NCBI GenBank assembly: GCA_905181625.1
Contig: CAJIYJ010000003.1
Location: 370,001 to 434,000, forward strand
Direction: 5' to 3'
DNA: 64,000 bases
DNA from: an uncultured Flavobacteriaceae bacterium
GTDB taxonomy: Bacteria; Bacteroidota; Bacteroidia; Flavobacteriales; Flavobacteriaceae
Shown piece by piece: positions 1 through 64,000 of this stretch; position 1 is the stretch's first letter; every line of letters begins with the position of its first letter. Under the pieces are notes generated by a model, which was not told where the DNA came from, made no database searches, and saw only the letters and a program-made list of their open reading frames with translations. The translations under genes were made by a program, and so were the position numbers.

Positions 1-960
1 AGCATCAAAAGTTTCACTGTGAGTCACTCTAGTAAGGTTTTTACCGTCTAAATCAATCATATATAGATTGAATGGAAACCCTCGTTCGGATTCAAAATTA
101 GATGAAAAAAGAATTTTTTCACCAGATGGATGAAATACAGGACTCCAATTAGCATTTCCTAAATCGGTTAATTGTCTAAGGTTTCCCCCATCTGAGTCAC
201 AAATATATAGTTCCATTTCTGTAGGTTGAACTAATCCTTGGTCTAATAAATCTTGATATTCTTTAATTTGTTCTTCAGATTTAGGTCTTGAAGATCTAAA
301 TATAATTTTAGATCCGTCTGGTGAAAAGAATGCACCACCGTCGTAACCTAAATCGAACGTTATTTGTTTGACATTTGACCCATCAATATTCATTGTATAT
401 AAGTCAATATCTCCGTTTCTTGTAGAAGTAAACACTATTTTATCTCCTAAAGGAGATACCGTAGCCTCTGCGTCATAACCTTTTTCATCTGTTAGTTGGT
501 TGATAATGTTACCATCTAAATCAGAAATAAATATATCGAATGAGTCATAGATTGGCCATACATATTTGCCTTCCTTTCTAAGTGGAACTTCAGGACAATT
601 ATCATCTTTTAAATGAGTAGAAGCATAAATTATATGTTTGTTGTCTGGTAAAAAATATGAACAGGTAGTTCTTCCTTTTCCAGTACTAACCATATTAGGT
701 TTAGAGTCATCAAAAGTATCATCAGAATTCATTATAAACATTTGATCACATCCAACACCCCAGTCACTATTGTTCGATTGAAACACTAATTTTTCATCAT
801 CAAAACTCCAATAAGCTTCAGCGTTATCACCACCAAAAGTAACTTGTCTTATAGATTTAAAATTAGACTCATCTTCATATATTAAGTTTGATTTTTGTTT
901 GTCTTCAGACTTACAAGAAATAAATGAAATAGTAATTAAAAAAATAAATAGATGTTTCAT
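1..960 (-). CDS. TolB/PD40-type beta-propeller lipoprotein (partial, C-terminus beyond window)
   Basis: The reverse strand is open from an ATG at 960 to the left edge of the window, so the C-terminus is missing. The first residues form a short hydrophobic leader ending in a lipobox-like I-S-C (MKHLFIFLITISFISC), which predicts an outer-membrane or periplasmic lipoprotein. The body contains repeated blades of the WD40-like PD40 type, for example 'VSPLGDKIVFTSTRNGDIDL' and 'FSPDGSKIIFRSSR', with the recurrent 'DGSN/DGGN...QIT/QLT' turn seen in TolB-family propellers. Such proteins usually bind partners or ligands, or form the propeller part of a peptidase. No catalytic domain is visible in the part present. 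It is divergent from the M28 peptidase at 992, with only 31 bp between the starts. Confidence 0.8.
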   Translation of the reverse strand, partial: MKHLFIFLITISFISCKSEDKQKSNLIYEDESNFKSIRQVTFGGDNAEAYWSFDDEKLVFQSNNSDWGVGCDQMFIMNSDDTFDDSKPNMVSTGKGRTTCSYFLPDNKHIIYASTHLKDDNCPEVPLRKEGKYVWPIYDSFDIFISDLDGNIINQLTDEKGYDAEATVSPLGDKIVFTSTRNGDIDLYTMNIDGSNVKQITFDLGYDGGAFFSPDGSKIIFRSSRPKSEEQIKEYQDLLDQGLVQPTEMELYICDSDGGNLRQLTDLGNANWSPVFHPSGEKILFSSNFESERGFPFNLYMIDLDGKNLTRVTHSETFDA

Positions 961-991
961 TAACTAAAAGCTTTGTATTTTAGGCTAAAAT

Positions 992-2224
992 ATGCAAATT
1001 ATGAGATTATCATCGTTATTATTTTTTTTAATTTTTACTCTGTCTTGTTCAACTAATTCTGTGTACAAAAACAATATTATTTTTGATGTAGAGTATTTGT
1101 CTTCAGATGAATTAGAAGGACGAAGTACTGGTAGTAAAGGAGAAGAGCTAGCAGCTAACTATATTGAAAAAAGATTTAAAGAACTGAATGTTGAGCCAAT
1201 AGGTGAAAACGGTTATTTTCAGGAATTTTCATTTAAGCAAAAATCTCACCCTCATGACACAATTTCTACTAGCGATTCAATTCAAGAAAATTCTATAACT
1301 GGGAAAAATGTAATTGGTTTTATTGATAATAAATCAATTAATACTATAGTTGTTGGAGCTCATTATGATCACTTAGGTTTTGGAGGAGAAGGTTCTTTAT
1401 ATAGAAGTGATAGTTTGAAAATTCATAATGGAGCAGATGATAATGCAAGTGGTGTCTCTTTAATGTTAGATTTAGCGGCAAAGTTAAAGGACAATAACAA
1501 TAATAATTATATGTTTATTGCTTTTTCAGGAGAAGAGCTTGGCCTTTTGGGATCAAATTTTTTCGTTAAAAATCCAACTATTGATATTAAATCAATTAAT
1601 TATATGATTAATATGGATATGGTAGGTAGATTGAATAATGAAAACACCTTAGCCGTTTATGGTTTAGGAACTTCGCCGATATTTAAACAAACGATAAAAT
1701 CTAATAATAAAAATTTTAAAATTATAGAAAATGAATCTGGAGTTGGACCTTCTGACCATACTTCATTTTATTTAAATGACATTCCTGTTTTACATTTTTT
1801 TACTGGCCAACATTCAGACTATCATAAGCCAAGTGATGATTCTGAATTATTGAACTATGAAGGTATAAACTTAATCTCTGACTTTATTTATTCTATTATT
1901 TCAGACCTTAATGACAATGGTAAACTTCCATTTAGAGAAACTAAAAATGAAAGTCAAGAAACCCCCCGGTTTAAAGTTTCACTTGGAGTGATTCCAGATT
2001 ATTTATATGATGGAAAAGGCATGAGAATTGATGGTGTGTCTAAAGGAAAACCTGCAGAAAAAGCTGGTTTTCAAAAAGGAGATATCGTAATTAAATTAGG
2101 AGATGAAGAAGTTACTGATATGATGTCTTACATGAAGGCTTTGTCAAAATTCGAAAATGGTGACAAGGTCGACGTTCAAATTAGTCGTAAAAATGAACTT
2201 TCGATTAAAAAGGTCACTTTTTAA
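992..2224 (+). CDS. M28-family zinc aminopeptidase lipoprotein with C-terminal PDZ domain
   Basis: The 410-residue protein has a lipoprotein leader (LIFTLSCS). The M28 metallopeptidase core carries the expected zinc ligands in order: AHYDHLG near residue 124, GADDNASG near 147, the EELGLLGS catalytic glutamate near 180, MDMVGR near 208, and a histidine in the QHSDYHKPSDD stretch near 272-276. Residues about 330-405 form a PDZ-like domain ('GVSKGKPAEKAGFQKGDIVI'). The family removes N-terminal residues from peptides. Location is probably periplasmic or outer-membrane. ATGs at 992 and 1001 are both possible starts; both precede the leader. It is not obviously co-transcribed with the next gene (65 bp gap). 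Confidence 0.88.
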   Translation: MQIMRLSSLLFFLIFTLSCSTNSVYKNNIIFDVEYLSSDELEGRSTGSKGEELAANYIEKRFKELNVEPIGENGYFQEFSFKQKSHPHDTISTSDSIQENSITGKNVIGFIDNKSINTIVVGAHYDHLGFGGEGSLYRSDSLKIHNGADDNASGVSLMLDLAAKLKDNNNNNYMFIAFSGEELGLLGSNFFVKNPTIDIKSINYMINMDMVGRLNNENTLAVYGLGTSPIFKQTIKSNNKNFKIIENESGVGPSDHTSFYLNDIPVLHFFTGQHSDYHKPSDDSELLNYEGINLISDFIYSIISDLNDNGKLPFRETKNESQETPRFKVSLGVIPDYLYDGKGMRIDGVSKGKPAEKAGFQKGDIVIKLGDEEVTDMMSYMKALSKFENGDKVDVQISRKNELSIKKVTF

Positions 2225-2289
2225 AGCTAAAAAATTCTAACAATATTATAATTAGTGATGTTTAAAACTTAAGTCATTATATTTAAGTT

Positions 2290-4485
2290 ATGAAGCAGCT
2301 AATTATTTTATTAATTATTTTCAATCTACTATCCTGTTCTAATAGACAAGTTAATTTAGACTCTAATTCTTTGTCAGAATATACAATTGTGTCTGATAAT
2401 AGAGCAGTAGCTGACACATTAAATGTTTACTTCAAAAAAGCTCTTGGAGTTGAATTGCCAATTGCTTCTGATATAAAAGGAAATAAAAAGTATATCCATT
2501 TAAAAAATAATTCAGATTTTTTGACTGATTATATGTCTTTAAGTTTCTCAGAATATTCGATTACTGTTCAAGGAAATAACAGTAAAATGTTAAGTTATGG
2601 TGTTTATGAGTTTCTTGAAAATTTTCTAGGGGTCAGGTGGTATTCCACAGACTTAACAGTTGTACCTGAGATTACCAGTTTTAATATTCCTTTAGATAAA
2701 GAAATTATTTATAAACCATCAGTTACTACTAGAACAGTTCATTCTAGACTTTTTTATAAAGATTCGTCATTTGCTGATAAACTAAAAGTGAGCAACGAAG
2801 CGTTCCCTAACTATGTTCCTAACGCTAGAGTTCATACTTTTCATAGGTTTATTCCCTATGATAAATTTTACGACAATCATCCAGAATATTATGCGCTAAG
2901 AAATGGAAAACGTCTTGCTACCCAGCTTTGTTTAACGAATGAAAAAGTATTAGAGATAGTCAAAGATAGTGTAGCATCTTTTTTTAAAAAGCATGATTTA
3001 TCCACGGTGATTTCTGTTAGTCAAGATGATAACACTCAATATTGTATGTGTGATAGTTGTTCTGAAATTCACGAAAGAGAAGGAAGTCCAGCAGGCTCTA
3101 TGATTTATTTTGTAAATCAAATTGCTAAATCTTTTCCTAACAAAACCATTTCAACACTTGCCTATCAATACACTAGAAAACCACCAATAACAAGGCCAGA
3201 GAGTAATGTTCTAATAACTTTATGTTCTATTGAATGTGATAGAAGTGTTCCAATTGATGAAGGTTGTAAAGATTTTCAAAAAGATCTTCAAGGCTGGTCA
3301 AAACTTACGCAAAACATAAGAATATGGGATTACACAACTCAGTTTACTAATTTTTTAGCACCATTTCCTAATTGGGCTACAATAAAACCTAATATTAATT
3401 TATTTGTTAATAATAACGCTAAGTGGATTTTTGAACAACATAGCAATAACCCTAGCGAATTATTTGAATTAAGAAGTTATTTGATGGCCAAACTATTGTG
3501 GAATCCAGATTTAGATTCGGATATAATTATAAAAGATTTTACTAATGGTTACTATGGTTCAGGTGGCATTTTTATTGCTAAATATATTGAAGAAATTCAA
3601 TTTCAATTAAATGAAGCAAAACCTTTTTATCTGTTTTTGTATGGAGATCCTTCCCAAGCTTTTGACACTTATTTAAGTCCAGAAAATTTAAATTATTATG
3701 ACAGTTTATTTAAAGAGGCCTTAGCTAGCGTTCCAAAACAATCGGGATATTATAATAGAATCGAAAGAGCAAGACTGTCAATTGATTACGCAATATTGGA
3801 AGCTTACAGGAAGAATTTTTCAAAACAATATCCTTTGAAGCGTACTAAAAATAAAGTCACTATGATTAATCCTAATGTGTTAGAAAGGCTTAATGATTTT
3901 GATCATGTGACTAATAAAAATGATATTATTTTAATGAATGAAATGGGTTTTACAGTTGATCAGTATGTGATTAATTATCAAAATGCATTGAAACTAGCTA
4001 GTAAAAATAATTTGGCTAGCGATAAAAAAGTTTCTCTATTAACTAATCCTAAAAAATATGCTAATGAAGATCCTCAAGTATTGACTGATGGAGCTTTAGG
4101 GGGTAATAGTTTTTATTCAAATTGGCTAGGTTTTGAGGGGAATGATTTGGATGCTATTATTGATTTGGATTCAATTCAAGTAATTAACAACTTGAGCCTC
4201 AACTTCCTTCAAGTAACTAATCATATAGTTTTTTATCCTTTACAGGTTCAATTTGAAATTTCAAGGGATAGTGTTAGTTGGAAAAGTTTTCCAATAATTT
4301 TAAATGAGTTATCACTTAGCCCTAAAAGTAAAGTCAATGATATCCAAACCTTTTCCCAAGTTGTTAATAAAGAAAAGGCTCGTTATATTAGAGTTATAGG
4401 TAGTAACATTGAAAAAGCCCCGCTTTGGCATCATGGAGCAGATTTACCTTCATGGATTTTTGCGGATGAATTAATAGTTGAATAA
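2290..4485 (+). CDS. DUF4838 lipoprotein with C-terminal F5/8-type C (discoidin-like) domain
   Basis: The 731-residue protein begins with a lipoprotein leader (FNLLSCS). Residues about 30-115 resemble the alpha/beta accessory domain found before GH20/GH67-like barrels. The following 300 residues match the DUF4838 pattern ('HTFHRFIPYDKFYDNHPEYY', then 'QLCLTNEKV' and a CxxC-containing 'YCMCDSCSEIH'). The last 130 residues look like an F5/8-type C carbohydrate-binding module ('VLTDGALGG...WLGFEGND'). DUF4838 proteins are common in Bacteroidota polysaccharide-use loci and are thought to be glycoside-hydrolase-like, but the reaction is not established, so I call no substrate. It ends 8 bp before glpK and may share a transcript with the glycerol genes. 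Confidence 0.8.
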   Translation: MKQLIILLIIFNLLSCSNRQVNLDSNSLSEYTIVSDNRAVADTLNVYFKKALGVELPIASDIKGNKKYIHLKNNSDFLTDYMSLSFSEYSITVQGNNSKMLSYGVYEFLENFLGVRWYSTDLTVVPEITSFNIPLDKEIIYKPSVTTRTVHSRLFYKDSSFADKLKVSNEAFPNYVPNARVHTFHRFIPYDKFYDNHPEYYALRNGKRLATQLCLTNEKVLEIVKDSVASFFKKHDLSTVISVSQDDNTQYCMCDSCSEIHEREGSPAGSMIYFVNQIAKSFPNKTISTLAYQYTRKPPITRPESNVLITLCSIECDRSVPIDEGCKDFQKDLQGWSKLTQNIRIWDYTTQFTNFLAPFPNWATIKPNINLFVNNNAKWIFEQHSNNPSELFELRSYLMAKLLWNPDLDSDIIIKDFTNGYYGSGGIFIAKYIEEIQFQLNEAKPFYLFLYGDPSQAFDTYLSPENLNYYDSLFKEALASVPKQSGYYNRIERARLSIDYAILEAYRKNFSKQYPLKRTKNKVTMINPNVLERLNDFDHVTNKNDIILMNEMGFTVDQYVINYQNALKLASKNNLASDKKVSLLTNPKKYANEDPQVLTDGALGGNSFYSNWLGFEGNDLDAIIDLDSIQVINNLSLNFLQVTNHIVFYPLQVQFEISRDSVSWKSFPIILNELSLSPKSKVNDIQTFSQVVNKEKARYIRVIGSNIEKAPLWHHGADLPSWIFADELIVE

Positions 4486-4493
4486 TTTAAATT

Positions 4494-5969
4494 ATGAAAA
4501 AATACATTCTTGCCATTGACGCAGGTACTACTAGCTCAAGAGCTATTTTATTTGACAAGAAAGGAATTCAGGTGGCAACATCACAATTTGAGTTTACACA
4601 AATCTTTCCAAAAGAATCTTGGGTTGAACATAATCCAATAGAAATTTGGGAAACTCAATTAAAGGCGATAAAAGATGTTGTAAATAAAACAAATATTGAA
4701 CTAGATGAAATAGATTCAATTGGAATTACAAATCAGAGAGAAACTACTGTGATTTGGAATAAAAATACAGGGAAGCCTGTTTATAATGCAATTGTTTGGC
4801 AAGACAGGCGAACTGCTTTTATTTGCGATGAGTTGGATGGTTTAGGAAAAGCAAATGTTTTTTATGACAAAACCGGACTATTACTAGATGCATATTTTTC
4901 AGGTACTAAGATAAAATGGATTTTAGATTCAGACCAAAAGATAAGGCAAGCTGCTGAAAATGGAGAGCTTCTGTTTGGAACTATTGATACGTGGTTGATT
5001 TGGAATTTAACTAGGGGAGCAATACATGCTACTGATTGCTCTAATGCTAGTAGGACTCTTCTTTTTAATATTCATACTTTAAAGTGGGATGATGAATTAA
5101 TGGAAATTTTAAAAATTCCTAATTCACTTCTTCCTGTTGTTTTTGACAGTTCTGAAAAAATTGGTTGCACTCATTCTGATGTTATTGGTAAAGAGATTCC
5201 TATATGTGGAATAGCTGGAGATCAGCAAGCGGCATTATTTGGGCAAATGTGCATAGAGCCAGGTGATGTTAAGAACACTTATGGAACAGGCTGTTTTTGC
5301 ATGATGAATACAGGGAACAAGCCAGTTAAATCTAATAACAGAATGTTAACAACAATTGGATGGAAAATTGGGAATGATACGGTTTATGCGTTGGAAGGGA
5401 GTGTGTTTATTGCAGGTGCGTTAGTTCAGTGGTTAAGAGATCAATTAAATATAATTAATAACGCTTCTGAAATTGAGGATTTAGCAAAGACTGTTGATAA
5501 TAATGGAGGGGTCACTTTTATTTCTGCGCTTTCTGGGTTAGGGGCTCCTTATTGGAATCCTAATGCTACAGGTGCAATAATGGGTATTACGCGTGGAACT
5601 AAAAAAGGACACATTGCTAGAGCTGCTCTAGAAGCAATTGCTTTGAGATCGAGAGAAATTATAATTGAGATGCAAAAAGACTCAGGCAGAACATTTAATA
5701 ATTTAAAAGTAGATGGAGGAGCTAGTAACAATAATCTTTTGATGCAAATTCAATCAAACTTACTACAAGCCAATGTTATTAGACCAAAAATTACTGAGAC
5801 AACAGCTTTAGGAGTAGCTTTTTTTGCTGGTTTAGCATCTGGTTTTTGGGAATCTATTGATGAAATTAAGTCTGTTTGGGAAGTTGAAAAGCAATTTAGT
5901 CCACAAAAAAATAAAAATGATTTATTAGTTATTTCTAATTGGGAAGAACGAATTAAAAAAGTACTATAA
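4494..5969 (+). CDS. glpK: Glycerol kinase
   Basis: This 491-residue protein of the FGGY kinase family phosphorylates glycerol with ATP to sn-glycerol-3-phosphate in the cytoplasm. The N-terminal phosphate-binding motif AIDAGTTSSRAILFD, the substrate motif GITNQRETTVIWN, WQDRR, the GIAGDQQAALFGQ segment (near residue 240) and the GTGCF nucleotide-binding loop are all present, and the length is normal for GlpK. It lies directly upstream of glycerol-3-phosphate dehydrogenase (2 bp gap) and the facilitator. This makes a compact uptake-and-oxidation operon and makes glycerol the specific substrate within the FGGY family. Confidence 0.96.
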   Translation: MKKYILAIDAGTTSSRAILFDKKGIQVATSQFEFTQIFPKESWVEHNPIEIWETQLKAIKDVVNKTNIELDEIDSIGITNQRETTVIWNKNTGKPVYNAIVWQDRRTAFICDELDGLGKANVFYDKTGLLLDAYFSGTKIKWILDSDQKIRQAAENGELLFGTIDTWLIWNLTRGAIHATDCSNASRTLLFNIHTLKWDDELMEILKIPNSLLPVVFDSSEKIGCTHSDVIGKEIPICGIAGDQQAALFGQMCIEPGDVKNTYGTGCFCMMNTGNKPVKSNNRMLTTIGWKIGNDTVYALEGSVFIAGALVQWLRDQLNIINNASEIEDLAKTVDNNGGVTFISALSGLGAPYWNPNATGAIMGITRGTKKGHIARAALEAIALRSREIIIEMQKDSGRTFNNLKVDGGASNNNLLMQIQSNLLQANVIRPKITETTALGVAFFAGLASGFWESIDEIKSVWEVEKQFSPQKNKNDLLVISNWEERIKKVL

Positions 5970-5971
5970 AA

Positions 5972-7459
5972 TTGAATAGATCGTCTAACTTAAAATTATT
6001 AAAAATAAATAAATTAACATTTGATTTTATAATAATTGGCGGTGGAGCTACTGGTCTTGGTTGTGCTCTTGATGCATCTTCCAGAGGATATTCTGTAATT
6101 CTTTTAGAAAAATTTGACTTTTGTAAAGGAACCTCTTCTAAAAGCACTAAGCTTGTTCACGGAGGGGTGAGGTACTTAGAAAAGGGACAAATAGGTTTGG
6201 TTTATGAAGCACTTAAAGAACGAGCTATTTTAAAAAAAAATGCTCCTCATTTAGTTAAACAAGTAGGGTTTTTAATTCCAGCTTACAATTTTTTTCTTAA
6301 ATTTTATTATTTTTTGGGATTAAAATTTTATCATTTTATATCTGGAAGTTTAAGTTTTGACAAACCCCAAATGGTAAATAAAGAAGCCGCTTTAAAAATT
6401 GTTCCAAATGTTAATGAGAATCTGTTAAAAGGAGGTGTTGTTTTTTTTGATGGACAATTTGATGATTCTAGGATGGGAATAGATATAGCTCTAAGCGCAG
6501 ATGCAAATAAAGCCTTGTTGTTTAATTATATGTCAGTAGAATCATTAATTAAAGAAAATAGTAAAATCAAAGGAGTAGTAGTTGAAGATACTTTGTCAAA
6601 AGATAAATTTTCAATCAATGGAGCAAATGTCATTAATGCTACAGGAGTTTTTTCAAAATCTATAATGAATATGGATTCCTTGAAATTTAAAGCTATTATT
6701 AGACCAAGTCAAGGAATTCATTTAGTAATTGATAAAAAGTTTTTGAACGGAAATATCGGAATACTTGTTCCTAAAACATCTGACGGAAGAGTTCTCTTTG
6801 CGGTCCCATGGCTTGGCCATGTTATTTTAGGCACAACAGATACTTTAGTTAATGAGCCTTCAATCGATCCAATTCCTTCAAATAATGAAATTGACTTTAT
6901 CTTGTATAACGCTCAAAAATACATGTCTCTTAAACCAACAAGAAAAGATGTGAAAAGCGTTTTTGTTGGTTTAAGACCATTAGTTGCAAAAGATTTAAAA
7001 TCTAAGTCAAAAGATATTTCACGAAAACATAAAATAATCATAAGTGATACGGGATTGGTAAGTGTTATTGGAGGTAAATGGACTACTTATAGAAAAATGG
7101 CAGAAAAGGTCATTGATAAATCTATAGATATCTCAGGTTTAGATTTCAAGAAATCTATAACATCAGATTTAAAAATAAGTAATGGTTTGAAAAATATCGA
7201 TTATTCTAAAGATTCTTTGAGTGAAAAATTTTATTTGTCTGAGAATTTAATAATTTATTATATAAGAAATGAAATGGCAATAAATTTAGATGATATTATG
7301 TCACGTCGTTCTCGTTGCTTATTTTTAGACATAAAAGAGAGTGTTTTTATAGCGCCAAAAGTAGTTGATATTATGGCAAAAGAGCTTTCTAAAAATAACG
7401 ATTGGAAGAAAGATCAATTGAAACAATTTTATAAATTAACTAAAATATATTCAATATAA
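5972..7459 (+). CDS. glpD: Glycerol-3-phosphate dehydrogenase, FAD-dependent
   Basis: The 495-residue flavoprotein oxidises sn-glycerol-3-phosphate to dihydroxyacetone phosphate and feeds electrons to the quinone pool at the inner membrane. The FAD-binding motif IIGGGATGLGCA lies near residues 20-31. It is followed by the family-typical KGTSSKSTKLVHGGVRYLE segment, 'GVFFDGQFDDSRM'-like residues and the GGKWTTYRKMAEKV motif. The start is a TTG at 5972, two bases after the glpK stop; no ATG lies near the FAD motif, so the rare start seems real. The C-terminal helical region is present although the protein is a little shorter than the E. coli enzyme. Confidence 0.94.
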   Translation: MNRSSNLKLLKINKLTFDFIIIGGGATGLGCALDASSRGYSVILLEKFDFCKGTSSKSTKLVHGGVRYLEKGQIGLVYEALKERAILKKNAPHLVKQVGFLIPAYNFFLKFYYFLGLKFYHFISGSLSFDKPQMVNKEAALKIVPNVNENLLKGGVVFFDGQFDDSRMGIDIALSADANKALLFNYMSVESLIKENSKIKGVVVEDTLSKDKFSINGANVINATGVFSKSIMNMDSLKFKAIIRPSQGIHLVIDKKFLNGNIGILVPKTSDGRVLFAVPWLGHVILGTTDTLVNEPSIDPIPSNNEIDFILYNAQKYMSLKPTRKDVKSVFVGLRPLVAKDLKSKSKDISRKHKIIISDTGLVSVIGGKWTTYRKMAEKVIDKSIDISGLDFKKSITSDLKISNGLKNIDYSKDSLSEKFYLSENLIIYYIRNEMAINLDDIMSRRSRCLFLDIKESVFIAPKVVDIMAKELSKNNDWKKDQLKQFYKLTKIYSI

Positions 7460-7461
7460 TT

Positions 7462-8196
7462 ATGAGTAGTCTATTAGCTGAATTTTTAGGAACTGCAATT
7501 CTTCTATTATTGGGGATTGGAGTTAACGCCAATACTTCATTGAAAAACACAATTGGAAATAAAGATTCGGGTTGGGTTTTGGTTTCTATGGCTTGGGGAC
7601 TATCAGTTTTTATAGCTGTATTTATTACAGGCCAATTTAGTGGAGCACATTTAAATCCTGCAGTGACTATTGGTTTAGCAGTGACTGGAAAATTTTCGTG
7701 GTCTTTAGTAACTGGTTACCTGTTATCTCAGTTACTAGGTGCGATTTTTGGAAGTTGGCTAGCTTATATAACCTATATTGATCATTATAGGTTAACTAAA
7801 GATGAAGAAACTGTTCGTGGTTCTTTTTGTACAGGACCAGCAATTAGAAATTATAAAAATAATTTTTTCAGTGAATTTGTAGGAACATTTATTTTAGTTT
7901 TTGCTATATTTTTTATAGCGAAACCTAACCTTGAAATTCAAGGCGAGGTTGTGAATTTTGGTATTGGAGCTCTTGATGCTTTACCTGTTGGTATAGTCGT
8001 TTGGGTGATTGGTATGACCCTTGGAGGGACTACAGGATTTGCTATCAACCCTGCAAGAGATTTTGGTCCAAGGTTAATGTATTCTTTTCTTCCCAGAAAA
8101 AACAAAAAACCTGATTGGAGCTATAGTTGGATTCCAGTCTTGGGACCTATAGCTGGAGGTGTCTCAGCCGGTCTTTTATTTAATATTTTAATTTAA
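7462..8196 (+). CDS. glpF: Glycerol uptake facilitator (MIP/aquaglyceroporin)
   Basis: The 244-residue inner-membrane channel has the two half-helix NPA motifs of the major intrinsic protein family: GAHLNPAVTIG near residue 65 and GFAINPARDFGPR near 195. The Asp after NPAR is the residue that marks glycerol facilitators rather than water-specific aquaporins. Six hydrophobic segments are visible. The gene starts 2 bp after the glpD stop and completes the uptake, phosphorylation and oxidation set for glycerol. Confidence 0.95.
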   Translation: MSSLLAEFLGTAILLLLGIGVNANTSLKNTIGNKDSGWVLVSMAWGLSVFIAVFITGQFSGAHLNPAVTIGLAVTGKFSWSLVTGYLLSQLLGAIFGSWLAYITYIDHYRLTKDEETVRGSFCTGPAIRNYKNNFFSEFVGTFILVFAIFFIAKPNLEIQGEVVNFGIGALDALPVGIVVWVIGMTLGGTTGFAINPARDFGPRLMYSFLPRKNKKPDWSYSWIPVLGPIAGGVSAGLLFNILI

Positions 8197-8197
8197 T

Positions 8198-8878
8198 ATG
8201 ACAGATAACAAGAAAATACCCTGTGTTGCTGGAGCGACAGGTTTAGTAGGGTTTTGTCTTGTTGACAACCTTATAAAATTATATCCAAAAGTTATTTCTC
8301 TAACGAGAAAAAAAGTTGATTATACATCCAAGAAAATTCATAATATCGTAATTAATTATGATGATTTAAAAAATGAAAATATATTCCAAAATGTAAATCA
8401 TTTATATATTGCTTTAGGGACAACTAGAAAAAAAGCTGGTAGTGCTAAAAACTTTATAAAAGTTGATTATCACTATTGTTTAGATCTAGCGAAGAACGCT
8501 TTAAAAAATGGAGTTGAAAAAATTTCTATAATATCATCAGTTGGTTCAAATCCTAATTCATCGTTGTTATATCCTAGAACAAAAGGCTTAATTGAAAGAG
8601 ATCTTTCAAAACTTAACTTTAGTCATTTAAGTATTATCCGTCCAGGTTTAATACTGGGTGAGAGAAATGAGCGGCGCATTACAGAAAAAATAGCTATATA
8701 CTTATTTACTGTTATCGATTATTTTTTGTTTGGAAATTTAAAAATATATAAAAGCATATTGGCTAATGATATATCAAAAGCTATGATTTATCACCTAATT
8801 AAAGGTGAAAATGGCACGCATGTCTTAGAATATGATCAGCTTATTTTAAACTCTAATAAATTCAATAATCTTAAGTAA
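8198..8878 (+). CDS. Small SDR/NAD(P)-binding oxidoreductase (HTATIP2/YbjT-like)
   Basis: The 226-residue protein has an N-terminal Rossmann nucleotide-binding motif (AGATGLVG) and the atypical short-chain dehydrogenase layout: 'ALGTTRKKAGS' then 'VDYHYCLDLAKNALKNG', a serine-rich strand 'ISIISSVGSN', and a YxxxK catalytic pair in YPRTKG. A RPGLILGER motif follows, as in TIP30/HTATIP2-like and nucleoside-sugar-epimerase-like proteins. The substrate cannot be named. It overlaps the glycerol operon transcript (1 bp after glpF), so it is probably co-expressed, but a glycerol-specific role is only an inference from position. Confidence 0.8.
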   Translation: MTDNKKIPCVAGATGLVGFCLVDNLIKLYPKVISLTRKKVDYTSKKIHNIVINYDDLKNENIFQNVNHLYIALGTTRKKAGSAKNFIKVDYHYCLDLAKNALKNGVEKISIISSVGSNPNSSLLYPRTKGLIERDLSKLNFSHLSIIRPGLILGERNERRITEKIAIYLFTVIDYFLFGNLKIYKSILANDISKAMIYHLIKGENGTHVLEYDQLILNSNKFNNLK

Positions 8879-8908
8879 GTTAATTCATTATCAAAGACTT
8901 TATTTTAC

Positions 8909-8938
8909 TCTCATTTTTTTAAGATTCATAAAATGAGA
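8909..8938 (+). terminator. Possible terminator after the glycerol operon
   Basis: A 9-bp inverted repeat, TCTCATTTT at 8909-8917 and AAAATGAGA at 8930-8938, with a 12-nt loop lies 30 bp after the last gene of the glycerol run and is followed by a short T-rich stretch. The stem is A+T-rich and the T-run is interrupted, so this is only a plausible intrinsic terminator. Confidence 0.4.
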
Positions 8939-9049
8939 ATATTTTTAGTTGAAAAAGGAAAATTATAATTAAATTTAAACTTCAATTATTTTTGATATGT
9001 TTTGTAAATTTTTTATAAAACATTCTCAAATGAATATTATATTTAAATC

Positions 9050-12000
9050 GTGAAAAAAAATTTTATTTTTATATTTTTATTGTCTTTTTTCCTAGGCTTT
9101 TCTCAAACAAATCCAGTAGCAACAGATGTTAAAACCGCCCATTTTAAGGATGTTAATGGTTTAATACATTTAGTAGGTTCTGATGCTGAATTTGGTGTAT
9201 TAACCTACACTATAGTATCACTTCCAACTCATGGGACTCTAAAAGACCCACTTAATTCTGATGCAATTATTTCAGTAGGTGAGAGCTTGACAGGAGATCT
9301 AGTGACCTTTGTGCCGCATTCTGATGAGAATCATAAGTATATTTTTTCAGGAACTACGAGTTTTACATATAAAGTTACTGATGATACTAGTAGAGAGAGT
9401 GATACAAAAACTGTTTCTGTTAAAGTCTTTGACTCTTATTTAAATCCTCCTACATTAATTGGTTCTGAAATTGATGGAAAATCTGCAGGAGACAATTTTG
9501 GAAGGTCTATTGCTTTAAGTGAAGACGGCACGATAATGGCTGTGGGCTCACCTTACAATAACGGTAACGGTGAGAAAGCAGGACTTGTACGAGTTTATAA
9601 ATATAATGGAACTTCTTGGGGCCAATTAGGGATTGATACTCAGTTACAAGGTGCAGCTGCAGGTGATTATTTTGGGTCTAGTGTTTCCCTTAGTGGAGAT
9701 GGAACTATTATAGCAGTTGGTTTACCATATCATACTGGAGAAAGTTCAAATTCTGGAGAAGTTAAAATTTTTAAATTTGAATCGGATTCTTGGTCTCAGT
9801 TAGGGGCCACAATTATTCCTCCATATACCGCTTCGGGTTCTAATAAGGCAGTTTCAGAGCAATTTGGTAATGATGTTAGATTGAGTAATGATGGCAAAAC
9901 TTTAGCAGTTAGTGACATTTGGTTTGATAGATCAGGAGGAACTAATTCTGGAAGAGTTGTAGTTTACCGTTACGATGGATCTTCTTGGTCATCTTTAGGA
10001 AATGAATTTGCTTTATATGGTGGTAATAATGATAATTTAAGTTGGGGACTTTCGTTAAGCTCCAACGGAAATATTTTGGCAGTTGGTGGACATGAAAATG
10101 ATGATGCAGCAAGTAATGCAGGACAGGTTAAAATATTTGAATATGATTCAGCTAATACTGAATGGGATTTAAAATCAACTCTTTTAGGGGACTCTTCAAA
10201 CGATAAATTTGGAGCAGCTATTGACCTTAATAGTAGTGGATTAATTGTAGCCGTAGGATCTCCTTATGATAAGCCTGATAGTTTTACAGCACAAGGTTCA
10301 GTTAGTGTATATGGTTGGAATGGAACATCTTATGTAATCTTAGGCTCAGAAATTAAAGGGGAGCATAAATTCGATTATTTTGGAGCTCACCTATCTTTAG
10401 ATAATGAAGGGAGTAGCTTAGCTGTAATGGCTCCAGGCCATGATAATCAAGAAAGTTCACCTTATTTAAAAAAGGGACACGTTAAAGTTTATAATTATGA
10501 AGGCTCTAGTTGGGTTCAATCGGCTGATATTGATGGTGAAGAAGATGCAAATCAAAGTACAGGGTCTAATGCAGAATCTAAAGGACAAAGAGCTTTTCTA
10601 AGTGGAGATGGATCTGTTTTAGCAATTGGTGCTGACGAAAATGATGGTTCAACTGGAACAGACTCTGGTCATGTGAGAGTTTATAAATTATTTGAAAACC
10701 AAATCATTCCAGAATCAATAAGCCAAACAGTCGCTTTTGAACTTTTTGAACAACAAACATCTTCAGAAGAAATTGTTTTAACCGGGTCAGATGGTGATAG
10801 CGGACCAAGTGATTTAATTTACATTATCACAGAACTTAATACTGCTAAATTATATGAAGGGAGTACGGAAATTACTTCAGCTGAAATTCCGCACACGTTA
10901 ACTGCCAATAAGGTTAAATATAATAGTAATTCTGATGTTGTAGTAAATGATTCATTTAAATTTATTGTTCATGATGGTAAAGCTAGTAGTGTACCTGATA
11001 CAGTTACATTAACAGTTATACCAGATAATGATGCTCCTATTGCTACAGATCAATCGGTCTCTACAAACGAAGATGTCGCTTTAGACGCGATTACCTTAGC
11101 TGCAACAGATGTTGATTCACCTCAAGGTGATATGATTTATATAATAGAAACCTTACCTACTAAAGGAGCTTTAAAAGAAGGAGGAACAGCAATTACAGTA
11201 TCTGGAACTGTCTTAACTGCAAAAGATATTATTTACACACCTAGTTCAAATTATTCAGGTGCAGATTCTTTTACATTTAAAGTTAAAGATAAAGGAGTCG
11301 GAAGTGATGGAGTTACAGATGTTGAAACAAGTACTATTGCTGCTACAATCTCAATAACAGTTAATAATACAGATAACGATGCACCTGTTGCAGAAATACA
11401 ATCTATAATACTTTCTTCAGATGCAACAGAAACAGATGTAATCACACTTGTTGCAAAAGATTTTGATGATGACGATTCAACTTTGACTTATACCATAGCG
11501 TCTCTACCTAGTAATGGAAAATTAAAAGTTGATGGAACTGAAATTTCAGCTACTGGAGATCTAAGTGGAGTGTTAACCTATAGTCCAAATGTTGATTTTA
11601 ACGGAGATGATACTTTTACTTTTACAGCAAAAGATGATGAAGGAGCGGTAAGTGACCCAGCAATTGTTACTATTAGTGTTACAAACGTAAATGACTCTCC
11701 CGTTTCTAAAGATCAATCTATTACTACTAGAGAAGATACAGTAACTGATCCAGCAATAACATTAGTTGCTACAGATGTTGATGACGATGACTCTACTTTA
11801 GTTTATACAATTATGACTTTACCATCAAAAGGGATCTTAAAAGATGGTACTACAGAAATAAGTACTTCCGGAACTGATTTAAGTGGAGCGACCTTGACCT
11901 ACACACCTAATGCAAATTATAATGGAAATGACAGTTTTACATTTTCAGCTAAAGACGACGAATCAGCTGTTAGTGAAATAGCTACTATATCAATTACAGT

Positions 12001-15000
12001 GACATCATGGAACGATCCACCGCAAGCTTATCCTCAAGTTTTAACTGCAAATGAAAATACTGCTTTACCTATAACTGTTACAGGAATTGATGTTGATGGA
12101 GATGAGTTAACTTATATTCTTTATTCATTGCCATCTAATGGAATTTTAAAACAAGGTGAAACAACCATTATTGCAGATGATCTTCCAAAAACTCTTTCAT
12201 CTACAGATTTTTCATATGTTCCAAATGCTGATTATAATGGAGAAGATGCTTTTAAGTTTAAAGTTAGGGATATGACACCTGCTTCATTTGCTTCTACAAA
12301 TGATATGATTTTTATAAATAATGGAGGAACTAATGTAACATTTGAAACTGAATTTGGAAAAACCTATTATTTAATTCAAAATACAGCTACTAAAATGGAC
12401 TGGCCAGTCGCAAAGGACTTGACAGATTCTTTCTATGGAGCTCGAATGTATATTCCAAGAGATGCAAATATTGAAAAAGCAGTTTTTGATGCTATAAAAT
12501 CAATGAACAGATTAGATGGGCCATTTTGGATGGGTCTCTATCAAGATAGAAAAGCAAGTGATTATTCAGAGCCAAGTGGGGGATGGACTTGGGTAGATGG
12601 AGTAAAATTAGGTTCTTCTACACGTCCATATATAAATTGGCGTTCAGGGGAGCCGAATGATGCTGGTACTGAAGATTATGGTCAATTTAATTTTTGGGCT
12701 GGTTTTAAAGAATGGAATGATATGAGTGTAGGAAATGGACAATCCTACGCATTATTCGAGTTTACTGCTGAAGACAGTACAGCGGAAATTAAAATTAATG
12801 TCAAAGAAGTTAATGATCCTCCAACTGCTAATAATCAAAACTTAACAACTGACGAAGACACTCCTTTAAAGATTAAATTAACAGGGAGTGATCCGGAAGA
12901 TGATCCTTTAACTTATTTAATTAAAACTCTTCCGTCCAATGGAATTTTAAAAGAAGGTAATAATACAATATTAGCATCTGAACTTCCTAAACTTTTACCA
13001 GCAGATTCTCTTACTTATGTTCCTAATTTAGATTTTAACGGAAATGATTCTTTTGATTTTATAATCAATGCTAATTTCTTAAACTCTTTTACTAAAGCCA
13101 ACGGTTTAAAGTATATAGCTCAAGATGGAGTTCCAGTAACTTATCAAAAACCAGAAGGAAAAACTTATTTCTTAATTCAGGAAGGTACAGGTGTTTCAGG
13201 AAATCCTATAGATTGGACTACAGCTCGTGATTTAACTAATACTATTGAAGGAGCAAAGATGTACGTTGTTTTGAATGCTGAAATGGAACTTTTAGTATGG
13301 AACGGACTAAAATCAATGGGTCTTACAGGTAAGGGTGGACTATACTATTGGCTTGGTCTCTATCAAGATAAAACATCTCCAGATTATGCAGAGCCTGGAT
13401 TAGAGAGTCAAAATTGGGGTGGATGGACTTGGGTGGATGGAGTTACTCTAAAAGACAGAGGGTATCACAATTGGTATAATTATCCATCAGAACCAAATCA
13501 AGCTGGAGCTGAAGATTATGCTCAATTTGAATTTAGTAGTACTGGTCCAAATGGAATTCAATGGAATGACATGTCTATTGGTAATGCGCAATCATGGCCT
13601 TTATTTGAATTTTCTATTAATGAAAACACAAATAGTAATGACGCGACGATAAATATTAATGTTGCATCTGTTAATGATCCCCCAGTTGCAAGTGATCAAA
13701 CCTTAAAAGGGGTTGAAGATACTCCATTAGACATTACCTTAGTTGCAATAGATCCAGAAGGAACTCTAGAGATGGCCTATGTTATTAAATCATTGCCAAC
13801 AAATGGGAATTTATTACAAGATTCCACTGTAATTACTGCAGATGATCTTCCAAAAGTTTTATCAAGTAATACTATTACTTATAATCCTATTGAGGATAGC
13901 AACGGAGATGATTCCTTTACTTTTTATGCAATAGATAAAAATTGCCCAAATACTAATAAATCAACTCTTACAGTAACAGGAGATTTTACTGCGTCAGCAT
14001 CTGGAACTAATCCTATGGTTATTCCGCCTCAGCTAATAAAAGGTACTGAATCTGTTAATCAAAAAACTGTAGATATAAAGTTTGCAGTTGGAGAAGGGGA
14101 TATTTTTCAAAGTTGTGAAGTGAAATTAGACATAAGAAGTTTTGATGATGGTCTTCAATTCAATATTGAAGGGGTTAATCTTTTGAATTTTCAACAAAAG
14201 CACTGGGATAGTGGAGAAGGTGGAAATGCAACTGAATTTAATGGAAGTGGAAGATTTGTTACGTCTGGAAGTATGTGGCAGCCATGGAATGGAGATGGGA
14301 ACCCGAAATTAGAAATTGCTACTGGAAAAATTAAGTTAATGGTAGACACCAAAGACGGAGGTCGAGAAGATGCGTTGCCTTTTATGGATCAGACTGTTGC
14401 TGATTGGGCATTAGTTGAAAGTTTTACTTATGATTGTGAAGCTGGATTTAATTTAAAAATTGGCAATCAAAATGGTGGAGGTGGTCCTGGTGGAATAGAT
14501 GCTGATTTAACTGTTGAAGCGTATATAGTTCCTTGTGAAGAAAGCAATGTTGCTACAATCTCTATTGAAATTGATCAAGTTAACGACCCTCCGGAAGGTG
14601 ATCCGGGAGATTATTCAACTAAAGAAGATGTTCCTATTGATATTATCCATGTTGGAAGAGACAAAGATTTAATAGATGTGTTCACTGTTCATACTCAAAT
14701 GGGGAAAGATCTTCAATTGCCTGGTAATTGGGGTGAATTTATAGAAATCTCTGCTGATGGCAAGGCGATGGTAATTGGTGGTTGGACAAATAACAAGGTA
14801 AAGGTTTATGGTTGGAATGGTACTGCGTGGAATCAATTAGGAAGTGATATAGACGGTTCTAACTCTGGAGATAATTTTGGAGAATTTGTATCTATTTCTA
14901 GTGATGGTAAAAGAATCGCAGTAGGAGCACATAAATTCGATAGTAATAAAGGCCAAGTTCGTGCTTTTGAGTGGGATGGAACTAGTTGGACTCAATTAGG

Positions 15001-15265
15001 AGATGAAATGTTAGGCTCCTCATCTGGAGATGAGAGTAGTTACAGGGGAATTCATATGTCAGGAGATGGTAATGTAATAGCTGCAGCTTCTTTTAAACAA
15101 GGTTATGTTGATACATATAAATGGGACGGAACTTCTTGGAATAAGACGGGGGTTTTATTAAATACTAAAGTTAGCACAGATGCACCAGGACAAGTTTCTT
15201 TATCTAATAATGGAGATAGACTAGCAATTGGTTCATCTGTTGGAGCAGGAGTAAGGGTCAAGTAA
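9050..15265 (+). CDS. Giant T9SS surface protein, N-terminal fragment (frameshifted gene): FG-GAP-like, cadherin-like and C-type-lectin-like domains
   Basis: The gene starts at GTG 9050 with a signal peptide (LSFFLGFSQ). This fragment encodes 2071 residues. Residues about 20-130 are a cadherin/VCBS-like Ig domain. About 135-560 hold seven or so propeller-type units with the pattern 'SGDNFGRSIALSEDG...VRVYKYNGTSW' (FG-GAP or Kelch-like). About 560-1090 are tandem cadherin-like domains ('DVDDDDSTLVYTI..LPSKGILKDG..'). Two C-type-lectin-like domains (WMGLYQDR...SGEPNDAG...EWNDMS near 1100-1240, and a second near 1370-1520) are inserted between further Ig units. The reading frame is lost near 15250, but the same repeat pattern continues in the next frame, so this is one gene of about 2766 residues with the fragments ending at 15642 and 17348. 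It is likely a surface adhesin. Confidence 0.82.
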   Translation: MKKNFIFIFLLSFFLGFSQTNPVATDVKTAHFKDVNGLIHLVGSDAEFGVLTYTIVSLPTHGTLKDPLNSDAIISVGESLTGDLVTFVPHSDENHKYIFSGTTSFTYKVTDDTSRESDTKTVSVKVFDSYLNPPTLIGSEIDGKSAGDNFGRSIALSEDGTIMAVGSPYNNGNGEKAGLVRVYKYNGTSWGQLGIDTQLQGAAAGDYFGSSVSLSGDGTIIAVGLPYHTGESSNSGEVKIFKFESDSWSQLGATIIPPYTASGSNKAVSEQFGNDVRLSNDGKTLAVSDIWFDRSGGTNSGRVVVYRYDGSSWSSLGNEFALYGGNNDNLSWGLSLSSNGNILAVGGHENDDAASNAGQVKIFEYDSANTEWDLKSTLLGDSSNDKFGAAIDLNSSGLIVAVGSPYDKPDSFTAQGSVSVYGWNGTSYVILGSEIKGEHKFDYFGAHLSLDNEGSSLAVMAPGHDNQESSPYLKKGHVKVYNYEGSSWVQSADIDGEEDANQSTGSNAESKGQRAFLSGDGSVLAIGADENDGSTGTDSGHVRVYKLFENQIIPESISQTVAFELFEQQTSSEEIVLTGSDGDSGPSDLIYIITELNTAKLYEGSTEITSAEIPHTLTANKVKYNSNSDVVVNDSFKFIVHDGKASSVPDTVTLTVIPDNDAPIATDQSVSTNEDVALDAITLAATDVDSPQGDMIYIIETLPTKGALKEGGTAITVSGTVLTAKDIIYTPSSNYSGADSFTFKVKDKGVGSDGVTDVETSTIAATISITVNNTDNDAPVAEIQSIILSSDATETDVITLVAKDFDDDDSTLTYTIASLPSNGKLKVDGTEISATGDLSGVLTYSPNVDFNGDDTFTFTAKDDEGAVSDPAIVTISVTNVNDSPVSKDQSITTREDTVTDPAITLVATDVDDDDSTLVYTIMTLPSKGILKDGTTEISTSGTDLSGATLTYTPNANYNGNDSFTFSAKDDESAVSEIATISITVTSWNDPPQAYPQVLTANENTALPITVTGIDVDGDELTYILYSLPSNGILKQGETTIIADDLPKTLSSTDFSYVPNADYNGEDAFKFKVRDMTPASFASTNDMIFINNGGTNVTFETEFGKTYYLIQNTATKMDWPVAKDLTDSFYGARMYIPRDANIEKAVFDAIKSMNRLDGPFWMGLYQDRKASDYSEPSGGWTWVDGVKLGSSTRPYINWRSGEPNDAGTEDYGQFNFWAGFKEWNDMSVGNGQSYALFEFTAEDSTAEIKINVKEVNDPPTANNQNLTTDEDTPLKIKLTGSDPEDDPLTYLIKTLPSNGILKEGNNTILASELPKLLPADSLTYVPNLDFNGNDSFDFIINANFLNSFTKANGLKYIAQDGVPVTYQKPEGKTYFLIQEGTGVSGNPIDWTTARDLTNTIEGAKMYVVLNAEMELLVWNGLKSMGLTGKGGLYYWLGLYQDKTSPDYAEPGLESQNWGGWTWVDGVTLKDRGYHNWYNYPSEPNQAGAEDYAQFEFSSTGPNGIQWNDMSIGNAQSWPLFEFSINENTNSNDATININVASVNDPPVASDQTLKGVEDTPLDITLVAIDPEGTLEMAYVIKSLPTNGNLLQDSTVITADDLPKVLSSNTITYNPIEDSNGDDSFTFYAIDKNCPNTNKSTLTVTGDFTASASGTNPMVIPPQLIKGTESVNQKTVDIKFAVGEGDIFQSCEVKLDIRSFDDGLQFNIEGVNLLNFQQKHWDSGEGGNATEFNGSGRFVTSGSMWQPWNGDGNPKLEIATGKIKLMVDTKDGGREDALPFMDQTVADWALVESFTYDCEAGFNLKIGNQNGGGGPGGIDADLTVEAYIVPCEESNVATISIEIDQVNDPPEGDPGDYSTKEDVPIDIIHVGRDKDLIDVFTVHTQMGKDLQLPGNWGEFIEISADGKAMVIGGWTNNKVKVYGWNGTAWNQLGSDIDGSNSGDNFGEFVSISSDGKRIAVGAHKFDSNKGQVRAFEWDGTSWTQLGDEMLGSSSGDESSYRGIHMSGDGNVIAAASFKQGYVDTYKWDGTSWNKTGVLLNTKVSTDAPGQVSLSNNGDRLAIGSSVGAGVRVK

Positions 15266-15642
15266 AAATATTTGATTGGGATGGAACTAATACTTGGAAT
15301 CAGTATGCAGCAATTGATGGTAAAAATTCTGGAGATAAGTTTGGAAATACTTTGAGCATTACAAGAGATGGAAAAAAGATTGCTATCGGTGTCAATGGAG
15401 TAGGTTCAGCAAGAGTATACGATCTTTCTGGATCCAATCCCACTCAAGTTGGTAATGACATAAATTATGGATCCAATGCTGCTTGGAGAGCTATTTCTTT
15501 GGCAGATGATGGAAATAGAATAGCAATTCCTGTTTTAAATCAAAAAACAGGTGTATTTGATTGGGATGGAACGTCATGGAATAAACTGGGGGAAGATTTA
15601 ATAAAGCCACCTGCAAGCCCTAGTCTTGGGGAGAAAGTTTAG
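15250..15642 (+). pseudogene. Middle fragment of the frameshifted giant surface protein
   Basis: From about 15250 the coding pattern of the upstream gene continues in the -1 frame (SKGQVKIFDWDGTN, then 'SGDKFGNTLSITRDGKKIAI'), the same FG-GAP-like unit as before. An ATG-like start is not expected here; the first apparent internal start (TTG at 15352) is in the middle of a repeat unit. One added base in the GGAGT at 15248-15252 (GGAAGT) would join the two frames smoothly. The frame is lost again near 15630, where 'GESLDMSSDGK' continues in a third frame. Confidence 0.75.
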
Positions 15643-15644
15643 AT

Positions 15645-17348
15645 ATGTCATCTGATGGGAAAACATTAGTTATTGGTGGACATAATGGTTTTGTTCAGGT
15701 ATTTAATATTTTAAACCTTACTTATATAATTACTACTCTACCATTAAATGGAACTTTAAAAGAAGGTGCTAAAACATTAGTATCAGGTGATCTTCCTTAT
15801 ACTTTAACGACTTCAGATCAAAAGCTTAGCTATATTCCAAACAATAATTATTTTGGAACTGATAGTTATCTTTTTAAACTTAATGATGGTAAAGCTGACA
15901 GTACAAATAGTTTAAATGGTAACAGAGAGGATTCGAAAGTTACCATTACAATAGAAGAATTTATACTAACACTTCCTTCGAATTATAAGACAACCACTAT
16001 TGATTCCTGTGAGGGTTCTGATGTTGGAGTTTTAGATATTGAAGTAGCCGCAACAACCTTTAGAAAAACGGGAACTACTGTTGATATTCCTATTACCTAT
16101 AATGTTGCTATTGAAGGATTGGGTAATGTTGGAACTATTGTCTCTCCTAATAAAACCCTGCAAGTTAAAGATTTAGCTAAAGGCACTTATAAACTAAAAT
16201 TTACTGTTGTTGGAGAGCCTAAATATATTCAAGAATTAAGCTTTACAATAGGTGAAGTAGATGTGCCAGCGGTCTATGATGTTGGTAAAATAGAAGTCTG
16301 TGATGACGCGGTTGATGGAGATGATCTTAATGGATTAGTTAACTTTGATACCTCTACCATTATTAATGGAATGTTAAAAGATCCAAATACTGGAGTTGTA
16401 CAAGATGCTACTTTGTTAAATATTGAATTTACTTACTTTGATCAAGCTACTAATGCGTCTATTTCAGCAGCTACACTTCCAAACCCCTTTTACTCAGCTT
16501 CACAAACAGTGACGGTAAAGCTTACAAGTAAAGTGAATACTTCTTGTGATGGTACAGGATCTATTGACTTTGTAGTAAATGCTTTGCCTGTATTTGAAAG
16601 AATAGAAACTAATATTAGTGTTTGTACTAATTTAGAACCAATTACAATTGGTGTTGCTTCAAAAGATAGTAGGACTTACTCTTATGTATGGACAAGAAAT
16701 GGAACGGCTTTCACACCTAATATTGGTGGAATTGACTCTAGTATAATAATTGGTTTAGGTGGAGAGTATATAGTAACAGCTACAACTAAAGACGGGACTA
16801 GTTGTTCAAGTTCAATGACTATCAAAATAAAAGAGTCGAGTATTGCTAAAATTGAGAAAAAGGATATTGTTATTAAAGATTTAAACCCTGGCCCAAATAA
16901 TACTATTACAGTATTAACAGAAACCCTTGGGATTGGAGACTATGAATTTGCAATTGATGATAAATCAGGTCCTTATCAAGATGAGCCGGTTTTTGAAAAC
17001 ATTAGACCTGGCTTACACACAATTTATGTGAGAGACAAGAATGAATGTGGAATTGCTCAGATTGATTTTCATGTTATTGGATATAAGAAATTTTTCACGC
17101 CAAATGGAGATGGCATTCATGATACATGGAATATTATTGGTTTAACAAAAACAAACCTTCCGAAAACTAAGATTTATATATTTGATAGGTTTGGAAAGTT
17201 ATTAAAAGAGTTAGACCCACTAAGTCCAGGTTGGGATGGAACTTTTATTGGAAAGCCAATGCCGTCTACTGACTACTGGTTTAGAGTACAACTTGAAGAT
17301 GGTAGAGAGTTTAAATCACACTTTAGTTTAGTAAGAGCTTGGAACTAG
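15645..17348 (+). CDS. C-terminal fragment of the frameshifted giant surface protein, with type B T9SS sorting domain
   Basis: Coding continues in this frame from about 15630 (GESLDMSSDGKTL), so the ATG at 15645 is internal to a repeat rather than a true start. After the last propeller unit come one cadherin-like domain, three Ig-like segments, and at about 17085-17345 a C-terminal domain beginning FFTPNGDGIHDTWNI and containing 'KIYIFDRFGKLL' and 'GWDGTFIGKPMPSTDYWF'. This is the gliding-motility-associated (CHU_C, type B) sorting domain used by the type IX secretion system. It shows the whole gene encodes an exported, surface-attached or released protein. Confidence 0.85.
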   Translation: MSSDGKTLVIGGHNGFVQVFNILNLTYIITTLPLNGTLKEGAKTLVSGDLPYTLTTSDQKLSYIPNNNYFGTDSYLFKLNDGKADSTNSLNGNREDSKVTITIEEFILTLPSNYKTTTIDSCEGSDVGVLDIEVAATTFRKTGTTVDIPITYNVAIEGLGNVGTIVSPNKTLQVKDLAKGTYKLKFTVVGEPKYIQELSFTIGEVDVPAVYDVGKIEVCDDAVDGDDLNGLVNFDTSTIINGMLKDPNTGVVQDATLLNIEFTYFDQATNASISAATLPNPFYSASQTVTVKLTSKVNTSCDGTGSIDFVVNALPVFERIETNISVCTNLEPITIGVASKDSRTYSYVWTRNGTAFTPNIGGIDSSIIIGLGGEYIVTATTKDGTSCSSSMTIKIKESSIAKIEKKDIVIKDLNPGPNNTITVLTETLGIGDYEFAIDDKSGPYQDEPVFENIRPGLHTIYVRDKNECGIAQIDFHVIGYKKFFTPNGDGIHDTWNIIGLTKTNLPKTKIYIFDRFGKLLKELDPLSPGWDGTFIGKPMPSTDYWFRVQLEDGREFKSHFSLVRAWN

Positions 17349-17427
17349 AGTTCTCTGCAAATTTTATTAAGTTTTAGATTAACTAAATCCTATTGTAAAA
17401 TAAATTTTTTTCAATTCCTTTTTAATT

Positions 17428-17435
17428 TATCTTCG
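17428..17435 (+). promoter_or_regulatory. Possible Bacteroidota-type -7 element before the ABC-F gene
   Basis: The sequence TATCTTCG lies 27 bp before the ATG at 17463 and matches the Bacteroidota -7 consensus TAnnTTTG at all but one position. No clean -33 TTG is visible at the usual distance, so support is weak. Confidence 0.3.
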
Positions 17436-17462
17436 CAGCAATTTTAAAAACTTAGTTGTTTA

Positions 17463-19349
17463 ATGCTTAACATTCATAATCTTTCAGTTTCATTTGCCGG
17501 TGAGTATTTGTTTGAAGAAATTTCTTTTAAATTAATTTCTGGAGATAGAGTAGGCCTTATAGGAAAAAACGGAGCAGGTAAATCAACTTTACTTAAGCTT
17601 TTGTCAAAGGAAATGGAGCTTGATTCAGGGTCTATAGCTTCAGATAAAGATATTAGAATAGGTTTTTTAAAACAAGATATTGATTTTGAAAAGGGTAGAA
17701 CAGTTCTTGATGAGGCCTATCAAGCTTTTGTAGAAATCAAACAGTTAGAATTAAAACAAAATGATATTAATTTAAAGCTGAGTGAAAGAACAGATTATGA
17801 GAGTGATTCTTACTTTGCACTTATTACGGAATTAAGTGATGTAACAGATAGATATGAACTAATTGGCGGTTATAACTACCAAGGGCAAACAGAAAAAATC
17901 CTTCAGGGTCTAGGATTTAGTAGAGCTGATTTTGATAAAAACACAGACACCTTTTCAGGAGGATGGAGAATGAGAATAGAATTAGCTAAGTTGCTTCTTC
18001 AAAGTAATGATCTTTTGCTTTTAGATGAACCTACGAATCATCTTGATATTGAATCAATAATATGGCTAGAACAATTTTTAAAAACCTTTACAGGTGCTGT
18101 AGTTATAGTGTCTCACGATAAGATGTTTTTAAATAATGTGACTAATCGAACTATCGAAATTTCTTTAGGAAGAATTTATGATTTCAACAAGCCTTACTCA
18201 AAATACTTAGTCTTAAGAAATGAGATAAAGGAACAGCAAATTAGTGCTCAAAAGAATCAAGAAAAACAAATTCAACAGACTGAAAGACTTATCGAAAAAT
18301 TTAGAGCAAAGGCTTCAAAGGCTTCAATGGCACAATCTCTAATTAAAAAAATTGAAAAGATAGATAGAATAGAAGTTGACAAGGATGATAACAGTGTAAT
18401 GAAGCTAAGGTTTAATGTTTCTGTAAACCCTGGAAAAGTTATTGCTGAGATTGAAGAATTATCAAAGAGTTATGATGATAATCATGTTCTTGATGATATA
18501 AGTTTAATTATAGAAAGAGGAAGTAAAACAGCCTTTGTAGGTCAAAATGGACAAGGTAAATCTACTCTAGCTAAAATTATGGTTGGAGAACTTAAGGCTA
18601 GTGGAATGATGAAGCTTGGACATAATGTTCAAATTGGCTATTTCGCTCAAAATCAAGCAGAGTATTTAGATGGCAAAAAAACTGTTTTAGACACTATGAT
18701 TGACTCAGCTAATGAAACTAATAGGAGTAAGGTGAGAGATATTTTAGGTTCTTTCTTGTTTCAGGGTGATGAGGTGGATAAGTTTGTTAGGGTTCTTTCT
18801 GGGGGAGAGAGAAACCGTTTGGCATTAGCTAAAATGCTTTTACAGCCATTTAATGTTTTAGTGATGGATGAGCCTACAAATCATTTAGATATAAAATCAA
18901 AAAATGTATTAAAGCAAGCTTTACAGAATTTTGATGGAACTTTAATTTTGGTGTCTCATGATAGAGATTTCCTTCAAGGGTTAACAAATAAAGTTTATGA
19001 GTTTAAAGATCAGAATATCAAAGAATATTTGGGGGATATAGATTATTATTTAGAGCAAAGAAGAGTGGATGACTTTAGAGCTATAGAAAAAAAAGAAAAA
19101 ATTATAGTTTTAAAGCAAAAGCCGAAAAACAATAAAAATCAAGATCAGTCCTTGAAAAAGAAATTAAATAACGTAGAGAGTAAGATTTCTAAACTTGAAA
19201 AGGAGATATCAAACATTGATAAAGCTTTGCTGAATAATTATGAGACCACAATAACTCAGCCTAACTTTTTTCCAAATTATGAGAAAAAGAAAAGTGAATT
19301 AGAATCACTTATGAGTAAGTGGGAGAAGCTTACTTTGGCCTTAAACTAA
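17463..19349 (+). CDS. ABC-F family ATPase (Uup/EttA-like, ribosome-associated)
   Basis: The 628-residue soluble protein has two ABC cassettes and no membrane segments. Walker A motifs are GKNGAGKST near residue 34 and GQNGQGKST near 361. Signature motifs are FSGGWRMRIELAK near 164 and LSGGERNRLALAK near 445. Walker B motifs LLLDEPTNHLD near 188 and VMDEPTNHLD near 467 carry the NHLD typical of ABC-F proteins. The linker between cassettes is charged and helical, and residues about 558-626 form a charged coiled coil like the C-terminal arm of Uup-type proteins. The family acts on translating ribosomes or, for Uup, also affects DNA recombination; no antibiotic-resistance role can be inferred. 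Confidence 0.92.
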   Translation: MLNIHNLSVSFAGEYLFEEISFKLISGDRVGLIGKNGAGKSTLLKLLSKEMELDSGSIASDKDIRIGFLKQDIDFEKGRTVLDEAYQAFVEIKQLELKQNDINLKLSERTDYESDSYFALITELSDVTDRYELIGGYNYQGQTEKILQGLGFSRADFDKNTDTFSGGWRMRIELAKLLLQSNDLLLLDEPTNHLDIESIIWLEQFLKTFTGAVVIVSHDKMFLNNVTNRTIEISLGRIYDFNKPYSKYLVLRNEIKEQQISAQKNQEKQIQQTERLIEKFRAKASKASMAQSLIKKIEKIDRIEVDKDDNSVMKLRFNVSVNPGKVIAEIEELSKSYDDNHVLDDISLIIERGSKTAFVGQNGQGKSTLAKIMVGELKASGMMKLGHNVQIGYFAQNQAEYLDGKKTVLDTMIDSANETNRSKVRDILGSFLFQGDEVDKFVRVLSGGERNRLALAKMLLQPFNVLVMDEPTNHLDIKSKNVLKQALQNFDGTLILVSHDRDFLQGLTNKVYEFKDQNIKEYLGDIDYYLEQRRVDDFRAIEKKEKIIVLKQKPKNNKNQDQSLKKKLNNVESKISKLEKEISNIDKALLNNYETTITQPNFFPNYEKKKSELESLMSKWEKLTLALN

Positions 19350-19427
19350 TAAGTCTCAAATAATAATTTGCGAATTTTTAAAAGTATTCCATTTTAAAAA
19401 TATATATTTACTGCTCCTTTATAGATT

Positions 19428-20066
19428 ATGGATATTTTTTTAACTGATTGCGGTTTAGATAGTAAAGAGTTTTGGATTGTAGTGCGCCTTTATTTATTCG
19501 CTTCAATTCCCTTAATTTTATCAATTTATTATCTTTTAATTGTTAAAAAATTTTCAAAAAGTGTTTTTATAATATTACTTTCATCTTTTTTAATTGCTGT
19601 TTTTGGTTGGGAATTATGGTTAACATATGGTTTGGCTGGTGGATTACCTGTAGACTTAAGAAGAAGTGCTGCGCTATCATGTGCTATTCCAATTAATTTA
19701 AATTGGGTTTTAAACTCATTAGGTGACGTATTGGTCGTTTGGATAGGTTTGTTTTTGGTTAAGCTTGCTTATAAAAATAATGACTCACCTTTTGTTAAAT
19801 GGAAATGGGGCGCTTTTTTTATTTTTCTTTCATGGTTTATTGTTCAGAACATTTATATTGAAGCTTTCTTTTATGATCTTCAGATAGGCTCAAATGGAGA
19901 TCTGTCTTGGGCACCACTGCAGCCTTTAGGATCTTGGTTCAATCCAGTGTTATTTAAAATCGCAGGGAACCCTATAACTCTTCAAGCGCAAACAAGTTGG
20001 ATCATCATGACACCTGTGGTATATTTTATTGCTATTTTTTTTAAATCTAAGTATAACGATATATAG
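19428..20066 (+). CDS. Unknown multi-pass membrane protein
   Basis: I do not recognise this 212-residue protein. It has five or six hydrophobic segments, for example residues about 17-38, 43-63, 88-112, 125-150 and 185-205. Conserved-looking polar features between them include 'GLAGGLPVDLRR' near residue 68, 'CAIPINLNW' near 84, and 'PLQPLGSWFNPV' near 161. There is no signal peptide separate from the first membrane segment. It lies 78 bp after the ABC-F gene in the same direction and 50 bp before the PorP/SprF gene, so it may be transcribed with either or alone. Confidence 0.75.
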   Translation: MDIFLTDCGLDSKEFWIVVRLYLFASIPLILSIYYLLIVKKFSKSVFIILLSSFLIAVFGWELWLTYGLAGGLPVDLRRSAALSCAIPINLNWVLNSLGDVLVVWIGLFLVKLAYKNNDSPFVKWKWGAFFIFLSWFIVQNIYIEAFFYDLQIGSNGDLSWAPLQPLGSWFNPVLFKIAGNPITLQAQTSWIIMTPVVYFIAIFFKSKYNDI

Positions 20067-20116
20067 AAAGAGATATTGATTTTTCGTATATTTCGGATCC
20101 ATAATTAGTATTTCTA

Positions 20117-21100
20117 TTGAAGCATATTCAATTCATATTATTTTTTTTAACTATTTCATATAGTTTTTCTCAAGACCCTGTATTTACTCAATTCTACAAT
20201 GTTCCTGAATCCATGAATCCTGCCTTTGCTGGCGGTAGCGGTGGATCCGAGATTGGTGTTTTAAATAGAACTCAATGGCCAGGATTAGATTACTCTTTAA
20301 ACAGTCAATTCTTTTATTTTGACAGCTATATTGATCGATATAATAGTGGAATTGAAATAACAATTTTAAATCAATTAGAAACTGTTACCAGATATAATTT
20401 CACACAAATAAACCTTAATTATTCATATCGTGTTCAAATATCTAGAGATTGGTGGTTTTACCCGGCTATTTCTGTAGGAATGGGTAATAAAGATTATGCT
20501 TTTAATAACCTTGTACTAGAAGATCAAATTATTATTAATGAGGGTATAATTAATTTTGACAGTGCTGATCCTTTTTTACTAAATAAAAACGCTAGATTTT
20601 TAGATATAGGAGCTGGCTTTCTTGTGTTTAATGAGTTTCTGTGGTTAGGAGGAAGTTACAAACATTTAAACAGGCCCAATGTTTCCTTTCAGGATGAAGG
20701 AAAAAATTTATTAGATGGTTTCTTGTCTATTCATGGGGGGTATAAAATCCCATTTAGTAGTATGTATTCTAATACAGAGTATAATTTATATTTTAATTTA
20801 AATTATATGCGACAGAGTAATTATGACCGTATAGATATTGGTTCTAAAATGCAAATTGATGACTTTACTTTTGGAGCTTTTGCAACTTTAGCTCCTACTT
20901 CAATTGATGACAAGTCTCATAAGCTAACTTCTGTAAATTTCATTACTAATTTTGATTACAGACAATTTAGTTTCGGCTACTCCTATGATTTAAATGTGAG
21001 TAGTTTACAAAATACAAAAGGAGTTTTTGAGATTTCAGTATCATATAAATTTGATTCAATATTTGGAAATGATAACCCTATACCATGTGGTTGTAAATAA
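20117..21100 (+). CDS. PorP/SprF family type IX secretion outer-membrane protein
   Basis: The 327-residue protein starts at a TTG (20117) followed by a signal peptide (FFLTISYSFSQ). The mature N-terminus 'DPVFTQFYNVPESMNPAFAGG' pattern is diagnostic for the PorP/SprF family of outer-membrane beta-barrel proteins. The rest shows alternating polar and aromatic strands, ending in an aromatic-containing strand 'GVFEISVSYKF'. In flavobacteria, SprF-type proteins work with the type IX system to deliver a specific giant type B substrate such as SprB. The next gene, 9 bp downstream, is exactly such a substrate, which supports a dedicated partner role. Confidence 0.88.
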   Translation: MKHIQFILFFLTISYSFSQDPVFTQFYNVPESMNPAFAGGSGGSEIGVLNRTQWPGLDYSLNSQFFYFDSYIDRYNSGIEITILNQLETVTRYNFTQINLNYSYRVQISRDWWFYPAISVGMGNKDYAFNNLVLEDQIIINEGIINFDSADPFLLNKNARFLDIGAGFLVFNEFLWLGGSYKHLNRPNVSFQDEGKNLLDGFLSIHGGYKIPFSSMYSNTEYNLYFNLNYMRQSNYDRIDIGSKMQIDDFTFGAFATLAPTSIDDKSHKLTSVNFITNFDYRQFSFGYSYDLNVSSLQNTKGVFEISVSYKFDSIFGNDNPIPCGCK

Positions 21101-21109
21101 TTAAAAGAT

Positions 21110-24100
21110 TTGAAAAAATTAATTAACATTCTTGTATTTATATTATTAATCGGAAGTTTTTCTGATTTATCTAGTCAAACTTATACTAGGATTGGGGAAA
21201 ATAATACTCAATACACAGCTGATCAATCAACGAATCATATCTTCACTATGGTCAAAGATGGAACTTATGATCCCATTACCATTAATGTTAGTTTAAATAA
21301 GGTGACATTTAAAAACACCTCTACCAACACTAATTATGGTTGGGGAACAGGAAATGATATTCCTGCAGCTTGGGATTTCGAAATTCTTACTGTTAGTAAA
21401 ACACCTTCATCAATTTCAGGTGACAAGCATAGTTTTACCTATTCTGGGGTTCCAATAGTAGATGTTGCAATAACTGTTAGAGTTTTTGACGTTGATGGAA
21501 CTGTCACTGGCTTAGCTGAAGTGCCTATCACTTATAGATTAGAAGGAATATTTGCACTTAGCAGCGCGGAATTCATTGCTTGTTCTGAAAGTTTGCAAAT
21601 TGTGATGAATGAGGTAGATCTTGGCAATAATGTAAAACCATGCGCAGGTACTTCGGGTGACCCAAAATATAATATAAAAATTTATGATGCTGGAACAACT
21701 GATTTAGTTGTCGAAGTTACACAACTTAGTAACGAATTTTTGATTCCTCTTGATGTAGGAGATTACGATTATGTTATTACTGATGGATGTGGAAGGACGT
21801 TTACATCAAGTTATGACATTACTGATGCACCTGAGATTGGTGCCGAAGTAATTTTTGCAGGAAAAGAATGTTTTGGAGATACAGACACTAAAATCGTTCT
21901 AAGGGTTCAAGGTGCTAAAAGACCTTTGACTTGGGTTTTAGAAAAAAAAAATGGGGATAACTGGGATCCTGTTTATACTAGTGGTAATGTTGGAGGGAAT
22001 GCTTCAAGTAGCGCCGATATTACAGCTATTGGAACAGGTATATTCACTCTTACAGTCACAGGATTAATTGCTGATGGAGTCTATAAATACACGTTTACAG
22101 ATGCTAATGAATGCACAAAATCTACTGAATTTAATATTGTAACACCTTCAGCCTTATCACATCTTTTGATTGAATCAGATAGTGCGACAAAACGTGTGTT
22201 AAACTGTAGTGGTGATGTAGATGGTAAGTTAACATTTAGAGGAAGTGGAGGCTGGACACAACCTTTTGACGGGAATTTTATAAACCCTACTAATTGGGGT
22301 TCTGGTTATACTTTTACTTTAGTTAATGCAGATACGGGCGGAGATGTAGCCGTGGTGAATGCCAGTACTTGGTTTGATTATGCAAGAAATGATAGTAATC
22401 AACAAATCGGATGGGAGGCAGTATTTGATAACCTTCCACCTGGAAATTACAAATTAAAATTAAAAGAAAGTGTTGCTACTGATAATCAAGTAGACCCAAA
22501 TGTTGCTTATGGATGTGAGGTGTTATTTGATGATATTTATACTATCTCAGCTCCAGCATTATTAGTAGTCACAACAGACGTAAAAAATGATATTAGCTGT
22601 TTTGGAGACAATAATGGAAGTATTGATTTAATTGTTAGTGGGGGAACTCCAACATATACTTACGCATGGACAAAAGTTGGTGATGCTAGTTACAGCGCCA
22701 CAACTAAAGATGTTAATGGTTTAAGTTCAGGAACTTATAATGTTGAAGTTAAAGATTCTAAAGATTGCATAATCACTAAAACCTATACTATTGTCGAACC
22801 TGTTTTATTAGAAGTTAGTATTGATAATCCTTCGGCAATCTCATGTTATGGTAATAATGTAGGAACTATAAAAGCTAATATTACTCAAGGATCTACAAGT
22901 CCTTATGTATACGTATTAACAGGAACAGATTATAATGGTGGTAACGTCACAGTAACTTCAGCATCGACTGCGGCAACTAGCTATGAATTTACTGGCTTAC
23001 TAGCGGGAACAGAATATAAAGTAACTATTACTGACAGTAATGGGTGTTCTAAAGTAACTGATGCAAAAATAATTACTCAACCCGATAGTGGTTTGACGGT
23101 AACTGGAACAGTAAAAGCTGATGTTGAAAAGACTATTAACGGAGATGGAATCCATATGTTATGTAATGGCGGAACTAATGGAGAAATTGATTTAACTGTA
23201 AGTGGTGGAAATTCGCCTTATAATTTTGCTTGGACAGCTGTTTCTGGAACTGGATTAAATGCCACTGCAGAAGATCAAACTGGTTTAACTGCTGGTGTAT
23301 ATAATGTTACAGTAACAGATAGTTCAGGAGATTGTTCAGTAAGTAGAACCTATATTGTTTCAGATCCTGCTCCTTTAACTATTCCTGTAGGTGATATTCC
23401 TGATGGAACTCCTGACTTTACATTAATCGGGGAATTTGAAACAAGTAAGTACTACCTTTCTAATGCGTCTTTAACTTATATGGAAGCTAGGGATATAGCT
23501 GCAAATCTTGGAGGTTATTTAGTTTCAATAAAAACTCAATTAGAAAACCAATGGCTTATTGATAATTCACCTGATCAAAACTTTTGGTTAGGATTAGATG
23601 ATATTAGAGATGAATCTAAAGTTGATGGCGTTGTAGATAAGACAAAATATAGATGGAATGACGGTACAAGTTTAGATTGGCAAGGATTTCCTGGAAGTGA
23701 ACCTAATGATGCTGGAAAGAATACCACAACTAACTTTGCTGGAGAAGATTATATTGAGTTTAGTGATGGATCATGGAATGACATATATCACTATGTGAAA
23801 AGAAAATTTGTTATTGAATTCAATCCATCGCAAATTCCAGATTTTAATGGATCAAGTATTTCATGTTTTGGTGGTAACAACGCATCTATAGATTTTGTTG
23901 TAACAGGTGGAACAACAGATTATACTTATAATTGGACGGTAGTTAGTGGAGGTACTGGAACTAATTTAGTAGCCAACCAAAAGAGTCAAACTCTTTTGAC
24001 TGCTGGTGTGTATAAGGTTGTTGTCACAGACGCTAGTGGTTGTACAATTTCAACAACTTATACAATCACAGAGCCTTCTGAATTACTTATTGCAGATGCC

Positions 24101-27100
24101 ACGGTTTCCACAGCTATTGCTTGTTTTGGTGACAACGAAACAATAAAAGTTAATGTTACCCAGGGTTCCACTGCTCCATATATTTATTCAATCAGTGGAA
24201 GTGCTACTGAAACTTCTGATGCTACAACAGCTACAACTTATTCATTTTCTGTTCCAGTAGGCACCTATACTGTTAAAGTAACTGATGCTAACGGGTGTGA
24301 AAAATCATTGGATCCTATAACTTTAACTCAGTCCGCTGCAGCTTTAGCTGTTAGTGGTGTTGTTAAACCATACATTGGAGGTTTTCAAGTTAGTTGTAAT
24401 GGAGCAAGTGATGGAGAAATAGATACCACTGTTACAGGTGGAACGATAGGATCAGGTTACACTTATGCTTGGTCTGTTACAGTTGGTGGTACTGATATTA
24501 GTGCATCAACATCAGCTGATCAATTAGATTTAAAAGCTGGAACTTATACGGTTGTTGTTACAGATGCTAATGGATGTACGCAAACGGATAGTTATACACT
24601 TACTGAGCCTGATGTTTTAGCTGTTAGTGGTGTTGTTAAACAATACATTGGTGGTATTCAAGTTAGTTGTAATGGGGCAAATGATGGAGAAATAGATACC
24701 ACTGTTGCAGGTGGAGCTACTGATTACACTTATGCTTGGTCTGTTACAGGTGGTGGTACTGATATTAGTGCATCAACATCAGCTGATCAATTAGATTTAA
24801 AAGCTGGAACTTATACGGTTGTTGTTACAGATGCTAATGGATGTACGGAAACGGATAGTTATACAATCACAGAGCCTTCTGAATTACTTATTGCAGATGC
24901 CACGGTTTCCACAGCTATTGCTTGTTTTGGTGACAACGAAACAATAAAAGTTAATGTTACCCAGGGTTCCACTGCTCCATATATTTATTCAATCAGTGGA
25001 AGTGCTACTGAAACTTCTGATGCTACAACAGCTACAACTTATTCATTTTCTGTTCCAGTAGGCACCTATACTGTTAAAGTAACTGATGCTAACGGGTGTG
25101 AAAAATCATTGGATCCTATAACTTTAACTCAGTCCGCTGCAGCTTTAGCTGTTAGTGGTGTTGTTAAACCATACATTGGAGGTTTTCAAGTTAGTTGTAA
25201 TGGAGCAAGTGATGGAGAAATAGATACCACTGTTACAGGTGGAACGATAGGATCAGGTTACACTTATGCTTGGTCTGTTACAGTTGGTGGTACTGATATT
25301 AGTGCATCAACATCAGCTGATCAATTAGATTTAAAAGCTGGAACTTATACGGTTGTTGTTACAGATGCTAATGGATGTACGCAAACGGATAGTTATACAC
25401 TTACTGAGCCTGATGTTTTAGCTGTTAGTGGTGTTGTTAAACAATACATTGGTGGTATTCAAGTTAGTTGTAATGGGGCAAATGATGGAGAAATAGATAC
25501 CACTGTTGCAGGTGGAGCTACTGATTACACTTATGCTTGGTCTGTTACAGGTGGTGGTACTGATATTAGTGCATCAACATCAGCTGATCAATTAGATTTA
25601 AAAGCTGGAACTTATACGGTTGTTGTTACAGATGCTAATGGATGTACGGAAACGGATAGTTACACACTTACTCAGCCTGATGCTTTAAGTTTAGATTCGT
25701 CACAAGTTGATTTTAATGGATTCAACGTTAGTTGTTTTGGAGCTCTTAATGGAGAAATTGATTTAACAGTTACAGGTGGAACTCCTGTTTACACTTATGA
25801 ATGGTCATCTTCAGATGGTACAGGCTATGATCCAACTTCTCAAGATCAAACCGACTTATCAAGTGGAACATATATTGTTAAAGTGACCGATTCAAATAAT
25901 TGTGAGATAAGTGGAACATTTGTAGTTGCAGAGCCTCCGCCATTAGTTTTAACAGCAACTTTATCCGATTTTAATGGATTTAATATTAGTTGTAATGCAG
26001 GAAATGATGGAATAATTGATATTACCTCAACTGGTGGGCTTTTAGTTACTGGCGATAATTACACTTACGCTTGGACTCAGTCTAATGGAGGAAGTGGAGT
26101 TGATGCTTCATCTGAAGATCAAACAGGTCTAACAGTAGGAACTTATACGGTACTAATTACTGATTCAAATGATTGTACTATTACAAAATCATATCAAATT
26201 GTCGAACCTGATTTAATAGGTTTTACAGGAGTTAAGTCTGATTATAATGGTTATGGAATTAGTACTGCAGGAAATAATAATGGGACAATAACAATTACTT
26301 CAAGTGGTGGAAGTGGAGGAAATACGTACGATTGGTCAACAGATGATGGTAGTGGTATAGTTGTTGGTGATCAAAACCAAAACACATTAACTGCAGGAAC
26401 TTACATTTTAAAAATAACTGATTCTAACGGCTGTAATATTACAAAGTCCTTTACATTAACGGAACCCGCTGAATTACTTATTTCATTAGGTACGGACCCA
26501 ACAAACATTTTATGTTATGGAGATTCTACAGGATTAATAAAAGCTATTATTACTCAAGCAGCTGTTCCACCCTATACTTTTACTTTAAATGGTGAAAATT
26601 ACTTGGGTGAAATAGTTTTTGAATCTTTTTCAAATATTACTGATTTGAATTACACTTTTAATGTTAAAGCTGGAGAATATAGCATTACTGTAACAGATTT
26701 AAATGGTTCTACTAAAACAACCAATACTAGAGTTTATACTCAACCTGATGCTCCTCTATCTATTTCTGAAACTATTTCAGTTTTTAATGATTATAATATT
26801 AGTTGTACAGGAGCTTTAGATGGCGCAATTGACATTACGGTTAGTGGCGGAACTTTAACAGGTACTAATTATACTTATTCTTGGACTTCTTCTGTTGGCA
26901 GCTCTGATCTTACTGGAACACGAACAGCAGAAGATCAAACAGGTTTAGGTACTGGAGAATATACTGTTATAGTTACAGATGAGGGTGACTGTACTATAAC
27001 TAAATCTTTCGTGCTTACTGAGCCTGAAAAAATAGTTTATTCTTTAAATAATAAAACAGATATAACCTGTTTTGGAGATAATGATGGTTCCATTGAAATA

Positions 27101-29014
27101 TCTGTTTCAAAAGGTACGGGAGCTTATGTGTATGAATGGACTTTAGAGGGTGTTGTTGTTAATAAAAACGACACTACAAGATTAAAAAACTTAGGACCAG
27201 GAGTTTATAATCTTAAATTGACAGATGGTTGTGAGATTCTTTCATTTAATTATAAAATTGTAGAGCCAGAATTACTGACAGTTAATTTAGATCAGAAAAT
27301 AGATATTTTGTGTTTTGGAGATTCAACAGGTGAAATATCAGTTACTGTTGCTGGAGGAATATCTCCTTATAATTATGAGTGGATAGATAATTTTGGCAAT
27401 AAATATAATAGAGATATTGGAAATGTGTTTAACAAAGGAGATTTAAGTAATATTCCAATTGGCATATATGATTTAACTGTGACAGATAAAAATGGATGTA
27501 TTGCAACTCTTAAAACTGAGTTAACTCAACCTGATGATTTAGTTATTAACTTTGATAAGATAGATTTGAACTGTTATGAACAGAATGATGGTACTATAAA
27601 AATAACTCCAACTGGAGGTGTTGCTCCTTATACCTATAAGTGGAGTGATTTTGGAAATGGACCAGAAAGAACTAACCTTTCAGCTGGCATTTATACAGTG
27701 AATGTAACTGATAAAAATCTTTGTGAAAAAACTATAGATATAGAAATTATACAAGCACCGTTATTTAATATTGTTCCAGTTATAACACCCGTGACTTGTT
27801 TTGGAGCAGATGATGGAACTATTACTTTAAATATCGATGGCGGTGAAGACCCTATCTCAGTTACTTGGGCTGATGATGCCACTGCAGGGGATAGTAGAAC
27901 TAATTTAAAACCTGGAAATTATAATGTAATATTAAATGATGGTTCTGGTTGTGTAATTGAAAGAACATTCCAAATATTAGAACCAGAAGAATTGAGACTA
28001 TCTTCTGTACTTAGTGATGCAATTGATTGTGACAATCCACTAAGTGGGAGTATAGATCTTCAGGTTATAGGTGGAAATCCTCCTTATTCTTTTTTATGGT
28101 CTAATGGAGAAACTACAGAAGACTTAACGGATATAGGTGCTAATAATTATAAAGTAACAGTTACAGACTCTAAAGGTTGTAAGGTTGTAGAGACATTTGT
28201 TATTAAAAGACAACTCGACTTAGAGGTTAAATTAGATACTAGTTTAAGAATTGTCTGCGAGAGTAGAGAAGTATATCAAGTAAATAAATTGACTATTTCA
28301 GGTGGAGTATTTCCTTATAAAGTAAAGTGGTCGGATGGTATAGTGTTAAATGTCCCGGGTGATAAAGCAGAGATAATGGAAACTAAAACTGAAGGGGCTT
28401 ATCAAGTTGAAGTAACTGACTTTTTAGGATGTACAAAAACAATTTTATTTGATGTGGCTGTACCAAAACTTGGATACCCAGATTTTGATTATACTTCTTT
28501 CTATTTACAGGAGTTTAATGCATTGACATTTAATGATCCAATTACTTTTTCTAATTTATCAACTGAAAATTTCTTAAGTGTTGAATGGGATTTTGGTGAT
28601 GGAACAACATCCTCCCTTAACAATCCAACCCATACCTATACCGAAACAGGATCTTACGATGTTACAATTTACGTTACTTATGTAGGAGGATGCGTATATG
28701 AATTGACTAAAACTATATATATTGGAGAATCATATGAACTTGAGCTTCCTAATGCTTTTACACCAAATGGGGATGGTTTAAATGATACTTTTAGACCAGT
28801 TTACTATGGATTTACTGAAATTGTTTTAAAAGTATTTGATACTTGGGGAACTTTAATTTATTTCGAAAAAGCAGAGAAGGGTAAGATGAACGGATGGAAT
28901 GGGACAATTAATACTAGACCGGCTGAAAATGGAAATTATATTTACCAAGTTTCAGGAAAAACTTTTAATGGTGAATTAGTTTATAAAAATGGTCCTTTTA
29001 CTTTGCTTAGGTAA
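21110..29014 (+). CDS. Giant SprB-repeat adhesin with C-type-lectin-like and PKD domains and type B T9SS sorting domain
   Basis: The 2634-residue protein starts at TTG 21110 with a leader (NILVFILLIGSF). It is built mainly of SprB-type repeats, each opening with 'SCFGDNNGSIDLIVSGG' and closing with 'GTYNVEVKDSKDC', spaced about 85-100 residues. A C-type-lectin-like domain (FWLGLDDIRDES...GSEPNDAG...GSWNDI) sits near residues 773-905. Residues about 984-1517 are two exact copies of a 267-residue block. A PKD domain ('VEWDFGDGTTSS') lies near 2478-2540, and the last 90 residues (NAFTPNGDGLNDTFRP...) are the gliding-associated type B sorting domain. SprB-like proteins are cell-surface adhesins that move along the cell in gliding flavobacteria. 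It is paired with the PorP/SprF gene just upstream. Confidence 0.9.
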   Translation: MKKLINILVFILLIGSFSDLSSQTYTRIGENNTQYTADQSTNHIFTMVKDGTYDPITINVSLNKVTFKNTSTNTNYGWGTGNDIPAAWDFEILTVSKTPSSISGDKHSFTYSGVPIVDVAITVRVFDVDGTVTGLAEVPITYRLEGIFALSSAEFIACSESLQIVMNEVDLGNNVKPCAGTSGDPKYNIKIYDAGTTDLVVEVTQLSNEFLIPLDVGDYDYVITDGCGRTFTSSYDITDAPEIGAEVIFAGKECFGDTDTKIVLRVQGAKRPLTWVLEKKNGDNWDPVYTSGNVGGNASSSADITAIGTGIFTLTVTGLIADGVYKYTFTDANECTKSTEFNIVTPSALSHLLIESDSATKRVLNCSGDVDGKLTFRGSGGWTQPFDGNFINPTNWGSGYTFTLVNADTGGDVAVVNASTWFDYARNDSNQQIGWEAVFDNLPPGNYKLKLKESVATDNQVDPNVAYGCEVLFDDIYTISAPALLVVTTDVKNDISCFGDNNGSIDLIVSGGTPTYTYAWTKVGDASYSATTKDVNGLSSGTYNVEVKDSKDCIITKTYTIVEPVLLEVSIDNPSAISCYGNNVGTIKANITQGSTSPYVYVLTGTDYNGGNVTVTSASTAATSYEFTGLLAGTEYKVTITDSNGCSKVTDAKIITQPDSGLTVTGTVKADVEKTINGDGIHMLCNGGTNGEIDLTVSGGNSPYNFAWTAVSGTGLNATAEDQTGLTAGVYNVTVTDSSGDCSVSRTYIVSDPAPLTIPVGDIPDGTPDFTLIGEFETSKYYLSNASLTYMEARDIAANLGGYLVSIKTQLENQWLIDNSPDQNFWLGLDDIRDESKVDGVVDKTKYRWNDGTSLDWQGFPGSEPNDAGKNTTTNFAGEDYIEFSDGSWNDIYHYVKRKFVIEFNPSQIPDFNGSSISCFGGNNASIDFVVTGGTTDYTYNWTVVSGGTGTNLVANQKSQTLLTAGVYKVVVTDASGCTISTTYTITEPSELLIADATVSTAIACFGDNETIKVNVTQGSTAPYIYSISGSATETSDATTATTYSFSVPVGTYTVKVTDANGCEKSLDPITLTQSAAALAVSGVVKPYIGGFQVSCNGASDGEIDTTVTGGTIGSGYTYAWSVTVGGTDISASTSADQLDLKAGTYTVVVTDANGCTQTDSYTLTEPDVLAVSGVVKQYIGGIQVSCNGANDGEIDTTVAGGATDYTYAWSVTGGGTDISASTSADQLDLKAGTYTVVVTDANGCTETDSYTITEPSELLIADATVSTAIACFGDNETIKVNVTQGSTAPYIYSISGSATETSDATTATTYSFSVPVGTYTVKVTDANGCEKSLDPITLTQSAAALAVSGVVKPYIGGFQVSCNGASDGEIDTTVTGGTIGSGYTYAWSVTVGGTDISASTSADQLDLKAGTYTVVVTDANGCTQTDSYTLTEPDVLAVSGVVKQYIGGIQVSCNGANDGEIDTTVAGGATDYTYAWSVTGGGTDISASTSADQLDLKAGTYTVVVTDANGCTETDSYTLTQPDALSLDSSQVDFNGFNVSCFGALNGEIDLTVTGGTPVYTYEWSSSDGTGYDPTSQDQTDLSSGTYIVKVTDSNNCEISGTFVVAEPPPLVLTATLSDFNGFNISCNAGNDGIIDITSTGGLLVTGDNYTYAWTQSNGGSGVDASSEDQTGLTVGTYTVLITDSNDCTITKSYQIVEPDLIGFTGVKSDYNGYGISTAGNNNGTITITSSGGSGGNTYDWSTDDGSGIVVGDQNQNTLTAGTYILKITDSNGCNITKSFTLTEPAELLISLGTDPTNILCYGDSTGLIKAIITQAAVPPYTFTLNGENYLGEIVFESFSNITDLNYTFNVKAGEYSITVTDLNGSTKTTNTRVYTQPDAPLSISETISVFNDYNISCTGALDGAIDITVSGGTLTGTNYTYSWTSSVGSSDLTGTRTAEDQTGLGTGEYTVIVTDEGDCTITKSFVLTEPEKIVYSLNNKTDITCFGDNDGSIEISVSKGTGAYVYEWTLEGVVVNKNDTTRLKNLGPGVYNLKLTDGCEILSFNYKIVEPELLTVNLDQKIDILCFGDSTGEISVTVAGGISPYNYEWIDNFGNKYNRDIGNVFNKGDLSNIPIGIYDLTVTDKNGCIATLKTELTQPDDLVINFDKIDLNCYEQNDGTIKITPTGGVAPYTYKWSDFGNGPERTNLSAGIYTVNVTDKNLCEKTIDIEIIQAPLFNIVPVITPVTCFGADDGTITLNIDGGEDPISVTWADDATAGDSRTNLKPGNYNVILNDGSGCVIERTFQILEPEELRLSSVLSDAIDCDNPLSGSIDLQVIGGNPPYSFLWSNGETTEDLTDIGANNYKVTVTDSKGCKVVETFVIKRQLDLEVKLDTSLRIVCESREVYQVNKLTISGGVFPYKVKWSDGIVLNVPGDKAEIMETKTEGAYQVEVTDFLGCTKTILFDVAVPKLGYPDFDYTSFYLQEFNALTFNDPITFSNLSTENFLSVEWDFGDGTTSSLNNPTHTYTETGSYDVTIYVTYVGGCVYELTKTIYIGESYELELPNAFTPNGDGLNDTFRPVYYGFTEIVLKVFDTWGTLIYFEKAEKGKMNGWNGTINTRPAENGNYIYQVSGKTFNGELVYKNGPFTLLR
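24061..25661 (+). repeat. Exact tandem duplication, period 801 bp, two copies
   Basis: The stretch 24061-24861 reappears at 24862-25661 with no difference that I could find on reading. The period is 801 bp, or 267 codons, so the frame is kept. Each copy itself contains two diverged SprB-type subrepeats (YIGGFQVSCNG and YIGGIQVSCNG). Complete identity at third codon positions points to a very recent duplication or to an assembly artefact. Confidence 0.9.
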
Positions 29015-29019
29015 TTGTT

Positions 29020-31674
29020 ATGAGTAAAAAAAATATCATTTTCTTATTTTGTTTTTTCTTTTTTATAAGTACATATCCAACTACTGTTCCTTTAAAAAAT
29101 GATTTTAAACTAAACAATGCTCCTGTTGCAAACGAACAGAATGTAACTGTAACTGAGCAACAGCCAGGAACTATCACTTTGTCTGGAACGGATGCAGATG
29201 ATGATGTTTTATCTTATTCGTTAGTAGCCTTACCAACAAATGGTGTTGTAACTATTGACGGAAACACAGTTATTTATACTAGTTCATCAGATACGGCAAC
29301 ATCTGATTTTTTTACTTTTAAAGTAAATGATGGAACAGTTGATAGCTCACCTGCTAAAATAAATATAACTATTACTGCTGTAAATGATTCCCCTGTTTCT
29401 AATTCTCAAGACAATATTAATGCAATTGAAAATCAATTAAAGGATATTACTTTAACAGCAAGTGATCCAGAGGGTGATACCTTATCTTATATTTTAAGTG
29501 AAGAACCAGAGAACGGACGTGTTATTGATCCAGGAAATGAAAATAAAACCATTTATGTTGGTACAGTAATTTCTTCAAATTCAGTTCAATACATTAGTGA
29601 TTCAGACACTGCGCTGTCTGATTCTTTTAATTTTAAAACTTATGACGGTTTCTCTGAAAGTAATAATGCTTCTATTGCCATTACTATAGCTCCAGTAAAT
29701 GATTCTCCAATTGCCACTGAAAAAACAGTAACGGTTACCGAAAATGTATCAACAATTATCATATTAGAAGGGACTGATCCTGATGGAACAATTCCTGAAA
29801 TTTTCAAAATTATTACTATTGCTAATGGTGTTTTTACTGATCCTTCTAATAATGATCAAACCATTTTACCAGGTACTGTTATTAGTGGAAATAAAGTAAC
29901 CTTTACAAGTAAAGGCTCTGCTTCCTCAGATTCATTCACTTTTACTGCAAGTGATGGGTTGTTAGAAAGTGAAGATGGAACGATTTCAATTAAAATTATT
30001 ACAGATGCACCAACAGCAAACTCCCAAACTGTAAATGTAGTAGAGCAAGTTGAAAATAAGCTTGTTTTAACTGGATCAGATAAGGAAGGAGATCCTCTTA
30101 CATATATTATAACAGTCTTGCCAGAAAATGGAATTTTAAAGAATGATGGAGAAATAATTAACTCTAATAAATTACCTAAAACAATAGATAATTCTAAATT
30201 ATTTTATACTAGTTTGTCAGATAATGCTTTGTCAGATACTCTTAGTTTTAAAGTTAACGATGGGATTTCTGATAGTTCCCCTGCCGTTGTTACAATTATT
30301 ATATCCCCAATTAATGATAAGCCTACAGCTTTACCTAAAACTAAAAATGTAAGCGAACAAGTTTCAGATAACATTATTTTAGAAGGTACTGATCCTGATG
30401 GCGATGATTTAACTTACATCATTACAAAGGAACCATTAAACGGTACCTATACATTAAATGCTAATACAGTAGTTTATGTAAGTAATTCTGATACGGCTAC
30501 TGTAGATTCATTTAAATATAAAGTTAACGACGGAAAGCTAGATAGCGATATTGTGGATGTTCAAATTTCTATTGAACCAGTGAATGATGTGCCTACCGTA
30601 AAATCTCAAAACTTATCTACTATTGAGGATATAGAACTTAAATTTGTTCTTGAAGGTGAGGATGTGGACGGAGATAAATTAACTTATTCAATAGAAGCTT
30701 CTCCAATAAAAGGTGAAGCAACACTTAAAGACAGTTTAGTTACTTATATTCCAAACGCAGGTTACTATGGAACAGATTCCATTATTTTTAAAGCAAATGA
30801 TGGAACTGCACTTAGTTCCTCAGGTTTTATTAAGATCACAATAACGAGTAATGACTTTGATGAGGATGGTATTTTAAATGATTTTGATACTTGTCCTGAC
30901 ACTCCCATAGGCTCTAAGGTAAATACTGATGGTTGTGTTGTTTTTGAACTTCCTTTTAACAACAATAAGGTTGAAGTTATTAGCGCTACTTGTGTCGGAG
31001 GAAATGATGGCTCATTAAGTCTTAGTGTTGAAGATAAGAGTCATGATTATAGTATTTCTGTAAACGGAAATAATTTCGGTCAGAGCATTGTGATTTCAGG
31101 CGATAATAAGACCGCTTCTGTAACTGGACTTGCTAAGGGAACCTACAGTATTTGTTTTAAAGTAGACGGTCAAGCAGATTACGAGCAGTGCTTTGAGGTG
31201 GCTATAGGCGAGCCTAAAGCCCTAAGTGCATTTATTGATGTAGATAATGACAAAAGAACCACCAGCATTCAGTTAGGAGGTTCTAAGAGTTATAACATAG
31301 AGGTTAATGGCGAGAGGTTTGATGTGAAGGGTGATAACTTTAACACGACTCTTCCAACAGGTCTTAGTATTATTAAGATATCAACTGACTTAGATTGTCA
31401 AGGGTTAATAGAAAGAGAGATCTTTATTTCAGAGGATATTTTCTATTATCCTAATCCAACTAGAGGTGAAGTAGATGTCTTTGTAAATGGAGAAGACAAG
31501 GGCGTTAAGATGAGCGTATTTACCACAAAAGGAGATCTAGTCTTCACTAGAGACCAAGAAATCTTAGATAGTAGAAAAACAGAATTAGATTTAAGTGGTG
31601 TTCCATCAGGAACTTACATAGTCACTTTAGAAGGAACAACAGTTAGGAAAACATTTAAAATTGTAAAAAAATAA
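29020..31674 (+). CDS. Cadherin-like repeat surface protein with thrombospondin-3-like calcium motif and type A T9SS sorting domain
   Basis: The 884-residue protein has a short leader (FLFCFFFFIST). It carries about six cadherin/VCBS-like domains, each with 'V.EQ....L.GTDADDDVLSYSL..LPTNG' and ending 'SFKYKVNDGK'. A thrombospondin type 3 calcium-binding stretch (DFDEDGILNDFDTCPDTPIG) follows at residues about 613-645, then a SprB-like 'ATCVGGNDGSLSLSV' segment. The last 75 residues (FYYPNPTRGEVDVFV...GTYIVTLEG) form a por-type (type A) T9SS sorting domain. It starts 5 bp after the SprB-like gene and is probably co-transcribed with it and with PorP/SprF, so it may act in the same surface complex. 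Confidence 0.87.
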   Translation: MSKKNIIFLFCFFFFISTYPTTVPLKNDFKLNNAPVANEQNVTVTEQQPGTITLSGTDADDDVLSYSLVALPTNGVVTIDGNTVIYTSSSDTATSDFFTFKVNDGTVDSSPAKINITITAVNDSPVSNSQDNINAIENQLKDITLTASDPEGDTLSYILSEEPENGRVIDPGNENKTIYVGTVISSNSVQYISDSDTALSDSFNFKTYDGFSESNNASIAITIAPVNDSPIATEKTVTVTENVSTIIILEGTDPDGTIPEIFKIITIANGVFTDPSNNDQTILPGTVISGNKVTFTSKGSASSDSFTFTASDGLLESEDGTISIKIITDAPTANSQTVNVVEQVENKLVLTGSDKEGDPLTYIITVLPENGILKNDGEIINSNKLPKTIDNSKLFYTSLSDNALSDTLSFKVNDGISDSSPAVVTIIISPINDKPTALPKTKNVSEQVSDNIILEGTDPDGDDLTYIITKEPLNGTYTLNANTVVYVSNSDTATVDSFKYKVNDGKLDSDIVDVQISIEPVNDVPTVKSQNLSTIEDIELKFVLEGEDVDGDKLTYSIEASPIKGEATLKDSLVTYIPNAGYYGTDSIIFKANDGTALSSSGFIKITITSNDFDEDGILNDFDTCPDTPIGSKVNTDGCVVFELPFNNNKVEVISATCVGGNDGSLSLSVEDKSHDYSISVNGNNFGQSIVISGDNKTASVTGLAKGTYSICFKVDGQADYEQCFEVAIGEPKALSAFIDVDNDKRTTSIQLGGSKSYNIEVNGERFDVKGDNFNTTLPTGLSIIKISTDLDCQGLIEREIFISEDIFYYPNPTRGEVDVFVNGEDKGVKMSVFTTKGDLVFTRDQEILDSRKTELDLSGVPSGTYIVTLEGTTVRKTFKIVKK

Positions 31675-31677
31675 ATA

Positions 31678-32466
31678 TTATATTTTTTCTTTATCCTTTT
31701 TAAATGGTGAAGCATTCATGTGTTCTATTATTGAGTTTTTTGCTACAAAAAAAGCTATTAAAAGCGTAACTAATCCGCCTATCCAAATTCCAGGAACAAA
31801 GTCTAAAAACAGAAAATAATCATAAAATGCATGAAAGAGAATTGGGACAATTAATGATAATAGAATATTAAAAAATTTAAATTTTTCATTTGTTTTAGCT
31901 TTTCCTAAATAATAACCCATGATTACTGCAAACACAAAATGTGCAGGTACTGCTGAAAACATTCTAAGTACAGCTAAAGAAGCATTTCCTTGAAGAACAA
32001 AAGTTAAATTTTCTGCAGTAGCGAATCCCATTCCAACAAATACAGAATAAACAATGCCGTCATATGGTTCGTCAAAGTTTTTGTTTGGATATAATATAAG
32101 AATTACAACAAGAAATTTCAATACTTCTTCTGTAATTGAGACTGTAAGTGCTTCTCCACCAATGTTTAGAAAATCATTTTCTATATTAATAAATTGTAGA
32201 AAATATTCGAGTAAATCAACGTCTAAATGCAGGTTTATTGCTCCAAAAATAAATGCAATAGCAAGTAGCCATAAGGGTTCTTTGTCATATTCATCTAGGT
32301 TATAAATTACTGCCATGATGAAAATCCCAGGGCATATAGATAAAGCAACTAACATTAAATCTTTTAATTCAAATATGTTGATTAAAACTAAAGGATAGAA
32401 TAAAACGACATATAATGCTGTCACAATTATTCCAGTCATTAAGCTAGTTTTAAAAATTCTATTCAT
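31678..32466 (-). CDS. PrsW-family intramembrane metalloprotease
   Basis: The 262-residue protein has about seven to eight membrane segments. Motifs of the PrsW/CPBP-related clan are present: EYDKEPLW near residue 59, the catalytic TEEVLKFL (EExxK) near 113, GFATAEN near 152, a histidine in 'AVPAHFVFAVIMGYYLGKA' near 176, and HAFYDYFLF near 216. In Bacillus, PrsW cleaves an anti-sigma factor; the substrate here is unknown. Its start lies 6 bp from the end of the upstream metallopeptidase gene (32473), so the two are likely one transcript. It converges with the cadherin-like gene, with only 3 bp between the stop codons. Confidence 0.87.
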   Translation of the reverse strand: MNRIFKTSLMTGIIVTALYVVLFYPLVLINIFELKDLMLVALSICPGIFIMAVIYNLDEYDKEPLWLLAIAFIFGAINLHLDVDLLEYFLQFINIENDFLNIGGEALTVSITEEVLKFLVVILILYPNKNFDEPYDGIVYSVFVGMGFATAENLTFVLQGNASLAVLRMFSAVPAHFVFAVIMGYYLGKAKTNEKFKFFNILLSLIVPILFHAFYDYFLFLDFVPGIWIGGLVTLLIAFFVAKNSIIEHMNASPFKKDKEKI

Positions 32467-32472
32467 AGTTTA

Positions 32473-35400
32473 TTAAAATTTTAATGAAACCATCCATTCG
32501 TCGTACTTTTTATAATCTTTTCCTTCTGAAAATGCTCTTGCCCATCCAAATGAAAGAGTAGAGGAGAGGTGAGAAAACATAACAAGTTTTGTGTCGATTT
32601 GGAAACCTAAATTTCTAAATGTTTCACTGTATTCTTTACCTATTTTTCCTGCCTCCATTGATTTATCCTCAAATTCTTCATAATTTTTGGTAAACAAGCT
32701 TCCTGCAAAAATGGTTGGATGTGTATAGGTTGCAAATAAATTAAAGAAACCAAATTTTCTGTATCTAATAGCTGGCAATATTAGTTCTAGGGTAGCCTTG
32801 TAATAGTTTTTTGCAATTATGCTTTTTTCAGAGTCGTAGCTTAGACCTGCAAAAGCAAAAGATCCTCTGTACATTTTAGATGAAGCATTATCGATATAAT
32901 TATTTCCAAAAGAGGCAAATCCAAATCTTGTAAAAGGATTAACTTTTTTAGAAAAAGAATTTCCAAAAGCATTTCTTAACCAAAGAGATGTGTGCTTTAT
33001 AGGAAGTTGGACTCCAAAGTCTAAATTCCCATTGATTTTTGGAAAGAAATTTCCCGAACTCATAGCTGTGGATAGTGAGAGGTTTGATTTAATTCCTTTC
33101 TCAGCTCCAACAGCTCCAACAGATCCTTTTATATTTCTATAAGCTAAAGAGGTATGAAAATTATAGAAAACATCAGTGTTAAAGTCTTTATTAGCAAAAT
33201 TAATTTGTTGAAATTCTGGAGACTGATTTAAACCATAATAAGCACTAGCTCCCACATTTAAATCTAAATGAACTGGACTATCTGAAATAATAGTTTTATT
33301 GAAGTCAGTTCCAAGATTTAATCCCTTTCTAGATCTTTGAGTTGGACCAAATAAGTCATAAAAATCAGCTTTGTTATAAGAAGCATAAATATTTGTTTTT
33401 CCAGCCAATAAACCCCCACCTATATTAGTGGTTGAATAATTTAACGAGGCATGAAACTCTTCTTCTTTGTCAATATTAGAATTTGTATTAATTAGATCGT
33501 TTTTCCATTGATTGGGAGTATAGGAAAAAGAAAAGTCCAAAGTTTTTGATGATAAAGGATCTCTAAAACTAAATTTATAACCAATTCCAAAATTATCTTT
33601 ATAACCTACAACAATAGGGTAGGCATAACTTAATTTCACTTCTTTTGAAGGAACGTAAATTCCTTCTTTAGCATCCAATGCATCGTAATCAGCATTAAAA
33701 GTTTCTGCATTAGGACCGTAGATTTGCCAATCAGCTAACATTGGGTGTTTTTTTATTGTTTCATTTCCTAAAAATTTAATACTGGAAACACTTTCAGCAG
33801 GTTTATTAGGAATATATACTGGTTTAAATCCATCGCTAGAGTATTTAAAAGCAAATATTTTATCATCATTAATTGGAATTGGTCTAAAGTAGCCAGTTTC
33901 AGCATTACTGAAAATTTCAATTTCTAGACTAGCAGAATCTACTTTATATATATTACTTACACCAGAATAGTAGGAAGATCCAAGTAAATAACTTCCATCT
34001 TCTGAGTATCTAAAGCTTTGTGGAGAAGAAACATCAAAGTCAAAAACTTCATGAACTTCAATATTTTCTTTTTTAAAGTTGTCTAAAGTACTAATCTTGT
34101 AAATATTTAAAACCTGATTTCCATTAATATCCGTTACGGCCGCACTTAAACTTTTTCCATCGGGTGAAACATCTATATCAAATATATCTGAACCAAAAGG
34201 AAGAGTATATTTCTGTTTCCAAACAAAATAATTTTTATCTGGATTTTCACTATTGTATTTAGGAATTTCAACTATAGTACTTTTTCCATTAAGATGTCGA
34301 ATTCCCCAAAGTGATTCGTCAACTTTATTGAAAGCTAAGTCCCCAACTCGCGCATCTTTTTGTAATAGTTTAGATTTTCCAGTTTTAAGATCATATTGAT
34401 TTAAATCTCTTCTAGAATTATTATCGGTTGTATAAAATAGTAAATCATTTTTTTTGTCGTAAGCCAAAGAGGCTACATCAAAAAGAGCAAAACCTTTTAT
34501 GTCTTTTAATCTTTTAATTTTTCCAGTATTTAGATCCATTTCAGCCAAATGTGGAACTTTTCCTGGATAACTAACTGCAACATAAATAGTATTCCTTTCT
34601 TTATTATGGTAAGCAAAAGAAACACCACCTAGTGCTTTATCATTAATTTCCTCATCTTTAGTAATGGGGTTTAAATTTAAATTTTCAATATTTTTATTTT
34701 GGAAATCTTTTTCAAAATCTATCCAATTGTCCCATGCATCAGAAATCGGAATTCCAAAAACATGTTTAAAATTATTAGCAAAACCTCTTTTACTTCCATC
34801 TTTTCTTTTTATCCATTCAATTAAATCTGTAGGATTATACTGATAAGCCAAGTAGCTCATAAATCTTGTTCCATAATAATAGGAATTTGCTTTAGCCATA
34901 AAATCAGCTGAAGTACCTTCAGATTCTAAGCCTTGCGCAGAATAGATTCTAGAATTTTCAAGAACTCTAGTTCTAAAAAACATTTCATCATAATTACCTA
35001 ATGCATTTCCTTTTCCACCATCCATCCATGTTTCTAAAAAAACAGCGATTCCTTCATGTAACCATCTTGGCGAATAGTATCTGGGACTAGTTAAATAACT
35101 ATAAAACATTGAAATTGGATGGTCATTTGTATTTAAAACTTTTCCAGCAAATAATTTTTGATAAAAAAGATCACTTGAAGATGCGTTATCTAAGGCGGTA
35201 ATATGTACCATCTCGTGATTCATAATTGAAAAAACTCTTTCACCAGCAGTACTAGATTCAAAAGAATAATTCATTGGAGAAATACATGCTGTGGTAAAGT
35301 TATGTGGAATCGAAGTGGCTCCACCGTTTCCAAAATCTCCAAAATCTTGAAACATTACAAATATTTTCTCTTGTGGTTCGTAATCGAATAATTTTTTGTG

Positions 35401-35565
35401 AAAATTTAATGCAGAGTTGGAACAAAGTATAGCATGCTTTAAGACATAATCTAATTGTGGTCCGGTACTTATAACGTCAAGCGCTTTGGATTCTATTTTT
35501 TTAAGTTGAGAGAACGATTCTGTCAAAAAAAAGAGAACAAAAACAATAGTTAATATTTTTTTCAT
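32473..35565 (-). CDS. Large exported HExxH metallopeptidase with beta-propeller and C-terminal beta-barrel-like region
   Basis: The 1030-residue protein starts with a signal peptide (FVLFFLTESFSQ). H117-E-x-x-H121 (NHEMVH) followed by WLHEGIAVFLE with E171 fits a gluzincin zinc site of the MA peptidase clan. Residues about 310-640 contain repeated TolB/PD40-like strands ('DVSPDGKSLSAAV', 'RYSEDGSYLLGSS'). The last 370 residues alternate short polar and aromatic segments and begin 'GYKDNFGIGYKFSFRDPL', like an outer-membrane barrel of the BamA/surface-antigen sort. It therefore probably sits in the outer membrane. Substrate unknown. The barrel assignment is an inference from strand pattern. 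Confidence 0.72.
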   Translation of the reverse strand: MKKILTIVFVLFFLTESFSQLKKIESKALDVISTGPQLDYVLKHAILCSNSALNFHKKLFDYEPQEKIFVMFQDFGDFGNGGATSIPHNFTTACISPMNYSFESSTAGERVFSIMNHEMVHITALDNASSSDLFYQKLFAGKVLNTNDHPISMFYSYLTSPRYYSPRWLHEGIAVFLETWMDGGKGNALGNYDEMFFRTRVLENSRIYSAQGLESEGTSADFMAKANSYYYGTRFMSYLAYQYNPTDLIEWIKRKDGSKRGFANNFKHVFGIPISDAWDNWIDFEKDFQNKNIENLNLNPITKDEEINDKALGGVSFAYHNKERNTIYVAVSYPGKVPHLAEMDLNTGKIKRLKDIKGFALFDVASLAYDKKNDLLFYTTDNNSRRDLNQYDLKTGKSKLLQKDARVGDLAFNKVDESLWGIRHLNGKSTIVEIPKYNSENPDKNYFVWKQKYTLPFGSDIFDIDVSPDGKSLSAAVTDINGNQVLNIYKISTLDNFKKENIEVHEVFDFDVSSPQSFRYSEDGSYLLGSSYYSGVSNIYKVDSASLEIEIFSNAETGYFRPIPINDDKIFAFKYSSDGFKPVYIPNKPAESVSSIKFLGNETIKKHPMLADWQIYGPNAETFNADYDALDAKEGIYVPSKEVKLSYAYPIVVGYKDNFGIGYKFSFRDPLSSKTLDFSFSYTPNQWKNDLINTNSNIDKEEEFHASLNYSTTNIGGGLLAGKTNIYASYNKADFYDLFGPTQRSRKGLNLGTDFNKTIISDSPVHLDLNVGASAYYGLNQSPEFQQINFANKDFNTDVFYNFHTSLAYRNIKGSVGAVGAEKGIKSNLSLSTAMSSGNFFPKINGNLDFGVQLPIKHTSLWLRNAFGNSFSKKVNPFTRFGFASFGNNYIDNASSKMYRGSFAFAGLSYDSEKSIIAKNYYKATLELILPAIRYRKFGFFNLFATYTHPTIFAGSLFTKNYEEFEDKSMEAGKIGKEYSETFRNLGFQIDTKLVMFSHLSSTLSFGWARAFSEGKDYKKYDEWMVSLKF

Positions 35566-35590
35566 TTATTAAATTTAGTGATTGTTTTTT

Positions 35591-35625
35591 AAAAAAAAAG
35601 AGGAGAAAATTTATTTTCTCCTCTT
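35591..35625 (-). terminator. Strong intrinsic terminator after the 18-residue repeat gene
   Basis: A perfect 13-bp inverted repeat (35598-35610 and 35613-35625, AAGAGGAGAAAAT and its complement) lies 28 bp past the stop codon at 35654. Read on the minus strand it is followed by an unbroken run of T (complement of the A-run at 35591-35599). This is a textbook Rho-independent terminator for the minus-strand gene and separates it from the peptidase gene at 35565. Confidence 0.85.
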
Positions 35626-35653
35626 AATAATATATTTATTAATCAATTACAGA

Positions 35654-37096
35654 CTAAAATTCCACACCACTCATCATTTTTTGAAATTCTGGTAATGCAA
35701 GCATTTGAAGTGCATTTGGTTGTGCTAACATTTCAAAACCTCCAGGCATAGCAGCAAATTCTACTAATGCAGGAGAAGATAAAAATTCTAATCCTCCAGG
35801 CATTGCAGCAAATTCAAATAATGCAGGAGAAGACAAAAATTCAAAAGCTCCAGGCATTGCAGCAAATTCAAATAATGCAGGAGTAGACAAAAATTCAAAA
35901 GCTCCAGGCATTGCAGCAAATTCTACTAATGTAGGAGAAGATAAAAATTCTAAAGCTCCAGGCATTGTAGCAAATTCAAATAATGCAGGAGAAGCTAAAA
36001 ATTCAAAAGCTCCAGGCATAGCAGCAAATTCTACTAATGCAGGAGAAGATAAAAATTCTAATCCTCCAGGCATTGCAGCAAATTCAAATAATGCAGGAGA
36101 AGACAAAAATTCAAAAGCTCCAGGCATTGCAGCAAATTCAAATAATGCAGGAGAAGCTAAAAATTCAAAAGCTCCAGGCATTGCAGCAAATTCAAATAAT
36201 GCAGGAGAAGATAAAAATTCTAATCCTCCAGGCATAGCAGCAAATTGTGCTAATTCAGGTGAAGCTAACATTTGAAGTGTTGCAGGATCACCAGCAGCTA
36301 ATTTTTCCATAGCTCCAGGCATTGCAGCAAATTCTACTAATGCAGGAGAAGCTAACATTTCCATAGCTCCAGATATTTTAGCAAATTTTGAAAATTCAGT
36401 AGAAGCTAAAAATTCAAAAGCTCCAGGCTTTGCAGCAAATTGTGCTAACTGAGGAGAGCTTAATTTAGCAAGTCCTCCAGACATTTTAGCAAATTTAGCT
36501 AATGAAGGAGTGGCTAACATATCCATAGCTCGGGGCATTTTAGCAAATTTTGCTAATTCAGGAGATGCTAACATTTCTAAGCCTTTTGTCATTTTAGCAA
36601 ATTTTGAAAGTGAAGAAGTACCTAGCTTTTCAAAAGCTCCAGGCATAGCAGCAAATTGTGCTAATTCAGGAGAAGCTAACATTTCCATAGCTCCAGATAT
36701 TTCAGCAAATTTTGAAAATTCAGTAGAAGCTAAAAATTCAAAAGCCCCAGGCATAGCAGCAAATTGTGCTAATTCAGGTGAAGCTAACATTTGAAGTGTT
36801 GCAGGATCACTTGCAATTTTTGCAAATACTGGATCTGCGATCATCTTTGTAAAATCTTGATTATTAAGGAAATCTTGGATTTCCTCTCCTTCAAGAGTAA
36901 CTACGACATCTTTTCTGTTGTCGTACTTTTCGGCTTTTTTAACGCCTTTAATTGCTTTATTCCCTGAGCTTGTTAAATCTGAAGGATTAAAGTCGATAGT
37001 TCCTGATTGTACTAGCACGAATACTACTCCTACTATTACAACCGCCGCGATTAAGAAATTTAATTTACCGTGGACTTTGTTCGTGTGTTTACTCAT
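35654..37096 (-). CDS. Membrane-anchored protein made of about twenty 18-residue proline-punctuated repeats (unknown function)
   Basis: I do not recognise this 480-residue protein. Residues about 12-29 (FLIAAVVIVGVVFVLVQ) form one uncleaved membrane anchor after a short basic N-terminus, so the rest is probably periplasmic. After a charged linker ('KKAEKYDNRKDVVVTLEGEE') the remainder, from about residue 98 to 460, is a tandem array with an 18-residue unit such as GAFEFLASPALFEFAAMP. Each unit splits into two 9-residue halves that both end in proline (..EFLASP and ..EFAAMP). Sequence is divergent near the N-terminus (LAKFAKMP, EMLASPEL) and nearly identical over the last ten units. The C-terminus 'EFQKMMSGVEF' closes the array. 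The pattern suggests short amphipathic helices, loosely recalling STI1-type motifs, but that comparison is a guess. A strong terminator follows. Confidence 0.85.
   Translation of the reverse strand: MSKHTNKVHGKLNFLIAAVVIVGVVFVLVQSGTIDFNPSDLTSSGNKAIKGVKKAEKYDNRKDVVVTLEGEEIQDFLNNQDFTKMIADPVFAKIASDPATLQMLASPELAQFAAMPGAFEFLASTEFSKFAEISGAMEMLASPELAQFAAMPGAFEKLGTSSLSKFAKMTKGLEMLASPELAKFAKMPRAMDMLATPSLAKFAKMSGGLAKLSSPQLAQFAAKPGAFEFLASTEFSKFAKISGAMEMLASPALVEFAAMPGAMEKLAAGDPATLQMLASPELAQFAAMPGGLEFLSSPALFEFAAMPGAFEFLASPALFEFAAMPGAFEFLSSPALFEFAAMPGGLEFLSSPALVEFAAMPGAFEFLASPALFEFATMPGALEFLSSPTLVEFAAMPGAFEFLSTPALFEFAAMPGAFEFLSSPALFEFAAMPGGLEFLSSPALVEFAAMPGGFEMLAQPNALQMLALPEFQKMMSGVEF
35727..36300 (-). repeat. 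Near-identical 54-bp tandem repeats inside the 18-residue-repeat gene
   Basis: About ten 54-bp units, one per 18 residues, follow each other with only a few base changes (GAA/GAT/GAC, TCA/TCT, AAT/ACT variants). Upstream units (36300-36800) keep the period but have diverged in sequence. The gradient suggests ongoing expansion or gene-conversion-like homogenisation at the 3' end of the array. Confidence 0.88.
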
Positions 37097-37123
37097 AATT
37101 ATTAGTTTTAATTATTTCCCAAA

Positions 37124-37139
37124 CAACTTAAACAAGTTG
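37124..37139. promoter_or_regulatory. Small inverted repeat upstream of the repeat-protein gene
   Basis: CAACTT-AAAC-AAGTTG, 27 bp upstream of the start at 37096, is a 6-bp perfect dyad in the 171-bp gap between kynureninase and the repeat gene. The gap also holds CTAAC/GTTAG arms at 37147-37163. Either could be an operator or a leader hairpin; no known consensus is matched. Confidence 0.25.
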
Positions 37140-37267
37140 TATAATTCTAACCACTATAGTTAGTGCATCTAATATAGGGAATTTTACCATAGCAGTAATT
37201 ACCTAGTTAGAAACAAGAGGTTTGTGATTGATAAGATTGTGATTGTGATTTTTAGTTGGAACTTCCT

Positions 37268-38533
37268 CTAAGTTACAGACTCTTTTGAGTTATCTATTGA
37301 AAGAAATTCTTTGTTGTTTACTATCTCTTTAATCCTTTCAATACTTTCAAACAAGTCCATATAACTTACATATAATGGCGCTAAACCAAGTCTAATGGTG
37401 TTGTTAGGTCTAAAATCTGGTATTATAATTTTTCTGTTTACTTTCCCTTTTATTAATAGTTTACATATTCTCCACGCTTCCTTATGCTTAATGGAAACAT
37501 GTGAACCTCTATTTCTTGAATTTAAAGGAGAAGTAATTTCAAAACCTAAAACCTCTAATTCGGTTTTAATTAAATTGATTAAAAAATCTCCAAGATTTTT
37601 ACTCTTTGAACTAATATTTTTTATACCAGCTTCTAGGGTCATATCAATTCCTTTTTCAATAGCCGAAAGTGAAATTACTGAGGGGGTTCCAGCTTCAAAT
37701 TTTTTAATCCCATTATAAGGCTTATAATTCTCTGAAAAATCAAAAGGTTTTTCATGTCCAAACCAACCTTGAATTGGATTAGAAATATCTCCAATTAATT
37801 TATTATTTACATATATAAAGGAAGGAGATCCCGGCCCTCCATTTAAAAACTTGTAAGTACACCCTAAAGCAATTTTTGTTTTAGTTTTTTTTACATCTAT
37901 ATCAATAACTCCTATTGCATGACTGCAGTCCCATACAATTATGCTACTATTCTTTTCAGCAAATTCATTTAACTCTAACATAGGGTAAAGCCAAGAACTT
38001 TTATAACTAACCAGGCTCAAGCATATAATACCTGGACTGTGTTTGATAGATTCTTTCAATAGATTTAGGTCTGATTCTAAATCAGAGATATATTTTACTA
38101 TTTGAATCTTTTTTGATGTAGTAAATTCTTTTAAACCTTCCATTATGTACAGGTCAGAAGGGAAGTTTAAAGAGTCAGTTATCAGATTTTTGTTGTATTT
38201 GTTGGAGTTAATTAAGCCATACAGTAGTTTATATAAATTAACAGAAGTAGATTCTCCTACCAAAACCTCATTTGGATCAGCGTTAATTAGTTTGGACATT
38301 TTTAAATTTACTCGATCATTTAGATCTAGCCAATGCTCGTTCCAACTTCTTATTAGTTTTTTCCCCCATTGATTTTTAATAGTATTATTTAAATCATCTA
38401 ACGTTTCTAATGGTAACTTTCCAAGAGAATTACCATCTAAATAGATTTCATTTTTATTATTAAAAAATCGTTCTTTAAAAATTGACAGAGAATCATTTTT
38501 GTCATTTTCTAGGGCAATTGAGTATAGATTCAT
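37268..38533 (-). CDS. kynU: Kynureninase
   Basis: The 421-residue PLP enzyme hydrolyses kynurenine (or 3-hydroxykynurenine) to anthranilate (or 3-hydroxyanthranilate) and alanine in tryptophan breakdown or NAD synthesis. The characteristic opening 'IYLDGNSLGKLP', the 'RSWNEHWLDL' segment, the cofactor-binding WDCSHAIG near residue 201, the Schiff-base lysine in GCTYKFLNGGPG near 227, and 'QGWFGHEKPFDF' are all present. Length is normal. It starts 22 bp after the upstream glycosidase-like gene on the same strand. No other tryptophan-catabolism gene is in the window. Confidence 0.95.
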   Translation of the reverse strand: MNLYSIALENDKNDSLSIFKERFFNNKNEIYLDGNSLGKLPLETLDDLNNTIKNQWGKKLIRSWNEHWLDLNDRVNLKMSKLINADPNEVLVGESTSVNLYKLLYGLINSNKYNKNLITDSLNFPSDLYIMEGLKEFTTSKKIQIVKYISDLESDLNLLKESIKHSPGIICLSLVSYKSSWLYPMLELNEFAEKNSSIIVWDCSHAIGVIDIDVKKTKTKIALGCTYKFLNGGPGSPSFIYVNNKLIGDISNPIQGWFGHEKPFDFSENYKPYNGIKKFEAGTPSVISLSAIEKGIDMTLEAGIKNISSKSKNLGDFLINLIKTELEVLGFEITSPLNSRNRGSHVSIKHKEAWRICKLLIKGKVNRKIIIPDFRPNNTIRLGLAPLYVSYMDLFESIERIKEIVNNKEFLSIDNSKESVT

Positions 38534-38555
38534 TTAAAATTTTTAAAAAAATGAA

Positions 38556-39668
38556 TTATTGTTTTAACTCACTCTTTATACTTTCTGACAATTCAACAAA
38601 CACAGCTTGTTGCTCTTTTGTTAAGCCGTCGGCAGTAAATATAGAAATTCCTTTTGCTCCGTTCTTTCTAGAAATTAAAATAGCTTTTTTTAAATCTTCA
38701 GGATTTCTCAATGCTCCTGAGTAAAGTCCTGAAATCACAGGAAAATCTACATCATTAACTCCTTGTTTTGTAGCAAAACCAATCCAGTTTATGTTTTCTC
38801 TATAAAAATTTTGATATAACATAGGGTAGGCTTGATCTAAATCCCAATCGTCCCATGCCTGTCTTACCATTTGTCTTGACATTTCAGGAAAAGGGAATAC
38901 AGCTGCTGTAACTTTTTTGTTTTTAGAATGGGCAATTGCAATAATTTCATTTACAAGAGTGGTAACAGCATTTAATCTAAACTGTCGCCATTCAGTTGAT
39001 AGCTCTGGATTTTCAAAATCTTGTGGATCTTTATTAAAAATTCTTTTAAACTCTTTTCTAGCTAAAGGATGGTAGCCATAGTCATACTCAGGCATTTCAG
39101 TTTTTTGAACAATATTGTATTTTGGTTGTAAGTCAGCCCCTAAAATAACATCAGGAAATCTAACATAATCTAAATGTACAGAAGCTAATCCTTTGACTTC
39201 CATTAGTTTTTTTGCATTATTTATAATGTGATTTCTAGCTTCTGGATGAAAAGGGCTTAGCCACTGGTAATAATCTACATAAGCTCTATAATCCAAAGAG
39301 TTGTCTCCATTTCTATTAACAGCATACCAGTCTGCGTTTTTGTTAGCAATTGTATCTCCAGGACGATTTAAAGTCCACATCCAACCATGAACTTTTATAT
39401 TTTTTTTATCAGCTATTGGGATGATTTTTTTTAAAACTTCAGGAGATCCACTAACCAGAATTTCACTGATTCCTAAAGAGTCGTAGTAGCTTATTTTTTT
39501 TTGCCAATTTTTTTCATTAAAATTGTTTCCTGCACCAGTCCATGTGCTAAAAGTGAAATCAGAATCAGCAGTATTGTTAATTAAATCAATATTGTTTTCT
39601 TTTTTAAAATCACAGTTAATAAATAAAAAACTAAAAATAATTACAAATAAATATCTTTTCATACTCAA
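38556..39668 (-). CDS. GHL10/DUF4015-like putative glycosidase lipoprotein
   Basis: The 370-residue protein has a lipoprotein leader (IFSFLFINC). The body is a predicted TIM barrel with 'KKNIKVHGWMWTLNRPGD', 'ADWYAVNRNGD', and the HLDYVRFPD motif near residue 170, which is the conserved signature of the GHL10 (DUF187) and DUF4015 families. Further on come 'KKVTAAVFPFPE', 'DDWDLDQAYPMLYQNFY' and 'GISIFTADGL'. These families are thought to be carbohydrate-active, but substrates are unknown. It is divergent from the EEP hydrolase at 39690, with 21 bp between the starts, so the promoters must overlap. Confidence 0.82.
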   Translation of the reverse strand: MSMKRYLFVIIFSFLFINCDFKKENNIDLINNTADSDFTFSTWTGAGNNFNEKNWQKKISYYDSLGISEILVSGSPEVLKKIIPIADKKNIKVHGWMWTLNRPGDTIANKNADWYAVNRNGDNSLDYRAYVDYYQWLSPFHPEARNHIINNAKKLMEVKGLASVHLDYVRFPDVILGADLQPKYNIVQKTEMPEYDYGYHPLARKEFKRIFNKDPQDFENPELSTEWRQFRLNAVTTLVNEIIAIAHSKNKKVTAAVFPFPEMSRQMVRQAWDDWDLDQAYPMLYQNFYRENINWIGFATKQGVNDVDFPVISGLYSGALRNPEDLKKAILISRKNGAKGISIFTADGLTKEQQAVFVELSESIKSELKQ

Positions 39669-39689
39669 TAAATATATTAAATTTAAACC

Positions 39690-40508
39690 ATGAATAATAT
39701 ATTATATATATTTCTATTTTTATTATATAACACCCAAGATCTTAAAGTCATTTCTTATAATATTCGTTACAACAATCCCAATGATGGGGTAAATATTTGG
39801 GACAATAGAAAATCAACTGTTACGGAATTCATTTCTAATGAAGAGGCAGATTTTGTTGGAATGCAAGAGGTCTTAAATTCTCAATTAACAGACTTGATGG
39901 GTTCTTTAATAGAGTATGATTATGTAGGAGTGGGTAGAGATGATGGAAAAAATAAAGGAGAGTATAGCCCAATTTTATTTGATAAAAATAAATATAAAGT
40001 TTTAAGATCAAACACCTTTTGGTTATCCGAAACACCAAATAAAATTTCCGTAGGGTGGGATGCTTCAATGGAAAGAATTTGTACTTATGGACTTTTTGAA
40101 AATAGAAATTCAAGTAAAAAAATATGGGTATTTAACACACATTTTGATCATGTTGGTGTTTTAGCTAGAGAAAAATCTATTGAATTAATTATTGACAAAA
40201 TAAATGAGCTTAATAAAATGAATTTTCCAGTACTTTTAACAGGAGACTTTAATTTGGGAGATGAAAATAAGTCAATAACAAAACTTCAAAATGAATTTAT
40301 AGATTCTAAAAAAGATATATTAAAAAGTAATGAATTTTATGGAACCTATAATGGCTTTAATAACGTTAAGTCTGATAAAAGAATTGATTATGTATTTTTT
40401 AGAAATTTAACTTTAATCAATTCTAAGCATGTTTATTTAAAAACCAAAGCTAACAACTGGGGGTCAGACCACCATCCAGTAGTTGCTTCTTTAAAACATA
40501 TAAATTAA
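39690..40508 (+). CDS. Endonuclease/exonuclease/phosphatase (EEP) family hydrolase
   Basis: The 272-residue protein has the EEP-fold motifs in order: VISYNIRY with the metal-linked Asn near residue 24, the metal-binding Glu in FVGMQEVL, WDASMERICTY, the catalytic His in FNTHFDHVG, the LTGDFNLGD Asp/Asn pair, KRIDYVF and the terminal SDHHPV. Family members cleave phosphodiester or phosphomonoester bonds in DNA, sphingolipids or inositol lipids. The short hydrophobic N-terminus (ILYIFLFLLY) could be an export signal. Neighbours are lipoproteins and carbohydrate-active proteins, which favours an extracytoplasmic role. Confidence 0.87.
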   Translation: MNNILYIFLFLLYNTQDLKVISYNIRYNNPNDGVNIWDNRKSTVTEFISNEEADFVGMQEVLNSQLTDLMGSLIEYDYVGVGRDDGKNKGEYSPILFDKNKYKVLRSNTFWLSETPNKISVGWDASMERICTYGLFENRNSSKKIWVFNTHFDHVGVLAREKSIELIIDKINELNKMNFPVLLTGDFNLGDENKSITKLQNEFIDSKKDILKSNEFYGTYNGFNNVKSDKRIDYVFFRNLTLINSKHVYLKTKANNWGSDHHPVVASLKHIN

Positions 40509-40509
40509 A

Positions 40510-41514
40510 ATGAACAAAAAATTATTTTTAATTCTGCTGATATTCCTTGTTTCTTGTTCAAAAGAGACCATTGAAGTTGAAGTTATCCAGAACAAATCAA
40601 GTGCTAAAATCGTAGGTTATTTACCGACTTGGAGGTTTGAATTGAGTAGTAAAGTTGAATATTGTAAACTCACTCACTTAAACCTTGCCTTTGCAAATCC
40701 AGATTCTAGCGGAAGTTTAATTATGCCAGATATATCGGGTGTAGTGTCAGATGCAAAATCTAAAAATCCTAATATAAAAATATCCATTTCAATTGGTGGT
40801 GGCTCTTTAAGTACTCAGCAGGCTAGCAATTGGTCTAACTTAATTGATAATTCCCAAAACAGGTCTAAGGTTGTTTCAAAAATCGTTGATTATGTTTTGT
40901 TAAATAATTTAGATGGAGTTGATGTGGATTTAGAATGGAATTATGTTACCAGTGGTTACAGTGCTTTTGTAGTTGACTTAAACAACGCTTTAGATCAACA
41001 CTCAAAAATGATTACTGCAGCATTCCCAGCCACTACTCGTTATTCTAACTTGTCGGATAACGCTTTAAGTGCCTTTGATTTTATTAACATTATGAGTTAT
41101 GATTTTACAGGGCCTTGGGACCCTAATAATGTAGGTCAGCATAGTTCATATAATCATGCAAATCAATCAATTAATTTTTGGAAAAATTCAGTTGGCGTAT
41201 CATCTGAAAAGCTTGTTTTAGGCGTTCCTTTTTACGGATATGATTTTAGCGATGTAACAAATGTAACTTCATTCACTTTTTCTAGTATGGTAGGTCTTAA
41301 AAGCTCTAACGCAGATATAGACAATGTGGGTTTTAAGTATTATAACGGAAGACCAACAATTCGATCAAAAGTACAATTAGCAAGCACTGAAGTTGGTGGA
41401 ATTATGATATGGGAAATTGGACAGGACTCTTTTAACGATTATTCCCTACTTAAAACTGTTCACAAAGAATTTGATAAATTAGGGTTTAAAACTACTGAAC
41501 TTTGTAAAGAATAA
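40510..41514 (+). CDS. GH18 chitinase-like lipoprotein
   Basis: The 334-residue protein has a lipoprotein leader (LILLIFLVSCS). The GH18 barrel begins 'IVGYLPTWRF' and contains KISISIGGGS and the catalytic DxxDxDxE motif as DGVDVDLEW at residues about 134-142, with the acid/base Glu in place. It continues with 'FINIMSYDFTGPWDP', 'LVLGVPFYGYDF' and 'GGIMIWEIGQDS'. The family hydrolyses chitin or other N-acetylglucosamine-containing glycans. With its lipid anchor it probably acts at the cell surface or in the periplasm. It lies 1 bp after the EEP gene, so both are on one transcript. Confidence 0.9.
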   Translation: MNKKLFLILLIFLVSCSKETIEVEVIQNKSSAKIVGYLPTWRFELSSKVEYCKLTHLNLAFANPDSSGSLIMPDISGVVSDAKSKNPNIKISISIGGGSLSTQQASNWSNLIDNSQNRSKVVSKIVDYVLLNNLDGVDVDLEWNYVTSGYSAFVVDLNNALDQHSKMITAAFPATTRYSNLSDNALSAFDFINIMSYDFTGPWDPNNVGQHSSYNHANQSINFWKNSVGVSSEKLVLGVPFYGYDFSDVTNVTSFTFSSMVGLKSSNADIDNVGFKYYNGRPTIRSKVQLASTEVGGIMIWEIGQDSFNDYSLLKTVHKEFDKLGFKTTELCKE

Positions 41515-41529
41515 TTTATTTTTATAATC

Positions 41530-43080
41530 ATGAAAAAACTACTTACATTATTTATATTGATTTTTTTAATTTCCTCTTGTGAAAAAGACTCCGTTGTTTA
41601 TATGTTGACTACTTCAGTTAGTCCAGCTGACACAGGGGTGGTAATTCCTTCAACAAGACAGTATAATATTGATGATACCGCTAAACTAATAGCTGTTCCA
41701 GCCGAGAACTATGTTTTTGACAAATGGACTGGGGCTGAGGGTGGAGCTGAAACTACTATAATAATGGATTCTGATAAAACAGTAGTGGCAAACTTTGCTA
41801 AGATTCAATATGAGTTAACAGTTACAGTTGAAGGTCAAGGTACTGTTACAGAAAAAGTGATTAAGGAAGGTGTAATTACAAAATACAATAGCGGATCAGT
41901 TATAGAACTTGAGGCAAAGCCATCATCTGGATGGATTTTTGTACAATGGAAAGGAGACTTATTAGGAGTTGATAATCCTAAAAATATTACTATTGATAAA
42001 GCTAAAAGTGTTGTAGCTGTATTTCAAAAAAACCAATATGCTTTAACTATTGTTAAAGATGGTCAAGGTACGGTTACACCTGCTGCAGGTGATTATAATA
42101 AAGGAAGCGTATTGAGCTTAACAGCTACTGCTGCTTCTGGTTGGGAATTTGAAAAGTGGTCCGGTGTTTTGTCAGGAACAGACAGTCCTACAAATCTTAC
42201 TTTAAACTCGGATGCAACTGTAATTGCTATTTTTAAATCATTAGCGCCAATAGTATTAGATGCTAATGGTGTCACTTTAAAAGCAAGACCAGGAGTTGTT
42301 GCTGGAACAACTCATGAATTTTTTGGAGTAACCTTTACTGTTGTAGATAATACGATGCTAAATGAATGGATTAGCGCAGATAAAGATCTTTCTAAAGCAG
42401 TCACTTCACTTGTAACAGACATGAAAGAATTGTTTAAAGGCAATACTACTTTTAATACTACTATTTCAAGTTGGGATGTAGGTAGTGTAACAACAATGGA
42501 AGGAATGTTTGAAGGAGCATCATCTTTTAATAAAGACATTAGTAATTGGGAAACTAATAATGTAAAAAACATGAATAAAATGTTTGACGGTGCCGCTACT
42601 TATAATCAAGATATGTCAAATTGGTGCGTTACCAACCTAAGTACTGAGCCTACAAATTTTGCTAGAAATTCTGGAGCTGATAATGATGATAAGCCGATTT
42701 GGGGAACCTGGCCAGGAAGTCCAATGATTGGAGTTTGGGAGATGATTAGTCACAAATGGGAAGAGCCTGAAAAAGAAGATAGTAGACCTTGTATAAATGA
42801 AGGGTATCCTAATGTTCTTACTATTAAATCTGGGGAGAACTATGGAACTTATAACATGGTAGATTACGAGTGTTATGATAATGGCAATGCTATGGAAGGT
42901 CCTAATTCACAAGATGGGACTTGGCTTTACAATGCAGATGCATCCAATTATCAATATAAAGTAGACGGAGTAGAGTATGACGTAGAGCTAAGTAATAATA
43001 ACAATAATTTTAGTGTAAAGATGCCACCTATAGAGCAAGATGAATCAGGATCGATAGAAGTATGGAAAAGGAAAGAATAG
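41530..43080 (+). CDS. Lipoprotein with three InlB-type B-repeats and BspA/DUF285 repeats
   Basis: The 516-residue protein opens with a lipoprotein leader (FLISSC). Residues about 25-236 hold three divergent InlB B-repeat domains, each with 'YALTIVKDGQGTVTP' and 'GWEFEKWSG' signatures. Residues about 270-370 carry DUF285/BspA-type repeats (MKELFKGNTTFNTTISSWDV, 'MEGMFEGASSFNKDISNWE'). The final 120 residues (WEMISHKWEEPEKED...) look like a lipocalin-type beta domain seen in many flavobacterial lipoproteins. It is probably a surface binding or adhesion protein. It follows the GH18 gene by 15 bp and may help bind its glycan. Confidence 0.85.
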   Translation: MKKLLTLFILIFLISSCEKDSVVYMLTTSVSPADTGVVIPSTRQYNIDDTAKLIAVPAENYVFDKWTGAEGGAETTIIMDSDKTVVANFAKIQYELTVTVEGQGTVTEKVIKEGVITKYNSGSVIELEAKPSSGWIFVQWKGDLLGVDNPKNITIDKAKSVVAVFQKNQYALTIVKDGQGTVTPAAGDYNKGSVLSLTATAASGWEFEKWSGVLSGTDSPTNLTLNSDATVIAIFKSLAPIVLDANGVTLKARPGVVAGTTHEFFGVTFTVVDNTMLNEWISADKDLSKAVTSLVTDMKELFKGNTTFNTTISSWDVGSVTTMEGMFEGASSFNKDISNWETNNVKNMNKMFDGAATYNQDMSNWCVTNLSTEPTNFARNSGADNDDKPIWGTWPGSPMIGVWEMISHKWEEPEKEDSRPCINEGYPNVLTIKSGENYGTYNMVDYECYDNGNAMEGPNSQDGTWLYNADASNYQYKVDGVEYDVELSNNNNNFSVKMPPIEQDESGSIEVWKRKE

Positions 43081-43083
43081 CTT

Positions 43084-43575
43084 ATGAAAAAACAGGTTTT
43101 TATAGGTTTTATAATAGTACTTGTTTTTATTCAGTTTATTAAAGTTGATAAAAATGAGTCGACAGATCTGACTTATGATATTTCTAATAGTTATCCTGTT
43201 TCACATGATTTAAGCCAATTACTTAAAGTTTCTTGTTACGATTGTCACTCAAACAACACCACTTACCCTTGGTACTCAAAGTTACAACCAGTTGCTTGGT
43301 GGCTGGATCACCATGTTCAAGATGGTAAAAAACATTTAAATTTTTCAGAATTTACTAAAAATAGAATAGCAGTTCAAAACCATAAATTTGAAGAAATTAT
43401 AGAAATGGTAGAGGATAAAGAAATGCCATTACCATCCTATACATATTTAGGTTTACATCCTCAAGCTAACTTAACTGACAATCAAAGAGATTTGATTGTT
43501 AATTGGGGTGCTGATCAAATGAGTTATTTAAAAGCAAATTTCTCTGAAGATAGTTTAGTATTTAAAAGAAGATGA
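43084..43575 (+). CDS. Haem-binding domain protein (single c-type haem motif)
   Basis: The 163-residue protein has an N-terminal membrane segment (FIGFIIVLVFIQF). A CYDCHSN motif (CxxCH) near residues 51-55 is followed by 'YPWYSKLQPVAWWLDHHVQDGKKHLNFSEF'-like sequence, diagnostic for the Haem_bd family of Bacteroidota. A single haem c is probably attached in the periplasm; redox partners are unknown. It starts 3 bp after the preceding lipoprotein and 29 bp before rarA. Confidence 0.88.
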   Translation: MKKQVFIGFIIVLVFIQFIKVDKNESTDLTYDISNSYPVSHDLSQLLKVSCYDCHSNNTTYPWYSKLQPVAWWLDHHVQDGKKHLNFSEFTKNRIAVQNHKFEEIIEMVEDKEMPLPSYTYLGLHPQANLTDNQRDLIVNWGADQMSYLKANFSEDSLVFKRR

Positions 43576-43604
43576 TTTCATCCTAAAGTCGTTATTTAAA
43601 ACTC

Positions 43605-44882
43605 ATGAACGAACCACTTGCAGAAAGGTTAAGACCAAAAAAACTTGAAGATTATTTAAGTCAGTCCCATTTGGTAGGTGATAAAGGGGTTTTGACTCAG
43701 CATATTAAACAAGGTCTTATTCCTTCAATTATTTTTTGGGGACCACCAGGAACTGGGAAAACAACCTTAGCAAACATTATAGCAAATGAGTCTGGTAGAC
43801 CATTTTATTCTCTAAGTGCAATTAATTCAGGTGTCAAAGATATTCGTGATGTAATTAATAAAGCCAAGCAGAGTGGGGGACTCTTTACTGCTAAAAACCC
43901 TATCCTGTTTATTGATGAAATTCATAGATTTAGTAAATCTCAACAAGACTCTTTACTTCAGGCTGTTGAAAAAGGCTGGGTTACACTTATTGGAGCGACA
44001 ACTGAAAATCCAAGTTTTGAAGTTATATCGGCTTTATTATCAAGATGTCAAGTTTATGTTTTAAACTCCTTTTCAAAGCAGGATTTAGAAACTTTATTAA
44101 AACGAGCAATTTCTCAAGATGAATTTCTTAGTTCAAAATCAATTAAATTAAAAGAGACGAAAGCTCTTTTAAGACTTTCTGGTGGTGATGCTAGAAAGCT
44201 TCTCAATATTTTTGAGCTTATTATAAATGCACACGATTCAAATAAGATTATTATTGATGATGAAATAGTGCTAAATATGGTTCAAAATGACACCATACAT
44301 TATGACAAATCTGGTGATCAGCATTATGATATTATTTCTGCTTTTATAAAGTCTATTAGAGGAAGTGACCCTAATGCAGCAGTATACTGGCTTGCTCGAA
44401 TGGTTGAAGCAGGGGAAGATGTAAAGTTTATTGCTAGACGTTTGATTATTTTAGCTAGTGAAGATATTGGAAATGCAAATCCTACAGCTTTAGTTATTGC
44501 AAACAATACCTTTCAAGCCGTTTCAACTATCGGCTTCCCAGAATCAAGAATCATTCTAAGTCAATGTACCACTTACTTGGCTTGTTCGACTAAAAGTAAC
44601 GCCTCTTATATGGCTATAAATAAGGCTCAGAATCTTGTTAAAGAAACTGGCAGCTTATCAATACCATTAGAAATTAGAAATGCCCCAACTAAACTTATGA
44701 AGGAATTAGGTTATGGTGATAATTATAAATATGCACATAGTTTTGATAATAATTTTGCAAATCAAGAATTTATGCCAGAAGATCTTAAAGGTTCCAAACT
44801 TTATGATCCAGGGAATAATACGCGTGAAAATTCACAACGTGAGTTTTTAAAAGAACGATGGAAAGATAAATATGAGTATTAA
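43605..44882 (+). CDS. rarA: Replication-associated recombination protein A (RarA/MgsA AAA+ ATPase)
   Basis: The 425-residue AAA+ ATPase has Walker A GPPGTGKTT near residue 46 and Walker B LFIDEIHRF near 101, followed by the sensor 'GATTENPSFEVISALLSRC', which is a strong RarA signature. The C-terminal MgsA tetramerisation region is present ('RGSDPNAAVYWLARMVEAGED', 'RNAPTKLMKELGYGD'). RarA acts at stalled replication forks in the cytoplasm. Length is normal. It is the last gene of the plus-strand run starting at 39690; no clear terminator follows, only 158 bp of A+T-rich DNA before the convergent mpl remnant. Confidence 0.95.
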   Translation: MNEPLAERLRPKKLEDYLSQSHLVGDKGVLTQHIKQGLIPSIIFWGPPGTGKTTLANIIANESGRPFYSLSAINSGVKDIRDVINKAKQSGGLFTAKNPILFIDEIHRFSKSQQDSLLQAVEKGWVTLIGATTENPSFEVISALLSRCQVYVLNSFSKQDLETLLKRAISQDEFLSSKSIKLKETKALLRLSGGDARKLLNIFELIINAHDSNKIIIDDEIVLNMVQNDTIHYDKSGDQHYDIISAFIKSIRGSDPNAAVYWLARMVEAGEDVKFIARRLIILASEDIGNANPTALVIANNTFQAVSTIGFPESRIILSQCTTYLACSTKSNASYMAINKAQNLVKETGSLSIPLEIRNAPTKLMKELGYGDNYKYAHSFDNNFANQEFMPEDLKGSKLYDPGNNTRENSQREFLKERWKDKYEY

Positions 44883-45040
44883 ATAATCTTACACGTCCTT
44901 TAAAAGCATACTCTCGATTTTTTCTAGCCGTTTGTTTTAAAAATTTTATTGTCTATTACTCATAATTGTACTAAGTTACTCTTAGAAAAAATTTACCTGA
45001 TACATCTACACATGTTTTAATAAGGAACTTAAACTATAAA

Positions 45041-45130
45041 TTATAATTTTAAACATTTGTTTTGAATTCCTGAAAATCCACCATTACTCATAAATACAAT
45101 TTGATCATTTGCTTTTGAATTGTATATTTG
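45041..45130 (-). pseudogene. Remnant of the C-terminus of an Mpl-like murein peptide ligase
   Basis: On the minus strand, out of frame with the giant adhesin, the short open stretch (stop TAA at 45041-45043, upstream stop at 45131) reads ANDQIVFMSNGGFSGIQNK and ends in CLKL. The DxI..MSNGGFxGI pattern is the conserved C-terminal end of Mpl (UDP-N-acetylmuramate:L-alanyl-gamma-D-glutamyl-mDAP ligase; E. coli has DHILVMSNGGFGGIHQK near its end). Only about 25 codons remain. The adhesin stop codon (45088-45090) falls inside this stretch, so the adhesin gene appears to have been joined onto, or inserted into, an older mpl gene. Confidence 0.55.
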
Positions 45131-47582
45131 TTAAATACACTAGAGGCATTTGAACTTGTATCCACTTCCATAATTTCATATTGTCTTTCTTGGTATACTC
45201 CTAAACTTGTTGGAACCGTAGCCCATGATGACCCGTCCCACTCCAAATAAATAGCTTTCCAATCAGATGAATTGTATTGAGTCGCTCCACTAGCATTTTG
45301 ATGTTTAAAAGTGTTTAATGAGTTAGAGTGAAATTCTTTTTCAGTCAAGCTATATTGATAAGTATTGCTAACCTTTATTATTTCAAGATAATCATTTGAG
45401 TTCCATCTGAATTTTAAATTCCCTACAGTTCTAACTGAGTTTGTTACTTCGGTTGCATCAGCAAGATTGCTCTGCCTCCAACCAACCACTTGTGGCCCAC
45501 TTCCGCCACCTCCACTAACAGTTGCCCAACCAAGAGCTCCACTTCCATCTGTTTTTAATACTTGATCAGCTGATCCATCTGCTGTTGGAAGCGTCATGGC
45601 TGTACTAGCAAAGCCTAATTTATTTGCATAAACTACATCAAATTGGCTAGCAGCAGTTCCAAGATCTACAGTATCAGCATTTCCCGGTAGCCAAGCTGTA
45701 ACACTTGAATTTCCTAAAAGAACCGTATTGTTCGTTGTTCCAGTCGCTCCTTTTCCAATCACTATTTGGTTCGATGAATTAGTGGCACTTACATCAGCAT
45801 CATCACCTATAACAACATTGCTAGAACCGTCATCTATTGTATACCCAGCATTTTTTCCAATAAAGACGTTGTCTGATCCTGTTGTAATCCCTTGCCCAGC
45901 TCGAAAACCAACGGCAGTATTACTTGCATTATTTCCAGTTCCATCTAGTGCTTCCTGTCCAACCGAAGTATTATATCTCCCTGTTTGATTTCCTCTCCCT
46001 GCGTGTACCCCAACGGCAGTATTATTACCACCCGAGGTAAGAGAATACAATGCTCCTTGTCCAAACCCAGTATTTTCAGATCCATCAACCAAAAACTGCA
46101 TTGTCTTATGCCCCATTGCTGTGTTGCCGTTTCCTGTTGTTACATTTGAAAGGGCTTCCGATCCAAAAACATTGTTATATAATCCTGATGTTAAATCCTC
46201 CAAGCCATGATTTGAAAACGCAGAATTACTTGTTCCTGAGGTAATATTCCCTGGAATGTGTCCAACTACTAAATTGGCTGCAGAACTATTAAAAAAAGCG
46301 TCTGTTAAATCATTAATTGCACCGCCACCACCTGCTGCAGTCCATCCAAGGTTTCCACTTCCATCTGTTTTTAAAACTTGATTCGCTGATCCATCTGCTG
46401 TTGGAAGCGTCATGGCTACAGTTCCAAAACCAATGGCATCTGTATAAGCTACTCCATCCACATAAATATCCTTCATTTCTTTTGTACTGCTCCCTAAATC
46501 TACTTCATTAGTATCAGTTGGAAGCCAGTTAGTAATAGAGCCGTTTCCTAAAGTAACAGTATTGTCGTCTAGCCCATCTGTTCCAGATCCAATAACTATT
46601 CTATTTGCTGCTGCTGCATCATCTACTCCTGCTTGATATCCAACTATTACATTATTGGCACCTGTTGTAATTGCCGTGTTAACTCCATCACCCGCACCTG
46701 CATAATATCCAACTGCGGTATTGCTATTCCCAGTTACTGCAGTTAAACTGTATGCCCCAAAAGCAGCATTATAACTTCCACTTTTGCCACTCACATAACC
46801 AAAAGCAGCATTTCTCACTCCAGTTTCATTAAGAAACATAGCTTTATCTCCTACTGCGGTATTTCTTTCTCCTGATGTATTTCCTGATAAAGATTCATTT
46901 CCAATCGCTACATTTTTATTTCCCGATGTAGTTGCCGTTAAAGAATTGTTTCCTATTGCCGTATTTCTGTCTCCAGATGTTATTGCATCTAATGAGCCTA
47001 TCCCAACCGCTGTATTTGATTCAGCAGCATCTAAAGTTCCAGTTGTTTGGTGACCAAGAATCATTGAGCCTGTAAAGTCCGTTCCTTCTAATTTAGCATC
47101 TGAAAGACCGTCTATTGCGCCACCACCACCTGCTGCAGTCCATCCAAGGTTTCCACTTCCATCTGTTTTTAAAACTTGATCAGCTGATCCATCTGCTGTT
47201 GGAAGCGTCATGGCTACAGTTCCAAAACCAATGGCATCTGTATAAGCTACTCCATCCACATAAATATCCTTCATTTCTTTTGTACTGCTCCCTAAATCCA
47301 CTTCATTAGTATCAGTTGGAAGCCAGTTAGTAATAGAGCCGTTTCCTAAAAGAACCGTATTGTCCGTTGTTCCAGTAGCTCCTTGTCCAATCACTATTTG
47401 ATTATCAGCTGTAACAGCGCTCGCAGCTGCGTCAGCTCCTATAATTATATTATTATCACCACTTGTAACCGCATCACCTGCTTGATAGCCGATAAAGACA
47501 TGTATTATCTCCATGCTATTGATAACATATCCCGCCTTATAGCCAAGGGCTGTAGAATTATTTGAGTTGTCATTTGCGTACC
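45088..47582 (-). CDS. C-terminal fragment of the giant YadA-head-like adhesin (frameshifted gene)
   Basis: This fragment (about 830 residues; the frame is open from about 47582, with an in-frame ATG at 47514) is dominated by YadA-head-like repeats of about 14-16 residues with NTAVG/NTAIG turns, for example 'GERNTAVGDKAMFLNETGVR'. These form left-handed beta-rolls in trimeric adhesins. Two copies of a 'GSITNWLPTDTNEVDLGSST' plus 'LKTDGSGNLGWTAAGGGG' connector module interrupt the head repeats. The last 130 residues are a non-repetitive tail (GWRQSNLADATEVTNS..., 'YQERQYEIMEVD'). The end 'QMIKLYL' overlaps the mpl remnant in another frame, so the natural C-terminus may have been a little different. 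No type IX sorting domain is visible. Confidence 0.78.
46331..46552 (-). repeat. 222-bp connector repeat, copy 1
   Basis: This stretch matches 47129-47350 with only about three base differences and a spacing of 798 bp. It encodes the connector with LKTDGSGNLGW, ATAYTDAIGFGTVAM-like and LPTDTNEVDLG segments. The similarity is much greater than protein function requires and suggests recent duplication. Confidence 0.8.
47129..47350 (-). repeat. 222-bp connector repeat, copy 2
   Basis: Second copy of the connector described at 46331-46552. The copies lie in the same orientation and flank a block of YadA-head repeats, so recombination between them would delete or duplicate 798 bp in frame. Confidence 0.8.
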
Positions 47583-47583
47583 C

Positions 47584-47996
47584 TTCATGGCCAATGATCC
47601 AACAGCAGTATTATAACTTTGCATATTCCTTTCAAGTGCTTCGTCTCCAATTGCAGTGTTGTGAGAACCAGCTGAGTTTTCTCTCAAGGCGTTTTCTCCA
47701 AGAGCATTGTTGTCATTTCCGCTAGTATTTTTCCAAAGCGCTAAATAACCTAATGCAGTATTTCTACTTCCATTATTCATACTTAATGCCCCTTTTCCGA
47801 TCGCGGTATTGGCCGATCCAGATGACAATACTGATAAAGCTTCATATCCCATTGCCGTATTTTCATCTCCTGATGTTATAGCATCCAAAGCAGTAACTCC
47901 CACTGAAACATTCCACTGTGCGGTGCTTGTATTACTTACTGGGTCGTGTCCGATGTATAATGAATTATCCTCTATCAAGACCTCTGAAAGAGCACT
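47584..47996 (-). pseudogene. Middle fragment of the frameshifted YadA-head-like adhesin
   Basis: Between about 47996 and 47584 the head repeats continue in a different frame: SALSEVLIEDNSLYIGHDP, then 'NTAMGYEALSVLSSGSANTAIGKGALS'. Dropping one base at 47997 joins it to the upstream fragment. Adding one base to the CCC at 47581-47583 joins it to the downstream fragment, whose frame then reads 'GYANDNSNNSTALGYKAGY'. The two changes cancel, so the whole gene would encode about 1933 residues. Confidence 0.75.
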
Positions 47997-47997
47997 C

Positions 47998-50889
47998 TAT
48001 GTTCGAAGCACCAGAAACATTTGCTGTCCAAGCAAGCGTTCCACTTCCATCTGTTTTTAAAACTTGATCAGCAGATCCATCTGCTGCAGGAAGAACCCAT
48101 ATTTTATCTGCTGCTAAAGCTGGTGCTTCAAATCCTACATAATTTGATCCTTCGTAAAATCTCAACTCTTGGTTACTTCCTCCAACGGATAAATCTCCAA
48201 TAATTGTTGTAGCTCCTGTTACAGAAGAAGCCCCCGTTACATTTAAAGCCCCCGTTAAAGTAGTAGCCCCTGTTACATTTAAAGCTCCTGATAAAGTACT
48301 AGCTCCTGTTACGCCTAAAGTTCCAGACGTTCCTATATTTCCAGTTACACTTAAAGCCCCTGCTAAAGTAGAATTCCCAGCTACCTCTAAGGTCCCAGCC
48401 GCTCCAATATTTCCAGATGCTGCTAATACTGTAAACTTATTGGTGTTGATTGCTAAGTCCGACGATACAGCTACTTTTCCTGTTCCATTTGGACTTAATC
48501 TAATGTCTCCATTTGAGCCATTAACAATTGTAATGTCACCTGAGGTTGCATTTCCTGTTCTTATAGTCAAGTCATGATCTCCTTTGGATTCAACCTTTCC
48601 AACTCCACTACCATCACCAACTTCAATTCCATCTCCACCTGGATTTATAGCTACCGTATTGTCAATCCATCCTAAAGTTCCGCTTCCATCTGTTTTTAGT
48701 ATTTGATTCGCAGCTCCATCAGCTGGCGGAAAAGTTAAATTGTCTAATACTACTTTCCCTGTTCCATTTGGACTAATATTGATATTTCCATCCGCTCCAT
48801 CAATAATGGTAATGGTTCCTGTGGTCCCGTTTCCTGTTTTAATAACAATGTCTGTATCTCCAACAGATTGGATAACCCCTGAACTTACAGATGTAAATAC
48901 TCCAGTCGAGGCAGTGCTTGCTCCAATTGAAGTTCCATCAATAGCGCCGCCATCAATATTAACCGCATCATTATCTTGAGTCACTATAGTTCCTGCGCCC
49001 AGAGCTGTTCTTGCTGCTGCAGCATCTGCTGCGGTAACTAATCCTATCATTGGAGCAGTAGCTGAACCTGTTCCACCAAGGGAAATAGGAACCGTGCCTG
49101 CTGTAATCGCTTGTCCACTTATTGCTAAGTAATTATCGGTAACGGTTGCTAAGGTGACTGCTGTAGAACCGTCTGTTCCAGAAGCATCCACGCCTAGAGC
49201 CGTTCTTGCTGCTGCGGCATCTGCTGCGGTAACTAATCCTATCATTGGAGCAGTAGTTGAACCTGTTCCACCAAGGGAAATAGGAACCGTGCCTGCTGTA
49301 ATCGCTTGTCCACTTATTGCTAAGTAATTATCGGTAACGGTTGCTAAGGTGACTGCTGTAGAACCGTCTGTTCCAGAAGCATCCACGCCTAGAGCCGTTC
49401 TTGCTGCTGCGGCATCTGCTGCGGTAACTAATCCTATCATTGGAGCAGTAGTTGAACCTGTTCCACCAAGGGAAATAGGAACCGTGCCTGCTGTAATCGC
49501 TTGTCCACTTATTGCTAAGTAATTATCGGTAACGGTTGCTAAGGTGACTGCTGTAGAACCGTCTGTTCCAGAAGCATCCACGCCCAGAGCATTTCTTGCT
49601 GCTGCTGCGTTTTCTGCGGTAACTAATCCTATCATTGGAGCAGTAGTTGAACCTGTTCCACCAAGAGAAATAGGAACCGTGCCTGCTGTAATTGTCTGCT
49701 CACTTATTGCTAAGTAATTATCGGTAACAGTTGCTAAGGTGACTGCTGTAGAACCGTCTGCTTCATCAGCCCACGAAAGTGTTCCACTGCCATTTGTTTT
49801 TAGCACCTGATTAGAGTTTCCAAAGGAGTTAGGGAATTTTAAATTATCTATCACTACTTGTCCTGTGCCATCTGGTGAAATGTTTATATTTCCATTAGCA
49901 CCATTAGCTATGGTGATGTTTCCTGTGACTGCACTCCCTGTTTTTAAGGTAAGGTCTGTATTGTCGTTAGATTGATAAATAGCTGAAGATACTATGGTAA
50001 AAGCTCCTGTGCTTTTTAAAGTCCCTCCAACAGGTGTTCCATCAATAGATCCCCCGTCAATATTTACAGCCGTATTATTTTGAGTGGCTATGGTTCCTGC
50101 GCCAAGGGCAGTTCTTGCGGCGGCGGCGTTGGATGCAGTGATTACACCAATCATTGGAGTTGAATTAACTCCAGTTCCACCTAGTGAAATAGGAACTATG
50201 CCTGCTGTAATTTTTTGGCCATCTATAGTTAAGTAATTTCCTGTAACGGTTGTTAATGTGACGGGAGTTGAGTTGTCTTCATCTGATGAAGACTCAACCC
50301 CTAATATTTCCCGAGCTCCAGCAGCATCTGCTGCTTTAATAAGGCTAATCATAGGTGCTGTATTCACGCCCGTTCCCCCTGAATTAACCGGAAGAACCCC
50401 ATTAGTGTTCGTTGATAAATTTATTTTTTTAAGCCTAAGCTCATTGTTTGAATAAGTCAGGTAATTTTCTCCACTTAAAAGCAAATTAGTATTTGAACTC
50501 CCTGCATACAAAGCGTATGGAACACTTAGTAACTGTGAAGTGCTTTGAATTAAATAATTACTTCCACCAAGAGGATCTACTTCAATTCTTAAAAAATATT
50601 CGCCTGTAGACCAGTCAATAGCTGAAAAATTATCCGAAGTTGTCCCATCACCAATTGATAAAGAAATCATTCCATTAGAATTAGTTTCTGTAGAATGTCG
50701 CTCTCTATAAACAGTTTTACCAATGTTTGAGTTTTGTAAAATACTAAATCGAATGCCAATGTTGGCGGACTTTAAAACATTTCCGTCTGAGCTTCTAACA
50801 ACAGACTGATAAGTGAACTTTTGTGGGGTTTGTGAAGACAAACTCACACAAAAAAATATGAATAATAAATGAAGGAAATGTTTTTTCAT
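47998..50889 (-). CDS. N-terminal fragment of the giant YadA-head-like adhesin (frameshifted gene)
   Basis: I place the start at the ATG at 50889, which begins a clear signal peptide (KKHFLHLLFIFFCVSLSSQ), rather than the upstream ATG at 50907. Residues about 20-135 are the domain common at the head of Bacteroidota fibre proteins (FTYQSVVRSSDGNVLKSANI ... 'STSQLLSVPYALYA'). Then come repeats with 'PISLGGTGSTTAPMIGLVTA' and 'ARTALGVDASGTDGSTAVTL', including nearly identical 65-residue copies, followed by 'GNITIANGANGNINISPDGTG' beta-repeats and short 'GASTLSGALNVTG' repeats. The overall design resembles a phage-tail-like or trimeric surface fibre. The frame breaks at 47997. Confidence 0.82.
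49030..49760 (-). repeat. Near-identical 195-bp tandem repeats (almost four copies) in the adhesin gene
   Basis: Units beginning at 49030, 49225, 49420 and 49615 are spaced by exactly 195 bp (65 codons) and differ by only a few bases, the fourth diverging near its end. They encode the LGGTGSTTAPMIG/ALGVDASGTDG unit. Copy number is likely to vary between strains. Confidence 0.88.
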
Positions 50890-51195
50890 AATAAAAAAAT
50901 AAAGCAAATAATTATTTGCTAGTTACCTGGTAAATATAAGTAGTTATTTCAACAAAGTATTAATGACTTTTTTTGTGCTCAATTTTATAATCAAATCTAT
51001 TGCCTAAACATTATTTAAGGAATTGTTTTGTTAATTAATATTAGTTGCTTTTAACTGTAGAAATATATTACTCTTTTTGATAAATTATAATATTTTATTT
51101 ACTATATGTAATTGATATACAGAGAGTTGAGTTTAGTGGTATAACTCTAGTTATTATCAAATTGTTTTTTTTAAATAATTAACCGATTAAAGTCA
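50890..51195. other. Non-coding gap between adhesin and dgcN-like gene
   Basis: This 306-bp gap is very A+T-rich and holds no open frame of note on either strand. It must carry the adhesin promoter (minus strand). The only ordered element I see is the 18-bp palindrome at 50903-50920. No terminator with a clear T-run follows the dgcN-like gene, whose stop is at 51196. Confidence 0.6.
50903..50920. promoter_or_regulatory. Perfect 18-bp palindrome just upstream of the giant adhesin start
   Basis: AGCAAATAATTATTTGCT is a perfect dyad with no spacer, 13 bp upstream of the chosen ATG (50889). Position suggests either an operator for a dimeric repressor or a hairpin in the mRNA leader that could mask translation initiation. 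No matching regulator is identified. Confidence 0.4.
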
Positions 51196-52227
51196 TTATT
51201 TTATTGCTAAAGCTAATTTTTCTGGGCCAAAACGAATAATATCAGTAACAGGAAGATTGGTTTCTGCTTGCCAAAAATCAATGGCTTTTTGAGCAGCTTG
51301 AGAATCTAAATCTACTGTATTCAATGATATTCCAACAACTTTAGTCTTTGTTGAATTTCCACAGGCATTTGCTAAAGACTCGTTTAGTTTTATTACTGTG
51401 TTCAGATTAGGGATTTTTATATGTTCAGCTGGGGGACCCAAATTAGTCATGTCAGCTTTATGACATAAAATTAAATGAGTAGCACAACTTCCCCTCATTA
51501 GAGGTAGGGTAGCAGTACTTCCAGGATGTAATAATGAACCTTGACCCTCAATAAAGACCCAATCACTTTCAGACTCTTCTAAAACCATTTTCTCTACAGC
51601 TCCACAGGCATGATCTACCTTATAGGCATCTAGAGGAATTCCTTTTCCTGTCACAGTAATTCCTATTTGACCAGTTGCTATAAAACTACTTTTAATTTTA
51701 TTTTCTTTAGCCCATTTAAATAGTTCAAGACTTGTGGTCATTTTACCACATGCCATATCGGTTCCTACACACAAAATTCTTTTATTATTTGTTTTTATAG
51801 CTCTAGCTGCTGCTATTTGGGGTATAAATTGTGGAATCCTAACATCCCATATCCATTGATTTTTAGATAATGAGTTTTTATATTTTATTGCTAATTCATC
51901 ATGAAGACCATTAATAATTGATAAGCCTTTGAGTATCGCCCTATCTATAACTGAAAACCATGATTCAGGAATTTTGCCGCCTGAACTTGCTATTCCTAAA
52001 ATAAGAACTTCTGCTCCATTAGAAATGGCAATATCAATATGATCAACAACAGGAACATCGCTATCAATAGCAAGACAATCTTTTATATTCTTTCCAGAAT
52101 TTTCAGAATCAATTACTGCAACAATTGGGTTAGGCAGGTATCTTAGTACTCCATGTCCCATCTTTCCATAATCTGTAAATAGATGACCTTCCATGAATAT
52201 GGCAACTTTTGATGAACTATGCAGCAT
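51196..52227 (-). CDS. dgcN: DgcN-like protein (DUF1611 family, P-loop)
   Basis: The 343-residue cytoplasmic protein matches the DUF1611 family: an N-terminal Rossmann-like domain ('YGKMGHGVLRYLPNPIVAVID'), 'GIASSGGKIPESW', then a P-loop-like VGTDMACGKMTTS near residue 153, 'IEGQGSLLHPG' and a GPPAEH segment. In marine bacteria, DUF1611 proteins (DgcN) pair with an enolase-superfamily racemase (DgcA) in D-glutamate catabolism, acting through N-acetyl-D-glutamate. The stop/start overlap with the next gene (shared base at 52227) fits this pair. The family match is clear; the exact reaction is inferred from the pair. Confidence 0.78.
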   Translation of the reverse strand: MLHSSSKVAIFMEGHLFTDYGKMGHGVLRYLPNPIVAVIDSENSGKNIKDCLAIDSDVPVVDHIDIAISNGAEVLILGIASSGGKIPESWFSVIDRAILKGLSIINGLHDELAIKYKNSLSKNQWIWDVRIPQFIPQIAAARAIKTNNKRILCVGTDMACGKMTTSLELFKWAKENKIKSSFIATGQIGITVTGKGIPLDAYKVDHACGAVEKMVLEESESDWVFIEGQGSLLHPGSTATLPLMRGSCATHLILCHKADMTNLGPPAEHIKIPNLNTVIKLNESLANACGNSTKTKVVGISLNTVDLDSQAAQKAIDFWQAETNLPVTDIIRFGPEKLALAIK

Positions 52228-53273
52228 TAGATTTGATTTTCATTCGTTAAAAATGCTCCATGACCTGGTGATATTCTTGGCATTGTTACCCCATTAACCA
52301 TTTTTGCACCTGATGCTGGATCAGGCTTGAGATTATAATGGGAATCAAGATCAATATGGTCGATGTGACCAGAAATAGAAGCAGCAGCAGAAATAGAAAT
52401 AGAAGATTCACTCATACATCCGATCATTGTTTCTAAACCAAAAGCTTTAGCGGTGGCTAAAACTCTCAACCCTTCTGTTATTCCTCCACTCTTCATTAAT
52501 TTTAAGTTAACTCCATCTACCCATTGTGAATACTCAATAATATCTTGTGAATATCGGCATGATTCGTCAACAAATATTGGTAGTAGTCTGTTTTCATATA
52601 ATGTTTTAAGATCTTTTTCCTTGCCTTGGGCTAAAGGTTGTTCAACATAATCACAATGTCTTTTTGACAACCATTCAATCATATGCTTTGCATTTTCAGT
52701 ATTCCATCCTCCATTTGCATCTACACGAAGACCAAGATTATATGGTTTTGAACTTTCCAAAACTTGCTCATACATGATTTTATCAGCATCAATTCCCTCT
52801 GGAGATCCTAATTTAATTTTAAGGTATTTTGCTGTACTGTTATCAAATAAAAGAGGAACTCTATCTATAACAGATTCAGGACTCATGATTCCAATAGTTA
52901 AAGATGTTTTTGTTTTAGGAATTGGTAACCCGAGTAGGGCATGTAGCGGCATATTTGCTTTTTTAGCTTTCCAATCCCAAAGAGCTATATCTAAACCTGC
53001 ATATGAACCTGCAGAGATTTTTAATTCCCTTGATAAAGATTCTATTTCAGAAATTGATTTATCATTAATATTAGTTTCAACAAGCTTTTCAAGTTCAGAT
53101 ATTATCTGTTCTGCATTTTGAGCTCCCGTTTCACCAGGAACAGATTCTCCCCAACCAACAATACCATCTTTTTCAACCCTTACAAATACATTATAACACG
53201 ATGCAGAAACGAATCTGCTTATTTTAAGAGGAAATCTTTTTTGTAATAAAATTTTATGATAACTAACTTTCAT
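52227..53273 (-). CDS. dgcA: DgcA-like dipeptide epimerase / N-acetyl-glutamate racemase (enolase superfamily)
   Basis: I prefer the ATG at 53273 (MKVSYHKILL) over 53327, since it begins at the family's first strand; this gives 348 residues. Enolase-superfamily MLE-type features are present: 'WGESVPGETG' in the capping domain, the KxK catalytic pair in KYLKIKLGSPEG near residue 150, metal ligands in RVDANGGW near 187, DYVEQPL and FVDESC, and the opposite-face lysine in NLKLMKSGG. These are the residues of L-Ala-D/L-Glu epimerase-like enzymes. Given the adjoining DUF1611 gene, I favour N-acetyl-D-glutamate racemase (DgcA), with murein dipeptide epimerase as the alternative. Confidence 0.8.
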   Translation of the reverse strand: MKVSYHKILLQKRFPLKISRFVSASCYNVFVRVEKDGIVGWGESVPGETGAQNAEQIISELEKLVETNINDKSISEIESLSRELKISAGSYAGLDIALWDWKAKKANMPLHALLGLPIPKTKTSLTIGIMSPESVIDRVPLLFDNSTAKYLKIKLGSPEGIDADKIMYEQVLESSKPYNLGLRVDANGGWNTENAKHMIEWLSKRHCDYVEQPLAQGKEKDLKTLYENRLLPIFVDESCRYSQDIIEYSQWVDGVNLKLMKSGGITEGLRVLATAKAFGLETMIGCMSESSISISAAASISGHIDHIDLDSHYNLKPDPASGAKMVNGVTMPRISPGHGAFLTNENQI

Positions 53274-53318
53274 TATTAATTTTTGATTTATAAAATTATA
53301 AATTATAAATTTAATAAG

Positions 53319-54509
53319 ATGAAACACATTTTAATACTTTTTATTGTTCTGACGTCCTGTAAATCTTCTTTAAAAAATGAATCTGAAAACAATTCATTTA
53401 AGGAAATTCATAATGAGTCGATTTTAATTGACACCCATAATGATATTCTTATGAAAGCTCTAGACAAAGGAGTGATGTTTGATCAGGATTTAACTGGAAA
53501 AACACATAGTGATTTGGATCGTTGGAAGAAAGGAGGTCTCGATGTTCAAATATTTTCGGTGTTTAGCGATGGCGGTGTTAAAAACCCTTATTCAATTGCC
53601 AACAGCCAAATGGATATTTTAGATGAGTTAGTATTACGGAACTCAAATAAGATTATTAAAGTAGCCAATGTCAAAGAGATTTTAAAAGCTGTAAAAGAAA
53701 AAAAAATTGCAGCTATGTTTGGGGTTGAAGGTGGTCACATGATTGAAGATGATCTTCTTAAATTAGAAGCTCTTTATAAGCGTGGTGCTAGATATTTGTC
53801 TTTAACACACAATACAGCTCCTTCTTGGGCAACAAGTGCTGAAGATGAAACAACAAATCCAAACTTACTACAAAAAGGTCTGACAGATTTTGGAATACAA
53901 GTGGTAAAGAAAATGAATGAATTAGGCATGATGATTGATATAAGTCACTCTGGCGATCAAACATTTTGGGATGTGATTAAGATTACTAATAAACCGATAA
54001 TAGCTTCACACAGTTCGGTCTACACACTTGTGGCAAACCGTCGGAATTTAAAAGATGATCAAATTAAAGCAATTGCCAAAAATGGTGGTGTAATTATGGT
54101 GAATTTTCATCCTGGTTTTATTGACGATAGTTTTGATGGAAAAGAGCGAGATTTTCTTGAAAAGTACGCTATTGAAGGTGATTCTTTAATAAAAAGCGGA
54201 ATGGACCAATGGAATACGATTGATTATTTATATAAAAAATATGCTACTGAATCAGAAATAATGAGACCACCATTATCTAAGTTGATCGATCATATAGAAT
54301 ATATTGTTAAACTGGTTGGCGTTGATTACGTTGGTATTGGATCTGACTTTGATGGAATTAATCTTACTCCTTTGCAATTGGATGATGTAACCAATTATCC
54401 TATAATAACTAAAGTATTAGTTGAAAAGGGATACAGTATAGAAGATCTTGCTAAAATTCTTGGAAGTAACTTTTTGAGAGTTTTAGAAGCAAATGAATTA
54501 AAGAAATAA
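53319..54509 (+). CDS. Membrane dipeptidase, M19 family lipoprotein
   Basis: The ATG at 53319 opens a lipoprotein leader (KHILILFIVLTSCKS), so I choose it over an in-frame start at 53283; this gives 396 residues. M19 (renal dipeptidase) motifs are present: ILIDTHNDIL with the HxD zinc pair, FGVEGGHMI with the bridging Glu, 'LSLTHNTAPSWA', the zinc-binding DISHSGD and IIASHSS histidines, and VGIGSDFDG. The family cleaves dipeptides, often with a D-residue at the C-terminal position, in the periplasm. It is divergent from the dgcA-like gene (45 bp between starts), and a shared role in handling D-amino-acid peptides is likely. Confidence 0.92.
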   Translation: MKHILILFIVLTSCKSSLKNESENNSFKEIHNESILIDTHNDILMKALDKGVMFDQDLTGKTHSDLDRWKKGGLDVQIFSVFSDGGVKNPYSIANSQMDILDELVLRNSNKIIKVANVKEILKAVKEKKIAAMFGVEGGHMIEDDLLKLEALYKRGARYLSLTHNTAPSWATSAEDETTNPNLLQKGLTDFGIQVVKKMNELGMMIDISHSGDQTFWDVIKITNKPIIASHSSVYTLVANRRNLKDDQIKAIAKNGGVIMVNFHPGFIDDSFDGKERDFLEKYAIEGDSLIKSGMDQWNTIDYLYKKYATESEIMRPPLSKLIDHIEYIVKLVGVDYVGIGSDFDGINLTPLQLDDVTNYPIITKVLVEKGYSIEDLAKILGSNFLRVLEANELKK

Positions 54510-54554
54510 ACAAATGCTTCTGATTCGAATGTGTTATATGAAAAACTAAAAATT

Positions 54555-56141
54555 ATGAATAAGATATTTTTAAAATTAATTTGTATTTCAATTTTGACAT
54601 CAGGCTTGTATGTCAATAAGTTATTCTCCCAAGTTACATCTCAAGAAATAGATGCCATCGTTCAAAATGCAATTGATAACTTTACTGTTGCTGGTGTGGC
54701 TGTTGCAGTAGTTAAGGATGGTGAAATTGTGCATCAAAAAGGATATGGCTTAAAATCTATTGAGAGTAAAGCTAAAGTAAATGAACATACAAATTTTGGC
54801 ATTGCATCTAACTCAAAAGCTTTCACTACAGCCGCTTTAGCAATGCTAGTAGAAGAGGGGAAACTTTCTTGGACAGATAAAGTAGTAGATCATATTCCAG
54901 AGTTTAAAATGTATAATGATTATGTAACACAAAACTTCAATATTCAAGATTTATTGACGCATAGATCTGGTTTAGGTCTAGGGATAGGCGACTTAATGTT
55001 TTTCCCTGATGGTTCAGATTTCACAATTAATGATATTATTACGAGTTTCCAACATTTTAAACCTCAATCTGCATTTCGAACAAAGTTTGACTATGATAAT
55101 TTACTTTATATGGTAGCTGGAGAAGTAGTAAATAGAGTAGCAGGTAAATCGTGGGAGCAGTTTATAAAGGAACGTATTTTTGAACCCCTAGAAATGGATA
55201 ATTCATTTACATCCATTACTTATATTGATGACAAAAGTAACGTTGCATCTCCACATCTTAATAATGATAAAACCCTCTCAATTGTAGAACCTGAGCAGTG
55301 GGATCCGAAAAAAATAAATGGAGCTGCCGGATCCATTTATTCTAACGTTAATGATATTGCCAACTGGATGCTGCTACATCTAAACAAAGGAAAATATGGG
55401 AATAATCTGGAAAAAAAACTTTTTAGTGAAACTAGCCAAAATGAGATGTGGAAAATACATACTACTCTAGAACCAGACAGAAACCCTCGTTATAATTCTC
55501 ATTTTAGTGGCTATGGTTTGGGTTGGAGATTGAATGATATGAAAGGAAATATGGTAGTTTCCCATACAGGAGGTTTAATAGGGATGTTATCTAAAACTAT
55601 TTTGATTCCGGATTTAAACCTTGGTATTGTAGTATTGACAAATACGTATTTAGATGGTGCAGGAGTATTTTCTGCTGTTACTCAATCTATTGTTGACCGG
55701 TATTTAGAGTTAGAAAATTTTGATTGGGCTTCAATTTTTGCAAAATCTTTTCAAAAGCGTGATGGAGATGCCAAAGAAGTGGTTGAAAAAATATGGAAAA
55801 TTACAAAGACAGCGAATATTCGTGAGCTTGAATTAAATAATTTCTTGGGAACTTTTGAAGATCCCTGGTTTGGAAAGATAGTAATCTATGAAGAGGGTAA
55901 TAAACTCTGGTTTAGGTCACATCGATCTCCAAAATTAAAAGGTCAGATGTTTTATTATAAAGCAAATACATTTATAGCTAAATGGGACGATCCAAGTCTA
56001 GTTGATGCAGATGCTTTTGTAATGTTTGGCTTAGACGAAGAAGGCAAGGCGCTAAATATTAAAATGAAAGGCATATCACCACTTATTGATTTTAGTTATG
56101 ACTTTCAAGATCTTAACTTTTTAAGAGTTAATGAAAATTAA
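54555..56141 (+). CDS. Serine hydrolase of the beta-lactamase/PBP4* family with C-terminal DUF3471-like domain
   Basis: The ATG at 54555 begins a signal peptide (KIFLKLICISILTSGLYVNKLFS). I prefer it to 54531. Catalytic motifs of the class C/PBP fold are intact: SNSK (SxxK) near residue 86, YDN (YxN) near 178, and SHTGG (KTG equivalent) near 336. The last 120 residues (LGTFEDPWFGKIVIYEEGNKL...) are a DUF3471-like beta domain. Family members include esterases, D-aminopeptidases and D,D-peptidases, so substrate is open. It follows the M19 dipeptidase by 45 bp and fits a D-peptide or murein-peptide role by context. Confidence 0.87.
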   Translation: MNKIFLKLICISILTSGLYVNKLFSQVTSQEIDAIVQNAIDNFTVAGVAVAVVKDGEIVHQKGYGLKSIESKAKVNEHTNFGIASNSKAFTTAALAMLVEEGKLSWTDKVVDHIPEFKMYNDYVTQNFNIQDLLTHRSGLGLGIGDLMFFPDGSDFTINDIITSFQHFKPQSAFRTKFDYDNLLYMVAGEVVNRVAGKSWEQFIKERIFEPLEMDNSFTSITYIDDKSNVASPHLNNDKTLSIVEPEQWDPKKINGAAGSIYSNVNDIANWMLLHLNKGKYGNNLEKKLFSETSQNEMWKIHTTLEPDRNPRYNSHFSGYGLGWRLNDMKGNMVVSHTGGLIGMLSKTILIPDLNLGIVVLTNTYLDGAGVFSAVTQSIVDRYLELENFDWASIFAKSFQKRDGDAKEVVEKIWKITKTANIRELELNNFLGTFEDPWFGKIVIYEEGNKLWFRSHRSPKLKGQMFYYKANTFIAKWDDPSLVDADAFVMFGLDEEGKALNIKMKGISPLIDFSYDFQDLNFLRVNEN

Positions 56142-56338
56142 CCTTATATCAGCTTATCTTAATTTAACTTTTCAAGCACTCTTAAATAGATTAATAAGTT
56201 TTAAACTCTAAACTTAATTCTATCTAATGCTTTAGTTCTTCTTATATTTAAATGTACCGTTTGGTTGTATAAATGAAATGTGGGTAACCTTTTCGGAAAA
56301 TAGGGTGTGGCTTAGTGAATTGTTGTTATTAAATCAAA

Positions 56339-57241
56339 CTACTTTTTTAAAGAATTATTAATTTTATTTTCAGCATATATTAATAATGCTAATGCTTTAT
56401 TAATATTACCTTTTTCTAATTCTTTTTTAGCAAAATTATGATTTGAATTCAAATCTAATTTTGAAATATTTTTTTCATCATTTAGAATTTTTTTAATTTC
56501 AGAATTATTAGGCAATTGTTCCACATTGCCCAAACGTCCTAAATTATTCCCGGTTAATACGGTACTTTCCTTAACACTCTCTGGAAGATTGTCGACACCT
56601 ATTCCTTTACTTTTAATAGGTTTAGTGATTTCAAATAAGGATTCTTTTGTAGCTCTAATGTACCAGTTTTCACCCATGCGACCTACAAGATCTAATAGGG
56701 TAGTGTCTAAAGAACCTTTATTGTTTAAATATTTTGTATTAACATGAATTAGTTCAACTTTTGCAAGTATAAGATTTCCTGCTCCTGGGCCATCACCTAA
56801 TTCTATTATTTTTGAAACAGTACATTCAAATGAAACAGGCGTTTCTTTAACCCTTGGAGGTCTTATTTTATTACTTGGAATCGGAGTTAATCCGGATTTT
56901 ACAAACTCATTAACGCCTTTTTCATAGTTAGCACTAGTTAATGACATTTGTTCTACCATATCATAGTTGACTATATTAATAACTACTTCAGGGATTTCTT
57001 TTATGTTTTCATGTGTGTGTTTTAATGAATTATTTTTTCCACTTCTAGCTGGAGAAAAAATCATCATTGGAGGGTTTGAACTGAAAACATTAAAATAACT
57101 AAAAGGACTTAAATTCACATTACCTTTCTTATCTACAGTGCTAGCGAAACATATTGGTCTTGGCGCAATTGCAGAAAGTAGATAAGCGTGTAATTCTTGT
57201 TGAGTTATATCACTTGGATCAATTGTTTTTATATTGTTCAT
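56339..57241 (-). CDS. Flavin-reductase-like FMN-binding split-barrel protein
   Basis: The 300-residue protein opens with the flavin-reductase-like domain: 'LLSAIAPRPICFASTVDKKGNVNLSPFSYFNVFSSNPPMMIF', then 'HENIKEIPEVVINIVNYDM' and 'VSFECTVSKIIELGDGPGAGNLI', typical of the FMN-binding YwrF-like group. Residues about 205-300 are a charged helical tail of unknown role. The gene is the last of the aromatic-degradation operon (5 bp after fahA). Members of this group accompany aromatic-amino-acid catabolism genes in Bacteroidota, but the reaction here is not known. Confidence 0.85.
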   Translation of the reverse strand: MNNIKTIDPSDITQQELHAYLLSAIAPRPICFASTVDKKGNVNLSPFSYFNVFSSNPPMMIFSPARSGKNNSLKHTHENIKEIPEVVINIVNYDMVEQMSLTSANYEKGVNEFVKSGLTPIPSNKIRPPRVKETPVSFECTVSKIIELGDGPGAGNLILAKVELIHVNTKYLNNKGSLDTTLLDLVGRMGENWYIRATKESLFEITKPIKSKGIGVDNLPESVKESTVLTGNNLGRLGNVEQLPNNSEIKKILNDEKNISKLDLNSNHNFAKKELEKGNINKALALLIYAENKINNSLKK

Positions 57242-57246
57242 TTAGT

Positions 57247-58467
57247 TTATTTAGCTGGTAATATTTTTGTTGCAAGTTCACCAAACCCAACACGTTGTCC
57301 CTTTTTTTGACTAAATCCACGAAAAGTGATAGTATCACCATCATTTAAAAACTTTCTTTCAGATCCGTTTTTCATTTTAATGGGTTTTGTTCCCATCCAA
57401 GATAGTTCTAGCATTGAGCCATATGAATCAGGTGTTTTTCCAGAAATAGTTCCTGAACCATACAAATCTCCTACGTTAATATTACAACCACTTACACTTT
57501 GATGAGTTAATTGTTGTACCATATTCCAATATAAATATTTGAAATTAGATTTGGCAACAACTTGATCCATAGAGTTTTCAGGTTTTATGGATACTTCTAA
57601 TTCTATATTATAATTCTTTTTTCCGTTGTACTTTAAGTAAGGTAATACCTCAGGATTTTGATCAGGACCAGGTAACCTAAATTGGTCTAACGCTTCTAAT
57701 GTTACAATCCATGGAGATATAGAAGAAGCAAAACTTTTTGATAAAAAAGGTCCTAAAGGAACGTATTCCCATTTTTGAATATCCCTTGCCGACCAATCAT
57801 TTAGAAGAACTAACCCAAATATATGATCTTCAGCATCCTCAATCGAAATAGATTCTCCAAGATCAGATTTTTTACCAGTAATAAAAGCCATTTCTAATTC
57901 AAAATCTAAACGTTCGGTAGCTTTAAATACTGGCTGAGTTGAATTAAGGGGGAGTATTTGACCTTTTGGTCTGTTAACGGACTGTTTACTAACAACAATT
58001 GAACTAGACCTTCCGTGGTAGCCTACAGGAATATGTTTCCAGTTTGGAAGAAGCGGATTCTCTTTATCACGAAACATTGTACCAATATTAGTTGCATGTT
58101 CAATACTTGAATAAAAATCAGTATAATCCCCAATATTTATTGGCATGTGCATTTGTGATTCAGATTGAAGCACAAATAGGTTGGTTTTGTTTGAAATTGG
58201 AGAGTTATGATCTGAAATCCAATCTTGAATAGAGGTTCTTACCTTATTAGTGATTGGTTTGCCTAGGGAAATAAAATCATTTAAGGTGTTTTTATTAAAT
58301 ACAGATGTATCAAAATCAAAAACTCCTAATTCGGATAAGGCAACTAAATCTAAAATATGATTACCAATAGCTACCCCAGCTCTTGGAGTTCGTTGTTTTG
58401 TTGAGAAAATTCCAAAAGGAATGTTGTAAATAGAAAAATCTGAATTTTCTGGTATATCAATTATCAT
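57247..58467 (-). CDS. fahA: Fumarylacetoacetase
   Basis: The 406-residue enzyme hydrolyses fumarylacetoacetate to fumarate and acetoacetate, the last step of tyrosine degradation. The diagnostic 'DYTDFYSSIEHATNIGTMFR', PVGYHGRSSSIVVS, the metal-binding ERLDFELEMAFITG, LLNDWSARDIQKWEYVPLGP and 'GSGTISGKTPDSYGSMLELSW' are all present, and the length suits the full-size FAH family rather than the smaller FAHD type. It lies 6 bp after hmgA. No maleylacetoacetate isomerase gene is in the window. Confidence 0.96.
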   Translation of the reverse strand: MIIDIPENSDFSIYNIPFGIFSTKQRTPRAGVAIGNHILDLVALSELGVFDFDTSVFNKNTLNDFISLGKPITNKVRTSIQDWISDHNSPISNKTNLFVLQSESQMHMPINIGDYTDFYSSIEHATNIGTMFRDKENPLLPNWKHIPVGYHGRSSSIVVSKQSVNRPKGQILPLNSTQPVFKATERLDFELEMAFITGKKSDLGESISIEDAEDHIFGLVLLNDWSARDIQKWEYVPLGPFLSKSFASSISPWIVTLEALDQFRLPGPDQNPEVLPYLKYNGKKNYNIELEVSIKPENSMDQVVAKSNFKYLYWNMVQQLTHQSVSGCNINVGDLYGSGTISGKTPDSYGSMLELSWMGTKPIKMKNGSERKFLNDGDTITFRGFSQKKGQRVGFGELATKILPAK

Positions 58468-58473
58468 ATATTA

Positions 58474-59631
58474 TTATTTTAACCAAGATTTAAAATATTT
58501 TCCATCATCGATTCTTAATGCATTTTCAGTCACTTGTAGTGGGCTAAATGTGTCAATCATGACTGCTAACTCATGAGTCTCTTTTTTTCCAATACTTCCT
58601 TCATACGTTCCGGGATGCGGTCCATGAGGGATTCCAGAAGGGTGTACTGAAATATGACCCGGTTTGATATCGGATCTACTCATAAAATCACCATCTACAT
58701 AGTAAATGATTTCATCAGAATCTATATTGGAATGATTATATGGTGATGGAATAGCTTTAGGGTGGTAATCATACAGTCTTGGACAGAAAGAGCATATCAC
58801 AAACGATTTAGTCTCAAAAGTCTGATGAACTGGTGGAGGTTGATGAATTCTTCCTGTAATAGGCTCAAAATCATGAATAGAGAAGCCGTAAGGAAAGTTG
58901 TAACCGTCCCATCCTACAACATCAAAAGGATGAGTGCCATATATAATTTCATGTAACATTCCTTGTTTTTTTATTTTCACAAGAAAATCACCTTTTTCAT
59001 TAAAAGAAACTAAGTTTTTAGGTAGTTTATAATCGCGTTCACAAAACGGAGAATGTTCTGTTAATTGACCAAACCAGTTACGGTATTTTTTTGGAGTGTA
59101 AATAGGATCAAATGATTCTGCATATAAAATTCTATTATCTTCACTTTCAAATTCAATTTGATAAATCATCCCTCTAGGAATTATCAAATAATCTCCATAT
59201 TCAAAAGAAATATTTCCTAATAAAGTTTTAAGATTTCCTTTGCCTTTATGAATAAATAACATTTCATCAGCATCTGAATTTTTATAAAAATAAGTTTCCA
59301 TGGATTTTTTTGGAGCAGCCAATCCAATATGCACACTTTTATTTACCAGTAAAGTTTGTCTAGAATCTAAAAAATCATTTTCAGGTAAAATATCAAACCC
59401 AATCAATTTTCTAGATGTGATGTTTTTTTCAATGGCAACTTTTGGAGTTACATCAATACTTTTATTAATTTTTTTTACCTGAGTAGGGGCATGCTCATGA
59501 TATAACAGTGAAGACATGCCTTCAAATCCAATAGTTCCAAATAATTCTTCATGATAAAGAGTTCCGTCAGATTTATTAAATTGAGTATGTCGTTTATTAG
59601 GAATTTTTCCAAGAGAGTGATATATAGGCAT
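58474..59631 (-). CDS. hmgA: Homogentisate 1,2-dioxygenase
   Basis: The 385-residue non-haem iron enzyme opens the ring of homogentisate to maleylacetoacetate. Signature segments are 'PIYHSLGKIPNKRHTQF' at the N-terminus, 'VVGWDGYNFPYGFSIHDFEPITGRIHQPPPVHQTF', and HPSGIPHGPHPGTYEGS carrying the iron-binding His residues and Glu. Length is slightly short of the classical enzyme but normal for the bacterial short form. It is 4 bp downstream of phhA in the operon order and 6 bp before fahA. Confidence 0.95.
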   Translation of the reverse strand: MPIYHSLGKIPNKRHTQFNKSDGTLYHEELFGTIGFEGMSSLLYHEHAPTQVKKINKSIDVTPKVAIEKNITSRKLIGFDILPENDFLDSRQTLLVNKSVHIGLAAPKKSMETYFYKNSDADEMLFIHKGKGNLKTLLGNISFEYGDYLIIPRGMIYQIEFESEDNRILYAESFDPIYTPKKYRNWFGQLTEHSPFCERDYKLPKNLVSFNEKGDFLVKIKKQGMLHEIIYGTHPFDVVGWDGYNFPYGFSIHDFEPITGRIHQPPPVHQTFETKSFVICSFCPRLYDYHPKAIPSPYNHSNIDSDEIIYYVDGDFMSRSDIKPGHISVHPSGIPHGPHPGTYEGSIGKKETHELAVMIDTFSPLQVTENALRIDDGKYFKSWLK

Positions 59632-59635
59632 AGTT

Positions 59636-61372
59636 TTACGATTTATTAATATTAATTAAAGCAATTCCATTTTTTATAAGATCAGAATATTTAGGAAATT
59701 TTTTCATTATTTTACTTAAATATACTAAAGCTTTTTCGCTATAATCAAAATATGAATTATTTAAACATGCTTCATAAAAATTCAATACAACTAGCCAATC
59801 ATCTGGACTTGTATTGATTATTTTTTTAAAAAGAATTTCTTTTTCTTTTGAAGAAAATTTAGAGGAGCTGAATTTTTCTACATCTTTATAAAGTTTATTT
59901 GATTTAGGAACTTTCGAAATCGGAGTACTTTTATAATTGCTTTTTTCTATTATAAATGAGGAGTTATCAGCACATCCAGAGTAAGCAGAAGTGATTCTGT
60001 TCCCAATAGTCATGTCATAGACTCCCCAATCTGGTTTAAATAAAATTTGATTTTCAAAAGTCACTAAACAATCTTTGAAAGAGATTAGTAAAATTTTTCC
60101 AAAAACATTTCTTATCCCAGTTATAATAGTTCCTTTAACTATTACCCCACTTTCGAATTCCAAAGAGGTTTTTTTTCCTTCAATTATTCCAAACAATTCT
60201 AAATCAGAAGGAGACATATCTTCAATAGCTAAGTTGCTTTTTTTAAGTTTTCCTATTGGAGATCCAAAACCTGAAGAGTGATAGTTTATACTGTGCCCTA
60301 TCAATTCCTTATTTCGATAAGATAAAGCAGTTTTTGAATTGGTAGATAAATAAGCAGCTTTTTTATTGTCATTAGGGTTTGAAATGCAGTTATTAAAAAC
60401 ACCTGATATTTGTAATCCTGTACTTAGCTCAATAGTTCCTAATTGTTTGGAATCAATTAACTTTTTTAAACCCTCTATACCGCCTTTTCTTAAAGACATT
60501 TGATTGGCTAATTCCTCTAGAACTTTACTTAAATGAGAAAAATCTGGAATAACAAATAGCTGAGGTTGTGGTTTTGTGATATCAAATCTTTGATACGCTG
60601 CTTCTAAAGTGTAAGGTTTTTTAACTACTTTTTTATCCAAACACCATTTGCTTTCGCCAATAGATGACAACAAGCCAGCACCATAAATTTTAAAATTTTC
60701 TAAGTTTCCTATTAGCCCATATTCAACAGTCCACCAATGAATATTTCTAATTAATTCCATTTCAGAAAATTCTTTTTTAGTATTTTGAAGCTTTATTACT
60801 TTTTCTTGCGATACATCAATTTCATGTTTTGTCGAACCTACTGTTTCTTTTAGCATTGATAAATCCCTAATTGCTATGAACATTTCCCAGTCATAAGATG
60901 ATGAAATTGCTTTGGAACCTATTTGCCCAAACCTCCTTAAGTATTCAGAATATTCTGGATTTGCTAAGAATGGGGCATGCCCTGCAGACTCGTGTATTAT
61001 GTCTGGTGCAGGAGTATACTCAATATTTTGTAGTTGTCTAATTTCACTAGCAATAATAAGAACATTATAGGACTGAAATTCCATAAATGCAGATGGGGGA
61101 ATAAACCCGTCAACAGCTACAGCTGCCCAGCCGATGTCTTTTAATATCCGATTCATTCCGTACATACTAGGAATTTTATCAACTGAAATACATGCTTTTT
61201 CTAATCCAGTAATATAAAAATCATGCGCATGTTTTTTTAAAAAAGAAATGTTACTTCGCATAACATACTTCCAAACAGATTGATTTATAGCGGTATAAGA
61301 CTCATAATTTTGAGGCTTAATATATTGCTTTAAATGATCTGGCAATTGATCTATTATTGGATTACTTTCCAT
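59636..61372 (-). CDS. phhA: Phenylalanine 4-hydroxylase (long Bacteroidota form)
   Basis: The 578-residue protein has the pterin-dependent aromatic amino acid hydroxylase core at residues about 1-290. The iron ligands are H127 and H132 in IIHESAGHAPF and E217 in WWTVEYGL. 'DGFIPPSAFMEFQ' and 'GSKAISSSYDWEMFIAIRD' also match. It converts phenylalanine to tyrosine. Residues about 290-578 are an extension absent from the short proteobacterial enzyme; they contain 'KGGIEGLKKLIDSKQLGTIELSTGLQISGVF' and two more beta-rich segments. The extension is probably structural or regulatory. It lies 3 bp after hpd in the operon. Confidence 0.93.
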   Translation of the reverse strand: MESNPIIDQLPDHLKQYIKPQNYESYTAINQSVWKYVMRSNISFLKKHAHDFYITGLEKACISVDKIPSMYGMNRILKDIGWAAVAVDGFIPPSAFMEFQSYNVLIIASEIRQLQNIEYTPAPDIIHESAGHAPFLANPEYSEYLRRFGQIGSKAISSSYDWEMFIAIRDLSMLKETVGSTKHEIDVSQEKVIKLQNTKKEFSEMELIRNIHWWTVEYGLIGNLENFKIYGAGLLSSIGESKWCLDKKVVKKPYTLEAAYQRFDITKPQPQLFVIPDFSHLSKVLEELANQMSLRKGGIEGLKKLIDSKQLGTIELSTGLQISGVFNNCISNPNDNKKAAYLSTNSKTALSYRNKELIGHSINYHSSGFGSPIGKLKKSNLAIEDMSPSDLELFGIIEGKKTSLEFESGVIVKGTIITGIRNVFGKILLISFKDCLVTFENQILFKPDWGVYDMTIGNRITSAYSGCADNSSFIIEKSNYKSTPISKVPKSNKLYKDVEKFSSSKFSSKEKEILFKKIINTSPDDWLVVLNFYEACLNNSYFDYSEKALVYLSKIMKKFPKYSDLIKNGIALININKS

Positions 61373-61375
61373 TTA

Positions 61376-62497
61376 TTATAATGTTCCTCTGAGTTCTTGT
61401 TCTTTTTCAATAGCCTCAAATAGTGCTTTAAAATTCCCTTTCCCAAATGACAACGCACCTTTTCTTTGAATAATTTCAAAAAACATTGTTGGTCTTGGTT
61501 CTATAGGTCGAGTAAAAATCTGTAATAAATATCCTTCATCATCTCTGTCTACTAAAATATTTAATTTTTTAAGCTGCGATATTTCTTCATCAATTTTACC
61601 AACTCTATTTAATACGGAATCATAATAATATGAAGGAACTTTTAAAAACTCAACTCCTCGACTTTTTAAATCGGTAACAGTTTTAACAATATTATCAGTA
61701 GAAAGAGCAATATGCTGAATTCCTTCTCCTTCATAAAAATCTAAAAACTCTTCAACTTGAGATTTTTTCTTTCCTTCTGCAGGCTCATTAATTGGAAACT
61801 TGATTTTACCGTTCCCACTACTCATGACCTTACTCATCAGAGCAGTATAGTCAGTAGAAATGTCTTCATCGTCAAACGAAAGAATTTGAGAGAATCCTAA
61901 TACTTTTTGATAGAAATTTACCCATATATCCATTTTATTCCAACCAACATTTCCTACCATGTGATCAACAAATTTTAAACCTGTGTTTGGTGGGTTATAT
62001 TCTGGTGTTTTCCATTTTCTATATCCGGGCATGAAAATTCCACTATAGTTTTTTCTTTCAATAAAAACATGAACAGTTTCACCATAAGTGTAAATACCAG
62101 ATTTGATAATCTCACCTTGATCATCTTTTTCTGTTTTAGGAGTAAAATAAGATTTGGCACCATTTTTAATAGCAGTTTCATAAGCATAGGTAGCGTCATC
62201 AACAATAAAAGCAACTACTTTAACACCATCGCCATGTTGATCTATATGACGTCCAATTTCTGTTCCACTTTTTAAAGGAGAGGTAAGCACTAAACGAATT
62301 TTATCTTGAGCAACAACATAGCTTTCTCTATCCTTTAACCCAGTTTCTAAGCCAGAGTATGCTAAAGATTGAAATCCAAATGCAGTTTTATAAAAATGAG
62401 CAGCTTGTTTAGAATTACCCACATATAATTCTATGTAATCTGTTCCATTAATAGGCATAAAATCGATTGAATTTTTATTTATTTTTTCTTTAATCAT
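61376..62497 (-). CDS. hpd: 4-Hydroxyphenylpyruvate dioxygenase
   Basis: The 373-residue enzyme converts 4-hydroxyphenylpyruvate to homogentisate. The N-terminal glyoxalase-like domain starts 'NGTDYIELYVGNSKQAAHFY'. The iron ligands in the C-terminal half are H179 (VDHMVGNV), H262 (GIQHIAL) and E341 (FFEIIQRKG). 'EGYLLQIFTRPIEPRPTMFFE' is diagnostic. It is the first gene of the operon hpd-phhA-hmgA-fahA-flavin reductase-like and is divergent from marR. The intergenic operator candidate lies 38-58 bp upstream of its start. Confidence 0.96.
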   Translation of the reverse strand: MIKEKINKNSIDFMPINGTDYIELYVGNSKQAAHFYKTAFGFQSLAYSGLETGLKDRESYVVAQDKIRLVLTSPLKSGTEIGRHIDQHGDGVKVVAFIVDDATYAYETAIKNGAKSYFTPKTEKDDQGEIIKSGIYTYGETVHVFIERKNYSGIFMPGYRKWKTPEYNPPNTGLKFVDHMVGNVGWNKMDIWVNFYQKVLGFSQILSFDDEDISTDYTALMSKVMSSGNGKIKFPINEPAEGKKKSQVEEFLDFYEGEGIQHIALSTDNIVKTVTDLKSRGVEFLKVPSYYYDSVLNRVGKIDEEISQLKKLNILVDRDDEGYLLQIFTRPIEPRPTMFFEIIQRKGALSFGKGNFKALFEAIEKEQELRGTL

Positions 62498-62520
62498 ATT
62501 TTTTTTTAAGTGTCTATATA

Positions 62521-62555
62521 AAAATATAAAAAGATTGTTGTTAATGCAACAACAA
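62521..62555 (-). promoter_or_regulatory. Candidate MarR operator and hpd promoter
   Basis: At 62535-62555 there is a 21-bp inverted repeat, TTGTTGTT-N5-AACAACAA, with perfect 8-bp arms. On the minus strand a TATATTTT (62528-62521) resembles the Bacteroidota -7 element TAnnTTTG. A TTG inside the palindrome lies 21 bp upstream of it, the distance expected for a -33 element. A repressor on this palindrome would therefore cover the hpd promoter. The site is midway between hpd and the divergent MarR gene, so it could also control marR. Confidence 0.6.
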
Positions 62556-62620
62556 ACAGGTTTTAATAATATTTTTAAAAAATTAGTGTATAAAACATGT
62601 TATTATTATATTCACTTTAT

Positions 62621-63070
62621 ATGGATAGAATAGAAGGTTTTGGGCTATACTTAGATTTAACTTTAAAAAAAATATCTGAGACATACTTAAGAGTTTTTAA
62701 AAAATATAATATAAACCTTACTATAGAACAATTTGTTATTTTACAGCGTATAGATATGCTAGGAAGTCATGCTTCACAAAAGGATATAGTAGAAACTAAT
62801 TATAGAAATAGAGCAACCACTTCTAGAGTTATTAGTGGATTATGTAAAAAAAATCTTGTAATAAAGAAAAGATTTAAAAGTGACTTAAAGCGTTACAAGC
62901 TAATTATCACTAAAGATGGATATCTTGAATTAGATAAAGCTAAACCTCATGTCCAAAAATTAAGAGATTTATCTCAAAAAAATATTAATCAAAAAGATTT
63001 TAAAGAGTTGTTGGTTGTTTTGGATAAAATTAAAGATAACTATGAGTTTTATGATGAAAGTGTAGATTAA
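62621..63070 (+). CDS. MarR-family transcriptional regulator
   Basis: The likely start is ATG 62621 (MDRIEGFGLYLDLTLKK), giving 149 residues; ATG 62597 would add eight hydrophobic residues. A winged-helix MarR domain is visible: LTIEQFVILQRIDML, the 'ASQKDIVETNYRNRATTSRVISGLCKKNLV' recognition helix region, and the wing 'KRFKSDLKRYKLIIT'. Such proteins bind palindromic operators as dimers and are often released by aromatic ligands. Its position divergent from hpd, with a palindrome between, suggests it controls the aromatic-degradation operon; ligand unknown. Confidence 0.87.
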   Translation: MDRIEGFGLYLDLTLKKISETYLRVFKKYNINLTIEQFVILQRIDMLGSHASQKDIVETNYRNRATTSRVISGLCKKNLVIKKRFKSDLKRYKLIITKDGYLELDKAKPHVQKLRDLSQKNINQKDFKELLVVLDKIKDNYEFYDESVD

Positions 63071-63093
63071 TAAGTTTTATAAAATTATTTCTA

Positions 63094-63125
63094 ACTATTT
63101 GATTTTTATTAAATAGTATTTTTTT
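63094..63125 (+). terminator. Intrinsic terminator after the MarR gene
   Basis: A 10-bp stem (63094-63103 with 63108-63117, including one G-U pair) with a TTTT loop is followed by ATTTTTTT. It begins 23 bp after the marR stop. The stem is A+T-rich, but its shape and T-run are right for a terminator separating marR from the alcohol dehydrogenase gene. Confidence 0.6.
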
Positions 63126-63183
63126 ACTAATTTGTACTTAATTACAGCCAACACTAGGATTAGAATATTAAATAAAAAGAATC

Positions 63184-64000
63184 ATGATAACTAAAGCAGC
63201 AGTTCTACATGAAATGCACTTACAAAGACCTTACAATAAATCTAATCCTCTTAAAATTGAAGAAGTTGAATTAGACTCACCAGGTTTTAACGAAGTAGTT
63301 GTTAAAGTAAAAGCAGCCGGAATATGCCACTCGGATCTTTCAGTAATAAATGGAAATAGACCAAGACCATTACCTATGGTTTTAGGTCATGAAGCTGCAG
63401 GGATAGTAATCGAGCTAGGCAAAGGAGTTAAGGAATTAAAAGTCGGAGATCATGTTGTTTTTGCTTTTTTACCATCATGTGGCGATTGTGACTATTGTCA
63501 AACTGGTCGAGCAGCACTATGTAAACCAGGAGCAGAAGCTAATAGAAAAGGAACTCTACTAGGTGGTTATCAAAGAATATCCAAGGATGCCAAACCTTAC
63601 TACCATCATCTTGGAGTTTCAGGTTTTGCTGAACACTCAGTTGCATCTGTTGATTCATTAGTGAAAATAGAGAATGATATTCCATTTGAAATTGCTGCTT
63701 TATTTGGATGTGCCGTTATGACTGGAGTTGGAGCAGTAGTGAATACAGGTCAATTAAAGTTTGGAGACAGCATATTAGTTGTTGGACTTGGAGGTGTTGG
63801 TTTATCTGCAATCATTGGAGCTAAAGCTGCTGGAGCGACAAAAATTATTGGCGCCGATTTAAATCCCGAAAAAAGAAAAGCTGCAAAGTTATTAGGAGCT
63901 CACCATGTTATTGACTCCTCAAAAAAAGGTTCTCATGAAGAGTTAATGAATATTACTAAAGGAGGAGTAGATGTTTCTGTAGAATTTGCTGGGGCTATCT
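63184..64000 (+). CDS. Zinc-dependent alcohol dehydrogenase (partial, C-terminus beyond window)
   Basis: Reading from ATG 63184, the frame stays open to the right edge (272 codons). Catalytic zinc ligands are Cys in AGICHSDLS and His in LGHEAAGIV. The structural zinc cysteines appear as CGDCDYCQTGRAALC. The NAD-binding Rossmann motif follows as VVGLGGVGLSAIIGAKAAGA, then 'IIGADLNPEKRKAAKLLGA'. This is the class III/zinc ADH family of the medium-chain dehydrogenases; alcohol or aldehyde substrate cannot be told. It is separated from marR by a terminator, so it is probably an independent unit. Confidence 0.9.
   Translation, partial: MITKAAVLHEMHLQRPYNKSNPLKIEEVELDSPGFNEVVVKVKAAGICHSDLSVINGNRPRPLPMVLGHEAAGIVIELGKGVKELKVGDHVVFAFLPSCGDCDYCQTGRAALCKPGAEANRKGTLLGGYQRISKDAKPYYHHLGVSGFAEHSVASVDSLVKIENDIPFEIAALFGCAVMTGVGAVVNTGQLKFGDSILVVGLGGVGLSAIIGAKAAGATKIIGADLNPEKRKAAKLLGAHHVIDSSKKGSHEELMNITKGGVDVSVEFAGAI

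Follow-up and report, generated by a model that had tools for sequence, protein, structure and literature searches.

A membrane-anchored repeat array encoded with a protease-like protein and PrsW: a possible periplasmic arm of an envelope relay

Introduction

The window, that is the whole 64,000-nucleotide stretch analysed here, encodes on its reverse strand a 480-residue protein in which one N-terminal hydrophobic segment is followed by an array of GAFEFLASPALFEFAAMP-type units. What does such a repeat protein do, and does it act alone? An earlier note had taken it for a lone gene of no named family, with a possible role as a helical solenoid, a lipid- or surfactant-like layer, or a scaffold in the periplasm.

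Results

Architecture of the array protein

The array counts about 22 units of 18 residues, or 44 of 9 (Table 1), in agreement with the earlier reading of a single N-terminal membrane segment followed by about twenty 18-residue units, each made up of two 9-residue halves. Self-identity of the protein peaks at lags 36, 18, and 54 (0.58, 0.56, and 0.51, respectively), and since the value at the best lag, 0.58, compares with at most 0.17 in 200 shuffles, the repeat is not due to chance. In the DNA, TRF delineates 9.5 copies of a 54-bp unit at 35732–36246 (90% match) and, at 36296–36792, an array of 54/108 bp that has diverged (71–76% match). The near-identity in DNA noted earlier for the last ten units is borne out by the TRF match and by their divergence at silent (pS) and replacement (pN) sites (Table 1), and these units appear to be young and recently amplified. 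The pN/pS ratios in the window, 0.74 for the 18-mers and 0.98 for the 9-mers, indicate weak constraint. Two other strong tandem repeats, 267 bp × 5 and 195 bp × 3.9 at 96%, lie in the window at 24341–25687 and 48996–49760.

Table 1. Features of the array locus in the window, in order of position.
Feature	Coordinates	Strand	Description or evidence
PrsW-family intramembrane protease	31678..32466	(-)	PF13367 E=2.9e-33, above cut-off
MA protein, 1030 aa	32473..35565	(-)	signal peptide, peptidase-like domain with HExxH, beta-propeller-like middle, long beta strands at the C-terminus
Terminator-like hairpin, 12 pairs + T-run	35598..35625	(-)	between array and MA genes
Array protein CDS	35654..37096	(-)	480 aa, ATG start; exact ORF confirmed
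9/18-residue repeat array, residues ~98-474	35675..36805	(-)	TRF, self-identity, AlphaFold
Ten near-identical C-terminal 18-residue units	35690..36229	(-)	pS 0.19, pN 0.14
Conserved post-membrane region with GNKAIKGVKKAEKYDNR and VVVTLEGEE	36806..36994	(-)	alignment with distant families
Single membrane segment, residues ~12-31	37004..37063	(-)	sequence; AlphaFold helix 6-30, low confidence
Basic N-terminal tail MSKHTNKVHGK	37064..37096	(-)	11 residues
Conserved leader, GTTGTTTGGGAAATAATT-like block	37097..37141	(-)	directly 5' of start codon; read by eye

In the AlphaFold model, helices of 5 and 7 residues recur about every nine residues, with a block-mean pLDDT of 80–87 over residues 351–470 and an overall value of 62.8; the underlying alignment has nine rows, and the first 106 residues lie mostly below a pLDDT of 50. 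The array is thus modelled as a probable helical solenoid, one of the structures that had been suggested for it. Searches of the model against the PDB with Foldseek and VIA gave no convincing fold, and a PDB sequence search returned low-complexity matches only (9e5c, 6.6e-9; coagulation factor V, 2.3). The protein has no match in NCBIfam up to E=10, and its best Pfam match, STI1-HOP_DP, stays below the cut-off (E=0.016; 15.5 bits versus 29.1), so that the absence of a named family holds and the loose likeness to STI1 motifs is a weak one; nor did searches of open-licence PMC papers list one that names such an array. A strong 9-residue hydropathy phase is present in all ten arrays tested (6.1–8.3, versus a shuffled 95th percentile of 2.3–4.4), and the detailed pattern seen in the window unit is like that of other 9-mer arrays above chance (p<0.05) in only 9 of 42 cases.

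Judging by its positive charges, the N-terminal tail is presumed to be cytoplasmic; the apparent invariance of its MSKHTNKV peptide is biased, as the peptide was one of two search patterns, and L176 and L177 differ there. The post-membrane region, whose profile retrieved the family, aligns with GTIGG..KAxRYRxxQ..DV.L of distant families. Upstream of the start codon, the leader (37097–37141) contains a small inverted repeat and TTGTTTGGGAAATAATT, and is kept in the genus and partly in L051–L053.

The array gene opens a conserved cluster

The array is not a lone gene: in the window it is the first member of a conserved one-strand cluster, array–MA–PrsW. Its stop codon is separated from the MA start by 88 nt, and the terminator that had been proposed for the gene is visible in this gap as a terminator-like hairpin; folding the array–MA gap of 12 other loci of the window's class gave a similar hairpin with a T-run every time. 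The window MA carries HEMVH at residues 117–121. It matches Peptidase_MA_2 (E=0.018, 15.3 bits against a cut-off of 32.4) and the TolB propeller (E=0.021) below their cut-offs. The HExxH motif is present in 71 of 71 MA ORFs, and a second glutamate motif, defined by two loose patterns, follows it after 48–51 residues in 59 of them. In the AlphaFold model of MA (mean pLDDT 46.8), the propeller region alone is moderately confident; the secondary structure of this low-confidence model makes the C-terminus a probable outer-membrane barrel. The window PrsW matches NF033739 (E=5.8e-42) with 143.7 bits, below the equivalog cut-off of 225; in relatives, two further PrsW genes and two sigma genes were confirmed by Pfam.

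Sigma, MA, and PrsW genes were called by phmmer or hmmsearch at E 1e-6 in loci of which 51 were retrieved, besides nine from named matches and the window, with 68 distinct loci counted in all; near-copies occur among them (e.g. L142, L143, L144, and L155), so that the numbers below count loci and may score one event more than once, and many of the genomes sampled are incomplete MAGs. MA, a protein of ~1000 residues, is the next gene downstream in 53 of the 54 array-found loci with at least 300 nt of downstream sequence, a count that leaves out ten loci (L244–L247, L249, L252–L256) recruited via MA, in which adjacency holds by construction. Of all 68, 64 have at least 300 nt of such sequence, and in 63 of these the array is immediately followed by MA. 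Within the window's class, the one locus that extends far enough and lacks MA is L179 (G979 C15, 1199–2359), a second array copy in one genome, beside PrsW. The count of 68 excludes L156, L157, and L159, which duplicate L053, L052, and L051 and are kept among the 71 MA ORFs, as well as L248, L250, L251, L257, and L258; G854, G1004, and G008, which are contig-end fragments or short matches, are outside the gene-order count.

A search with MA gave 23 matches, 7 of them in known array loci and 16 new. Four of the new ones (G523, G615, G473, and G449) end too near MA for the upstream gene to be read; in the other 12 (L251 and L252 are cut and L250 is partly N), this gene has a repeat in nine and the post-membrane motif without a clear repeat in three.

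PrsW is present in 49 of the 56 loci with at least 3.6 kb of downstream sequence: 13/13 in the window's class, 36/37 in the sigma-bearing groups, and 0/6 in the most distant relatives, a clade with 16-residue units. Downstream of PrsW, L051 (11363–11776), L052 (11281–11631), and L053 (11309–11707) encode a small secreted-looking protein of VFVVDYKSQADLKIFFV-like repeats. In the window, beyond kynureninase, positions 38556–43080 encode a GHL10-like glycosidase, an endonuclease/exonuclease/phosphatase-family protein, a GH18 chitinase-like protein, and a DUF285/InlB-repeat protein.

A phylum-wide family with exchanged repeat units

Of 22 genomes of the window's genus, 8 have a match to the array, counting the window's own, as do both of the two that are at least 90% complete. 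Two of the matches in the seven further genomes are cut by contig ends, and internal stops, the sign of a disrupted frame in relatives that the earlier note had asked about, are absent from every match listed. The named matches are MAGs such as BACL29, MED-G65, and NAT161, with MED-G19, AG-435-C06, and PW7 more distant. Among 395 genomes of the order sample, a search with the window protein found only the window's own genome. Across the phylum, a profile of ten N-terminal regions matched 7 of 395 genomes, own included; searches centred on the profile matches gave 16/92, 28/98, and 8/194 genomes. These matches place the array in a phylum-wide gene family with conserved gene order. In a FastTree of 62 MA proteins, the window's genus clusters with a family (L051–L053, L176–L177) from another order, and this grouping, together with the absence of the array from the sampled genomes of the window's order, makes horizontal transfer seem likely.

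Between the window and five congeners, the first 100 residues of the array protein are 62–80% identical and MA 68–73%, whereas the array units are 16–19% identical, a figure without a shuffled baseline; the units of the five congeners are 53–67% identical among themselves. From this difference we infer that the array of the window genome has been rewritten.

Across the family, 43 of the 67 testable loci have units with a period of 9, 18, or 27 residues, and others one of 6, 8, 12, 13, 16, 25, 26, 44, or 45, sometimes weakly; three MA neighbors keep the post-membrane motif without a clear repeat. Array length is mostly ~180–430 residues. On the MA tree, in which 58 proteins have a period label and two long branches are flagged, the label changes 10 times, the minimum possible being 8 and the shuffled mean 22.3. 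Fewer than ten of these changes are firm because several labels are weak (L181, 0.15 versus 0.14 shuffled; L185, 0.19; L175, L182, L183, and L184, 0.20–0.22). The unit type appears to track descent and yet to have been exchanged inside one gene order. The clade with 16-residue units encodes secreted-looking proteins, not membrane-anchored ones, with a KADRYR-type motif and units such as SQLEELGARYGFTRSS.

Comparison of the units within single arrays (uncorrected pS) suggests that unit sequence is under purifying selection in five of eight arrays: L160 (pS 0.81, pN 0.13, pN/pS 0.16), L145 (0.89, 0.24, 0.27), L050 (0.65, 0.17, 0.26), L158 (0.82, 0.32, 0.40), and L048 (0.36, 0.15, 0.41). L180 is less constrained (0.60, 0.35, 0.59), and the units of L254 are almost uniform (pS 0.01, pN 0), too alike to judge selection. 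As the silent sites are far diverged and the protein units alike, the units seem in most arrays measured to be selected, not merely freshly copied.

Sigma and anti-sigma genes accompany most relatives

In the sigma-bearing groups, an ECF sigma gene lies upstream in all 46 loci with at least 600 nt of upstream sequence. The first set of loci includes 43 with a sigma gene close by: in 26 of them the array protein carries an N-terminal anti-sigma domain of ~100 residues as a fusion, and in 17 a separate anti-sigma gene (~250 residues) precedes it. Fused and separate forms are homologs (hhalign E=1e-26), and their alternation is an argument for joint action of array and anti-sigma. When 19 separate anti-sigmas were combined into a profile, it matched RsiW in the PDB (5wuq_C, E=2.9e-9; next best 0.29); two NCBIfam anti-sigma models match 13 and 10 of these 19, while Pfam gives single weak matches only. 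One glycine column is invariant in all 19 aligned members, and a G[TSA][ILM] motif follows the membrane segment of 17 by eye, the strict pattern being found in 5 of the 17. SigW is the best NCBIfam equivalog for the L160 sigma (9.6e-34) and the second for the L145 sigma (1.3e-33), both under the cut-off.

The window locus has neither a sigma nor an anti-sigma gene nearby, and no sigma gene was found near the array in any of the 15 loci of its class, window included; the 11-residue tail is too short for an anti-sigma domain. Three ECF sigma genes, 25–35% identical to the query, are found elsewhere in the window genome, and around one of them (L259) phmmer found neither an anti-sigma nor an MA gene. 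The clade with 16-residue units likewise has no upstream sigma gene (0/5 loci). In L249, L250, L254, L255, and L256 of this clade, a Ser/Thr-kinase/TPR-like protein, a sigma-54-type regulator, and/or a GAF histidine-kinase-like gene, assigned by reading the sequences, take the place of an ECF sigma factor beside the array and MA; the same sensor may here feed a different output.

Discussion

The fusion to an anti-sigma domain, with PrsW nearby, makes the array a likely periplasmic arm of a proteolytic relay; that this relay is a SigW/RsiW/PrsW-like envelope system, to which the array would link an outer-membrane protease, is in our judgement an evenly balanced proposition. In such a scheme, the array would lie in the periplasm and consist of very short helices stacked on one another. 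Its KAxRYR-type motif, which together with MA is the most widely kept element and for this reason is proposed as the MA contact, would dock on, or be cut by, MA in the outer membrane. An outer-membrane disturbance would then lead to clipping or release of the array, after which cleavage by PrsW close to the inner membrane would follow; in proteins that carry an anti-sigma domain, this would set the sigma factor free. According to a passage of PMC3498285, PrsW cuts RsiW in B. subtilis as site-1 protease. As sigma and anti-sigma are missing from the window locus, array, MA, and PrsW would there most likely still join the inner to the outer membrane and provide a PrsW substrate, the output being a different one. 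A bolder version, which we offer tentatively and hold to be rather doubtful, is that the array is a consumable 'fuse': the MA protease would recognise the array's species-specific units one by one, and the cuts would inform PrsW and, in most of the lineages seen, an anti-sigma factor about the state of the outer membrane. The units would then be selected within a genome but replaced wholesale (e.g. 6, 9, 12, or 16 residues) between lineages, through array–reader coevolution or exploitation by predators or toxins.

Other readings were weighed against the relay. The array could be a pure tether or ruler that merely spans the periplasm and keeps MA near the inner membrane, uncut and with its sequence irrelevant; the swapping of repeat type while the neighbors stay and the usual length of ~180–430 residues would suit such a role, as would the tether-like disordered region that a part of PMC13088901 describes for Dma factors. 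We consider it unlikely in view of the purifying selection on units in five of eight arrays, the HExxH retained in every MA ORF read, and the arrays without an anchor in the 16-mer clade. Those arrays look secreted and have no PrsW nearby (0/6 loci), so that neither a tether nor PrsW cleavage can be general. They are also what an exported repeat polymer would predict, with MA as secretion barrel and processing protease and the array as a secreted or surface product; MA adjoins the array nearly always, and near-identical repeats occur in L254. The other groups retain the membrane segment, and in 26 loci the array is fused to an anti-sigma domain that is presumably cytoplasmic, which leaves this reading with a low probability.

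An STI1/ubiquilin-like chaperone, whose short amphipathic helices would form a groove for unfolded or membrane-bound periplasmic clients, would account for the helix pattern of the AlphaFold model, and STI1-HOP_DP is above its cut-off in two of six relatives scanned (L145, 44.7 bits; L160, 33.5), as is UBQLN1 in L145 (30.2) and L158 (31.3). These matches cover 20–28 residues of the 55-position profile, the window protein is below the cut-off, and the unrelated Plasmodium_HRP, Ribos_L4_asso_C, and Med31 are also above theirs among the six proteins, which makes the STI1 matches look like repeat or composition matches; arrays with 6-, 12-, and 16-residue units are, by eye, without the pattern. 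We regard this chaperone role as quite improbable. The strong hydropathy phase in each of the ten arrays tested would fit a free-standing scaffold or a lipid- or surfactant-like layer unrelated to the neighbors, yet the linkage to MA, PrsW, and, elsewhere, sigma and anti-sigma renders it very improbable. Of the roles proposed earlier, the periplasmic scaffold thus survives in modified form, as a scaffold or tether linked to its neighbors and not as a free-standing one, while nothing was seen in favor of the layer. Finally, the gene might not be expressed or the repeat might be decaying, the family being known from genome sequence only, mostly metagenomes; the intact frame in the listed matches, the conserved core and hairpin, and the selection on units in relatives make this scarcely credible.

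With the relay as the preferred reading, an unexplained repeat protein becomes the component that varies in an envelope system found throughout the phylum, in which most groups seen carry sigma, anti-sigma, array, protease/barrel protein, and PrsW in fixed order. It also poses an evolutionary puzzle: the position of the gene is fixed and the unit is exchanged between lineages, yet the protein is near-constant within several arrays even as their silent sites drift apart.

As to known repeat structures, the array as modelled would have an alpha solenoid of repeated helices in common with BurrH/TAL effectors and designed helical repeats; TM-scores to BurrH/TAL are 0.13–0.19 (Foldseek E 1.3e-4 at TM 0.13, with a mixed-confidence model), and the best VIA Z, 6.7 for a designed fibre, is of a size that repeats commonly reach according to the tool. 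TAL units have about 34 residues, and the window unit has 9. The STI1/HOP DP domain (PF17830) has similar short helices and Pro-punctuated hydrophobic motifs; it differs in that the window protein has a 9-residue unit in dozens of copies, and the best window stretch covers positions 3–25 of the 55 in the profile, less than half of the domain and below the cut-off.

Like SigW–RsiW–PrsW of Bacillus subtilis, relatives outside the window's class encode an ECF sigma, an RsiW-like anti-sigma, and PrsW together, and the window locus retains PrsW. Unlike that system, the array loci add a repeat array and a protease/propeller/probable-barrel protein, and the window locus is without sigma and anti-sigma. 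The Dma anti-sigma factors of Bacteroides combine, in the passages of PMC13088901 that describe them, an anti-sigma domain, a membrane helix, a long disordered tether, and a barrel in one protein, and a passage of PMC9308784 reports a protein like them. They resemble the array system in that an anti-sigma domain, a membrane helix, a long periplasmic region, and an outer-membrane barrel form one signalling unit (same passages of PMC13088901). Here, in contrast, the probable barrel is a separate gene with protease and propeller, in the window and the relatives read, the periplasmic region is a repeat array and not a disordered tether, and the window has no adjacent sigma; of a Dma factor, an adjacent ECF21 sigma would be expected. 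The array system points to an equivalent of these Bacteroides factors, one that may convey the state of the outer membrane to transcription.
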